Assembly (NCBI GenBank): GCA_026392115.1
Contig: JAPLCQ010000120.1
Coordinates: forward strand, 1 to 49,313
Source of the DNA: Armatimonadota bacterium
Lineage (GTDB): Bacteria > Armatimonadota > Chthonomonadetes > Chthonomonadales > CAJBBX01
Length of the DNA stretch: 49,313 nucleotides
Direction: 5' to 3'
The notes beneath the pieces are model-generated. The model saw only the letters and a list, made by a program, of their open reading frames with translations. It did not search any database and was not told where the DNA came from. Below are positions 1-49,313 of this stretch, piece by piece. Within the stretch, counting starts at the first letter, position 1; every line of letters starts with the position of its first letter. A program made the translations under genes and the position numbers.

Positions 1-2433
1 ATGGGCGAGGTAGGCGACCAGTCCATGGCTTCAACCCCCGTTGCCGGCACCTCAGGTGCTAAAATCGTATTCGTGAACGAGCATGCACTACGAGTACTGG
101 AATGGCCGAGCCTCCTGGCCCGACTGGCATCCCATGCCGCCACCGGCCTGGGCCGCGAGGCGGCGCTTTCGCTGGCGCCCTTCTCCGACATGGCCGGCGC
201 GGTCGCGGCCCTGCGCCAGACGCAAGAGGCCCGCCTGGCGGTCGCGGGCGACGGGCTGCCGTTGGGCGGCATTCGAGACATCCGGCAGGTCATCGCCGCG
301 GCCCGCGTGGATCGCCAGCTCGTGCCGGTGGAGTTGCTCGACGTCGCCTCAACCGTGCAGGCTTGCAGGCGCCTGCGTACCACGTTGCTCCGCCGAACCG
401 ACACGTGGCCGAGTCTCGCGGATGTCGCTTCCGGCATACCACATTCGCTGAGTCTTGACGCGCGAATCCTGGATTGCATCTCTGAGAACGCCGATGTCCG
501 CGACGATGCGTCGGCGGAACTCTCTAGCGTCCGGTCTCGCAAACGGACGGTGGCGGCGCGTCTGACCGAGAAGCTGAACGCCTTCCTGGTCTCTCCGCGC
601 TACCGCCCCATGCTGCAAGAGGCCATCATCACCACGCGGGAGGGCAGGCAGTGCGTCGCCGTCAAGGCTGAGCATCGCGCCCATGTGGGCGGCATCGTGC
701 ACGACGCCAGCGCCAGCGGCGCCACACTCTTCATGGAGCCCGGCGCCTGTGTGCCGCTGGGCAACGAACTCCGCGAGCTGGCCGTGAAGGAAGATCAAGA
801 GGTCTCGCGCATCCTCACACGGCTGACCGGTCTGGTGGCTTCGGCGTACGACGACCTGCAGACGATGCTGGCCCGTGCGGCCGCGCTGGACCTCGCCGCG
901 GCAAAGGGCATCCTTGCCGAGGCCATGGCCGCCGTGGAGCCGGAGCTCGCCACGGACGGCTTCACACGGATCGTCGCCGGCAGGCACCCGCTACTTCCTG
1001 AACCAGTCGTGCCCATCGATGTTGAGGTGGGCGGGGCTTTCACCGTCCTGTTGCTGACGGGCCCCAACACCGGCGGCAAGACCGTCGCGCTCAAGACGGT
1101 GGGTCTCGCCACGCTGATGGCCCAGTCGGGCCTCCAGGTGCCTGCCGCGGATGGGACGCGCATCAGCATCGTCGACAACGTCTTCGCTGATGTGGGTGAT
1201 GAGCAAGACATCCAGCAGTCGCTCTCGACCTTCTCATCCCACCTCCGCAACATCGTGGCGCTGCTGAAGGAGCTGGGTGAGCGGTCGCTGGTGCTGCTGG
1301 ACGAGATCGGCGCGGGGACCGACCCTGCGGAAGGCGCCGCCATCGCAAAGGCGGTTCTCCGCGCGCTGCAGGACCGGGGCGCCCGGGTGATAGCGACCAC
1401 GCACTACGGGGAGCTCAAGGAGTTCGCCTATGAGCGCGACGGCGTGGAGAACGCCGCCGTTGAGTTCGACCGTGAGACGCTGAGGCCGACCTATCGCGTG
1501 CTCATGGGTGTGCCGGGTAGCTCACACGCACTCTACATCGCACGGCGGCTGGGCCTCCCTCGCGAGGTGATCGACGACGCCCGCCAGGGCCTCCGGGGAC
1601 GCGGCCGCTCGTCCGCCGAGGTGTTGCAGCGGATCGAGAAGCTCCGCAAGCAGGCCATGGAGCACGAGCGCGACGCCGCCCAGGCCAATCAGGAGGCTAA
1701 GAAGAGCCAGTCGGAGTACCAGCGGAGGCTGGACCAGATCACCGATGTGCAGCGCACGGTGAAGCGCCAGGCCGAGGAGGAGGCGCGAGCCCTGCTCCGG
1801 CGAACCTCCGACAAGGCCGAGGGCATCATTGACGAGCTCCGGCGGGCAGGGAAGGGCCAGCGCAAGGCGCCCGACGCCCGGAAGAAGCTCACCGTGTTGC
1901 GGCAGGAGACGCACGCCGAGCTGGGCGCCGCCGTGCAGCCTGAGCCGGAGCCGCCGCCGGCGCCGGAAGGGCACACCTATCGCCAGGGCGACCGCGTCTT
2001 TGTGACGTCGCTGCAGACCGAGGGGGTGCTGCTGGAGGAGTGCGCGGACGGCTTCGTGCCGGTCCAGATCGGCGCCATGCGCGCCACGCTCCCGGTTGCC
2101 GCGATACGCCCGATGGCGGGAGCCGAGCCGGCCAAGCCCAAGCAGGAGACCGGGGCCTCCAAGATCTCCATGCGGAAGGCGATCCAGATTTCGCCCGAGC
2201 TGACGGTTCGCGCCATGCGCGCCGACGAAGCGACCGCCATGCTGGACCGCTATATCGACGACGCCTACACGGCGGGCCTCCGCGAAGCCCGTATCATCCA
2301 CGGGCGCGGAACCGGCGTGCTCCGGCGCATGGTCGCCGAATACCTGAAAACCAGCCCGGTGGTGGCGGGCTTCCGCGTGGGCGAAGAGAACGAGGGGGGC
2401 GATGGCGTCACGATCGTCGCGTTCAAGCAGTAG
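1..2433 (+). CDS. mutS2: MutS2 family ATPase/endonuclease
   Basis: MutS2 proteins bind branched DNA or collided ribosomes and use a C-terminal Smr nuclease domain; they act in recombination control or ribosome rescue rather than mismatch repair. Seen here: a core MutS domain with Walker A GPNTGGKT at residues 354-361, Walker B LVLLDEIGAGTDP with D434-E435, a charged coiled-coil from about 515 to 630, and a C-terminal Smr domain with HGRGTG at 767-772. The 810-aa length is normal for the family. The frame is open to the first base of the window, so the true start may be here, at the ATG at base 25, or upstream. The family homology begins near residue 24 (VNEHALRVLEW). It heads a seven-gene run; the next gene starts 3 bases after its stop. 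Confidence 0.95.
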   Translation: MGEVGDQSMASTPVAGTSGAKIVFVNEHALRVLEWPSLLARLASHAATGLGREAALSLAPFSDMAGAVAALRQTQEARLAVAGDGLPLGGIRDIRQVIAAARVDRQLVPVELLDVASTVQACRRLRTTLLRRTDTWPSLADVASGIPHSLSLDARILDCISENADVRDDASAELSSVRSRKRTVAARLTEKLNAFLVSPRYRPMLQEAIITTREGRQCVAVKAEHRAHVGGIVHDASASGATLFMEPGACVPLGNELRELAVKEDQEVSRILTRLTGLVASAYDDLQTMLARAAALDLAAAKGILAEAMAAVEPELATDGFTRIVAGRHPLLPEPVVPIDVEVGGAFTVLLLTGPNTGGKTVALKTVGLATLMAQSGLQVPAADGTRISIVDNVFADVGDEQDIQQSLSTFSSHLRNIVALLKELGERSLVLLDEIGAGTDPAEGAAIAKAVLRALQDRGARVIATTHYGELKEFAYERDGVENAAVEFDRETLRPTYRVLMGVPGSSHALYIARRLGLPREVIDDARQGLRGRGRSSAEVLQRIEKLRKQAMEHERDAAQANQEAKKSQSEYQRRLDQITDVQRTVKRQAEEEARALLRRTSDKAEGIIDELRRAGKGQRKAPDARKKLTVLRQETHAELGAAVQPEPEPPPAPEGHTYRQGDRVFVTSLQTEGVLLEECADGFVPVQIGAMRATLPVAAIRPMAGAEPAKPKQETGASKISMRKAIQISPELTVRAMRADEATAMLDRYIDDAYTAGLREARIIHGRGTGVLRRMVAEYLKTSPVVAGFRVGEENEGGDGVTIVAFKQ

Positions 2434-2436
2434 GGC

Positions 2437-2847
2437 ATGCTGAGCGACGCCGAGATCGGCGCGCTGGCCGCGCTGGCCGCGCGAGCCCGCCTGGCAGCCT
2501 ACGCTCCGCACAGCGGCTTCATGGTCGGGGCCGCGGTGGTGGCATCGGACGACCGCGTCTTCGCCGGCTGCAATGTAGAGAACGCCTCGTATGGGCTCAC
2601 GCTCTGCGCCGAGCGCTCGGCGCTTGCCGCGGCCGTGGGCGCGGGCGCGCGGTCGATCCGGGCGATCATGCTCGTCACGGCCACGGATCGGGCGTGTGCG
2701 CCCTGCGGGGCCTGCCGGCAGTGGGTGAGCGAGTTCGGCGGGCCGGAGACCGAGGTGATCTGGGCGTCGGTCGCGGGCGATGTCGTTCGGTGGACGCTGG
2801 GCGACCTGTTGCCTTGCGCGTTTGGATCATTGGTGAGCCGCCCCTGA
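2437..2847 (+). CDS. cdd: Cytidine deaminase
   Basis: Hydrolytic deamination of cytidine and deoxycytidine to uridine in pyrimidine salvage; cytosolic. The 136-aa protein has the complete zinc site: the CAE motif with C57 and catalytic E59 (inside NVENASYGLTLCAER) and PCGAC with C90 and C93. The length matches the small homotetrameric class. It begins 3 bases after mutS2 and ends 28 bases before the mtlD start, so it is probably co-transcribed. A blasticidin-S-deaminase-like relative is possible but less likely given the FxxGCNVENAS pattern. Confidence 0.93.
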   Translation: MLSDAEIGALAALAARARLAAYAPHSGFMVGAAVVASDDRVFAGCNVENASYGLTLCAERSALAAAVGAGARSIRAIMLVTATDRACAPCGACRQWVSEFGGPETEVIWASVAGDVVRWTLGDLLPCAFGSLVSRP

Positions 2848-2875
2848 GGCGCGCATGACGAGACGGGAGGCGGGC

Positions 2876-4042
2876 ATGGCGACAGCCGTTCAGTTCGGGG
2901 CGGGCAACATAGGTAGGGGCTTCATCGCCCAGCTCTTCCACGAGAGCGGGATGGATGTGGTCTTCATCGACGTCGTGCAGCCGGTGGTTGAGGCCATCAA
3001 TGCGCGCGGCGAGTACACCATCCACATCGTGGGCGATGCACCCGAGGAGGTCGCGATCGACCGCGTCCGCGCCGTCGACGGCCGCGATCTCGAGGCCGTC
3101 GCCGCCGAGATTGCCGGCTGCGATGTGGCCTGCACCGCCGTGGGAGCCAACGCGCTCAAGTTCCTCGCACCGGGGCTGGCAGCCGGTCTGGAGCGACGAT
3201 ACCGCGAAGGCGGCGCCCCGCTGAACGTACTCGTATGCGAGAACCTGCACATGGCGGGTCACGTGCTCGCCGACCACGTTCGACAGCGCCTCGGGCACGA
3301 CGCCGCCGAGGAGATCATCTCCTCCACGGGCTTCGTGCAGGCGGTCGTGGCCCGAATGGTGCCGATCCAGGCTCCCGACGCCGACGACCCCCTCGCTGTG
3401 CGCGTGGAGGCCTACAAACGGCTCCCTGTGGACCTGGCGGCCGTGCGGGGCGCGCTTCCGAGCATCGTGGGCGTGGAGCCCGTGGAGCGGTTCGACGCCT
3501 ATGAGGCCCGGAAGCTCTACATCCACAACTGCGCCCACGCCGTGCTCGGCTACCTCGGCTGGCCGCTGGGCATCGAGTTCGGGTACGAGGCGCTGCAGGA
3601 TTCGCGCGTACGCCCCACACTGGATTTGTGCATGCGGGAGAGCAGCGAGGCCCTCTGCCTGCGGCATGGGTTTGGTCGGGCCGAGATGGATGCCCACGTG
3701 GCCGACCTCATGTGCCGGTTCGCCAACAAGGCGCTGGGAGACACCTGCTTCCGGCTCGCCCGCGATCCCGTGCGCAAACTGGCTGCGGCTGATCGCCTGG
3801 TCGGCGCGGCGCGGATGTGCGAGGAAGCCGGCATTGAACCCATCGGCCTCTCAGGCGCCATCGGCTCCGCGCTGGCGTTCAACGCTCCGGACGATCCGGT
3901 GGCGACGGCGCTCCAATCGCGCATTGAGTCGGAAGGACCGGGACCGGTCATGCGGGATGTCGCCGGCATCGATCCGGAGGAGCCGCTCGGCCGAGCCGCG
4001 CTCCAGGGCTATGTGACAGCGCTGCAGGGAGGCAAGCACTGA
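2876..4042 (+). CDS. mtlD: Mannitol-1-phosphate 5-dehydrogenase
   Basis: NAD-dependent interconversion of mannitol 1-phosphate and fructose 6-phosphate. The N-terminal Rossmann motif FGAGNIGRGF lies at residues 7-16, and the catalytic-lysine region ARKLYIHNCAHA places the Lys at residue 213, as in characterised members. Length is 388 aa against about 382 usually. I chose the ATG at 2876 because GGAGG lies 5 bases upstream and the family N-terminus (MATAVQFGAGNIG) starts there. The in-frame ATG at 2855 would add seven charged residues. No mannitol PTS gene is seen in the window, so the source of the substrate is unclear. A related uronate or polyol reductase of the same superfamily is the alternative. 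Confidence 0.88.
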   Translation: MATAVQFGAGNIGRGFIAQLFHESGMDVVFIDVVQPVVEAINARGEYTIHIVGDAPEEVAIDRVRAVDGRDLEAVAAEIAGCDVACTAVGANALKFLAPGLAAGLERRYREGGAPLNVLVCENLHMAGHVLADHVRQRLGHDAAEEIISSTGFVQAVVARMVPIQAPDADDPLAVRVEAYKRLPVDLAAVRGALPSIVGVEPVERFDAYEARKLYIHNCAHAVLGYLGWPLGIEFGYEALQDSRVRPTLDLCMRESSEALCLRHGFGRAEMDAHVADLMCRFANKALGDTCFRLARDPVRKLAAADRLVGAARMCEEAGIEPIGLSGAIGSALAFNAPDDPVATALQSRIESEGPGPVMRDVAGIDPEEPLGRAALQGYVTALQGGKH

Positions 4043-4043
4043 G

Positions 4044-5081
4044 ATGAGCATCATGTACCGCGAGATCATTGAGCAGCCCGACGCCGTTGCCGCGGCGCTG
4101 GAGGGCTCCGCCGCGGCGGCAGCCGCTCTGGCGGCCGCTGTCGTGAAGGCCGATGTGCGCTCCGTCGTCATCGCCGCACGAGGCACCAGCGACAACGCCG
4201 CCACGTACGCCAAGTACCTGATCGAGACCACGCTCGGAGTGCCCTGTGCGCTGGCCGCGCCGTCGGTGATCACGCTCTACGGTGTCGACCTCCGCGTGAA
4301 GGATGCGCTGGTTCTCGGAATATCCCAGTCGGGTCAGGGCTCCGACATCCTTGAGGTGCTTAGCGCCGCGCGGTCTTCCGGCGCGATCACGGCTTGTGTG
4401 ACGAACAACCCGGAGAGCCCTCTAGCCGGCGCCTGCGACCACGTCCTGCTCTGCAATGCGGGCGAGGAGATGGCCGTCGCCGCCACCAAGACCTTCACCA
4501 CCTCGCTGGCCGCGGTGGCCCAGTTCGTGGCCTGCTGGTCGGGCAGCGCGCAGTTGGCATCCGATCTGGCGTCGGCTCCGGCGCTGATGCGCGAGGCCCT
4601 GACCGCCGAGGAGGCCATCGTCCGCAACATCGCACGGTACCGGTACATGACCGAGTGCTCCGTGCTGGCTCGCGGCCTGAACCAGTGCACGGCGTTGGAG
4701 GCCTCGCTGAAGCTCACGGAGACCTGCTACGTGGGCGCGAAGCCGTGGTCGGCTGCCGACTTCATGCACGGCCCCATCGCCGTGGTGGAGGAGGGGTTTC
4801 CCTGCTTCCTCTTCGCTCCGGACGGCAGGGCCCTGCCCGCGATGGCGCAGCTCACCGGTGTGCTGGCGTTGCGCCGCGCCGAGATGGTGATCGCGTCGGC
4901 GTGCGAGGACCTCCTCCAGCGCGCCACGGCGCCCATTCCCATGCCTTCGGGTGTGCCCGAAGCCATCAGCCCCATGGTCTACATTCTGGCGGGGCAGTTG
5001 CTCGCGTGCCGCCTCTCCGAGGTGCGCGGCATGAACCCGGACGCCCCCCGCGGCCTGAGCAAGGTGACGGTCACCCGATGA
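4044..5081 (+). CDS. Double-SIS sugar-phosphate isomerase/deaminase (GlmS isomerase-like)
   Basis: The 345-aa protein consists of two SIS domains, like the isomerase half of GlmS but without the glutaminase domain. Sugar-phosphate-binding signatures are visible: GTSDNA at 47-52 and SQSGQGSD at 94-101, then ATKTFTTS. C-terminal text resembles GlmS (PRGLSKVTVTR ending; GlmS ends PRNLAKSVTVE). Such proteins act as glucosamine-6-phosphate deaminases (NagB-II) or as isomerases/deglycases (AgaS, FrlB). The exact substrate cannot be read from the sequence. It starts 1 base after the mtlD stop, and both produce or consume fructose 6-phosphate in known relatives, which suggests a shared sugar-phosphate role (inference). 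Its stop overlaps the next gene by 4 bases. Confidence 0.85.
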   Translation: MSIMYREIIEQPDAVAAALEGSAAAAAALAAAVVKADVRSVVIAARGTSDNAATYAKYLIETTLGVPCALAAPSVITLYGVDLRVKDALVLGISQSGQGSDILEVLSAARSSGAITACVTNNPESPLAGACDHVLLCNAGEEMAVAATKTFTTSLAAVAQFVACWSGSAQLASDLASAPALMREALTAEEAIVRNIARYRYMTECSVLARGLNQCTALEASLKLTETCYVGAKPWSAADFMHGPIAVVEEGFPCFLFAPDGRALPAMAQLTGVLALRRAEMVIASACEDLLQRATAPIPMPSGVPEAISPMVYILAGQLLACRLSEVRGMNPDAPRGLSKVTVTR

Positions 5082-6199
5082 CGAACCGCGCCCGGCTGGT
5101 GGAGAGCTTCCTGGAGCTCTGCCGCATCAACTCACCTTCGCTACAGGAGGCGCGGGTTGCTGACCATCTGCGCGGCCTGCTGGAGGCGATGGGGCTGGAG
5201 GTGGTGCGTGATCGCGCCCACGAGACGATAGAGGGCCAGTGCGGCAACCTGTTCGCAACGCTGCCGGGCAACGCGCCGGGCGCCGAGCCGCTCTTCCTTT
5301 CCGCCCACATGGATACGATCGAACCGAACCCCGACCTGGTCGTCGTCGCCGATGACGAGACCCTCCGATCCGACGGCGCCAGCATCCTGGGCGCCGATGA
5401 CAAGGCGGGCATAGCGCCCATCCTGGAGGCGCTCCGCGTCATCATCGAAAACAAGCTGCCGCACGGCGACATTCAGGTCGTCTTCTCCATTTCCGAAGAG
5501 ACCGGTTTGCGCGGCGCCCGGTATATGGACGACTCGCTGTTGGGTCCGCGCTGCGGCTTCGTGCTCGATACCGGTCCGCCCGTGGGCACGATTCTCACGT
5601 CGGCTCCCGCGCACGACATCATAGAGGCGACCTTCACGGGCCGAGCCGCACACGCCGGCATCGAGCCGGAGAAGGGCGTCTCGGCGATTCAGGTGGCCGC
5701 CAGGGCCGTCGACACGATGCCGCTAGGACGCATCGACGCGGAGACGACCGCCAACATCGGGTCCATCCACGGCGGCCAGGCCACGAACATCGTCTGCGGA
5801 GAGGTCAACCTTCGGGCCGAGGCGAGAAGTCGATCGGCGGCCAAGCTGGAGGCGCAGGTCCAGGCCATGGAAGCCGCCATGCGCGCCGCGGCCGACGCCT
5901 ACTCCGCAACCGTTGCCATCAACCGTTTCAACGCCTACCCGGGCTATGTCCACTCCGACGATGCGTTACCGGTGCGGCTGGCCGCCTCCGCCGGCGCCTC
6001 ACTGGGCCTGCCGGTCTCCTTGGCCGGCGGCGGAGGCGGCAGCGACGCGAACTTCCTCAACCAGCGCGGCCGCTGTGCGGTGGTGCTCGGAACAGCCATG
6101 CGGGCGGTGCACACGCACCAGGAATACGTTATCATCGACGAGCTGGTCGCCAGTGCTGAGTGGCTGGTCGCGATCCTACGGGAGGCCGCCCGCACGTGA
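5078..6199 (+). CDS. M20 family metallopeptidase, PepT-like
   Basis: A 373-aa M20 aminopeptidase related to peptidase T, predicted to release N-terminal residues from small peptides in the cytosol using two metal ions. Seen: AHMDT with H77 and D79, GADDKAG with D107, the catalytic pair SEETG at 140-141, VLDTG with D164, and a C-terminal TAMRAVHTHQEYV with the last metal histidine. The dimerisation (lid) domain lies around 175-285. The ATG at 5078 overlaps the previous stop as ATGA, which argues for translational coupling. The same open frame extends upstream to 4394, but that part is antisense-like shadow of the SIS gene. Substrate specificity is inferred only from family. Confidence 0.9.
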   Translation: MTNRARLVESFLELCRINSPSLQEARVADHLRGLLEAMGLEVVRDRAHETIEGQCGNLFATLPGNAPGAEPLFLSAHMDTIEPNPDLVVVADDETLRSDGASILGADDKAGIAPILEALRVIIENKLPHGDIQVVFSISEETGLRGARYMDDSLLGPRCGFVLDTGPPVGTILTSAPAHDIIEATFTGRAAHAGIEPEKGVSAIQVAARAVDTMPLGRIDAETTANIGSIHGGQATNIVCGEVNLRAEARSRSAAKLEAQVQAMEAAMRAAADAYSATVAINRFNAYPGYVHSDDALPVRLAASAGASLGLPVSLAGGGGGSDANFLNQRGRCAVVLGTAMRAVHTHQEYVIIDELVASAEWLVAILREAART

Positions 6200-7317
6200 T
6201 AGCATCTCTCTGGGGGACGGTCGAGGCGATGGCGTCGGACCACGGCGACTGTCAGATGTTATCGGTACGTGTCGCAGACGATCTGCGCACCGTGCGCTGC
6301 TTCCCGAGCCTTGTCGGTCGCGTGGATATCGGCGCCCGGGTGCAGATCAACACCTGGGCGGTGGAGCTGGCCCTCGGAACGGGAGGCTGTGACTACGTCG
6401 TGGCCGTGGACGCCGATCGCGAGGGCCGGGACCCGGCAGGCCACATCATGAAGCTGCGGTACACGCCGCTCCAGCATCCCGTGCTCGCCGCCGAGGCTCC
6501 CGAGAGCCCCCACCATGCCGCCCTCACGCAATGCACCTCGCTGGGCGACCTGCCCGTCGTCTGTACCGGCCTCCACAGCCAGGTGGCGGCGGTAGCTGCG
6601 GCAGCCAAGTGGGAGACTGGCGGCACAGCCCGGGTCGTCTACGTGATGACCGACGAAGCCGCCCTGCCCATCGCGCTCAGTGACACGGTGCGCGGGCTCA
6701 AAGCGCAGGGCCTCATCGATGCCACCGTGACGACCGGGCAGGCCTTCGGAGGCGACTACGAGGCCGTAAACCTCTACTCCGGGCTGATCGTCGCCCGTGC
6801 CGTGGCCGCGGCCGATGTCATCATCGTGGGGCAGGGGCCCGGCAACGTGGGCACCGCCACGCCGCTGGGCTTCTCCGGCATTGACCAGGGCGCGGCGCCG
6901 AACGCCGTCTGCGCGCTGGACGGCACGGCCATCGCTGTAGCCAGGCTCAGCTTCGCCGATCCGCGCCCACGCCATGTCGGCCTGAGCCACCATACCCGCA
7001 CGGTTCTGAGCAAAGTGGTCTTGCGCCCGGTGATCGTCCCGTTGCCGCGCCTACCGCAGGATCTCTCCGCCCAGCTCCGGCGAGCGGTGGAGGCCGCCGG
7101 TCTGCTCGGCTCGCACGAGTTCATCACAGTGGACGCCGAGCGCGGGCTTCAGGCCTTGGAGAGCACGGGCCTCGGCGTTACCACGATGGGCCGGTCCATC
7201 GAGATGGAACGACCGTTCTTTCTGGCTGCCGCGGCGGCGGGCCTCGTCGCCGGGCAGTGGCACACCTGCGCCGCCGAGCGATGGGATGGGCTGGGCCAGA
7301 ACGGCGGAGGGAACTGA
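6196..7317 (+). CDS. DUF3866 family protein
   Basis: Matches DUF3866, a conserved family of unknown function, about 373 aa here. Recognisable segments are the N-terminal small beta domain (MIASLWGTVEAM, then NTWAVELALGTGG), the central HSQVAAV and VVYVMTDEAALP region, and GPGNVGTATPLGFSG. No catalytic motif is known to me. I chose the GTG at 6196 because it overlaps the M20 stop as GTGA and gives the short N-terminus usual for the family. The longer ATG at 6160 lies inside the previous gene. It is in an operon between a peptidase and a NUDIX hydrolase. Function not assigned. Confidence 0.85.
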   Translation: MIASLWGTVEAMASDHGDCQMLSVRVADDLRTVRCFPSLVGRVDIGARVQINTWAVELALGTGGCDYVVAVDADREGRDPAGHIMKLRYTPLQHPVLAAEAPESPHHAALTQCTSLGDLPVVCTGLHSQVAAVAAAAKWETGGTARVVYVMTDEAALPIALSDTVRGLKAQGLIDATVTTGQAFGGDYEAVNLYSGLIVARAVAAADVIIVGQGPGNVGTATPLGFSGIDQGAAPNAVCALDGTAIAVARLSFADPRPRHVGLSHHTRTVLSKVVLRPVIVPLPRLPQDLSAQLRRAVEAAGLLGSHEFITVDAERGLQALESTGLGVTTMGRSIEMERPFFLAAAAAGLVAGQWHTCAAERWDGLGQNGGGN

Positions 7318-7889
7318 TGGCCGGTACCGATCCGTCAGCTCCGCGGCCAGTGGATTCGCGTCTGGTCTACAAGGGCCGCGTGATCAACCTGACCGTCGAC
7401 CACCTGGAGACGCCTGACGGCCGCGTTCTTCGGCGCGAGACGGTGCGGCACGGAGGCGGCGTTGCCATCGTTCCTCTGACGCCCGAGGGAGACGTGCTGC
7501 TGGTTCGGCAGTACCGGCACGCCGCGGGCGGTTGGCTCACGGAGATACCCGCCGGAACGCTGGAGCCGGGAGAAGAGCCCGCGGCATGCGCCGCCAGGGA
7601 GCTTGAGGAGGAGACCGGATACACGGCGGGCGGCTTGCACCTGCTGGGCAGGCTCTTCCTGGCTCCCGGCTACTCCACCGAGGTGCTCTGGGTCTACCTC
7701 GCCACGGATTTGGCCGACGGGACGGTGAACCCGGACGACGACGAGGTGATCACGCTCTGCCGGGCGCCGCTGGACACTGTCTGGTGTTCAGAGCAGCAAC
7801 CTGTGGACGCCAAGAGCGTGGCGGCGCTGGCCCTGGCCAGGGAGTGGTTGTCGATCAGGCGCCGAGACACAGCACAGCCGGGGGAGTAG
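7317..7889 (+). CDS. NUDIX hydrolase, ADP-ribose pyrophosphatase type
   Basis: Cleaves nucleoside diphosphate derivatives, most likely ADP-ribose to AMP and ribose 5-phosphate. The 190-aa protein has a complete Nudix box at residues 80-102 (G80, E86, R94-E95-L96, E98-E99, G101) and the upstream VLLVRQYRHAAG strand typical of the ADPRase subgroup (NudF/YqkG). The ATG at 7317 overlaps the DUF3866 stop by 1 base (TGATG) and has GGAGG 6 bases upstream. This is the last gene of the plus-strand run; 359 bases without a gene follow. Confidence 0.92.
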   Translation: MAGTDPSAPRPVDSRLVYKGRVINLTVDHLETPDGRVLRRETVRHGGGVAIVPLTPEGDVLLVRQYRHAAGGWLTEIPAGTLEPGEEPAACAARELEEETGYTAGGLHLLGRLFLAPGYSTEVLWVYLATDLADGTVNPDDDEVITLCRAPLDTVWCSEQQPVDAKSVAALALAREWLSIRRRDTAQPGE

Positions 7890-8248
7890 CTCCATGCGCG
7901 CCGTTCAGCGCCTTGAGTGCCGCCAGCCTTGCCCACCCTTAGGTACGGGCCTGTGCATCAGCGGCTCATCCGATGGAGCGTCTCCCCCGGCTGGCTTCGG
8001 TCTGAGAGTCCGGCGGCTCCATGCCGCGTGGCCCTCCTTGCCGGGTGAGTTCGCCAGTGTTGCGTCCATCCAGCGACAAGGGGATTATCGTACTGATGCG
8101 TCGCTGTGTCAAGCGCCTCCGACCGGATTTTTCGCCATAATCGCCAAATCGCCGTCGCCGCCGCGAAGGGCGCCTTCGAAACCCGCGCGGGCCGTGCTGC
8201 GTAGTGATGGCGACCCCGGAACCAATCCGTGGACGAGGGAGCACCCAA
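7890..8248. other. Intergenic region without a recognised gene
   Basis: This is the longest gene-free stretch of the window. I see no convincing coding frame: the longest frames start poorly and lack family resemblance. It is rich in short GC inverted repeats, for example GCCGCGTGGC-type arms near 8020-8035, so transcript structure is possible. An AT-richer patch near 8130-8150 (GGATTTTTCGCCATAATCGCC) could hold a promoter for the small gene at 8249, but no good -35/-10 pair stands out. No terminator with a T-run was found after the NUDIX gene. Confidence 0.5.
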
Positions 8249-8434
8249 ATGGACAACAACACCATCACACGACTGATCCTGATCGGCATCCTCGTGCTTG
8301 TTTCGATCGCGGTCGTGAAGACACTTCTCGGGATGCTGAGTCACCTCATCGGCCCGCTCATCGGCCTGGCGGCACTCGCCGGCATCGGCTGGGTGCTGTA
8401 CAACGCACTCCGGAAGAAGAACCGCGCCTACTAG
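8249..8434 (+). CDS. Small hydrophobic membrane protein
   Basis: A 61-aa protein with two likely transmembrane helices: about residues 8-28 (LILIGILVLVSIAVVKTLLG) and 33-52 (IGPLIGLAALAGIGWVLYNA). It ends with a positively charged KKNR tail, suggesting a cytoplasmic C-terminus. The start at 8249 is supported by GAGGGAG 8 bases upstream. I recognise no family and assign no function. It is convergent with the YbjQ-family gene; the two stop codons share the four bases CTAG at 8431-8434. It stands alone after a long intergenic region, so it probably has its own promoter. Confidence 0.7.
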   Translation: MDNNTITRLILIGILVLVSIAVVKTLLGMLSHLIGPLIGLAALAGIGWVLYNALRKKNRAY

Positions 8435-8772
8435 TCCGGCTGGGCTGCCGTCCGGATCAGCCCAGCCGCACCGCCGGTTCCGTACGCGAGCACCTCCGTG
8501 GCGCCCTGTGTGTATTCGGTGGCGTCGTACCGCATTCCGATCACGGCATCGGCGCCGATCTGCAGGGCGTGCTGTACCATCCGGTTGTAGGCGTCGAGCC
8601 GGGCGGCCTCGCAGACGCTCTCATATTCCGCGATGTTGCCGCCGACGATCTGCTTGAGGCCGCCGATGAAGCCCTGGGCGATGTTCTGGGATCGGACGAC
8701 GATGCCGCGTACGATCCCCAGGTACGCCACGACTTGCCGGCCGGCGACTTCGTTGCCTGACGTTACGATCAT
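8431..8772 (-). CDS. YbjQ/UPF0145 family protein
   Basis: A 113-aa member of the YbjQ (UPF0145, heavy-metal-binding-like) family, function unknown. Typical sequence is visible: an N-terminal strand VAGRQVVAYLGIVRGIVVRS, then GFIGGLKQIVGGNIAEYESV, then the AYNRMVQHALQIGADAVIGMRYD segment. The start at 8772 has GGGAGG 6-8 bases upstream; the longer frame adds a non-conserved, Ser/Arg-rich stretch. It lies 22 bases after the TIGR01777 epimerase and probably shares its transcript. Family proteins form pentamers of a dodecin-like fold; no role in sugar metabolism is implied. Confidence 0.88.
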   Translation of the reverse strand: MIVTSGNEVAGRQVVAYLGIVRGIVVRSQNIAQGFIGGLKQIVGGNIAEYESVCEAARLDAYNRMVQHALQIGADAVIGMRYDATEYTQGATEVLAYGTGGAAGLIRTAAQPD

Positions 8773-8794
8773 GGTCTTCCTCCCGCCGTAGCGG

Positions 8795-9781
8795 CTACTT
8801 CTTGACGAGGTGGCCCACCGCACGAGCGACCACCGGGTACTCCCACTCGAACCCGACGGACTGAAGCGCCTCGGGCAGGACGCGTTGGCTCTCCAGCAGG
8901 ACGCCGGCCATCTCGCCGAGGGCGGCGCGCACCGCGAAGGCGGGCACGCAGGCCCGAATACCGCGGCCTAGCCGCGCCCCGATGGCCACCGATAGGTCGC
9001 GCATGGTGTTGGGTGACGGCGAGACCACGTTCACAGGGCCTGTGGGACCCTCCGGGTGGATGCAGATCATCAGCGCCTCAACCGCGTCGGCCAGATGCAC
9101 CCATGGCACCCACTGCTTGCCCGATCCCAGCACGGCGCCCATGACCTTGCGCATGGGAGCGACCATGCGCGGCAACCCGCCGCCGTCGGCGGCGAGCACC
9201 AGGCCCAGCCGGGCGAGGACGACCCGGCGGCTGTCGGTTGCGGCCCGCTCCGCCTCTGCCTCCCAGTCGATGCAGAGCTGGGGCAGGAAGCCCTGGCCGG
9301 GCTTCGAGGATTCGGTTAGCGGTTCCGACGATCGGTCGCCGTAGATGCCCGTGGCGGAGGCGTTGACGAGGACGCGCGGGCCGGGCGAACCCTCCGACAT
9401 CGCCGCGACGATTCGCTTCGTGGTGGCGATGCGGCTTGAGCGCAGGATCCGCTTGCGTGCATCGGACCAGCGCAGGGGAGCGATGGGCTCCCCTACGAGG
9501 TTGACGACCACATCGGCGCCGGCAACCTTGGCCTGCCATGGGCCGTCGACATCCGGCTCCCACTGAAGCAGTGAGACCGGGCCGGGGAAAAGGGCCGCAG
9601 CCCGGTTCGGGTCGCGCACCAGCGCCACCACATCGTAGCCGCACTCAGCCAGCCTGCTGCAGAGCGCTCGACCGACCAGGCCCGTGGCGCCGGCGACGAC
9701 AACCGTCTCAATAGCGCCCGGCGCTTCTTGCGCGTCGGGCTCCAGACCCGGATCGAGATTGGGCTGTTCGGGGTCTGTCAT
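8795..9781 (-). CDS. TIGR01777 family NAD(P)-dependent epimerase-like protein
   Basis: A 328-aa extended short-chain dehydrogenase of the YfcH/TIGR01777 group. Seen: GATGLVG nucleotide-binding motif at 31-37, the hallmark WSDARKRILRSSRI segment, NASATGIYG, and a C-terminal DUF1731-like domain (MRDLSVAIG... VLLESQRVLPEALQSVGF). The family reaction is not established; proteins of this group are linked to cell division inhibition (SulA-like) by name only. The first 24 residues are acidic and probably disordered. It starts 3 bases after the D-lyxose isomerase stop, so it is co-transcribed with the sugar isomerases. Confidence 0.88.
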   Translation of the reverse strand: MTDPEQPNLDPGLEPDAQEAPGAIETVVVAGATGLVGRALCSRLAECGYDVVALVRDPNRAAALFPGPVSLLQWEPDVDGPWQAKVAGADVVVNLVGEPIAPLRWSDARKRILRSSRIATTKRIVAAMSEGSPGPRVLVNASATGIYGDRSSEPLTESSKPGQGFLPQLCIDWEAEAERAATDSRRVVLARLGLVLAADGGGLPRMVAPMRKVMGAVLGSGKQWVPWVHLADAVEALMICIHPEGPTGPVNVVSPSPNTMRDLSVAIGARLGRGIRACVPAFAVRAALGEMAGVLLESQRVLPEALQSVGFEWEYPVVARAVGHLVKK

Positions 9782-9784
9782 GCT

Positions 9785-12146
<2,362 letters not shown>

Positions 12147-12231
12147 GGTCAGAGTGGATGCCGACACGGTTGTTGCCCTTTCCTCAGCGCAGGTCGTCCG
12201 GACCAAGCGTGCCGCCGGGTCGAACGCATAC

Positions 12232-12267
12232 CTTGACAGGATAGTGACCAACGCACAATCTGTCAAG
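12232..12267 (-). promoter_or_regulatory. fucI promoter within an inverted repeat
   Basis: On the minus strand, TTGACA (12266-12261) and TATCCT (12243-12238) are separated by exactly 17 bases, close to the sigma70 consensus, and point to fucI with a leader of roughly 85 bases. The arms CTTGACAG (12232-12239) and CTGTCAAG (12260-12267) form a perfect 8-bp inverted repeat that covers the -35 and part of the -10, so a dimeric regulator could bind there (inference). A weaker promoter-like pair also reads out on the plus strand. Confidence 0.65.
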
Positions 12268-12308
12268 CCCGACCGACGTGCGCAAGCGTACATGCCGGGC
12301 CGCGTCCG

Positions 12309-12336
12309 TTGGGCCCGCTGCTTCGACGAGTATACT
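12309..12336 (+). promoter_or_regulatory. Putative prfB promoter
   Basis: TATACT at 12331-12336 with TTGGGC at 12309-12314, spacing 16, lies about 60 bases before the prfB ATG. The -10 matches well and the -35 only in its TTG. It is divergent to the fucI promoter in the same 249-base intergenic region. Confidence 0.4.
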
Positions 12337-12395
12337 TCATGGGCTCCGGGCCGGATGCGCCCGAGGCACGAGCCAACAACGAAGGGACTTTACGC

Positions 12396-13512
12396 ATGAC
12401 GTTGGACGATATTCGCAAGGCGGCTCGCGAGATGCAGGCCACCATCCTCAAGCTCGGAGACCATCTTTGACCTCGCCAACAAGCTCGTAAGCATCGCCGA
12501 GCTCGAGGCCCGCTCCGCGAGCTCTGAGCTCTGGACCGACGCCGACGCCGCGCAGGAGACCCTCCAGCGCCTGGCGCGCCTGCGTGACGAGGTCGGCCCC
12601 GTGCAGGATCTGGGGCGCCGCGCAGAAGCCATCGAGGAGTTGGGCCAGATGCTGCAGGCCGAGAGCGAACCGGACGCCGACATGGTGGCCGAGCTCGAGG
12701 CGGACCTGTCGACCCTACAGGCCGATCTGGACCGCGTCGAGGTCGAGACGCTGCTCTGCGGCGAGTATGACGACCGCAGCGCCATCGTGGAGGTCAACGC
12801 CGGGGCAGGCGGGACCGAGTCCTGCGATTGGGCACAGATGCTCCTCCGCATGCTGCTCCGCTGGGCGCAGGACCAGGGCTACAACGTGGAGATGGTGGAT
12901 GAGCTGCCTGGTGACGTGGCGGGCATCAAGAGCGCAACCTTCCAGGTCTCCGGCAAGCGCTTCGCCTACGGCTACCTGAAGTCGGAGCGCGGGGTACATC
13001 GCCTTGTGAGGATATCGCCGTTCGACGCCGCCAAGCGCCGCCACACCTCGTTCGCATCGGTTGACGTCTTGCCCGAGGTGTCGGATACCGACCATGTGGA
13101 TGTCCCGCCGGATGATATCCGCGTCGACACCTACCGCAGCAGCGGCGCCGGCGGCCAGCACGTCAACAAGACCGATTCGGCCGTGCGCATCACGCACCTG
13201 CCCACGGGGATCGTGGTCTCGTGCCAGAACGAACGATCCCAGCACAAGAACCGGGCGTCTGCAATGAAGGTGCTGCAGTCGCGCCTGCTTGAGGTGGAAC
13301 GGCGCAAGCGCGAGGCCGAGCGCGCGGAGATACGCGGCGTGCAGCAGGCCATCGAATGGGGCAGCCAGATTCGCTCGTACGTGTTCCAGCCGTACACCAT
13401 GGTGAAGGACCATCGCACCGGCGCCGAGACAGGCGATGTGATGGGTGTGATGGACGGCTCGATCTCTCGCTTTATGGGCGCGTACCTGCGGTGGCCGGAG
13501 CGCCGGGAGTAG
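12396..13512 (+). CDS. prfB: Peptide chain release factor 2, with programmed +1 frameshift
   Basis: RF2 ends translation at UGA and UAA. The gene starts at ATG 12396 and reads 24 codons to CTT TGA C, where the in-frame TGA (12468-12470) must be skipped by a +1 slip; translation resumes at GAC 12469. The joined product is 371 aa. It carries the stop-recognition tripeptide SPF at 207-209 (UGA-type specificity) and the catalytic GGQ at 252-254 in [22 protein letters not shown] at 12456-12459 upstream of the slip site may act as the stimulatory internal Shine-Dalgarno. This is the classic autoregulatory arrangement: low RF2 favours the shift. Plain ORF calling would truncate it to a start at 12601. 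Confidence 0.97.
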
Positions 13513-13516
13513 CCGA

Positions 13517-14512
13517 ATGACACAGTGTAAGCCCTCGACGTTTCGCACAACCCTGTGGGCGGCGCCTCTGCTGGCGGTCGCCGGTACGGCGCTGCTCGGC
13601 TGCAACGGAGCCGCGGCACGCCGCAACGACCCGGTTCAGGCGCCGCACACGGAGGTTGCCAGGGCCGCCGCACCGGCCTTCGACGCCGATTACGCCTGGA
13701 GCGTGCTCCTGAAGCAGTGCGAGTTCGGACCCAGGCCCGTGGGCTCCCAGGCGCACCGAAAGACGCGCGACTACCTGGTGGACGAGATGCGGAAGCATAC
13801 CGATACGGTGGTTGAGCAGGACTTCACGTACAAGGTGATGCCGCTGACCAACGTCATCGGGATCTTTGGCCCAGCCGACCGGGCGCCGATCCTCCTCTGC
13901 GCGCACTGGGACACGCGGCCCACCGCCGACATGGAGATCGACGCCGCGGCGCGCAAGACGCCCATCATGGGGGCCAATGACGGAGCGTCGGGAGTGGCCG
14001 TGCTGCTGGCGCTGGCCAAGTCCTTCAAGGCCCAGCCGCCGTCGGTCGGGGTGGCCGTCGCGCTGCTGGACGGCGAGGACTACGGCGACTTCGAGCGCGA
14101 CGAAGGCGTCTTTCTCGGTTCGCGCTACCTGGCCAAGAACCTGAAGCCCGTGGGCAAGCCCACCTACGGCATCCTGCTGGACATGATCGGCGACAAGGAC
14201 CTGACCATCTTCCGAGAGCAGAACTCCGAGGAGCGCGCGCGGTCGGTCAACGACAAGGTCTTCCGGATCGCCTCCGAACTCGGCCATTCGCGCAACCTCC
14301 GCGACCGGATCGGCTACGCCATCACGGACGACCACCTGCCGCTGATCGCAGCGGGAATACCGACCATCGACCTGATCGACTTCGACTACGGCCCCTGGCA
14401 CACAGTGGATGATACGGCGGACCGCTGCTCCAAGGCCAGCCTGAAGGTCGTCGGCGAGACGGTGGGGGAGACGGTCTACCGGGAGAAGAAGGTGCGGCCC
14501 GCTAACCCCTAA
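13517..14512 (+). CDS. M28 family lipoprotein, glutaminyl cyclase-like
   Basis: A 331-aa exported zinc enzyme. The signal peptide has a lipobox ALLGC with the lipidated Cys at 29. M28 metal-site motifs follow: AHWDTRP (H130, D132), GANDGASG (D155), LLDGEDYG (E187, D188), and a late WHTVDDT. The layout resembles glutaminyl-peptide cyclotransferases and their bacterial M28 relatives; the second acidic residue is Asp (GED) rather than Glu (GEE) as in animal enzymes. Either cyclase or aminopeptidase activity is possible. GGGAG precedes the ATG, which begins 4 bases after prfB, so the two are probably co-transcribed. Its 3' end overlaps murI by 11 bases, tail to tail. Confidence 0.88.
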   Translation: MTQCKPSTFRTTLWAAPLLAVAGTALLGCNGAAARRNDPVQAPHTEVARAAAPAFDADYAWSVLLKQCEFGPRPVGSQAHRKTRDYLVDEMRKHTDTVVEQDFTYKVMPLTNVIGIFGPADRAPILLCAHWDTRPTADMEIDAAARKTPIMGANDGASGVAVLLALAKSFKAQPPSVGVAVALLDGEDYGDFERDEGVFLGSRYLAKNLKPVGKPTYGILLDMIGDKDLTIFREQNSEERARSVNDKVFRIASELGHSRNLRDRIGYAITDDHLPLIAAGIPTIDLIDFDYGPWHTVDDTADRCSKASLKVVGETVGETVYREKKVRPANP

Positions 14513-15314
14513 CGCGGCCGTCCTGCCAGTGGAGTTCTGCAACGGCGGGCGCGACGGCGTAGCCAAGGACCGCCAGGGCCTGGGCGCCGAAGTGTCCGCC
14601 GTCGCCTGTCGTCTGTAGAACCAGATGTCCGCCCGAAGTCGCTTCCATGCCCGCACAGCGGATGGCCTCGCGGGCCGCCTCGGCGGCGGGATCCACCACG
14701 CTCATCGTCCAGCCCATGGCGGATGCGGCAGCTTGGAGATCAGGCAGCAGCAACGGGTAGTGCGTGCAGCCGAGGATCACCTGCGCGGCTTGACCACGTA
14801 GCGGCGCAATGTAGCGGCGGCATGCGTCTTGCGCCACGGCTGTGCCCGTGGCTCCCGCCTCGACGATGGGCACGAAGTCGGGGCAGGCAACCTCAATGAC
14901 CGGTACGCCCGGCAGGGCCCGACCCAGCGCTCGGGAGTAGGCTCGGCTGGCGACGGTGCCAGCTGTGGCAAGGAGACCCACCGTGCCGGGCGGCCCCAGC
15001 CTCGCGGAGCGCACGGCCGGCTCTATGACCCCGTGGCACCGGATGCCCGGCAACGCGTGGCGGACCGTCTCCAGCGCAGTGGCCGAGGAGATGTTGCAGG
15101 CCATCACCACCGTGGCGCATCCCTGCTCCCGGAGGTAACGGCTGATCGCCTCGGCGAAGGCTCGAATCTGCTCCAGCGGTCGGGGACCGTAGGGCACGTG
15201 GGCCTGATCGGCCACGTAGAGGATGTCGGCTCCGGGAGCTTGGCGTAGCAGTTCGCGGACTACCGTCAGGCCACCCAGGCCGGAGTCGAAGACGCCGATT
15301 CGTGCCGAAGGCAT
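14502..15314 (-). CDS. murI: Glutamate racemase
   Basis: Makes D-glutamate for peptidoglycan. The 270-aa protein has FDSGLGG with D10-S11, the first catalytic Cys in ACNISSA (C73), and the second in LGCTHYP (C183) followed by H185. The usual ACNTASA motif reads ACNISSA, so the Thr next to the Asn is Ile; both cysteines are retained, so activity is still expected. It ends a minus-strand unit behind the amidase and GerMN genes; gerM next to murI is also seen in Bacillus. One base separates it from the GerMN stop. Confidence 0.95.
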   Translation of the reverse strand: MPSARIGVFDSGLGGLTVVRELLRQAPGADILYVADQAHVPYGPRPLEQIRAFAEAISRYLREQGCATVVMACNISSATALETVRHALPGIRCHGVIEPAVRSARLGPPGTVGLLATAGTVASRAYSRALGRALPGVPVIEVACPDFVPIVEAGATGTAVAQDACRRYIAPLRGQAAQVILGCTHYPLLLPDLQAAASAMGWTMSVVDPAAEAAREAIRCAGMEATSGGHLVLQTTGDGGHFGAQALAVLGYAVAPAVAELHWQDGRVRG

Positions 15315-15315
15315 G

Positions 15316-15798
15316 CTACTGCGGGCTCTCCGGTGTCGCCGCCACGGGCAGGTCGGTCCAGTCGCCGCTGTGATCGCCTACGAACGGCTTCCCGTCCAGC
15401 ACGACCGACAGCTCGTTGACGGCAGAACAGCCGCGCAACACCCGGAGGAGGGTCTGCAGGGCCATCGACTCGGTCGTGTCGCCTGCGCCGTTGATGCCCT
15501 TGGCCTCCGAGCTCAGTTCAAGGATCGCCTTGCCGTGCTCGATCCGTAGCGATACGACTTGGGAGCCCCTCGGAAAGCCCGTCTCGGGCGTCATGGCCGC
15601 GTTCAATTCCTTGGTCAGCGAGGCGACGGCAGGGTCGACCTTCTGCTCTGGCTCTGCCGGCTTCGTCGGCGCCGGCGGGTCGGCATGCGGCGCCACGAGG
15701 GTGGTGCGAGGCGGCCCGCCGATCCACCGGAGGGCCACGACGTAGCCCGCGGCGCAGATCAGCGCCACGACGATCAGCGCGCCGAGTACCTTCTTCAT
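15316..15798 (-). CDS. GerMN domain membrane-anchored protein
   Basis: A 160-aa protein with one N-terminal membrane helix (residues about 4-26, VLGALIVVALICAAGYVVAL) and a GerMN domain from about 55 to 148. The domain is recognised from strands VVSLRIEHGKAILELSSEA, the helix GDTTESMALQTLLRVLRGC, and VNELSVVLDGKPF. A short Pro-rich linker (APTKPAEPEQK) follows the helix. GerMN domains occur in spore germination and cell-wall proteins; here the context between an amidase and murI points to peptidoglycan work (inference). Its ATG overlaps the amidase stop by 4 bases. Confidence 0.85.
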   Translation of the reverse strand: MKKVLGALIVVALICAAGYVVALRWIGGPPRTTLVAPHADPPAPTKPAEPEQKVDPAVASLTKELNAAMTPETGFPRGSQVVSLRIEHGKAILELSSEAKGINGAGDTTESMALQTLLRVLRGCSAVNELSVVLDGKPFVGDHSGDWTDLPVAATPESPQ

Positions 15799-17441
15799 TG
15801 CGGTTCACCAGGGAGGGCGCGCGGTGCGCCGCTCTCCACAAACTGACGGATTCCCGCGGCCACGGCCTCTGCCGCACGACGCTGCCATGCGGGGTCCATC
15901 AGCAGGGCGCGATCTCGGGAGTGGTTCAGGAAACCCATCTCCACCAGAGCCGCGGGCACGTTGGCGTTCCTCAGCACCGCCAGGCCCGTGGGATAGAGCC
16001 GTCCATCGGCCCGGGCGCCTTTGTTCGGGATACCCGATGCGGCGGCCAGCCGATCGATCACCAGTGTGGCCAGCATCTGGCTCATATCGCTACCCGTGTG
16101 GTAGTAGGTGGTACTACCGGAAGCTGTCTCCGGCGTCGGACAGGAGTCGATGTGCATGCTCAGGAAGAGATCGCCGCCCACCGTATCGGCCACAGCCGGC
16201 CTTGCGTTCAGGGGCAGGTCCGTATCGTCGGAGCGGGTCATCACCACTCGCGCCCCCATGGCGGCCAGAGCTTCCTGAACCAGCATTGCGATCTGGAGGT
16301 TCAGCGTCTTCTCCTGGATGACGCTTCCATCGGCGGACAACTGACAACCCGGCGCGCCGCCGCCATGGCCCGGGTCAAGCACGATGGTGGCGTCGGCCAT
16401 TCGTTTCCCGAGCCCCTTCGGTGAGGAGACCAGGCATACCAGTCCACGCTGGTTCGCGCTCTCGATCCGCACGATAGAGGCCGACCGCAGGTCCAGGGCC
16501 ACGGTGACTGTGCCCGGCGCCTTGACGGACGTCTCCACGCGAACGGCGCCGACGAGTGGGTGATCCGTCGCCAGCGTACGGGGCTGTGCCAACGCCGTGT
16601 TGGGCAGTTCAATGGTCGCCGATCGAGCGGTATCCGTCACGCGAAGCAGCGGCTGCACGGGACCCGACGTGACGATGACGACACGAGCGACGCGATCAGT
16701 CACGCGCACGAACTGCACATCCTGGAACTGCACCGGCGGTGTGGGCGCCGGTTGAACCGGCGTCTGAGCCTGAGCCGCCGGACCTTGAGCGGGCGCCGGG
16801 GCGGATCCGTCGATGGACTTGGCGGGCTGCACTCCGCCGGATTGCGTCTGCGGCGCCTTGGTCGGAACGGCTTGCGCGGACGGCGGCTGGACTGGGCGGG
16901 CGTCGACGCTGCCGGGCTGCTGTGTCGCAACCGCGGGAGGCGGGGCGGTAGGCGCAGGCGGGCGCGGCTTATCTGCTTCCACCTTCGGCGTAGGCGGCGG
17001 CGCCACCGGCGCGGTCGGCTTCGGCCCGGGTGGCTGCTCCGCAGCCGTCTTGCGGCCCTCGGGCGTGGTGATGGACGCAACGCCGTCCTTCACGCTGGCG
17101 ATGAGTTGCAGATCGCGCCGCAACGAAGAGTAGGGGACCATGCGGCCGCCGGCCAGCTTCGCGAGAGGTATCTCCAGCGCCTTGCCCGTCTGCGTGGTCG
17201 CCGCTGCGGTCTCCTCGTTTCGGGATAGGACGTAACTTATCGCCAGCGCCTTGAGGGCTTCCAGCGGCAGGTATATCTCGGAGCCGTCCTGCGCGCCGGG
17301 CTTGGCCAGCCGCTTGCCGTCAATGCTGATCTCCACCGGTTGGAGCGCAGGGGTCGCGTACGCAAACCCGACCGCCGCCCAGAGGAGCGGCAGCACGGTA
17401 AGCATGGCGCCGACACGGCTTAGGGGATTACGGGGTCGCAT
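15795..17441 (-). CDS. N-acetylmuramoyl-L-alanine amidase with AMIN domain
   Basis: A 548-aa secreted zinc amidase that cuts the bond between MurNAc and L-Ala. Order of parts: signal peptide (1-29), a copper-amine-oxidase-N-like domain (about 35-130, EISIDGKRL... IYLPLEALKAL), a Pro/Ala/Gln-rich linker of about 100 residues (135-240), an AMIN localisation domain (about 240-335), and Amidase_3 (about 350-535). The zinc ligands and catalytic Glu are visible: H359 in DPGHGG, E377 in IQEKTLN, H430 in SMHIDS, E501 in LVEMGF. It follows recD2 by 21 bases and overlaps the GerMN gene by 4. Confidence 0.93.
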   Translation of the reverse strand: MRPRNPLSRVGAMLTVLPLLWAAVGFAYATPALQPVEISIDGKRLAKPGAQDGSEIYLPLEALKALAISYVLSRNEETAAATTQTGKALEIPLAKLAGGRMVPYSSLRRDLQLIASVKDGVASITTPEGRKTAAEQPPGPKPTAPVAPPPTPKVEADKPRPPAPTAPPPAVATQQPGSVDARPVQPPSAQAVPTKAPQTQSGGVQPAKSIDGSAPAPAQGPAAQAQTPVQPAPTPPVQFQDVQFVRVTDRVARVVIVTSGPVQPLLRVTDTARSATIELPNTALAQPRTLATDHPLVGAVRVETSVKAPGTVTVALDLRSASIVRIESANQRGLVCLVSSPKGLGKRMADATIVLDPGHGGGAPGCQLSADGSVIQEKTLNLQIAMLVQEALAAMGARVVMTRSDDTDLPLNARPAVADTVGGDLFLSMHIDSCPTPETASGSTTYYHTGSDMSQMLATLVIDRLAAASGIPNKGARADGRLYPTGLAVLRNANVPAALVEMGFLNHSRDRALLMDPAWQRRAAEAVAAGIRQFVESGAPRALPGEPQ

Positions 17442-17462
17442 GGTTGAACGAGTACCTGGAAC

Positions 17463-19718
<2,256 letters not shown>

Positions 19719-19723
19719 GGGCC

Positions 19724-20692
19724 TCAGCCGCGGAGCGCCTCGACGGTGCGCAGGAGCCCACGCTCCAGCGTCCACTGCGGCGCGAAGCCGAGAACCTCGC
19801 GGGCGCGGGTGGTGTCGGCGGCCGAGTGCTTAATATCGCCCGCGCGCTCGTCGGCATGGACGGCGGCGACGCTGGAGCCGGCGGCTTCTACAACGGCGGC
19901 CGCCAGATCGGTCACTGTGATGGAGCTGCCCCCGGCAATGTTGAAGAGCTTGCCGGCCGCTCCGGGCGCCGCCGCCGCAAGCAGATTTGCCCGTGCCACG
20001 TCCTGCACGAACAGGAAGTCGCGGGTCTGCAGCCCGTCGCCGAAGATGGTCGGCGGCTCGCCCTTCAGGGCCCGATCGATGAACTTGGGGATGGCGGCGG
20101 CATACTGGCTGTCCGGTCGCTGGCGCGGGCCATACACGTTGAAGTAGCGTAGCGCCACCGCCTCGAAGGCGTAGAGCTCCCAGAAGAGGCGGCAGAGGTG
20201 CTCTCCGTAGAGCTTCTCCAGGCCGTAGGGCGACGTGGGAGCCGGTAGCTCGTCCTCCGGTGTGGGCAGACGCAGCGTGTTGCCGTAGACCGCCGAGCTG
20301 GAGGACATCACCAGCCTGCGGGCGCCGGCCGCCCGCGCCGCCCGGAGGACGTTGCGGGTGCCGTCGATGTTGATGCTATCCGCAGTCACCGGATCGGCCA
20401 CCGAACCCGGCACCGAGATGAAGGCCGCCAGATGGAAGACGAGCTCCACGCCCGCCGCGGCGGCCGCGCAAGCATCCTCGTTGCGTATGTCGCCGCGCAC
20501 AACCTCGATCTGTCCGGTAAGATGGTCGAGGTTCGAGGCGCGGCCCGTCGTGAAGTCGTCCAGGACCCGCACGTGCGCGCCCTGGGCAACGAGCGCTTCG
20601 ACGATGTGCGAGCCGATGAAGCCCGCGCCGCCCGTGACGAGCGCTTTGACGCCCGGCGTAAGACCAAGTACGCTATCGGAGCCGGATGGCAT
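19724..20692 (-). CDS. NAD-dependent epimerase, UDP-glucose 4-epimerase type
   Basis: A 322-aa extended short-chain dehydrogenase likely acting on a UDP-sugar for polysaccharide or lipid glycan synthesis. Seen: GGAGFIG at 21-27, the acidic DDF after strand 2 (binding NAD ribose), MSSSSAVYG with the catalytic Ser/Thr near 132, and YGLEK with Y156 and K160. RYFNVYGPRQRPDSQYAAAIPKF is typical of GalE/WbpP-like epimerases. The exact sugar is not determined; UDP-glucose/galactose, their N-acetyl forms or a uronate are possible. GGAGG lies 10 bases before the ATG. It heads the five-gene unit ending in murI and is divergent to rluD. Confidence 0.9.
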   Translation of the reverse strand: MPSGSDSVLGLTPGVKALVTGGAGFIGSHIVEALVAQGAHVRVLDDFTTGRASNLDHLTGQIEVVRGDIRNEDACAAAAAGVELVFHLAAFISVPGSVADPVTADSINIDGTRNVLRAARAAGARRLVMSSSSAVYGNTLRLPTPEDELPAPTSPYGLEKLYGEHLCRLFWELYAFEAVALRYFNVYGPRQRPDSQYAAAIPKFIDRALKGEPPTIFGDGLQTRDFLFVQDVARANLLAAAAPGAAGKLFNIAGGSSITVTDLAAAVVEAAGSSVAAVHADERAGDIKHSAADTTRAREVLGFAPQWTLERGLLRTVEALRG

Positions 20693-20763
20693 GTCTGCAA
20701 ATCCTCCATGGCCGCCGTCCGCGGACGAGCCGGCACATCTCAGGATACCAGTGGGAGGGCCCG

Positions 20764-21717
20764 ATGCTTGAGTGGGTTGTGACGGATGCCCAGGCCGGGT
20801 CGCGCGCCGACGTGGTCATCGCCGAGTTGGCCCAGGTCACACGAACGACCGCCCAGCGCCTGATGGCCGACGAGAGCTTCCTGATCAACGGAGCGCCATC
20901 CAAGCCCTCGTCGCGTCTTCGTCCGGGAGACGCAGTCAGCGGCGAAATCCCGCCACCCATCCCGTCGCACGTCGAACCCGAGGCCATAGAGCTTGATATC
21001 GTCTACGAAGATAGCGATATCATCGTGATCAACAAGCCGCAGGGGCTTGTGGTCCATCCCGCTCCCGGCACTCCGTCGGGCACCGTGGTCAACGCGATCC
21101 TGGCCCACGCCGCAGACCTGTCCGGCATCGGCGGCGAGCAGCGTCCGGGCATCGTCCACCGCCTCGACAAGGACACCTCGGGCCTCCTCATGATCGCCAA
21201 GAACGACATGAGCCACTCCGGGCTCCAGGCCCAGATCCAGGCGCGCACCGCCTCGCGGCTCTATCTGGCGCTCGTACACGGAACACCGCGCTTCAACGAG
21301 GCCGAAGTGGATGCTCCCATCGGCCGCCACCCCGGAGACCGGAAGCGCATGGCGGTGCTCTCCCCTGGCGCGTCGGGCGCACGCTCCGCACAGACGCGGC
21401 TGCGAGTGCTGCGGGCGCTGCCCGACGCCGCGCTGCTGGAGGCGACCCTTCGCACCGGCCGCACCAACCAGATCCGCGTCCATTGCGCCTACACCGGCCA
21501 CCCGGTGCTGGCCGACCCGGTCTACGGCGTTGCCTCGCTGGACCGTCGGTGGTTTGCCGCACGCGGCATGGCGGCGCCGACGGCGCAGATGCTTCACGCC
21601 TACCGGCTCAAGCTGACGCACCCCCGCACCGGCGAGGCGCTGCAGTTCGAGGCGCCCATGCCCGAACCCATGCGAGCGGCGCTCCTCGCTTGCGGCGGCG
21701 AGCCGGTGTTGCCTTAG
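20764..21717 (+). CDS. RluD/RluA family 23S rRNA pseudouridine synthase
   Basis: Isomerises uridines in 23S rRNA (the RluD family modifies helix 69). The 317-aa protein has an N-terminal S4 RNA-binding domain (about 12-70; SRADVVIAELAQVTRTTAQRLM) and the catalytic motif HRLDKDTSG at 132-140 with D135. RTGRTNQIRVH and GHPVLADPVYG are also present. ATG 20764 has GGGAGG 5 bases upstream; an earlier ATG at 20686 would extend into the epimerase start. Its stop shares TTAG (21714-21717) with the convergent CBM9-like gene. Confidence 0.94.
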   Translation: MLEWVVTDAQAGSRADVVIAELAQVTRTTAQRLMADESFLINGAPSKPSSRLRPGDAVSGEIPPPIPSHVEPEAIELDIVYEDSDIIVINKPQGLVVHPAPGTPSGTVVNAILAHAADLSGIGGEQRPGIVHRLDKDTSGLLMIAKNDMSHSGLQAQIQARTASRLYLALVHGTPRFNEAEVDAPIGRHPGDRKRMAVLSPGASGARSAQTRLRVLRALPDAALLEATLRTGRTNQIRVHCAYTGHPVLADPVYGVASLDRRWFAARGMAAPTAQMLHAYRLKLTHPRTGEALQFEAPMPEPMRAALLACGGEPVLP

Positions 21718-22490
21718 GCCCTCGGCTCTCCGAAGCGAACCCGACCGAACCGGTCCGGCACGTGGAAGTTGGCCGGCGTGGCCAGCGTGGCGCTCCACGA
21801 GAGGTACTGGACCGCCCGCGCACGGTCGATGCGGAACAGGTTGGCCCGCCACTCGTCGCCGGGCTTGGGCGTCCTGCCGCCGGGCAGCGACGCGAATGGG
21901 ACGCGAAGCTCCACTGACCACCAGTCCGACCCGGAGTCGCCGCCGGTCGTGGCTCTTGAAGCCACGCGGCCCTCGACGCGCACACCGGCGAGAAGACCCT
22001 CGCACTCCCATTCCCGGTTCACGACCATGGTGCTCCGAACGCGATCAGGGCTACTGACATCGGCGTCGAAGGTCACGCCCAGCGGGTTCACTTCGATCTC
22101 CGGGTAGCGCGTCACATCGCCGCCGGGGGCCACGAACAGCTCGCAGACCTCCTCGTCGTAGAGCGGGTCGTCGTGCTGCGTGTAGCCTGCCCATATGTCG
22201 CGGTCAAGGCAGAAGAAGCCGACGTAGAGGGCCGTGGGGCTGTAGAGCAGCCCCGCGGCGGTCCAGCGTCTCGCGCTGGGATTGCTCGACGCCTCTTCGG
22301 CCAAATCGTCCGCCGCCGCGGCCAGGTCGAGTTCCTGCGACGGCAGAGGGCCGGTCCTGGGACGGCGGCTGGACGATAGCCAGAGCGCGTCCGCATCGCC
22401 CCAGACGGGTTTGAACACGTTGCCGTCCGGCTGGAAGTCCTCGGCGATCCAAGCGCAGGTCACAACCGGAAGCTGCAACGGGTCATGCAT
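21714..22490 (-). CDS. Carbohydrate-binding family 9-like protein
   Basis: A 258-aa protein resembling CBM9-like (DOMON-related) beta-sandwich domains: TAGLLYSPTALYVGFFCLDRDIW, DDPLYDEEVCELFVAP, YPEIEVNPLGVTFDADV and WWSVELRVPFASLPG follow the usual pattern. No signal peptide is seen, so it may stay in the cytosol. Ligand unknown. The ATG at 22490 has GGGAG 6 bases upstream and overlaps the radical SAM gene by 8 bases; an in-frame ATG at 22505 is possible. It is the last gene of the efflux-pump operon. Confidence 0.8.
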   Translation of the reverse strand: MHDPLQLPVVTCAWIAEDFQPDGNVFKPVWGDADALWLSSSRRPRTGPLPSQELDLAAAADDLAEEASSNPSARRWTAAGLLYSPTALYVGFFCLDRDIWAGYTQHDDPLYDEEVCELFVAPGGDVTRYPEIEVNPLGVTFDADVSSPDRVRSTMVVNREWECEGLLAGVRVEGRVASRATTGGDSGSDWWSVELRVPFASLPGGRTPKPGDEWRANLFRIDRARAVQYLSWSATLATPANFHVPDRFGRVRFGEPRA

Positions 22491-23934
22491 GGGTATCTCC
22501 CTCATGGCGATTGGTCTGGCGGGCGCGCCTTTCGCCCAGGTAGGCGAAGAACTCCTGCCCTTCGCGCAGGCGGCGAGCCAGCATCTGGCGGTCGGCGGCC
22601 ATCTCGCGGACGATCCTGAAGATGGGCTTGAAGCGGAAGTAGAACCGGGAGTACATGCGCGCCACAGCCTCTTCCATCTCGTCGATGCTCAGGTTGGGGT
22701 ACTGCAATGAGCCGGTTTGGATGCCCGACCCGGCCACCATGGCATGGTCCTGCATCCAGCCGTTGGCGATCGCGTCGCTGTAGAGCTCGGTGCCGGGGTA
22801 GGGGGCGGCGATCGAGACCTGGATGGTGTGCGGGTCCAGCTCCTGGGCAAAGCGAATGGTCTCCTCGACCGTCTGGTGGGTCTCGATGGGGAGCCCGATG
22901 ATGAAGGTGCCGTGAACCTTGATGCCGAGCTTGCGGCAGTTGGCCATAAACTGGCGGGCCATATCCAATCGAATGCCCTTGTGAATCCTGTCCAGGATCG
23001 CCTGGTTGCCGGACTCGAAACCTACCAACAGCAGGCGCAGGCCGCTGTCCCGCAGGGCCTTCAGCGTGTCGAAGTCCACATGCGCCCGTGCGTTGCAGGA
23101 CCAGGTGAGGCCCAGAGCCTTCATGCCGCGCCCGATCTCGACGGCGCGGCCGCGGTCGGCGGTGAAGGTGTCATCGTCGAACATCCACTCGCGCACGGTG
23201 GGGAAGAGCCGCGTGCCCTCCTCCATCTCGCGGATCACCATGGCCGGCGACTTGGCGCGGTACCGATGCCCGCCGATGGTCTGCGGCCAGAGGCAGAAGC
23301 TGCACCGCGCAGGGCAGCCGCGGCCGGTATAGAACGAGATGTAGGGGTGGAGCAGGTACCCGATGGAGTAGTTGCGGATGTCCAGGTCGCGGCTGTAGAC
23401 CGGAAGCACCGAGGGCATGGTATCCCAGTCGGTCACCACCGGTCGGTCCTCATTGTGGACGATGACCCCGTCGCCGCGCCGGTAGGAGAGCCCGGCGATT
23501 CGCTCCATGGGTAGCCCTTGGGCGAGCTCGACGCACGTGTGGTCGAACTCGGCGCGACAGACGAAGTCCAGGCAGGCCCCCTGACGTAGGGTCTCCTCCG
23601 GCAGGACGGTCGTGTGCGCGCCCAGGAAGCCCACCAGCGTCTCCGGGCTCTGCTCCTTGATGGCATCGGCGCATCGGATGTCGTTGGCCAACGAAGGCGT
23701 GCTCGTGTGGATGAAGACCAGCTCGTAGCCCGCGGCCGCTCGCAGCACTTCGTCCACGCCGAGGCCGTGCGGCGGGGCGTCGATCAGCTTGCTCCCCGGC
23801 GTCATGGCGGCGGGCTGTGCCAGCCACGTGGGGAACCAGTACGAGGTGATTTCGCGCTTAGCCTGGTACCGCGACCCCGCGCCTCCGTCGAAGCCCGAGA
23901 ACGAGGGCGGGCCAAGGTAGAGCGTGCGCCTCAT
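22483..23934 (-). CDS. B12-binding-type radical SAM protein, HpnJ-like
   Basis: A 483-aa class-B radical SAM enzyme: N-terminal cobalamin-binding-like domain (about 1-140) and a radical SAM barrel with the 4Fe-4S motif GCPARCSFC (C207, C211, C214). The opening (LGPPSFSGFDGGAGSRYQA, then PTWLAQPAAM and DAPPHGL) strongly resembles HpnJ, which forms the cyclitol head group of bacteriohopanetetrol cyclitol ether. No other hopanoid gene (shc, hpnH, hpnI, hpnK) is in the window, so the substrate is uncertain; a related lipid or sugar ring contraction is possible. Its ATG overlaps the RND stop as ATGA, and it overlaps the CBM9-like gene, placing it firmly in the exporter operon. Confidence 0.85.
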   Translation of the reverse strand: MRRTLYLGPPSFSGFDGGAGSRYQAKREITSYWFPTWLAQPAAMTPGSKLIDAPPHGLGVDEVLRAAAGYELVFIHTSTPSLANDIRCADAIKEQSPETLVGFLGAHTTVLPEETLRQGACLDFVCRAEFDHTCVELAQGLPMERIAGLSYRRGDGVIVHNEDRPVVTDWDTMPSVLPVYSRDLDIRNYSIGYLLHPYISFYTGRGCPARCSFCLWPQTIGGHRYRAKSPAMVIREMEEGTRLFPTVREWMFDDDTFTADRGRAVEIGRGMKALGLTWSCNARAHVDFDTLKALRDSGLRLLLVGFESGNQAILDRIHKGIRLDMARQFMANCRKLGIKVHGTFIIGLPIETHQTVEETIRFAQELDPHTIQVSIAAPYPGTELYSDAIANGWMQDHAMVAGSGIQTGSLQYPNLSIDEMEEAVARMYSRFYFRFKPIFRIVREMAADRQMLARRLREGQEFFAYLGERRARQTNRHEGDTHA

Positions 23935-26900
23935 CGCGTCGCCCCATTGCCGCGACGCGCGAGCCGGCTTCGCAGGTCGTCAGCCACCGTATAGACCGCG
24001 GGCACGACCAGCAGCGTCAGGACCGTGGAGACCGTCAGCCCGCCGATCACCACCGTGGCCATCGGCGCTCGCAGTTCCGCGGCATCGCCCAGGCTGAGCG
24101 CCACCGGGGCCATCCCCACCAGCGTGGTGATCGTGGTCATCAGGATGGGTCTGAGCCGCGCCGCACCGGCTTCCGCGACTGCCTCATTGCGCGCCATGCC
24201 GCGTTGCCGCAGCGTGTTGGTGTAGTCGACCAGCAAGATGGCGTTACGGCCCATGAGACCGCAGAGCATCATGATGCCCACCATGGTGACGAGCGACAGC
24301 GTCTGACCGGCCAGAACCAGAGCCGCCAGCGCGCCCACCAGGGCCATCGGGAGCGTGAGCATGACCACCAACGGTTCCAGCAGCGAGTTGAAGAGCGAGG
24401 CCAGCACGGCGAAGACCAGCAAGACGGCGAGCGCAAGCGCCCCGGCCAGGTACGGCAGGTTGTCGGCCATGGCCTCGGACTCGCCGCCGAACCGGTGGGC
24501 GACGGGTCCGAGGTCCAGTCCCGCAAGCGCTGCCTCGATCCGCGACTGCGCGTCGCCGAGCGGGACACCGGGTGCAAGGTCCGCGGTCACGGTGATGAGC
24601 CGCCGACCGTTGAGGCGGTCGATGCCCACCGGACCCGAGCGCCGCTCGATGGTGGCCACATCGCCCAGCATGACCGCGGTTCCGTCGCTGAACCCGACCG
24701 GCACATCCGCCACCGTCTCGGGCCGGGAGCCGTCGAGGCCGGCCGCGCGGAGGCGGATGGGCACGGAGGCGCCGGCCAGCATCATGGTGGTCGACGCGTC
24801 GCCCTCGATGGCTGTCCGCAGGACGGAGCCCGCCATCGCCGGCAGGACGGATGTGGCCGACGACCGCAGCGGATCGATGCGGGCCTGCAACTCGGGCTTT
24901 CCCTGCCGGTAGGAGGTGTCGGCGTTCAGGATGCCAGGCAAGTGCGCCACTGCCGCACGGGCCTTCGCTGCGGCTTGGGCCACGTCATGCAGGTCGTCGC
25001 CCGTCAGTTGGAGCTGGATCGCGCTGCCGACGTTGGCCACCGACCGCAGCGCCGTGACGGTGATCCGTGCGCCGCCCACGTCGGAGATCAGGCCGCGAAC
25101 CCGGTCCGCCACATCAGTGTCCGCGAGTATGCGAACAGGGCCGCCCGCAGGGGAGAGGCCCAGCCGTTGAAGGGCCGAGGCGCGAGGCTGCAGGTCCAGT
25201 GTCATCTGCGCCAGGTGCGAGCCCTGCTGCGGTATGGCGCCGAATCCACCGAGGACGCGGCCCAGCGTTGTCGCCACGCCTGCAATGCCCGGTGCACGGG
25301 CCAGACGCGCTTCGACCTGCCGCGCCACGGCATCGGTGGCCTCCATCGAGGACCCCGCCGGTAGTTCGAGCAGCACACTCACCAGACCTCGGTCAGTGGC
25401 AGGCACGAACTCCGTGCCCAGGAAGGGCACGCTCACCAGCCCGGCACAGAGGAGTGCCGCGGCGCCCGTGGCGATGACCCACCCACGGTTGTGAAGCGCC
25501 CACGCCACGGCTCGCTTGTAACGGGCCGAGCCCACACCCGTACGGCTGTCCGAAGCCTCAGACGTTCGTCGACGATACCATCGCGCGGCCAGCGCGGGCG
25601 TGACGGTGAAGGAGACTAGAAGCGAGAAGAGCGTGGCGAACGCGACGGTGATGCCGAACTCACGGAAGAAGGCCCCCACCACCCCGCCCATGAACGCGAT
25701 CGGAACAAAGACCACCACGTCCGCCAGGGTCAGTGCAAGCCCCGCGAAGCCAATCTCCGTCCGGCCGCTGTAGGCGGCTTCTTCCGGCGTCTCGCCTGCC
25801 TCCAGATGCCGGGTGATGCTCTCCAGCACCACGATGCTGTCATCTACCAGGATCCCCACGCTGAGTGACAGAGCCAGCAGCGTCATCTGGTTCAGCGTGA
25901 AGCCCCCGATGTGCATCATCAGGTACGTCGCCACCATACAGGCAGGCAGAGCGAGGGCCACGATGACGGTCCCGCGCACTTCGCGCAGGAAGAGCAGCAC
26001 CACAAGCGTCGCAAGCAGGGCGCCCAGTACCAGCGTGACGTTCACGTCATGCAATGCCCGGCGAACCACCGCGGATTCGTCCCGCACCACCACCGGCGCG
26101 GCGCCGTCGGGCAGCGAGCCATCGGTTGTGGCCCCAGCCAGCAGGGCGCGGGCGCGATCCACGACATCCATGGCGTTGGCGTCCGGCGACTTGGTGAGGG
26201 TCAGGCCGACGCACTCCCGGCCGTTTATGCGCGATGCGGCGTCGCCGGCGTGGCAGGCAAGGACCACCGTGGCCACGTCGCCGATGGTCAGGGGCGAGGC
26301 CGCCCTATCCTTCCCCGGCAGCCCGGGGATGGGCAGGTCCGGCATGAGTTCCTGGGCCATCAGCCGTTGAGCCGGGATCATGGCATGCCGAACGTCTTCG
26401 AGCGACCGGAACGAGGCCTCGGTGCGGTAGGCCGTTTCGAGTGTTCCGGTCAGCAGGGAGCCCGACGGCACACTGCGGTTGGACGCCTTCAGGGCCGCGC
26501 TGACGTCATCAAGGGTCACGCCCAGGCTGGTCAGCGTAGGGACGTCCGCCAGGACGCGCACCTCGGTCTGCGGGCCGCCCGTCACCTCGACCGTCGCCAC
26601 TCCCTGTATGCGCGCAAGCCGGGGAGAGAGGTGTCGGTCCACGGCTCGCCGGAGCGCCCCCGCGTCGCCGGCGGACGGTATGGCTACCTGCAGCACCGGT
26701 TGTGCGTTGATGTCCAGCTTGGCGACGATGGGTGGCCGGACCCCCTCCGGCAACATCGCCCGAGCCAGTTCTATCCGTTCACGGACCATGGTCTGGGCCT
26801 GGTTCAGGTCCGTGCCTACCGCCAGGTCGAGGCTCACCACGGAGAGCGACTCCTGCGAGCTGGAGTAGACGTCCCTTAGCCCGGGGGCCGAACCGACCGC

Positions 26901-27107
26901 GTCCTCGATGAGGCGTGTTACGGAGGACTCCACCTCCGCCGGACCCGCTCCGGGGTAGACCGTCACCACGGTGAGCGTGGGGATTTCAACCTTCGGGTTG
27001 AGTTCCGCCGGCAGCCGCGAGTAGGAGAGCGCGCCCAGCACCGCGATGGCCGCCAGGCACATCCAGATGACGATCGGGCGGCCGATGGCCAGCCGTGTCA
27101 GCCACAT
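23931..27107 (-). CDS. RND family efflux permease (AcrB-like, HAE1 type)
   Basis: Inner-membrane proton-driven pump of 1058 aa with the RND plan: TM1, large periplasmic loop, TM2-6, TM7, second loop, TM8-12. TM4 carries the proton-relay pair in GILVDDSIVV. In TM10 the usual Lys of K-N-A-I-L is Arg (R954, GLMGRNAILLVDYTN), a conservative change. LRPILMTTITTLVGMAPVAL follows. I chose ATG 27107 (MWLTRLAIGRPIVIW); a TTG at 27137 would add ten residues. It follows the adaptor gene by 34 bases. The substrate cannot be predicted; the attached radical SAM gene hints at a modified lipid or glycan (inference). Confidence 0.93.
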   Translation of the reverse strand: MWLTRLAIGRPIVIWMCLAAIAVLGALSYSRLPAELNPKVEIPTLTVVTVYPGAGPAEVESSVTRLIEDAVGSAPGLRDVYSSSQESLSVVSLDLAVGTDLNQAQTMVRERIELARAMLPEGVRPPIVAKLDINAQPVLQVAIPSAGDAGALRRAVDRHLSPRLARIQGVATVEVTGGPQTEVRVLADVPTLTSLGVTLDDVSAALKASNRSVPSGSLLTGTLETAYRTEASFRSLEDVRHAMIPAQRLMAQELMPDLPIPGLPGKDRAASPLTIGDVATVVLACHAGDAASRINGRECVGLTLTKSPDANAMDVVDRARALLAGATTDGSLPDGAAPVVVRDESAVVRRALHDVNVTLVLGALLATLVVLLFLREVRGTVIVALALPACMVATYLMMHIGGFTLNQMTLLALSLSVGILVDDSIVVLESITRHLEAGETPEEAAYSGRTEIGFAGLALTLADVVVFVPIAFMGGVVGAFFREFGITVAFATLFSLLVSFTVTPALAARWYRRRTSEASDSRTGVGSARYKRAVAWALHNRGWVIATGAAALLCAGLVSVPFLGTEFVPATDRGLVSVLLELPAGSSMEATDAVARQVEARLARAPGIAGVATTLGRVLGGFGAIPQQGSHLAQMTLDLQPRASALQRLGLSPAGGPVRILADTDVADRVRGLISDVGGARITVTALRSVANVGSAIQLQLTGDDLHDVAQAAAKARAAVAHLPGILNADTSYRQGKPELQARIDPLRSSATSVLPAMAGSVLRTAIEGDASTTMMLAGASVPIRLRAAGLDGSRPETVADVPVGFSDGTAVMLGDVATIERRSGPVGIDRLNGRRLITVTADLAPGVPLGDAQSRIEAALAGLDLGPVAHRFGGESEAMADNLPYLAGALALAVLLVFAVLASLFNSLLEPLVVMLTLPMALVGALAALVLAGQTLSLVTMVGIMMLCGLMGRNAILLVDYTNTLRQRGMARNEAVAEAGAARLRPILMTTITTLVGMAPVALSLGDAAELRAPMATVVIGGLTVSTVLTLLVVPAVYTVADDLRSRLARRGNGATR

Positions 27108-27141
27108 GGACGGCGCACCCGGATCATGGAGGCGCAAACTC

Positions 27142-28671
27142 TCACTGCCGCTCAGCCGCTACACGGTCGCCGTCCTTCAGGCCCTGCGGGGCTCGGGTCA
27201 CTACTCGGTCCGTCGGACTGAGCCCGGTCACCGTCGCCGACGTTCCGGACGAGTCAAGGATGCGTACCGTCCGGCGGCGGACATGCCTTGAACCCATATC
27301 CAGGACGAACACGGCGGCATCAGGCCCGTCGGTCTGAAGCGCAGAGGCGGGAATCTGCAGCGCTCCGGGCTGAGGCGGCGCCGATAGGATCACGCGGGCG
27401 TTTTGCCCCGGGCCGAGGCCGGCCGCCGTCCGGGTCAGGGCCACACGTACCAGCATGGTCCGACCGTCGTGCGAGACGAGCGGACCAACGCGCTCCACAG
27501 TAGCAGGCACGGCGGCGCCTGAGCCGATCACGACGGTGCACGACAAGCCCATGCGTAGGCGACGGGCCGTCCGTAGGCCTACCGGCGCCTCGACGGCATG
27601 AGCCGCGACCGATGTGACTCGCATCAGCGCGCTGCCGGGCTGGGCATACTCGCCGGCCAGAGCCGTGAGGCCGCTCACCACGCCTGCGATGGGGGAGACG
27701 ATCGCGTCGGTTCCCACGCTTGCCTGGGCCTGACGCACACCCGCACGGGCCTGCATCGATTGCGCCGCCGCCGCGGCCATGTCGGCACCGGCGACCTCCA
27801 GCGCCTGGCCCCGGGCTTGGCGGGCGAAGGCAACGGCTTGCTCCGCCAGCCGGACGCCGGCGCGTGCGGCCTCGAGGTCGGCCTCGTTGACCTTGCCTCG
27901 CAACGGGGCGGCGCGCCCCGCCTGAGCCGCGGCCGCCTGAGCCGCCTTCAGTCCTGCCTCGGCGAGGTCGAGCTGCGACCGCGCGATGTCCGCCTGCGCC
28001 CGCGCGCCCTGAAGGTCCGCAAGGGCGATTCCGCCCACCTTGTAGAGCCGCTCCAGCCGATCCGCGCCTTCGGTCGCCACGCGGAGGCCGATGCGGCCCT
28101 GATCGACTCCGGCCTTGGCCTGGAGGACGCCCGCCTCGGCGCGATCAGCGTCGGAACCGGCCGCGTCGGCCCCGAGCTCGACACCAAGCTCAGCCTGCTT
28201 CAGCTTTGTGCGGGCAACAGCCAGCCCGGCCTCGGCTTGGCTCAGGGTGGCTTCCATTTCGGTGGCCCGGGCGTCACGACCCGCATGAGCCTTGCGGTCG
28301 ACGGCGCGGGCGGATGCCCATCCCGCCTCCGCGCCGGCCACCTGAGCAGCGAGGTCGCCCAAATCCAGGATGACGAGCTTCTGTCCAGCCGCCACCACGT
28401 CGCCCTCAGCGACCAGCACCTTCACGATACGGGAGGGAACCTTGGCGCTGACGGCCGCTTCGGCATCAGGCACGACGCGGCCGAGCGCCTCAAGGCGCCG
28501 GCCATCCGTGGCCTGCGTCGGCCTGCAGGCCACGACGCTGACAGGCGTGCCGGTCGCAAGCCCGGCGCGAGGCGCCATGGACCGTGCGGCACGGTTCCGC
28601 ATGGCGACGTTGAATGCCGCCGCGGCGGTTATGACGGCAATCAGCAGTGCCACGCCTATCCCGCGCCTCAT
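27142..28671 (-). CDS. Periplasmic adaptor (membrane fusion protein) of RND pump
   Basis: A 509-aa HlyD/AcrA-family adaptor linking the RND pump to the TolC-like channel. N-terminal membrane anchor (about 4-24), a lipoyl half (VPSRIVKVLVAEGDVVAAGQKLVILD), a long Ala-rich coiled-coil hairpin (about 110-310), the second lipoyl half (IVSPIAGVVSGLTALAGEYAQPGSAL), beta-barrel and membrane-proximal domains (LPIPASALQ-like, here LQIPASALQTDG). The hairpin is longer than in AcrA and built largely of Ala, Glu, Gln and Arg. ATG overlaps the tolC-like stop as ATGA. Confidence 0.9.
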   Translation of the reverse strand: MRRGIGVALLIAVITAAAAFNVAMRNRAARSMAPRAGLATGTPVSVVACRPTQATDGRRLEALGRVVPDAEAAVSAKVPSRIVKVLVAEGDVVAAGQKLVILDLGDLAAQVAGAEAGWASARAVDRKAHAGRDARATEMEATLSQAEAGLAVARTKLKQAELGVELGADAAGSDADRAEAGVLQAKAGVDQGRIGLRVATEGADRLERLYKVGGIALADLQGARAQADIARSQLDLAEAGLKAAQAAAAQAGRAAPLRGKVNEADLEAARAGVRLAEQAVAFARQARGQALEVAGADMAAAAAQSMQARAGVRQAQASVGTDAIVSPIAGVVSGLTALAGEYAQPGSALMRVTSVAAHAVEAPVGLRTARRLRMGLSCTVVIGSGAAVPATVERVGPLVSHDGRTMLVRVALTRTAAGLGPGQNARVILSAPPQPGALQIPASALQTDGPDAAVFVLDMGSRHVRRRTVRILDSSGTSATVTGLSPTDRVVTRAPQGLKDGDRVAAERQ

Positions 28672-29987
28672 GGTTGCGGCGCCTGCGGCGGGTCGGCATC
28701 CAGGGCGGCGGCATGCCGCTGGTCGGCATAGGCCGTCTGGAGCGCCGCCTTGGCTTGGGCCACGTTGCCCTGGGCACGGTCCACCGCCAACCGGGCGCCG
28801 CTCAGTTCGATCTCGGGGGCCATCCGCTCACGGTAACGCGCCAGCGTCACCTCCAACGCCGAGTGCGCCGAGGCCGCTTGGCGTTCAGCCGTGCGCAGGG
28901 ACGCGACCGCGTCTTCGGCATCGGCCACGGACCTGTCCCACTGCAACGCCAGCGAACGCCGGGTCTCCTCCAGCAGCGAGGCAAGCTGTGCCGCCCGCGC
29001 CCGCGCTTCCGCCTGGTCGATCTGTGCTGCACCGCCGTCTAGGAGCCTCCATGTGAGGCGCAGACCCAACGCGGCATAGGTCGGAGCGATGAGCGGCGTC
29101 TCGGGCTGGGCGCTCGCCGTTGCGACAGCCGCCAGCTCGGGCATACACTGGGTGGCCGCTAGCTTCGCGCCGCTCCGGGCCGCCGCCAACTGGGCCTCAA
29201 TGAGCGTGATCTCCGGACGTGGTCGGCACGCCGACGCGGGCACCGGCGCCAGTGCTGGATCGGTGAGGAGTTCCTGAACGGGCGCCATGCGTCCCATCAG
29301 CCGAGCCAGATTGCCCCGAGCCAGACGACGCCCGTTGCAGGCTCGGATCAGCCCCTGCTCGGCCTCGGCCACCTCGGCGTCGGTGGCATCGATGTCGCGG
29401 CGGGGCATCTGGCCGGCCTCGGCCATTTCCTTCACCAGCGCGAGATGCATCCGGGCCGTCACGACGCCTGCATCGGCGATGGCGACCATCTGATCGGCCA
29501 GGTGGGCGGCGATGTAGGCCAGACGAACCTCGTGCAGCGCATCGATGCGGGCCATCGCGGCCTCGGCATCCGCGACCCGACCCAAGGAGCGGTATCTGGC
29601 CGCCGCGTCCGCGGCTCCTGCATGAAGCAGTCTCTGCTCGGCGGACAGCCCGACGCTCCAAGTACGGCCGGGCAGGAAGGTTGCCGGTTGCCGCGTGGCG
29701 GGCGCAGGCCCCTGGACGCCAGCTGCCGCCTGCATGGTCACCGTCGGCCGAGCAACCGGACGCTCTCGCCGCGCCGATGCCACTGCGGCGGCATGGGCCG
29801 ACCGGATTGCTTGGAAGCCGGGTGCGACGCGGAGGGCCTCGCGGACGACGACCTCAAGGGAAAGAGGTTGGAGCGGGGGAGGCGACTGAGCGGGGCCGGG
29901 CGACGAGGCCGCCTGGCCTGCGAGCCTGGGGGCTGAGCACGCGAAGAGGCCTATGGCCAAGTATACGCCCCGGGTCGTTGGTTGCAC
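28668..29987 (-). CDS. TolC-like outer membrane efflux protein
   Basis: A 439-aa outer membrane factor. Signal peptide of about 25 residues (hydrophobic VYLAIGLFACSAP, cleavage near AGQA), then two OEP repeats: LSLEVVVREALRVAPGFQAI and, after about 210 residues, PEITLIEAQLAAARSGAKLA, each followed by long helices and a short strand region. The start is GTG at 29987; the only nearby ATG is followed at once by TGA. No good ribosome-binding sequence is visible. The start lies only 18 bases after the tRNA-Glu terminator hairpin, leaving no room for a separate promoter between them. First gene of the exporter operon. Confidence 0.85.
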   Translation of the reverse strand: MQPTTRGVYLAIGLFACSAPRLAGQAASSPGPAQSPPPLQPLSLEVVVREALRVAPGFQAIRSAHAAAVASARRERPVARPTVTMQAAAGVQGPAPATRQPATFLPGRTWSVGLSAEQRLLHAGAADAAARYRSLGRVADAEAAMARIDALHEVRLAYIAAHLADQMVAIADAGVVTARMHLALVKEMAEAGQMPRRDIDATDAEVAEAEQGLIRACNGRRLARGNLARLMGRMAPVQELLTDPALAPVPASACRPRPEITLIEAQLAAARSGAKLAATQCMPELAAVATASAQPETPLIAPTYAALGLRLTWRLLDGGAAQIDQAEARARAAQLASLLEETRRSLALQWDRSVADAEDAVASLRTAERQAASAHSALEVTLARYRERMAPEIELSGARLAVDRAQGNVAQAKAALQTAYADQRHAAALDADPPQAPQP

Positions 29988-30005
29988 TGGTCACATGAAC
30001 GAAAA

Positions 30006-30023
30006 GGGCGGGATATCCCGCCC
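30006..30023 (-). terminator. Rho-independent terminator after tRNA-Glu
   Basis: A perfect 18-base palindrome (7-bp GC stem with an ATAT loop, GGGCGGG/CCCGCCC) is followed on the minus strand by TTTTC. It starts 11 bases after the tRNA CCA end and sits 18 bases before the tolC-like GTG. Confidence 0.8.
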
Positions 30024-30034
30024 CTCGAAGGAGT

Positions 30035-30109
30035 TGGTAGCGCCACGGGGAATCGAACCCCGGCTTGAGAGCTGAGAACCCCCTGTCCTGACCGCTAGAC
30101 GATGGCGCC
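30035..30109 (-). tRNA. tRNA-Glu (CTC)
   Basis: A complete cloverleaf on the minus strand. Acceptor GGCGCCA pairs with TGGCGCT (one G-T pair at 1-72), D stem GTCT/GGAC, anticodon stem GGGGG/CTCTC with loop TTCTCAG giving anticodon CTC, T arm CGGGG-TTCGATT-CCCCG, discriminator A, and the CCA is encoded. It reads GAG codons. A strong promoter lies upstream and a hairpin terminator downstream. Confidence 0.96.
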
Positions 30110-30136
30110 ACGTATTCAGTTGGCTACAGCGCGAAT

Positions 30137-30166
30137 AGTATGGCAGACCGGTCGCCGCTCAGTCAA
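30137..30166 (-). promoter_or_regulatory. tRNA-Glu promoter
   Basis: Minus-strand TTGACT (30166-30161) and CATACT (30142-30137) with an 18-base spacer, about 28 bases before the tRNA 5' end. It may also feed the efflux operon by read-through (inference). Confidence 0.6.
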
Positions 30167-30302
30167 CAGCCGCCGGGCCGATTCTGTTGCGTTTTCCGCA
30201 ATCCCTGCCGCGCTGGGTGGGCACGGGTATACTTCGGCGCAGCGGCCCCAATGGGCCGAGCATCCGGCGCCTCTGTGCGCCAGCGCCCTGCCGCGGTTTG
30301 CC

Positions 30303-30800
30303 GTGGTGGAGAGACCTGCCATCCGACAGCTTGTTCGCCTGCCCGCCGTTCGCCAATTCGCAAAGTTCTGCATCATTGGCGCCTCATCGACGGTCATCGA
30401 CGTGGGTCTGCTCAATCTCCTGGTCCATCCCACGTTGCTCTTTGCAGGTGGGCTGCATTGGATCCCCGCTCAGATCATCTCGTTCGCCATCGCGGTAGCG
30501 AACAGCTTCGTCTGGAATAGTCTCTGGACGTTCAAGGGGATGGGCACAGGCGCCAGGCACGAGCAGTTCATCAAGTTCCTGCTCGTCAACATCGGCGGCC
30601 TGCTGCTCAACGTGCTCGTGATGAAGCTCGTGATGTTCACGGTTCACCCGGCGCTCTTCCACCAGGGCAACCCCAGCCCGCGTCTGCTGAACGCAGCCAA
30701 GGCGGTGGCCATCGTGATCGTGTCGCTCTGGAACTTCACGGCGAACAAGCGGTGGACGTTCAGCGGCAAGCCCACGACCGATGGCGGCGACGCGGCTTAG
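30303..30800 (+). CDS. GtrA family membrane protein
   Basis: A 165-aa four-helix membrane protein of the GtrA family, thought to move polyprenyl-phosphate-linked sugars across the membrane or support glycosyltransferases. Seen: FAKFCIIGASSTVIDVGLLNLL (TM1), the conserved NSFVWNSLWTF after TM2, LLVNIGGLLLNVLV (TM3), and VIVSLWNFTANKRWTF near the end. No ATG fits; GTG at 30303 or 30306 precedes the family start. The longer frame from 30102 begins inside the tRNA. A TATACT at 30228-30233 could be its -10, without a clear -35. The stop overlaps the convergent zinc-ribbon gene (TTAG). Confidence 0.85.
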   Translation: MVERPAIRQLVRLPAVRQFAKFCIIGASSTVIDVGLLNLLVHPTLLFAGGLHWIPAQIISFAIAVANSFVWNSLWTFKGMGTGARHEQFIKFLLVNIGGLLLNVLVMKLVMFTVHPALFHQGNPSPRLLNAAKAVAIVIVSLWNFTANKRWTFSGKPTTDGGDAA

Positions 30801-31246
30801 CGCACGCCGCCTCCAATGCTGCTCCGGTAGCGCTCGTAGTCGGTCCTGGACAGCGACCCGCCGCCACGCAGGCGCACATCGTCTCCGATGCCGGGAGCCT
30901 GACCCACGCCGGTCCGCCGGTAGAGCCGCTCCAACTCACGCCGGGCCTGTGCCTCGGTCTCATCCAGTTGCATGGCGCGCCGCGGGGCCTGCGACGGCTC
31001 CAAGCGTCCGCCCATAGTGGCGGTTGATTGCCGCGCCGTCGGTGGTTCTGCCTGAGCTCTGAAGCGGGCGTACGACGCAGTGAACAGACCGACCAGCGCC
31101 ACCACAGTAGCCAGTCCAACCGCGACACCCAACCACGCGCCCTTCGACGCCGTCGGTGCAGCGTCGCACCAGCCGCCGCACCGGGGACAGCGTCCGGCGC
31201 CTCCGGTGGCCTGTCCACAACTCCGGCAGCAGAACGGCGCGGCCAT
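30797..31246 (-). CDS. Zinc-ribbon single-pass membrane protein, unknown
   Basis: A 149-aa protein that I do not assign to a named family. It opens with a zinc-ribbon-like pair C7-x2-C10 and C20-x2-C23, then one transmembrane helix (about 38-60, WLGVAVGLATVVALVGLFTA) and a polar tail that is probably extracytoplasmic and partly disordered, with a charged helix LDETEAQARRELERLYRR. ATG 31246 overlaps the larC stop by 1 base (TGATG). It is the last gene of the menG-to-larC run. Similar zinc-ribbon plus one helix proteins are common and mostly uncharacterised. Confidence 0.7.
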   Translation of the reverse strand: MAAPFCCRSCGQATGGAGRCPRCGGWCDAAPTASKGAWLGVAVGLATVVALVGLFTASYARFRAQAEPPTARQSTATMGGRLEPSQAPRRAMQLDETEAQARRELERLYRRTGVGQAPGIGDDVRLRGGGSLSRTDYERYRSSIGGGVR

Positions 31247-32436
31247 CACGACACCCGCTGTCTCGCGGCCTGGTAGGCCGATACGGCGGCCAAGTGCACG
31301 GTCTTCAGCGGGGCCCCGGCGGCGTGCGCCGCGCGCTTCACGTCCTCATACTCAGGCGCGAAGTGGGTTTCAGATCCGTGCCACGAGGCGACCTTCACAC
31401 GGATGCGGCCATAGGCGGTCTCCACGACCACCCATTGCCGATCCACACAGAGGCGACGCATGCGCGCGATGCGCAGGCCGAAGGTCGAGGTCTCCGCGAA
31501 TGCCAGCGCCGCCAGCGCATCCACGTGGTCAGGCTCGGCGATGACGGAGAGCTTGTGGGCCGGGCGGCCCTTCTTCATCTGGATGGGCGTTAGGTATACA
31601 TCGAGCGCTCCCGCCCGCAGGAGGCGCTCCATGACGACCTCATAGAATTGCGGCAGCAGGTCATCGATGTTGGCCTCGATCACACAGATGTCCTCTGCCG
31701 GCCGATCGGCCGCATCGTCCGTCTCGCCCAACATCACCCGGAGCAGGTTGGGCCGCTGCTCGAACCGTTTCGTGCCGGCGCCGTAGCCGCAAGCGCCCAT
31801 CCGCATGGCGGGCAACCGGCCGAACGATGAACTGAGCGTAACCGCAAGCGCGGCGCCGGTGGGCGTCACTAGTTCAGCAGGGATATCCACGCCGAATGTA
31901 GGCACGTCCGCCAGCAGGGCCGTCACCGCGGGCGGCGGAACGGGGATGACACCGTGCATGCTGCGGGTGACGCCGTATCCCGAGGGCAGTGGCGAGCAGT
32001 GGACCTCGTCGACGCCCAGAGACCGCAGCAACAGGCAGGAGCCGACGACGTCCACAATGGCGTCCACGGCGCCGACCTCGTGGAAGTGGACGTGATCCAC
32101 CGTGGAGCCGTGGACTGCGGCCTCGGCCTCTGCAAGTCTGGTGAAGACCGCTACGGCCTGCCGCGTCACGCCGTGGTCGAGGTCGGCTTGCCTGATGAGC
32201 GCGACGATGTCGCCCAGATGCCGGTGCGGCTGAGCGGTCTCGTCCATGTGGACTTCCACATGCGTGGCCGAGATGCCATTCACCGCAACGCGCTCGAGGC
32301 GCAGGTCCCAGCCGGGCACGCGCAGAGCGTCGAGGCCCCGGCGCAGTTCCGCATGGTCCCCTCCGGCATCCAGCAGTGCGCCCAGCATCATGTTGCCGGA
32401 GATGCCCCCGATGCAGTCGAGGTAGGCGAGTCTCAC
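31246..32436 (-). CDS. larC: Nickel pincer cofactor biosynthesis protein LarC
   Basis: LarC inserts nickel into the pyridinium-dithiocarboxylate cofactor of lactate racemase-type enzymes. The 396-aa protein has the family N-terminus YLDCIGGISGNMMLGALLDAG, the His-rich HVHFHEVGAVDAIVDVVG, AELVTPTGAALAV, and the C-terminal half with IEANIDDLLPQFYEVVMERL and KKGRPAHKLSVI. In Lactobacillus the two halves are joined by a ribosomal frameshift; here they form one uninterrupted frame. larA, larB and larE are not in the window. Its ATG overlaps the GNAT stop by 4 bases. Confidence 0.93.
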   Translation of the reverse strand: MRLAYLDCIGGISGNMMLGALLDAGGDHAELRRGLDALRVPGWDLRLERVAVNGISATHVEVHMDETAQPHRHLGDIVALIRQADLDHGVTRQAVAVFTRLAEAEAAVHGSTVDHVHFHEVGAVDAIVDVVGSCLLLRSLGVDEVHCSPLPSGYGVTRSMHGVIPVPPPAVTALLADVPTFGVDIPAELVTPTGAALAVTLSSSFGRLPAMRMGACGYGAGTKRFEQRPNLLRVMLGETDDAADRPAEDICVIEANIDDLLPQFYEVVMERLLRAGALDVYLTPIQMKKGRPAHKLSVIAEPDHVDALAALAFAETSTFGLRIARMRRLCVDRQWVVVETAYGRIRVKVASWHGSETHFAPEYEDVKRAAHAAGAPLKTVHLAAVSAYQAARQRVS

Positions 32437-33437
32437 GTCTGGGCGGCCTTGGCGTCGGCTGCGGAGCCGATGCCGAAGAGGGCGGCGTCGCGCCCTCCCA
32501 TGAGGCCCTTCACAACGCCCTCACGTGCCAAACCAAGGCCGCGGTAGGCTGAGGCGCGGAGCTCGTCACCGACCGGGGCCCACGCCAGCGTCTTGCCCGC
32601 GGGGAGTTGAAGCGCCTCGAGCAAGTCGGGCAGGCGGCGGGCCGCAGACGGGTGGACGTACGAGTCAAGCAGCCAGGCGCCGGGCCATCCTCCGCAGTAG
32701 CCCGACGGCATGCGGGTGATGGTGGCCCATCCCATAGCCGCTCCGGACCCGCCCTCCAGCACGGCGCCCTGGACGCCGGGTTCCTCGCGCAGCATCTGCA
32801 TAAAGCGCACATAGGGCGATTCGAGGTTCCCGATGTCGGCCACGTCCCAGGCGGCGGACCTGAACTCGTCGCCCAGATCGGCGGCGGCCAGGATCGCCAG
32901 ACCGGGCCAGTGGCGCCAAGCGCATGGGGCGACGACCGCGTCGCCGGGGTCGTACCAGGCCGGCGCTGGATCGACCCCGGGGTTGACGCTGAAGGCCATG
33001 AAGCCGCCGCGCAGGCTTCGGAAGCCGAAGGAGTGGTAGATCCAGTAGGGGTGGCTCTCAAAGCCGGTTCCCAGCACCAGCCGCTTGCCGCCGCGCGCGC
33101 GAAAGTCGGCGTTCTGTGCGCCCATAAGCGTCTTGCAGATGCCCTGGCGCCGCGCTTCCGGCACGGTGAAGACGTGCCCCAAGATGCCCACGCCTGCCCG
33201 CTCCACCGTCATGATGTTGGCGACGACGGTGCCGCGGACGGTAGCCAGGTAGAAGCGCGTTTCGAGCTCGTCGGTATCACCGGCGAATGCGGCCGCGATG
33301 TGCTCCGCCCATGCGTGTCCCTTGTGCCCAAGCAGCGCCGTGACCGTCGGCTCATAGTCGGCGTCCGGAGCGAGAACGACGCCGCACTCGATCTCCTTGC
33401 CATTGGGCAGTCGCCCTTGCGTCAACACTGTGTACAT
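32433..33437 (-). CDS. GNAT family N-acetyltransferase
   Basis: A 334-aa protein with a GNAT domain in the first half: the acetyl-CoA-binding motif A reads VFTVPEARRQGICKTLM at about 91-107, followed by GGKRLVLGTGFESHPYWIYHSFGF, the usual strand-5/helix-4 region. The second half (about 160-330) is probably a second, degenerate GNAT-like fold, with AAMGWATITRMP and WLLDSYVHPSAARRLPDLLEAL. Substrate unknown. It lies between a HAD phosphatase and larC in a tight run (3-base gap and 4-base overlap). Confidence 0.82.
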   Translation of the reverse strand: MYTVLTQGRLPNGKEIECGVVLAPDADYEPTVTALLGHKGHAWAEHIAAAFAGDTDELETRFYLATVRGTVVANIMTVERAGVGILGHVFTVPEARRQGICKTLMGAQNADFRARGGKRLVLGTGFESHPYWIYHSFGFRSLRGGFMAFSVNPGVDPAPAWYDPGDAVVAPCAWRHWPGLAILAAADLGDEFRSAAWDVADIGNLESPYVRFMQMLREEPGVQGAVLEGGSGAAMGWATITRMPSGYCGGWPGAWLLDSYVHPSAARRLPDLLEALQLPAGKTLAWAPVGDELRASAYRGLGLAREGVVKGLMGGRDAALFGIGSAADAKAAQT

Positions 33438-33440
33438 CGT

Positions 33441-34256
33441 CTACGCCTCCAGCATGTCCACAAGGGCGGGCAGGTCGGCGGCCACCACATCCGGCCGCAG
33501 GTCGGCGGGGGTTGCGTCGATCTCCTCCAGCGTCGAGATGCCCGTGAGCACCATCGCGGCGGGGGCGCCCCAGCGGCGTCCCAGCGCGATGTCCGTGTCG
33601 AGCCGATCCCCGATGACGAGGCACTCGTCCAACCGAAGCCCGTCCGGCTCAAGCATCAGCAACAGGGCGTGTGGCTCGGGCTTGCCGATGGTCTGCGGCT
33701 CAACTCCTGCGCACGTGGCGACCGCCGCGACGATGGAGCCCCCGCCGGGGAGGGTCCGGCCACCGGCGTCGGGATAGGTCGCGTCGCGGTTCGTGGCGAT
33801 GAACCTGGCCCCGCCTCGCACGATGTATCCGTGGGCCGCGGCCAGCTTGTCATAGGTGAACTGCCGGTCCCAGCCAACGATCACCAGGGTTACGTTGGGC
33901 TCGTCAGCTTTGGTGGCGATATCGATGCCAACGGAGGCGAGTTCGTCACGCAAGCCCTGCTCGCCGATGACATAGGCGCGGCTCTGGGCCGACCCCTGCT
34001 TGGCCAGCAGTAGCGCGGTGGCGTAGGCAGAGGTCATCACATCGGCCTCCGCGGCCTCGATGCCGAACTTGGCCAGCTTGCGCACGTAGTCCGTTCGGGT
34101 CTTGGAGGAGTTGTTGGTGAGGTAGCCTACGCTGAGGCCCAGGCTCTTGAGCCGAGAAATGGCCTCCGCCGCGCCGGGGATCGGGTCGTCCATGGTCCAG
34201 ATGACGCCGTCCATGTCCAGCACGCAGGTGCGCAGGTCGGTGAGGGTGATCGGCAT
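33441..34256 (-). CDS. HAD-IIA family sugar/phosphoglycolate phosphatase (NagD-like)
   Basis: A 271-aa cytosolic phosphatase. HAD motifs: nucleophile DMDGV at 14-18, TNNSS at 47-51, Lys in IGKPEP, and GDRLDTDI with the metal-binding Asp residues. The C2A-type cap lies between motifs II and III, as in NagD/AraL and mammalian phosphoglycolate phosphatase. The substrate is probably a small sugar phosphate or phosphoglycolate; the sequence does not decide. It follows the polyprenyl synthase by 24 bases. Confidence 0.9.
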   Translation of the reverse strand: MPITLTDLRTCVLDMDGVIWTMDDPIPGAAEAISRLKSLGLSVGYLTNNSSKTRTDYVRKLAKFGIEAAEADVMTSAYATALLLAKQGSAQSRAYVIGEQGLRDELASVGIDIATKADEPNVTLVIVGWDRQFTYDKLAAAHGYIVRGGARFIATNRDATYPDAGGRTLPGGGSIVAAVATCAGVEPQTIGKPEPHALLLMLEPDGLRLDECLVIGDRLDTDIALGRRWGAPAAMVLTGISTLEEIDATPADLRPDVVAADLPALVDMLEA

Positions 34257-34280
34257 GGGGCTTGGCTCCAGTCGGCGGGT

Positions 34281-35288
34281 CTATCGCTCGCGGGCGACGC
34301 AGTACTCGGCCAGTTCCGCGAGGCTGGCGCGGTAGGGGCTTGGAGGCAGTTGGCTTACGGCATCCACCGCTCGGTCGGCGTGCATCCGTGCCGCCGTCCG
34401 CGCGCGACCGAAGACCTGCAGCCGCTCCATTAGGCGTACCAGGGCTGTCACGTCGGCGTCCGTCAGGCCCGGGTTGCCGAAAGCCGCCAGCAACCGTTCG
34501 CGGACGTCCGGCGGTGCATTCTCCAGAGCAAGGATGAAGGGAAGCGTGGCGCGCCCCTCGCGTAAGTCGCTACCCACCGGCTTGCCGGTGACGGCCGGGT
34601 CGCCCAGATAGTCGAGCAGGTCGTCCGCCAGTTGGAACGCGATGCCCATATGGCTGCCGTAGCGGGCCAGGGCGTCCTCCTCGGCCTCCCCGGCGTCGGC
34701 CAGGATCGCGCCGCACCGGCAACACCCCTCCAGGAAGACGGCGGTCTTCTTGCGTATGATCTCGAGGTGCGCGTCCTCGGTTAGCTGCGTGTCTCCAGTG
34801 GCGAGAATCTCCATCACCTCACCCTCGCTCATCTCGATGGTGACGGCGGAGACCGCGCGGAGGATGCGGCGATCGAAGCCGTCGGAGAGCAGGTGCATCG
34901 AACGCGCCAGGAGGTAGTCGCCGACGATCACGGCCATCCCGTTGCCGAACACGGCGTTGGCGGTGGCCTTACCGCGGCGTACGGCGCTGCTGTCCACCAC
35001 ATCATCGTGCACCAGCGTGGCCATGTGGACCAGCTCCACGGCGGCCGCCACTCGCGCCATAGCCTCGGTAGAGGCATCGGGCGCCAGACACCGCGTGGCC
35101 AGCGCCACCAGGGCGGGCCGCAGGCGCTTGCCGCCCGCCAGCAGCACGTGTTCACTGATTGAGTAGACCTGCTTGACCTGCGAGGCCACTGCATCGCTGA
35201 GCAACGCCTCGATCGCGTCCAGGTCGTCGCGAATGGGATCGAGCCAGGAAGAGCCCGCGGGCACCGCCGCCACTGGTTGCGCCCTCAA
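34281..35288 (-). CDS. Polyprenyl diphosphate synthase (menaquinone side chain)
   Basis: Trans-prenyltransferase, 335 aa, that elongates farnesyl diphosphate with isopentenyl units. First Asp-rich motif HDDVVDSSAVRRG (D95, D96, D99), second LADDLLDYLGD, and the GGKRLRP substrate-binding segment at 52-58. Chain length cannot be read safely. It overlaps menG by 4 bases, matching the menG-hepT pairing in Bacillus, so it most likely provides the menaquinone tail (inference). Confidence 0.92.
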   Translation of the reverse strand: MRAQPVAAVPAGSSWLDPIRDDLDAIEALLSDAVASQVKQVYSISEHVLLAGGKRLRPALVALATRCLAPDASTEAMARVAAAVELVHMATLVHDDVVDSSAVRRGKATANAVFGNGMAVIVGDYLLARSMHLLSDGFDRRILRAVSAVTIEMSEGEVMEILATGDTQLTEDAHLEIIRKKTAVFLEGCCRCGAILADAGEAEEDALARYGSHMGIAFQLADDLLDYLGDPAVTGKPVGSDLREGRATLPFILALENAPPDVRERLLAAFGNPGLTDADVTALVRLMERLQVFGRARTAARMHADRAVDAVSQLPPSPYRASLAELAEYCVARER

Positions 35289-36016
35289 CGCCGTACGCCT
35301 GTGAACAGGTTCACCGCGCCCAGCGCCAGGTCTTGAACCGAGACCTTGTCGAGGCCCGCCGCACGCATCATCGCCATTACGTCCTCCCTCGAACTGAACC
35401 GCCCGATGGACTCCGGCAGGTAGGTGTAGGCGGCACGCCGACTGAGCAACCCGCCAAGCGCCGGAAGCGCCGTGTTCTCGTACATCCTGACCAGCGCCGC
35501 CGCGACGCGCCCGCGCGGGGTTCCGAACTCAAGGCAGGCGACCACGCCGCCCGGTCTGGTGACGCGCGCCATCTCCGCGAAGCCGTCCGCGGGCCTCACC
35601 ACGTTGCGAATGCCGAACGCTACGGCACATGCGTCGAACTGCGACGACCTGAAAGGCAGCGCGAGCGCGTCGGCGGCAACCCAGGTGACCGCGCACGCAG
35701 GAGACGCCTGTTTCGCGCCGGCGATGTGAAGCATGTCCACACAGAAGTCGCACCCGATCACCGTCCGCAGTCCAGGCTCCATCCTGCGGGCGGCCAGGGC
35801 GACATCGCCCGTTCCGGCGCAGACATCGAGAACCTGCATGCCGGGCCGAAGCCGCAAGGCGCCAATGAGCGCAGCCCGCCACCGATGGTGCATGGAGAGG
35901 CTCATCAGTGAGTTGAGCAGATCGTAGCGATGGGCGATCGATCCGAACATCGCCTGGACCTGCGCGGCGCGACGCTCGTGCCCGTCGTCGGAGGAGTTGC
36001 AGGTTGGTGAGGGCAT
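35285..36016 (-). CDS. menG: Demethylmenaquinone methyltransferase
   Basis: SAM-dependent methyltransferase completing menaquinone (or ubiquinone) synthesis. The 243-aa protein shows MFGSIAHRYDLLNSLMS, the SAM motif I VLDVCAGTGDVAL, the Asp-containing GCDFCVDML, DALALPFRSSQFDACAVAFGIRNV, and RPGGVVACLEFGTPRG, all typical of UbiE/MenG. The adjacent polyprenyl synthase supports menaquinone. It begins a six-gene minus-strand run. A lone TATACT (36067-36062, minus) lies upstream without a matching -35. Confidence 0.93.
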   Translation of the reverse strand: MPSPTCNSSDDGHERRAAQVQAMFGSIAHRYDLLNSLMSLSMHHRWRAALIGALRLRPGMQVLDVCAGTGDVALAARRMEPGLRTVIGCDFCVDMLHIAGAKQASPACAVTWVAADALALPFRSSQFDACAVAFGIRNVVRPADGFAEMARVTRPGGVVACLEFGTPRGRVAAALVRMYENTALPALGGLLSRRAAYTYLPESIGRFSSREDVMAMMRAAGLDKVSVQDLALGAVNLFTGVRR

Positions 36017-36181
36017 GGTGGAGGCCTGATGTGGAACGCGAGGGAGTTGAGAACCGCGAGGAGTATACCTGCCGACCCGCGCGCCGGCGGACGCCCGCGC
36101 CCGGGGATCAACGTGCCATAATCAACCGAGGCCGCCGAGCCGGTCATCCCTGGCCTCACTCACCACTCGGAGGGAGCACAG

Positions 36182-36664
36182 ATGCATCGTCTCAAGGCGG
36201 GTTGGTCCGTACTGGCCGCTCTGGTCTTGCTGCCGAGCGCGGCGTTCGCAGACGGCGTCAAGCGCGAGCAGGTCCCCGGCATGAACAACATCTCGCTCCG
36301 GGGCGGCATCATGGCTTCGCCCCGAGGCGCTGCGCTGGTCGGGTTCGACTACCACCTGCCCGCCATCGAGAGCCTACAGGGCTTCGAGCCGCGCTTTGAC
36401 CTTGACATCATCCTGAAGGCCAACCTGGCCGGCATCAACACCATCGTCCCGGCCACGATCAGCTTGATCCAGTACATCCCTGCCACGGAATCCTACACGC
36501 CATACTGGGGCGGCGGTGTGGGCGCCGTGTTGGGCGGGGCCGCGAAGTTCGACGCGAAACTGATCCTCGGCCTTGAGCTGTCGCGGACGCTGGCCGTCGA
36601 GACCAACTACCACCTGACATCCGAGAAGAACCTGCTGACGGCCGCCGCCCGGCTCAAGTTCTAG
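36182..36664 (+). CDS. Small secreted, outer-membrane-like beta protein
   Basis: A 160-aa protein with a clear signal peptide (hydrophobic WSVLAALVLLPSAAF, cleavage after AFA near 23). The mature part alternates polar and apolar residues in strand-like segments (NISLRGGIMASPRGAALVGFDYHL, LILGLELSRTLAVETNYHL) and ends in Phe (AARLKF), as outer membrane barrel proteins often do. I assign no family. GGAGGGAG lies 6-8 bases before the ATG. It stands alone between divergent menG and a convergent membrane protein gene. CATAAT at 36117-36122 might be a -10. Confidence 0.65.
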   Translation: MHRLKAGWSVLAALVLLPSAAFADGVKREQVPGMNNISLRGGIMASPRGAALVGFDYHLPAIESLQGFEPRFDLDIILKANLAGINTIVPATISLIQYIPATESYTPYWGGGVGAVLGGAAKFDAKLILGLELSRTLAVETNYHLTSEKNLLTAAARLKF

Positions 36665-36748
36665 CCGCGCTCGGTCCTGACGCGCGACGGTCGGGAAGCC
36701 TGCAAGGGCGACCCGGCCGTTGCTCATTCCGAGGTCGGGAAAGAGCTT

Positions 36749-37528
36749 CTACCTGTCGCGGCTTGCGGGCCACCCGGTATCGCGGACCGGCTCAGATGGA
36801 TCGGGAGGCAGCGTCACCAGGCCCGCCGCCGACAGCCGCACAAGCGCCAGCGCGGTGGTCAGAAAGGCAGCCAGCCCGGGGCCGATCAGCACGATCCCCA
36901 CCCCCGAAGCCGCCGATGCCACGGTGACGCACGCGGTGGCTACCTGAACCAGGCACAGGTCCGGTCGCTGTGTCACGGTGAGGAGCAGTGCGTTGCGGAC
37001 CGCCGCGCGCACCCTCGGGCGGCCGCCGTCCGGCCGCTGGATGATGCCCTCTTCGGCTGCGATCAGCAGAGGCCACTGATAGCCGCACTGCGCCAGCCAG
37101 TGCGCCAGCATCAGCGCACAGAGCGCTGTGAGAGGCATCGAGACCGACCAGCCCCGCGTGGCGTAGAAGAGCGCTCCCAGGCCCAACAGACCCGCACCAG
37201 CAACCTGACAGGCGCTGAGCCGCAACGCACGGGCCGCGCATCCGCGCAGCGCACGGATCGACTCGATCCAGGACGCCTCCTGCTGCAGGAGCGCGTGAAA
37301 CGCCATCCGCGACGCAACGAAGCCGAAGGCTGCCCACACCAGAGTCAGCGCTACGAACAGGATTGGCCAGCGTACGCGCAGGGGCGTCAGTGCAGCCACA
37401 CCCAAAGCGCCCGAGACCGCCAGCGACCCGGCGATACTGATGGCGACGCCGAGGCCCAAGCGATCCCACCAGCCGCCGAACCCGCGCCTGAGTGTGCCCC
37501 GCAGCGTTACCGGCGCCGGCTCTCTCAC
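36749..37528 (-). CDS. Polytopic membrane protein, unknown
   Basis: A 259-aa protein with about six hydrophobic helices (for example LGLGVAISIAGSLAVSGALGV, WPILFVALTLVWAAFGFVAS, AGLLGLGALFYATRGW, IVLIGPGLAAFLTTALALV). The topology and the amphipathic N-terminal RRGFGGWWDRLG recall DUF624/YesL-like proteins, but I cannot confirm this. The GTG at 37528 overlaps the uxaA stop as GTGA; the longer GTG at 37549 is also possible. Coupling to uxaA suggests a link to sugar-acid use (inference). Confidence 0.68.
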   Translation of the reverse strand: MREPAPVTLRGTLRRGFGGWWDRLGLGVAISIAGSLAVSGALGVAALTPLRVRWPILFVALTLVWAAFGFVASRMAFHALLQQEASWIESIRALRGCAARALRLSACQVAGAGLLGLGALFYATRGWSVSMPLTALCALMLAHWLAQCGYQWPLLIAAEEGIIQRPDGGRPRVRAAVRNALLLTVTQRPDLCLVQVATACVTVASAASGVGIVLIGPGLAAFLTTALALVRLSAAGLVTLPPDPSEPVRDTGWPASRDR

Positions 37529-39027
37529 AGCACGGGCCCCGGTAGCCACGGTACGAAGGCGTCGTCACCCAGTCCCTGCAGTTCCGCCTTGGTACGCTCG
37601 CCAGATGCCACCTCGATGATGCGCTGCGCGATCGCGGCGGCTACATCGACCATCGGGACGCCATTCAGGATGCCGCCGGCATCGAGGTCGATATCGCCGC
37701 TGAGACGGCGCGAAATGGCCGAGTTCGTGCCGATCTTCAGGATGGGCACGGCGGGGAAGCCGATGCAGCTGCCTCGGCCCGTTGTGAAGACGACCAGCGA
37801 GCAGCCCCCAGCCGCGAGGCCCGTGACGGACGGCGCGTCGTGGCCGGGTGTGTCCATGAAGGTGAGGCCCGGCGCCGTGATGGGCTCGGCGTAGTCGCAA
37901 GCGCCCTGCAATGGCGAGGAGCCGGCCTTGAGCACCGCTCCGAGCGCCTTCTCGGTGATGGTCGTCAAACCGCCCGCCTTGTTGCCGGGAGCCGGATTTC
38001 CGTCCACCGTGATGCCGGCCGCGGCAGTGTGGCGCTCCCACCAGCGCACAGCGGCCAGTAGCTTGCGCCCGGCTTCCGGGTTGGCCGCGCCGACGGCGAG
38101 GATGGCCTCGGCTCCGAAGGTCTCGGTGGTCTCCGCCAGGACCCATCGCGCCCCCGCGGCCACCAGGGCGTCGCCTGCGAGGCCCAGGGCGGGATTGGCG
38201 GTGATCCCCGAGTTGGCGTCCGACCCTCCGCAGTTGGCGCCCACCGTGAGCTCGGCGACCGGTAACGGCTCCCGCCGCTCATCCGCCGCCGGAGCCGCCG
38301 CACGGGTCAGCAACTCCACGCCGCGCTCGACGGCCCGAGCGACGCCGCCGGCGTCCTGGATGCCCAGCGATGCGACCCGTGCGCGACCGTCAAGCCCGGA
38401 CATGATCCCGCACAACTGGTTGACTTCGCAGCCCAGGCCCACAACCAGTGCCGCGGTAACGTTGGGATGCAGGATCATCCCGTTCAGGCATCGGCGCAAC
38501 GCGGCGTGGTCGACGCCGTCGCACTGCATGCCGCACCCGCTCCCGTGCACGATGGGCGCCACCTGCTCGACGCCCGGCAGTCCCTGCTGCCGCAGGCGGG
38601 CCACGATGCCGCGCACCACATCGGCGGCGCAGTTTGAGGCGGCCACGACGGCCACAGCGTTGCGGATGCCCGGTCGACGTCCCTCGCGGCGGAACCCAAG
38701 GAACGTGGTCGGAAGGCCCAGAACGAGGCGGGCCGCAGGAGGCGCGGGACGGGAGGCGCTGGGTCGCACGCTCGGGGCAAACGCGAGATTGTGGGTGTGG
38801 ACCCAGGCCCCGGCCTGTATCGGCCTGGACGCCACGCCGATGGGGTGGCCGTACTTGGTGACCGGTTCACCGAGGCCGATGGCTGTGAGCGCCACCTTGT
38901 GGGCCGTCGCGATGCGCTCGACGACCTCCACTACGCCGGACGGACCCGCGACTGCGGCGCCCGGAGCCAGATCCTCAAGCGCAACCGCGACATTGTCCCG
39001 CTCATTCAAGAGAAGGGCTCTGGCCAC
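37525..39027 (-). CDS. uxaA: Altronate dehydratase family protein (UxaA)
   Basis: Dehydrates D-altronate to 2-keto-3-deoxygluconate in galacturonate breakdown; related enzymes use galactarate. The 500-aa protein has an N-terminal SAF domain (about 1-75, ARALLLNERDNVAVALEDL... THNLAF) and the large UxaA domain with GIRNAVAVVAASNCAADVV, HGSGCGM, GGSDANSGITANPALG, MDTPGHDAPSVTGLAAGG and TGRGSCIGFPAVPILKIGTNS. Start GTG 39027 has GGGAG 7 bases upstream. The frame stays open to 39999 but that part is antisense to the STAS gene. No uxaB, uxaC or kdgK is in the window. Confidence 0.92.
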   Translation of the reverse strand: MARALLLNERDNVAVALEDLAPGAAVAGPSGVVEVVERIATAHKVALTAIGLGEPVTKYGHPIGVASRPIQAGAWVHTHNLAFAPSVRPSASRPAPPAARLVLGLPTTFLGFRREGRRPGIRNAVAVVAASNCAADVVRGIVARLRQQGLPGVEQVAPIVHGSGCGMQCDGVDHAALRRCLNGMILHPNVTAALVVGLGCEVNQLCGIMSGLDGRARVASLGIQDAGGVARAVERGVELLTRAAAPAADERREPLPVAELTVGANCGGSDANSGITANPALGLAGDALVAAGARWVLAETTETFGAEAILAVGAANPEAGRKLLAAVRWWERHTAAAGITVDGNPAPGNKAGGLTTITEKALGAVLKAGSSPLQGACDYAEPITAPGLTFMDTPGHDAPSVTGLAAGGCSLVVFTTGRGSCIGFPAVPILKIGTNSAISRRLSGDIDLDAGGILNGVPMVDVAAAIAQRIIEVASGERTKAELQGLGDDAFVPWLPGPVL

Positions 39028-39073
39028 AGGATCACTCCCTCGCGCCGGAAGCGGCGCACTTCGGCCCGGCGCG

Positions 39074-39102
39074 TTGACTTGCCGGCGCGGGAGCAGTATA
39101 CT
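39074..39102 (+). promoter_or_regulatory. Promoter of the STAS/TrkA operon
   Basis: TTGACT (39074-39079) and TATACT (39097-39102) with a 17-base spacer, a near-consensus sigma70 site. It implies a leader of about 95 bases before the ATG at 39205, which has no obvious ribosome-binding sequence. Confidence 0.65.
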
Positions 39103-39204
39103 CTGCACGCTCGGGCCTGCCGTTCGGTCGCCGTCGTACCCGTTGCATGAGCGGCCCACCCTCCCGGCGCCTGCCGGCACACCGTCTTCCGGAATCGCTG
39201 ATTC

Positions 39205-39993
39205 ATGATCGTCTATACACGTGATGATGTCGTCAAGCTCTCGGGCTCTCTGGTCCGCAGCGAGTGGCTCACCATCAAAGCCGCCTGCAACCTGCTCCTG
39301 AAGGAGCATCCTGAGGGCATCATCATCGATTGCGCCGACCTGGGCGACGTGGCCGGCGACGGCGCGCGGACGTTCTCCGATGCCATGCGCGACATCCGCT
39401 CCGCCGGCGCACGCATCGTGGTCTGCAATCTGCCGGACAATGTTCTCGCCGCCCTCCGCAGCATCCCCGGCGTCAAGTCGCAGCTTCCCATCGCCACATC
39501 GATCGAGGCGGCTCGAAACTCGCTGCGCCGATCGTCGGACGGCCATGACGAGGCATTGCGCGGGTGTATCGTCGTGCCGCTGGCCGCGTGGACCGATGCG
39601 GGCTTGGCCGTGGAGACCGCCTGCAGGATCGCGAAGGAGAAGCGTCTCTCGCTGGTTTTCATCGCCTACCTGGCGGTGGCGCGGCAGTTGGCGCTGGCGA
39701 CGCCGTTGCCTGACCAGGAGACCGAGGCGACGGCTCTGGTCGATCGCGCGGTGGAGGACGCCAGACGCCTCAACGTGATCGCTCTGGGCCACGTTGAGCG
39801 TGTACGCAACGTCGATGAAGGACTGCTGATGTCGCTTCGGGAACATGCCGCGGCCGTGGCCGTCATCGCAATCAACTCGGAGTGTCTCGATGACGGCGTG
39901 GTCAGGCTGGCCAACGATCTGATGCGCCGGGCCGAGTGCGCGATCACCGTTACTCGAGGCCCGATCAATCCCGCGGCCCATTCGCAGCCGTAG
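39205..39993 (+). CDS. STAS domain plus USP-like domain protein
   Basis: A 262-aa fusion. Residues about 1-105 look like a STAS (anti-anti-sigma-like) domain: VVKLSGSLVRSEWLTIK, EGIIIDCADLGDVAGDGARTF, RSAGARIVVCNLPDNVLAAL, then SIEAARNSL. The phosphorylatable Ser of the usual DSSG loop is replaced (AGDG, 50-53). Residues about 118-255 resemble a universal-stress-protein (HUP) fold: CIVVPLAAWTDAGLAVETACRIAKEKRLSLVFIAYL and LNVIALGH, but the ATP-binding GxxGxG-S/T motif is missing. It starts an operon with two TrkA proteins, suggesting a role in ion-transport signalling (inference). No known homolog name. Confidence 0.75.
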   Translation: MIVYTRDDVVKLSGSLVRSEWLTIKAACNLLLKEHPEGIIIDCADLGDVAGDGARTFSDAMRDIRSAGARIVVCNLPDNVLAALRSIPGVKSQLPIATSIEAARNSLRRSSDGHDEALRGCIVVPLAAWTDAGLAVETACRIAKEKRLSLVFIAYLAVARQLALATPLPDQETEATALVDRAVEDARRLNVIALGHVERVRNVDEGLLMSLREHAAAVAVIAINSECLDDGVVRLANDLMRRAECAITVTRGPINPAAHSQP

Positions 39994-40013
39994 GCACATA
40001 GTAGGAGGCGTAG

Positions 40014-40466
40014 ATGAACGTCATCATCCTGGGTTGCGGCCGCGTCGGATCCACCTTGGCGCGCATGATGTACGGTGACAACCACCACGTCACGGTCATC
40101 GACATGGCCAGCGAGGCCTTCCGCCGCTTGGGTCCGCGATACAAGGGAGACCGGGTGGTCGGCAATGGTCTGGACGAGGACATCCTGCGCCGGGCGGGCA
40201 TCGAGAAGTGCGATGTCTTCGTCAGCGTCACCCAGGGCGATAACCGCAACATCATGGCCGCGCAGATCGCCAAGACGGTCTATAACGTGCCCCGCGTGCT
40301 CACCCGGATTAACGACCCGATCCGCGCCCACGTCTATCGGTCCATGGGCATCGTCACCATCTGCGGCACCACGATCCTGTCTGGACTGATGAACGCCTTC
40401 CTCTCCTCGGGCCAATGGCCCATCGAGCAGGACTACAACGAGCGATACATGGAGTCGAGCATCTAG
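40014..40466 (+). CDS. TrkA family NAD-binding protein, first copy
   Basis: A 150-aa RCK-N (TrkA-N) domain without an RCK-C domain. Rossmann motif GCGRVGSTLA at 7-16, acidic Asp after strand 2 (VTVIDMASEAF), GDRVVGNGLDEDILRRAGIEKCDVFVSVTQGDNRNIMAAQIAK, which is typical of TrkA/KtrA regulators that gate potassium channels in response to NAD(H) or nucleotides. AGGAGG lies 4-9 bases upstream of the ATG. Tandem short-then-long TrkA genes are a common layout; the membrane Trk/Ktr partner is not in the window. Confidence 0.9.
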   Translation: MNVIILGCGRVGSTLARMMYGDNHHVTVIDMASEAFRRLGPRYKGDRVVGNGLDEDILRRAGIEKCDVFVSVTQGDNRNIMAAQIAKTVYNVPRVLTRINDPIRAHVYRSMGIVTICGTTILSGLMNAFLSSGQWPIEQDYNERYMESSI

Positions 40467-41125
40467 TAATCATCGTGGGCGGCGGCAATGTTGGTTACTT
40501 CCTGGCCAAGGCGCTGAGCGGCACCCAGCATGAGGTCCTTCTCATGGAGAAGGATAGGGTGCGGCACCGCTTCGTCTCGGAGGAGCTCGGCGAGATCGCC
40601 ATGCAGGGCGACGGCTGCGAAGTGCGCCTGCTGGAGGAAGCTGGCGCGGCGCGCGCGGACGTTGTAGTCGCCTGCACCGGTGACGATGAGGACAACCTCG
40701 TCATCTGCCAGATGGCCAAGATGAACTTCAATGTCGGTCGCACCATCGCCCGGGTCAACAACCCGCGGAACGAGAGCCTCTTCCACAAGCTCGGCATCGA
40801 CTCCACGGTGAGTTCGACCAAGATCATCTACAACCTGATCGAGCAGGAGATCGAGGTGGCCGAGGTGATCCCGCTGGCTGCCATGCGTCGCGGGAACTTG
40901 GAGATCGTGGAGGTCGAGATCGGTCCTCGCTCGCCTGCGCTCAACATGGAAATCCGGCAGATCAAACTGCCCGAGGGCGCGTTGATCGTGGCCGTGATGC
41001 GGGACGAGGTGGCCAGGGTGGCTTCCGGGGATACTCGGATGCTGGACGGCGACACGCTGATCGCGGTCTGCCTGGCCGATAAGGAGCACGAGTTCCGCGA
41101 GTCCTTCTCCGAGGCTTCGGTGTAG
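40415..41125 (+). CDS. TrkA family NAD-binding protein, second copy
   Basis: RCK-N plus RCK-C protein. Motif LVIIVGGGNVGYFLAKAL, acidic LLMEKDR, GDGCEVRLLEEAGAARADVVVACTGDDEDNLVICQMAK, then a C-terminal RCK-C domain (about 140-225; VEIGPRSPALNMEIRQIKLPEGALIVAVMRD). The natural N-terminus (strand LVIIVGGG) has no ATG, GTG or TTG just before it: the codons are CTA GTA ATC ATC GTG. I list the in-frame ATG at 40415, which overlaps the first copy by 52 bases and adds about 16 residues without an obvious ribosome-binding site. GTG 40475 would remove the first strand. See findings. Confidence 0.85.
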   Translation: MAHRAGLQRAIHGVEHLVIIVGGGNVGYFLAKALSGTQHEVLLMEKDRVRHRFVSEELGEIAMQGDGCEVRLLEEAGAARADVVVACTGDDEDNLVICQMAKMNFNVGRTIARVNNPRNESLFHKLGIDSTVSSTKIIYNLIEQEIEVAEVIPLAAMRRGNLEIVEVEIGPRSPALNMEIRQIKLPEGALIVAVMRDEVARVASGDTRMLDGDTLIAVCLADKEHEFRESFSEASV

Positions 41126-41136
41126 GGGAGCGGACC

Positions 41137-41679
41137 ATGGGACGCGTCGCGGCGGTTCTGGCCCTGCTCGCACTGGCCGTCTGCGGGGCGCTCTACGCCC
41201 AGTCGGCCAAGCCGCCTGACGACCCGGAGCCCGACATCCGGCGAGCCGCGTTCGCCTACTACTTCGGCATGGCGACGGGTGACGCCGACGGCGTGATGCG
41301 TTCGTCGGTCGCGCCGGTGCATGTGCTGCGCGACGGAGTGATGGCGCCAAGAGACGAGAAGAAGCTGCGCGGCCTGCTCGACGGCGTGGCCCAGCGCCTG
41401 CTTGCCACCGGCGTCACGCTCGAGGAGCGTGGCAAGATGGCCTCTCGCGCCGTGGCCGTCATCGACGCCGCCGCGCTGGAGTACATCGGAGCCAACACCG
41501 CTACGGTGACGTTGGTGGTTCGTGCGGGCGCGACGAAGTCCGAGGGCGACCTGATGATGGAACTGGTGCTGCATCAGAGCGGCGGCAAGTGGCGCGTTGT
41601 CCAGGAGATCACGGACAGCGCCGCGGTGCCGCCATCGCGCCTTGAGATGCCCGACCCGGTCAACCCCGGCAAGCCCTAG
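41137..41679 (+). CDS. Secreted protein with NTF2-like pattern, unknown
   Basis: A 180-aa protein with an N-terminal signal peptide (VAAVLALLALAVCGALYA, cleavage near residue 21). The rest (DIRRAAFAYYFGMATGDADGVMRS..., late GGKWRVVQEITDS) resembles NTF2/SnoaL-like folds such as DUF4878-type lipoprotein domains, but this is tentative. GGGGAG lies 6-8 bases upstream of the ATG. It follows the second TrkA gene by 11 bases and so is probably in the same operon. The stop shares CTAG with the convergent CNNM/CBS gene. Confidence 0.7.
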   Translation: MGRVAAVLALLALAVCGALYAQSAKPPDDPEPDIRRAAFAYYFGMATGDADGVMRSSVAPVHVLRDGVMAPRDEKKLRGLLDGVAQRLLATGVTLEERGKMASRAVAVIDAAALEYIGANTATVTLVVRAGATKSEGDLMMELVLHQSGGKWRVVQEITDSAAVPPSRLEMPDPVNPGKP

Positions 41680-43118
41680 TCCGCGGCCTCGGCGTCGGCG
41701 GCGCAGCCGTCAGGGGCCAACTTGACGATGCGCACCCGCTGGACCCGACGCCCGTCGGTCTGCTCCACCTTCAGCTCCAGGCGCTCCCAGGTGATGGTCT
41801 CGCCCACAACGGGCTGGTGGCCCAGCAGGCCGAACAGGAAGCCGCCTACCGTGTCGGCGTGCTCCTCCGGAACCTCGAGGCCCAGCCGCTCGCAGAGATC
41901 CACCAGTGGCACCTTGGCGTCGACGAGCATCGTCGACCCGTCCACCTGAACCAGGCTCGGCTCTTCGGCGTCGTACTCGTCCTGGATCTCCCCGACGATC
42001 TCCTCCAGCAGGTCTTCCAACGTGACGATGCCCGTCACGGTGCCGTACTCATCCCGCACCACGGCGATGTGGTTCTTGTTCACGCGGAAGTCCGCCAGGA
42101 GGTCGTCGATCCGCTTGTTGTCGGGGATGAAGAATGGAGGGCGCATGAGGTCGCGGATGATTGGGGCCTTGCCGCTCTGGGTAGCCTCCAACGCGTCCTT
42201 AACGTGGACGACGCCGACGATGTGGTCGAGGTCGCCGTCGTACACGGGTAGGCGCGAATGGCCGCTCTTCCGCACGAAACTCACCAGCTCAGGGATGCCC
42301 GAATCGGCGGCGATGGCGGTGATATCGAGCCGCGGGGTCATGATCCGATGCACGGTCGTATCGGCCAGTTCGAAGATGGAGTGGATCATCTCCTTCTCGG
42401 CAGACTCGATGACGCCGTGCTCCTCGCTCTGCTCCACCATGATCTTTAGCTCTTCCTCGCTCATGGCGGAGACGTGGAAGCTGGCCGTGCCCCCGAAGGG
42501 CCGTACCAATAGGTTGCTGGCGGCCGTAACACCGGCCACCACCGGCGAGAGGATCGTCTGCAGAACCGTCACCGGCAAGGCGGAGGCGAGGGCCAACGGT
42601 TCGGCCTTCTGGACAGCTATGCTCTTCGGAGTGATCTCGCCCACGATGAGGGTCAGCAGGCTGACGCTGAGGACCACGACCACCAGCGCGACGGCATGGG
42701 CCGCGCCGTGCAGGGCGGGAGCCACCCGGATGAGCCACTCGGCGGTGGGCTCCACTGCCTTCTCAGCGGCGGCGCCGGCCGAGAAGAGCGTCACCACGGT
42801 GATGCCGACCTGCAGGGTGGCCAGCATGCGCGTGGGGTGGTCCAGCAGGTTGGCCACCTGAATCGCCGCCCGGTTGCCTTCTTCCACGAGTTGCTCGATG
42901 CGCGACCTGCGCACGGTCAGCAGCGCGGCCTCCACCATTGCGAAGACCCCGTTGACGAGAACCAGCCCGAGCACCGTCAGCACGTCCGACCACGTCAGGG
43001 GATCGGAGCCCTTGACGGCATCGGCAGCCAGGGCCGACACCGGCAGAAGCAAGAGGAGCAGGGCGCAGCCAAACGGTGAGAAGCGTGCTCGTTCGTGGGG
43101 CAAATCGCGTTCGCTCAT
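41676..43118 (-). CDS. CNNM/CBS domain transporter-associated protein (HlyC/CorC family)
   Basis: A 480-aa membrane protein of the hemolysin-III-unrelated CorB/YtfL type, thought to export magnesium or cobalt or to modulate ion transport. Parts: N-terminal signal-like helix, DUF21/CNNM transmembrane domain (about 40-215; NGVFAMVEAALLTVRRSRIEQL and LIVGEITPKSIAVQ), a CBS pair (about 240-360; VHRIMTPRLDI, VVRDEYGTVTGIVTLEDLLEEIVGEI) and a C-terminal CorC/HlyC domain (about 375-465; GGFLFGLLGH). ATG 43118 overlaps the upstream stop as ATGA; the longer open frame to 43583 is shadow. Confidence 0.92.
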   Translation of the reverse strand: MSERDLPHERARFSPFGCALLLLLLPVSALAADAVKGSDPLTWSDVLTVLGLVLVNGVFAMVEAALLTVRRSRIEQLVEEGNRAAIQVANLLDHPTRMLATLQVGITVVTLFSAGAAAEKAVEPTAEWLIRVAPALHGAAHAVALVVVVLSVSLLTLIVGEITPKSIAVQKAEPLALASALPVTVLQTILSPVVAGVTAASNLLVRPFGGTASFHVSAMSEEELKIMVEQSEEHGVIESAEKEMIHSIFELADTTVHRIMTPRLDITAIAADSGIPELVSFVRKSGHSRLPVYDGDLDHIVGVVHVKDALEATQSGKAPIIRDLMRPPFFIPDNKRIDDLLADFRVNKNHIAVVRDEYGTVTGIVTLEDLLEEIVGEIQDEYDAEEPSLVQVDGSTMLVDAKVPLVDLCERLGLEVPEEHADTVGGFLFGLLGHQPVVGETITWERLELKVEQTDGRRVQRVRIVKLAPDGCAADAEAAD

Positions 43119-43903
43119 CGCGGTAGCCTGAGTACAGGCAGCAGCGGAAGGGCGCTCCGATGGCCGTCGGCCCATGCCTGCCTGATGTAGGGCATGAGCC
43201 AGTAGATGGCCGTGGTCAAGACCAGCCCGACGAGGGCGCCCATGACCACTTCGTGGATCGAGTGGATTCGGGCCTCGACGCGGCTCTGGGCGATGATGGC
43301 GGCGAGAAGCAGCGCCAGCACGGTGACGAGCGCGCTGTTCGCCGAGAAGATCACCGTTACGGCCAGGAAGAAACCAACCGCGGAATGTCCGCTGACGGGT
43401 CCGCCTTGCCAGAGCGCGGCATTGGAGCGGCCTGCGCGAAGCTTGCTGATCATCACAATCGTGGCGATGACCAGAATCCCGACGATGGCCACCACCAGCG
43501 GATCGGGGCGCACCGGCTGCATGCGCGCGGCCTTGGCGATGTAGCGCACGGGCTTGGTGCGCAGGAAGATCAACGAGCCGCATACTGCGGCATTCACCGA
43601 TGCCACCAGCACGGCTCCCGCGGCGACATCCTTGGCGAGCTTGGCCAGAGGCTCGTACTTCTTCGACACCATGTCGACCACGGTCTCGATGGCCGTGTTG
43701 ATCAGCTCCGTGGCCATGACCATGGCGATGCAGAGCATCAGGATCAGCACGCCCATCATCTCGACGCCCAGCATGAGCGCCGCCACGAGGACGAGGACGA
43801 GCATCATGAAGTGGACCTGCATGTGCCGCTGCGAACGGAAACAGTGCAGGACGCCTTCGAGGGCGTAGACGAAGCTGTCGGTTGGTAGCTTGGTGCGCAT
43901 CAT
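43115..43903 (-). CDS. Undecaprenol/diacylglycerol kinase fused to PAP2 phosphatase
   Basis: A 262-aa fusion. Residues about 1-120 are a DgkA-family kinase (SFVYALEGVLHCFRSQRHMQVHF; catalytic ELINTAIETVVDMVS and LAKDVAAGAVLVAS). Residues about 130-250 are a PAP2 phosphatase-like domain: GGPVSGHSAVGFF (usual PSGH, here VSGH) and SRVEARIHSIHEVVMGALVG (SR...H..E). The Gram-positive DgkA group phosphorylates undecaprenol, and PAP2 enzymes remove phosphates from undecaprenyl (di)phosphate, so one protein may carry both steps of carrier-lipid recycling (inference). Overlaps ybeY and the CNNM gene by 4 bases each. Confidence 0.88.
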   Translation of the reverse strand: MMRTKLPTDSFVYALEGVLHCFRSQRHMQVHFMMLVLVLVAALMLGVEMMGVLILMLCIAMVMATELINTAIETVVDMVSKKYEPLAKLAKDVAAGAVLVASVNAAVCGSLIFLRTKPVRYIAKAARMQPVRPDPLVVAIVGILVIATIVMISKLRAGRSNAALWQGGPVSGHSAVGFFLAVTVIFSANSALVTVLALLLAAIIAQSRVEARIHSIHEVVMGALVGLVLTTAIYWLMPYIRQAWADGHRSALPLLPVLRLPR

Positions 43904-44400
43904 AGGGCCGGGTTGCCGCCTTGCCTGCGGGACGCTTCGCGTTGCATCACAGCGCCGCGGGCGCCCATGGCTTCATAGGCCAGAGCCTCCATCACGGCGA
44001 GGGCCTCCGGCGTGTTGTCATCATAGCCCAGCAGGTGGAGGCAGCCATGCGCAGCCAGATGAACCAACTCATCGTCGATCGGCACGCCGCGGGCTGCGGC
44101 CTGCCTACGAGAGGTGGGGTAGGCAATCACGATGTCACCCAGGGTGCCCTGCAATGCCTCAACCGCACCGGCGGCCGTCTCGGGTGTGATCCCGGCGGCG
44201 TAGCCGAAGGAGAGAACATCGGTGGCGCGGTCAATGCGCCTGTAGGCGCCGTTCAGCTCGCGGATGGCGTCGTCGTCCGTTATTCGCACGCAGACCTCGG
44301 CCCTTCGGACACCGTGTCGGCGCAGCAAGCCGCCGATGATGCGGCATATGCGCGTCTTCGGCACCGGCTCCGATACGTCAGAGATCACACTCGTCGGCAC
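43900..44400 (-). CDS. ybeY: Endoribonuclease YbeY, third zinc ligand changed
   Basis: rRNA maturation and ribosome quality-control RNase, 166 aa. Family sequence: DDDAIRELNGAYRRIDRATDVLSF, GDIVIAYP, and the metal motif HLAAHGCLHLLGYDD. The usual H-x3-H-x5-H gives H118, H122 and here D128 in place of the third His (codon GAC, 44017-44019). Asp can bind zinc, so function may persist. The start is GTG 44400; a GTG four codons later is an alternative. It lies between phoR and the kinase-phosphatase fusion, as in the common ybeY-dgkA order. Confidence 0.9.
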   Translation of the reverse strand: MPTSVISDVSEPVPKTRICRIIGGLLRRHGVRRAEVCVRITDDDAIRELNGAYRRIDRATDVLSFGYAAGITPETAAGAVEALQGTLGDIVIAYPTSRRQAAARGVPIDDELVHLAAHGCLHLLGYDDNTPEALAVMEALAYEAMGARGAVMQREASRRQGGNPAL

Positions 44401-44428
44401 GTGACAGGCTTCGCCTCTTGAGGTAGAG

Positions 44429-44449
44429 CGTCGGGATCGTTCCCCGACG
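44429..44449 (-). terminator. Hairpin between phoR and ybeY
   Basis: A 7-bp inverted repeat (CGTCGGG, 7-base loop, CCCGACG) directly after the phoR stop on the minus strand. There is no T-run, so it may be a weak terminator or an mRNA-stabilising stem that separates the Pst-Pho part from the ybeY part of the run. Confidence 0.35.
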
Positions 44450-44455
44450 GGTCTA

Positions 44456-45673
44456 TCATACCTGAGCCGGAGCCGGCACGGAAGACGGCGCGCTCAGGTC
44501 CGACGGCGGGGGTAGCGCTGGAAGGGTCGCCGTGAAGGTGCTACCCTTGTGAAGTTCGCCGGCGACGGTAATCGTTCCGCCGTGCGCCTCAACGATGCGC
44601 CTGACGATGGAGAGGCCCAAGCCGGTGCCGCCGGACTGCCTCGAGCGCGCCTTGTCCACACGGTAGAACCGCTCGAATATCCGTTCGCGCTCGTGTTCCA
44701 TCAAGCCGATGCCGGTATCCGAGACATCGATCTTCGCCGCCTGACCCTCCCGCCAAGCGCGAACCGCCAGTCGTCCGCCGGCCGGCGTGTACTTGATGGC
44801 GTTGTCCACCAGGTTGATCAGCACCTGCTCCAATCGGTCCGTGTTGCCGGCGACGCGCAGCCCCGAATCCACAGCCACATCCAGGCTCTGTCCGGCGGCG
44901 TCGGCCTGCGGGGCCAGCTTCTGGGTCACCCGGAGTATCAGGTCATCCAGCGCCACCTCAACCGCGGTGACCGGCCGCGACTCCGCTTCGGTCAGCGCCA
45001 GCAGGTCGTCGGCGATGCGCGTGAGCCGCTGCGTCTCGGAGATGATGTTCCCGAGGAACCGCGTTGCTACCGCAGGGTCGCGCAAGGCGCCGCCCTCGAG
45101 CGTCTCGGCCAGGGCGCGAATAGAGGCCAGCGGAGTCCGCAACTCATGGGACACGTTGGCAACGAAGTCCTGCCGGACCGTCTCAAGCCGCTTCACCTCG
45201 GTCGTGTCCCGCACAACCAGCAACACGGGGGACTCCGCATCTCCCAGGCGCACCGCCGACGCGACGGCCGAGGTGTCCGACCGTGCCTGTTCGCACAAAT
45301 CCACCTGACGGACCGGAACGCCGATGCGGGCCTGACGCACGGTATCCACCAGACCGTCCAGCAGCGCCGCCCGGACCGATACGGATCTGGAGCCCGGCGT
45401 TGATCCCAGCATCTTCCAGCCGAGGTCGTTGGCCTCTATCACGATGTCGTCGGCATCCACAACCAGGACCGCGCAGTCGATGAGGTCCATCAGCGCGGCG
45501 TGCCGTAGGCGAAGCGCAATGGCCTCGGAGGCGGCGGATCGGGCGGCGGCCTCCAGTTCGGCGACTGTACGCTCGGTTCGGATGATCCGCTCGCGTGCGC
45601 GGCGCAGCATCACCGCGGCCAGCGTCGTGGCCGCGATGCTGAGGCCGAGAACCAGGAAGCCCAGTGGGTTCAT
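44456..45673 (-). CDS. phoR: Sensor histidine kinase, PhoR-like
   Basis: A 405-aa membrane kinase. One N-terminal helix (about 2-22), a coiled linker, a PAS-like domain (about 57-165; LIDCAVLVVDADDIVIEAN), HisKA with the phospho-acceptor H176 in NVSHELRTPL, and HATPase_c with N box LVDNAIKYTP, DTGIGL, and GGTGLGLSIV. Its position after pstB and the response regulator fits the phosphate-starvation sensor that is kept off by the Pst transporter. No periplasmic sensing domain is present, as usual for PhoR. A phoU gene is not between pstB and phoB. Confidence 0.9.
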   Translation of the reverse strand: MNPLGFLVLGLSIAATTLAAVMLRRARERIIRTERTVAELEAAARSAASEAIALRLRHAALMDLIDCAVLVVDADDIVIEANDLGWKMLGSTPGSRSVSVRAALLDGLVDTVRQARIGVPVRQVDLCEQARSDTSAVASAVRLGDAESPVLLVVRDTTEVKRLETVRQDFVANVSHELRTPLASIRALAETLEGGALRDPAVATRFLGNIISETQRLTRIADDLLALTEAESRPVTAVEVALDDLILRVTQKLAPQADAAGQSLDVAVDSGLRVAGNTDRLEQVLINLVDNAIKYTPAGGRLAVRAWREGQAAKIDVSDTGIGLMEHERERIFERFYRVDKARSRQSGGTGLGLSIVRRIVEAHGGTITVAGELHKGSTFTATLPALPPPSDLSAPSSVPAPAQV

Positions 45674-45676
45674 GGG

Positions 45677-46369
45677 CTAGGGCGCCGCCAGCTTGTAGCC
45701 GACGCCGCGAACGGTCACGATTCGCTCGGGGTGCGCAGGGTCGGCCTCGATCTTGCTCCGGAGCCAGCGGACATATACGTCGATGGTGCGCTCGTCGACG
45801 TAGGCGTCGGCGCCCCATACGCGATCGAGCAGGAGCTGCCTTGTGAAGACACGCCCGGGACTGGCCGCCAGAAAGCGCAACAGATCGAACTCCTTGGCTG
45901 TCAACTCCACCGCGTCGGCGCCGACGAGGACCTCGCGCGACGCCGAGTCGATGCTGAGGTCGCCCACACGGATGGCCGGCGATGCATCGTCGGTCGAAGG
46001 CGTCGCCCTGCGCAACACGGTCCGCACGCGGGCGACCAACTCCCGTATGCTGAAGGGCTTGGTGACATAGTCATCCGCGCCGAGCTCGAGGCCCACCACG
46101 CGGTCAGCCTCCTCGGCGCGCGCCGTCAGGAGGATGATGGGCACCAGGTCATTGCGCTTGCGCAGCGTCCTGCAGATGTCCAGCCCGGAGCCCGACGGGA
46201 GCATCACGTCCAGCACGATGAGGTTCGGCTTGCCCCGTCGGGCGGCCTCAAGGCACTCCAAGGCGTCGGATGCCACCGTGACGGAATAGCCCTCTTGCCT
46301 GAGGCTGTAGGCGACCGCTTCGGCGATAGGCGCCTCGTCGTCCACTACCAGGATGCGCTCAGCGCTCAT
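45677..46369 (-). CDS. phoB: Response regulator, PhoB-like
   Basis: A 230-aa OmpR/PhoB-family regulator: receiver domain with D10-D11 acidic pair, phospho-acceptor D54 (IVLDVMLPSG), T83 (LLTAR) and K104 (VTKPFS), then a winged-helix DNA-binding domain from about 130 (VELTAKEFDLLRFLA, VDERTIDVYVRWLRSKIE, VRGVGYKL). The ATG at 46369 begins at the family N-terminus and lies 1 base after the pstB stop; the frame's earlier start lies inside pstB. It starts 3 bases before phoR's start in order of transcription, so the pair is one unit. Confidence 0.92.
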   Translation of the reverse strand: MSAERILVVDDEAPIAEAVAYSLRQEGYSVTVASDALECLEAARRGKPNLIVLDVMLPSGSGLDICRTLRKRNDLVPIILLTARAEEADRVVGLELGADDYVTKPFSIRELVARVRTVLRRATPSTDDASPAIRVGDLSIDSASREVLVGADAVELTAKEFDLLRFLAASPGRVFTRQLLLDRVWGADAYVDERTIDVYVRWLRSKIEADPAHPERIVTVRGVGYKLAAP

Positions 46370-46370
46370 A

Positions 46371-47261
46371 TCAACCAAACCGGCCGCGGATGTAGTCGTC
46401 CGTACGCTTGTCGCGGGGCGAGGTGAACACAACGTTCGTGGGCCCGAACTCCACCAGGTCGCCGGTGTGGAAGAATCCGGTGATGTCCGAGACGCGGGCG
46501 GCCTGCTGCATGTTGTGCGTCACGATGACGATCGTCACCGTGTCGCGCAGCTCCCGCATCAGCTCCTCGATGTGGTACGTGGAGTTGGGGTCGAGGGCTG
46601 AGCAGGGCTCATCCATCAGGATCACGTCCGGCTCCACCGCAAGCGCGCGCGCGATGCAGAGACGCTGTTGCTGGCCGCCGGAAAGGTCGAAGGCCGACTT
46701 GTGCAGCTTGGCCTTGACCTCCTCCCAGAGGGCGGCTCGCTTCAGGCTGCGCTCCACAATCTCGTCGAGCCGCGACTTCTTACGCTCGCCGTGGATGCGC
46801 GGGCCGTATGCCACGTTCTCGTAGACCGATTTCGGAAACGGATTGGGCCGCTGGAAGACCATGCCGATGGCCTTGCGCAGGGCGACGACATCGACATCCG
46901 GCGCATAGATGTCGTGCCCATCGAGAAGGACCGATCCCTCCACTCGGGTGCCGCGGATTTCATCATTCATCCGGTTCAGGGTGCGGAGGAAGGTCGACTT
47001 ACCGCAGCCAGACGGCCCGATCAGCGCCGTGATGGAGCGCGAAGGAAGCTCCATCGTGTTGTCGCGGAGCGCCTGGAAGCCGCCATAGTAGAAGTTGAGT
47101 CCCTTGACCGCCAGCTTCGGCAGCACTGCATCACCGTCGGCGGCATCGGTTCGGTCCGACGCCAGGGCCGGGGCGTCGATGGAATGGAAGGCGTGGACGC
47201 CTGCCTCCGAGGCGCGCCCGATGCCGGTGAGGCGGATGGCTCCGGTGGCAGGTCCACTCAT
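46371..47261 (-). CDS. pstB: Phosphate ABC transporter ATPase PstB
   Basis: ATPase of the high-affinity phosphate importer, 296 aa. Walker [10 protein letters not shown] at 82-90, signature [17 protein letters not shown], Walker [14 protein letters not shown], and the PstB-typical [29 protein letters not shown]. About 48 residues precede the usual family start ([11 protein letters not shown]); a GTG at codon 46 could be the real start, but the ATG at 47261 overlaps the BON gene stop as ATGA. Confidence 0.96.
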
Positions 47262-47620
47262 TGCTTGGCCACGAGTCCTTCGGCCGATACGCCGAAGGCA
47301 TCCGGCATGGCCCTGGCGGTGTCTTCGGCCTTGACCTTCACATCCGTGCCGGCCACCTGGCCGCTGAGGATGACGCGACCGTCCTTCACCTCGACCTTGA
47401 TGCCGGCCTTGGCCAGCACGGGATCGGCCTTGAACTTGGCCTCCAGGTCCGACTTCAGCTTGCCGTCATTGGCTGCCACCACGTCGGGCCGGGAGGTGGA
47501 GGCCTCAGGCCCGGACGTGGACGGATCGGCCGGCTTGGCGCATCCGGCCAGCGCCGCCCCGCAGAGCATTGCGGCGGCCAGACCTTGCAGGCCACGTATG
47601 GCCCGATGCCAGTGTCGCAT
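47258..47620 (-). CDS. BON domain lipoprotein in the pst operon
   Basis: A 120-aa predicted lipoprotein: signal peptide with lipobox LAGC (Cys 27), a Ser/Pro-rich spacer, then one BON domain (about 53-118; [33 protein letters not shown]). BON domains bind phospholipid or other envelope surfaces in proteins such as OsmY. AAGGAGA lies 6-7 bases upstream of ATG 47620. It lies between pstA (20 bases upstream) and pstB (4-base overlap), where PstB would normally follow directly. A role in phosphate uptake at the envelope is only inferred. Confidence 0.85.
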
Positions 47621-47640
47621 GTCAGTCTCCTTGATCCTGC

Positions 47641-48591
47641 TTACCACTTGCGCGCCCGCCGGGCGCGCATCCGGAGGAATATCCCCGATGCGTTGATCGC
47701 CACCACGAGACCGATCAGGACCAGCGCGATGCCTGACTGCAGTCCCAGAGACGGGTTCGGAACCTGCGTCACCACGAAGTAGAGGTGGTACGGCAGCAGC
47801 ATGGCCTGGTCGTTGAGGCCCCTGGGAAGCGTCGGCATGAACGATGCGGCGCAGGTGATCATCACCGGCGCCGTTTCGCCGGCCGCGCGGCCGACGCCCA
47901 GGATCGCGCCGGTCAGTACGCCCGGCAACGCCGCCGGCAGGACCACGCTGCGGATGGTATGCCACTTCGTGGCCCCAAGTCCCAGCGACGCTTCGCGGAA
48001 CGATGACGGTACCGCCAGGAGCGCCTCCTCAGTCGAGGTGATGATGATGGGCAGGATCACCACCGCCAGCGTGCAGCATCCCCACAAGATGCAGGGCTGC
48101 CCCCAGACGGGTCGGCTGGAGTGCAGGATGAACGCGTCGATGGAACCGCCTACAAACAGCACAAAGAAACCAAGGCCGAACAGGCCGTGGACGATGGACG
48201 GCACACCGGCCAGGTTCACGATGGCCAGGCGGATCACCCGGACGATGGGGGAGTGACCGGCATACTCCGTGAGGTAGACGGCCCCCGCGATGCCGAGAGG
48301 CATGGCGATCAGGACCGTGCCCACCATCAGGTAGACGGTGCCCACGATGGCAGGGAAGATGCCTCCGGACGCATCGATGGCGTTCGGCGGCTGTGTAAGG
48401 AACGCCCAGTTGATCTGCGATGCGCCGTGGTATACGACGTACCCGAAAAACCAGAGGACCGGCGCAACCACCAGCATGGCGCCGAAGCCCAGCGCTCCGA
48501 ACGCCATGGTCTGGGTGCGGTGCGCCTTGGATCGGCTGCGACCAGCCAGAAACGTTGCAGACGCCGCGCCGGGATTCGCTGCGGGTGTCAT
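47641..48591 (-). CDS. pstA: Phosphate ABC transporter permease PstA
   Basis: Inner-membrane permease of the Pst importer, 316 aa, with about six helices and the EAA loop ASLGLGATKWHTIRSVVLPAALPGVLTGAILGVGRAAGETAPV that contacts PstB. GIAGAVYLTEYAG and LAGVPSIVHGLFGLGFFV are typical of PstA. The ATG overlaps the pstC stop by 4 bases. Confidence 0.95.
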   Translation of the reverse strand: MTPAANPGAASATFLAGRSRSKAHRTQTMAFGALGFGAMLVVAPVLWFFGYVVYHGASQINWAFLTQPPNAIDASGGIFPAIVGTVYLMVGTVLIAMPLGIAGAVYLTEYAGHSPIVRVIRLAIVNLAGVPSIVHGLFGLGFFVLFVGGSIDAFILHSSRPVWGQPCILWGCCTLAVVILPIIITSTEEALLAVPSSFREASLGLGATKWHTIRSVVLPAALPGVLTGAILGVGRAAGETAPVMITCAASFMPTLPRGLNDQAMLLPYHLYFVVTQVPNPSLGLQSGIALVLIGLVVAINASGIFLRMRARRARKW

Positions 48592-49313
48592 GCCTGGGCC
48601 CTCCGATCAGCCTTGCCCAGGGCCATATGCGCAACCGCGTTCAGCGCGAAGGTGATGGTAAAGAGTACGACGCCGAGCATGAAGAGGGCGCGGTAGTGCG
48701 GCTCGCCGTTGGCTACTTCCAGCGCCTCGGCCCCGATGGTGCCCGTGATCGTGCGGACGGAGTGCGTGAACGCGTACCAGAGACCCTTGTCGGGGAGAAC
48801 GCCGGCATTGCCGGTCACCATGATGACCACCATCGTCTCACCCACGGCACGCCCGACGCCCAGCATCACAGCGGCCAGGATGCCCGGCTTGGCGGCGGGC
48901 AAGACGATCCCGGCGATGCCCTGCCACCGCGTGGCGCCGAGGGCAAGGGAGCCGTCCCGGAATGATCGCGGAACCGCATTGATGGCATCTTCGGCGATCG
49001 TCGCGATGGTCGGGACCGCCATGAATGCCAGCATGATGGAGCCGACCATGGCGCTCTTTCCGGTGTCGAGGCCGAACAGGCCCTTGACCAGGGGGTTGAT
49101 CGCCACCGCGCCCACGAAGCCTATGGCCACCGACGGCACGGACGCGAGCAGCTCAACCAGGGGCTTCAGCATGTCGCGCAACCAGGAGGGCGCCACTTCC
49201 GAGGTGAAGACGGCGGTGCTGAGAGCCAGCGGAACCGACATCGCCACGGCTCCGGCGGTGACCAGGAAGGAGCCCCACAGGTTGGGGAGCAATCCGAACC
49301 ACGGTCCCTCGGG
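48588..49313 (-). CDS. pstC: Phosphate ABC transporter permease PstC (cut by window end)
   Basis: The C-terminal 241 codons (240 residues plus stop) of PstC. The open frame runs through the right edge (PEGPWFGLLPNLWGSFLVTAG), so the N-terminal part, and probably pstS, lie beyond base 49313. Seen: VELLASVPSVAIGFVGAVAI, and the EAA loop GSLALGATRWQGIAGIVLPAAKPGILAAVMLGVGRAVGETMVV. A TTG at 49292 is not the real start. Confidence 0.94.
   Translation of the reverse strand, partial: PEGPWFGLLPNLWGSFLVTAGAVAMSVPLALSTAVFTSEVAPSWLRDMLKPLVELLASVPSVAIGFVGAVAINPLVKGLFGLDTGKSAMVGSIMLAFMAVPTIATIAEDAINAVPRSFRDGSLALGATRWQGIAGIVLPAAKPGILAAVMLGVGRAVGETMVVIMVTGNAGVLPDKGLWYAFTHSVRTITGTIGAEALEVANGEPHYRALFMLGVVLFTITFALNAVAHMALGKADRRAQA

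Follow-up and report, generated by a model that had tools for sequence, protein, structure and literature searches.

The operon at positions 21714-29987 of the window, by which we mean the whole 49,313-nucleotide stretch of DNA analyzed here, probably encodes a hopanoid-dedicated tripartite exporter of the HAE1 type that does the job of HpnN in Armatimonadota, a reading to which we assign a probability of roughly 0.68. Because the pump lies in one operon with hpnJ and, in relatives, inside the main hopanoid cluster, it is probably a lipid exporter of an unrecognised type. A tie between the pump and hopanoid metabolism is very probable from its gene neighborhoods, and finished hopanoids are its probable cargo. 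Synthesis and export of a lipid, as put forward in the original prediction, is the best reading and has been strengthened by the place of the pump in the shc-hpnH-hpnA-ispH-hpnG operon of relatives.

The window belongs to a metagenome-assembled genome (MAG) of Chthonomonadales (Armatimonadota), with 5.72 Mb on 181 contigs and a completeness of 98.6%. Five minus-strand genes form a single run with overlaps of 4 or 8 bases at three of the four junctions, as originally described, and all of their open reading frames are present as listed below, together with two upstream elements:

30035-30109, minus strand: tRNA-Glu(CTC), directly upstream of the tolC-like gene on the same strand.
29997-30024, minus strand: terminator-like GC-rich inverted repeat with a T run, read from the sequence; the scan does not list this repeat.
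28668-29987, minus strand: TolC/OprM-type outer membrane factor of 439 residues with a GTG start (Pfam OEP, 6.3e-28); its orthologue stands after hpnG in other families.
27142-28671, minus strand: RND-type periplasmic adaptor of 509 residues (Pfam HlyD; TIGR01730 RND_mfp, 150 bits against a cut-off of 94.9 bits).
23931-27137, minus strand: HAE1-type (AcrB/MdtB-like) RND permease of 1058 residues from the likely ATG start at 27107 (Pfam ACR_tran, 766 bits).
22483-23934, minus strand: hpnJ, a B12-binding/radical SAM enzyme (TIGR03471, 735 bits; Pfam Radical_SAM and B12-binding; CxxxCxxC motif; tree).
21714-22505, minus strand: CBM9-like protein of 258 residues from the likely ATG start at 22490 (Pfam CBM9_2, 37.7 bits, cut-off 25).

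The tolC-like and adaptor genes overlap by 4 nucleotides (28668-28671), as do the RND and hpnJ genes (23931-23934). The gap between the adaptor and RND genes is 4 nucleotides when counted from the TTG at 27137, or 34 nucleotides from the likelier ATG at 27107, and the overlap of hpnJ with the CBM9-like gene is 8 nucleotides if the latter begins at the ATG at 22490, located behind a GGAG, or 23 nucleotides if it begins at the upstream ATG at 22505. Comparison with two congeners indicates purifying selection on all five genes (dN/dS of 0.08-0.22), with values of about 0.2 for the tolC-like, adaptor, and CBM9-like genes, 0.12 for the RND gene, and 0.08-0.09 for hpnJ. The tRNA-Glu(CTC) gene is a conserved landmark of the locus in the genus of the window (g1) and in genera g5, g6, and g8, and the form of the terminator-like repeat between it and the tolC start is kept in g6 and g8. 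Some 47 nucleotides separate the tRNA-Glu gene from the tolC start, and the inverted repeat with its T run takes up most of them; this layout recurs in g1 and also, with a somewhat wider gap, in g8 and g6. Since the short gap is mostly filled by the repeat, transcription of the operon may have to read through from the tRNA-Glu promoter.

The radical SAM gene, initially called HpnJ-like, is by its sequence a true hpnJ. Its product scores 735.3 bits over residues 3-470 against the equivalog model TIGR03471 (cut-off 577.6), far exceeding its matches to BchE, HpnR, and other B12 radical SAM families. The cysteines of the CxxxCxxC radical SAM cluster (C207, C211, and C214) are invariant among 19 sequences, an N-terminal B12-binding-like domain is present (Pfam), and the gene occurs as a single copy in the genome. 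In the tree, a long branch (100/100 support) parts all HpnJ rows, those of Mycetohabitans, Paraburkholderia, and Methylobacterium included, from the nearest non-HpnJ homologues. Both the score and this grouping with proteobacterial HpnJ bear out the initial assignment. HpnJ is predicted to perform the last step in the synthesis of bacteriohopanetetrol cyclitol ether, starting from hopanoid glucosamine.

The original remark on the absence of other hopanoid genes nearby holds for the 49 kb window as far as it is annotated and not for the genome, where shc, hpnH, hpnI, and hpnK, the genes originally suggested as worth looking for, were all found on contigs C85 and C4. Contig C85 carries shc-hpnH-hpnA-ispH-hpnG, with shc at 668.8 bits (cut-off 431), hpnH at 316 bits (cut-off 225), and an HpnG-like gene at 112 bits, below the cut-off of 187; hpnA, between hpnH and ispH, was detected by an in-house profile. 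Contig C4 carries hpnK (245.7 bits, cut-off 232.6) and hpnI (340 bits, cut-off 310) behind ruvB. With hpnJ in the window, shc to hpnG on C85, and hpnK-hpnI on C4, the gene set for the cyclitol ether as described (PMC12583986, PMC5462960) is, by these profile matches, complete though scattered. In g1 (G000:C4, L041:6977-10409; L105-L107), the end of ruvB and hpnK share 4 nucleotides and hpnI comes next, and hpnK-hpnI beside ruvB was not seen in genera other than g1.

We surveyed the family of the window in 12 genomes from eight genera. The order tRNA-Glu-tolC-adaptor-RND-hpnJ is found in g1 (three genomes), g8 (G009 and G011), and g6 (G007). A Gfo/Idh/MocA oxidoreductase gene is located between the RND gene and hpnJ in g8 and g6, with further genes before hpnJ in g6, and a CBM9 domain follows hpnJ at all of these loci. 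The proteins of the pump operon are 32-58% identical between the three genera, yet the gene arrangement is kept. In G011, the pump lies at the end of contig C126 and the oxidoreductase gene and hpnJ at the start of C90; a CTGAAGG repeat forms both contig ends, which have 50 bases in common, and the two parts are therefore very likely adjacent. This heptamer array between the RND and oxidoreductase genes of G011 breaks the assembly (L089 end, L049 start).

We rejected the view of the pump-hpnJ operon as an accident of one genus, since three genera retain it and three other families have the pump linked to hpnG. Linkage to hpnJ as a general rule was rejected as well, hpnJ being alone or near hpnK or hpnI outside g1, g6, and g8. 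The proposed conservation of the linkage thus extends to the genus of the window, g6, and g8, for which the RND neighbors and the position of the enzyme within HpnJ both stand, and it does not extend to other genera and families, where hpnJ and the pump are not adjacent. A locus with HpnJ, an FGGY kinase, and an RND protein (L079) was dismissed as an independent linkage: this RND protein is 29% identical and falls outside the pump clade on a very long branch, and no adaptor or tolC gene was seen beside it.

One member of the family, G006 (96% complete), is the only one without shc over the cut-off, hpnI, and hpnJ. Its locus has the same left flank and the tRNA-Glu gene, followed directly by the oxidoreductase gene and CBM9-GH5, and the genes absent from this otherwise syntenic region are precisely those of the pump and hpnJ. 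This pattern suggests that the pump goes with the hopanoid genes and the sugar genes do not, although G006 is a single event, too little to sustain the argument by itself.

A second linkage to hopanoid genes appeared when the surroundings of the pump were read in 20 further genomes outside the family. Eight genomes from three other families have the order hpnH-hpnA-ispH-hpnG-tolC-adaptor-RND, namely G012, G014, G015, G018, G022, G025, and G026 from the same order and G050 from another family of the phylum, and shc precedes hpnH in the five stretches that show it. The distance from hpnG to tolC ranges from a 4-nucleotide overlap to about 75 nucleotides in seven of the eight (e.g., a 4-nucleotide overlap in G015 and G026 and 9 nucleotides in G018). 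Curated models identify HpnA in G018, G015, G012, and G050 with 422-479 bits (cut-off 368) and HpnH in G018 with 347 bits; the HpnG-like proteins of the same four genomes score 99-128 bits, below the HpnG cut-off of 187. In the family of the window, the shc-hpnH cluster, including hpnA-ispH-hpnG where the contig shows them, has no pump; it is followed by an ammonium transporter gene in G000 and G007, and in G004 iron-transport genes take this place.

The 22 order-level permeases form one clade in the tree (100/100). The hpnJ-linked permeases constitute a subclade (90/89), with g1 and g8 joined at 99/98, and the three paralogues of the window genome that were placed in the tree (C110, C24, and C41) fall outside the pump clade. 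The pump at the hpnG and hpnJ loci is, accordingly, one orthologue with two separate hopanoid linkages. Three families, the more distant f20 among them, show the hpnG linkage, and the simplest history would therefore place the pump first in the hopanoid operon and later with hpnJ. The association is not uniform. The RND gene is found alone, without adaptor, tolC, or hpn neighbors, in eight genomes (G004, G008, and G010, and five of family f3: G013, G016, G017, G019, and G021). G005 has shc, hpnI, and hpnJ and no close pump, and members of the phylum that lack HpnJ carry relatives of the pump (43-45% identity).

The pump consists of a full-length ACR_tran permease, an RND_mfp adaptor, and an OEP channel encoded in one operon (Pfam, NCBIfam). 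The best solved relative of the permease is MdtB, aligned over residues 14-1056, with MexB and AcrB as further relatives, and the full-length alignment to solved MdtB/AcrB settles the fold class. Its nearest NCBIfam models are general multidrug permeases, all scoring below their cut-offs. The proton-relay double aspartate of TM4 lies in VGILVDDSIVV at residue 417 of the 1058-residue form and is present in 30 of 30 subfamily rows; it corresponds to D407/D408 of AcrB. The proton-relay position of TM10 (K940 in AcrB) is occupied by arginine (GRNAI) in all order-level rows and two f17 relatives and by lysine (KNAI) in the other rows of the wider phylum, arginine being likewise positively charged. 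Against the HpnN model TIGR03480, the permease reaches 20.1 bits with a cut-off of 751.85. No protein of the whole window genome passes this cut-off, and with a best match of 24.3 bits we rejected an HpnN or HpnN-like gene elsewhere in the genome. The original description of the pump as a full AcrB-like tripartite type and not HpnN was therefore correct.

In the mechanism that we propose, Shc would make diploptene and HpnH adenosylhopane, from which HpnG and HpnA would lead to further bacteriohopanepolyols; HpnI and HpnK would add glucosamine, and HpnJ would convert it to the cyclitol ether. Driven by the proton gradient, the RND permease would draw finished hopanoids out of either the inner membrane or the periplasm and hand them on, by way of the adaptor and the TolC-like channel, to the outer membrane or the cell surface. 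The cargo, direction, and endpoint of transport are inferred from gene context and co-occurrence. The pump would thereby play the part of HpnN, a different RND family that does this job in Proteobacteria. Ancestrally, the pump genes would have closed the shc-hpnH-hpnA-ispH-hpnG operon, and in the lineage of the window they would have reached a position behind tRNA-Glu, where they share an operon with hpnJ. We somewhat favor the broader view that an HAE1 tripartite system spanning both membranes is a second, separate solution to hopanoid export in bacteria without HpnN, once part of a hopanoid operon of early Armatimonadota and later rewired to hpnJ.

The pump could also serve hopanoid metabolism with another cargo, such as squalene, adenine, or a glycosylated intermediate, or relieve envelope stress caused by hopanoid synthesis. 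HAE1 pumps take amphiphiles and hydrocarbons and are often broad-range, the pump follows HpnG, which is annotated as a hopanoid-associated phosphorylase, and the linkage evidence names no cargo. We nevertheless regard such a role as unlikely, given that the lineage of the window links the pump to hpnJ, the last step and not an early one, and that no known hopanoid transporter was found in the window genome. Less likely still is an ordinary multidrug or solvent efflux operon, as AcrB-type tripartite pumps are usually read, standing beside hopanoid genes by chance and descent. The solved relatives MdtB, MexB, and AcrB and the general multidrug models nearest to the permease, albeit below their cut-offs, would fit this possibility, as would the free movement of RND genes and the eight lone copies, whereas the occurrence of the same orthologue in two hopanoid linkages, the tight operon spacing, and the joint absence in G006 argue against it.

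The least probable explanation, which we consider highly improbable, is that the system makes and exports a glycan or glycolipid whose sugar part the CBM9-like protein binds. It would account for the run shared by CBM9-like, GH5, and Gfo/Idh/MocA genes in g8 and by CBM9 and Gfo/Idh/MocA in g6, and for a conserved CBM9-like gene that overlaps hpnJ in the window. However, G006 keeps the oxidoreductase-CBM9-GH5 genes at the same tRNA-Glu locus without hpnJ, the pump, shc, and hpnI, none of the hpnG-linked pumps has a CBM9 gene nearby, and the CBM9-like protein has no obvious signal peptide by eye. On the evidence of G006, we rejected CBM9 as part of the lipid system and abandon the earlier proposal that this protein binds the sugar part of the lipid. 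The CBM9-like protein is probably a remnant of a separate sugar module. A conserved oxidoreductase-CBM9-GH5 module occupies the tRNA-Glu locus elsewhere (L048:7565-11857, L049:84-4559, L099:9078-11965). The window gene lacks a GH5 domain, and in g8 CBM9 is fused or next to GH5; the genomes of g1 have no close oxidoreductase, and GH5 is missing at their locus, leaving only the CBM9-like part.

HpnN (TIGR03480), an HAE3-family transporter of Rhodopseudomonas and Burkholderia, is the only hopanoid transporter described in the open-licence literature that we found, and it is reported to be a homodimer working without periplasmic or outer-membrane partners (PMC12583986, PMC6394551, PMC8277102). Like HpnN, the window pump belongs to the RND superfamily, is coded among hopanoid genes, and is proposed to bring hopanoids to the outer membrane; unlike HpnN, it is of the HAE1 type with its own adaptor and TolC-like channel, and it matches the HpnN model weakly. 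It shares the full-length sequence match and the three-part design with the HAE1 multidrug pumps MdtB, AcrB, and MexB but differs from them in being linked to hopanoid genes in two arrangements. The hpnIJK genes of Burkholderia relatives and Methylobacterium include the same hpnJ family, and hpnI and hpnK are also present in the window genome, whereas hpnJ there lies apart from both and shares an operon with the pump. AmeABCD of Castellaniella defragrans likewise combines an RND exporter with envelope partners and is connected to terpene metabolism, but AmeD is an HAE3 protein with a role in monoterpene tolerance rather than in hopanoids (PMC6394551). In Acidobacteria, the gene after the hpnA-hpnG cluster, ug1, is unnamed, and we found no description of it as a transporter; nor did we find a report of an AcrB/TolC-type system in a hopanoid cluster in the open-licence literature. 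If the proposed exporter is real, hopanoid export arose more than once, a pump type commonly taken for a drug pump has a natural lipid substrate, and multidrug efflux should be inferred with caution from AcrB-like genes alone.

Two minor observations concern hopanoid-related genes. The HpnJ proteins of records labelled Acidobacteriota (Bryobacterales/Acidobacteriia; L071, L073, L075, L077, and L078) are 68-70% identical to the HpnJ of the window and nest among the Chthonomonadales HpnJ sequences in the tree, a pattern suggestive of either cross-phylum transfer or mislabelled MAGs. Roughly 4 kb upstream of the operon is a polyprenyl synthetase gene (34281-35288), possibly for a farnesyl diphosphate synthase, and the hopanoid-free G006 retains a homologue at this locus too.
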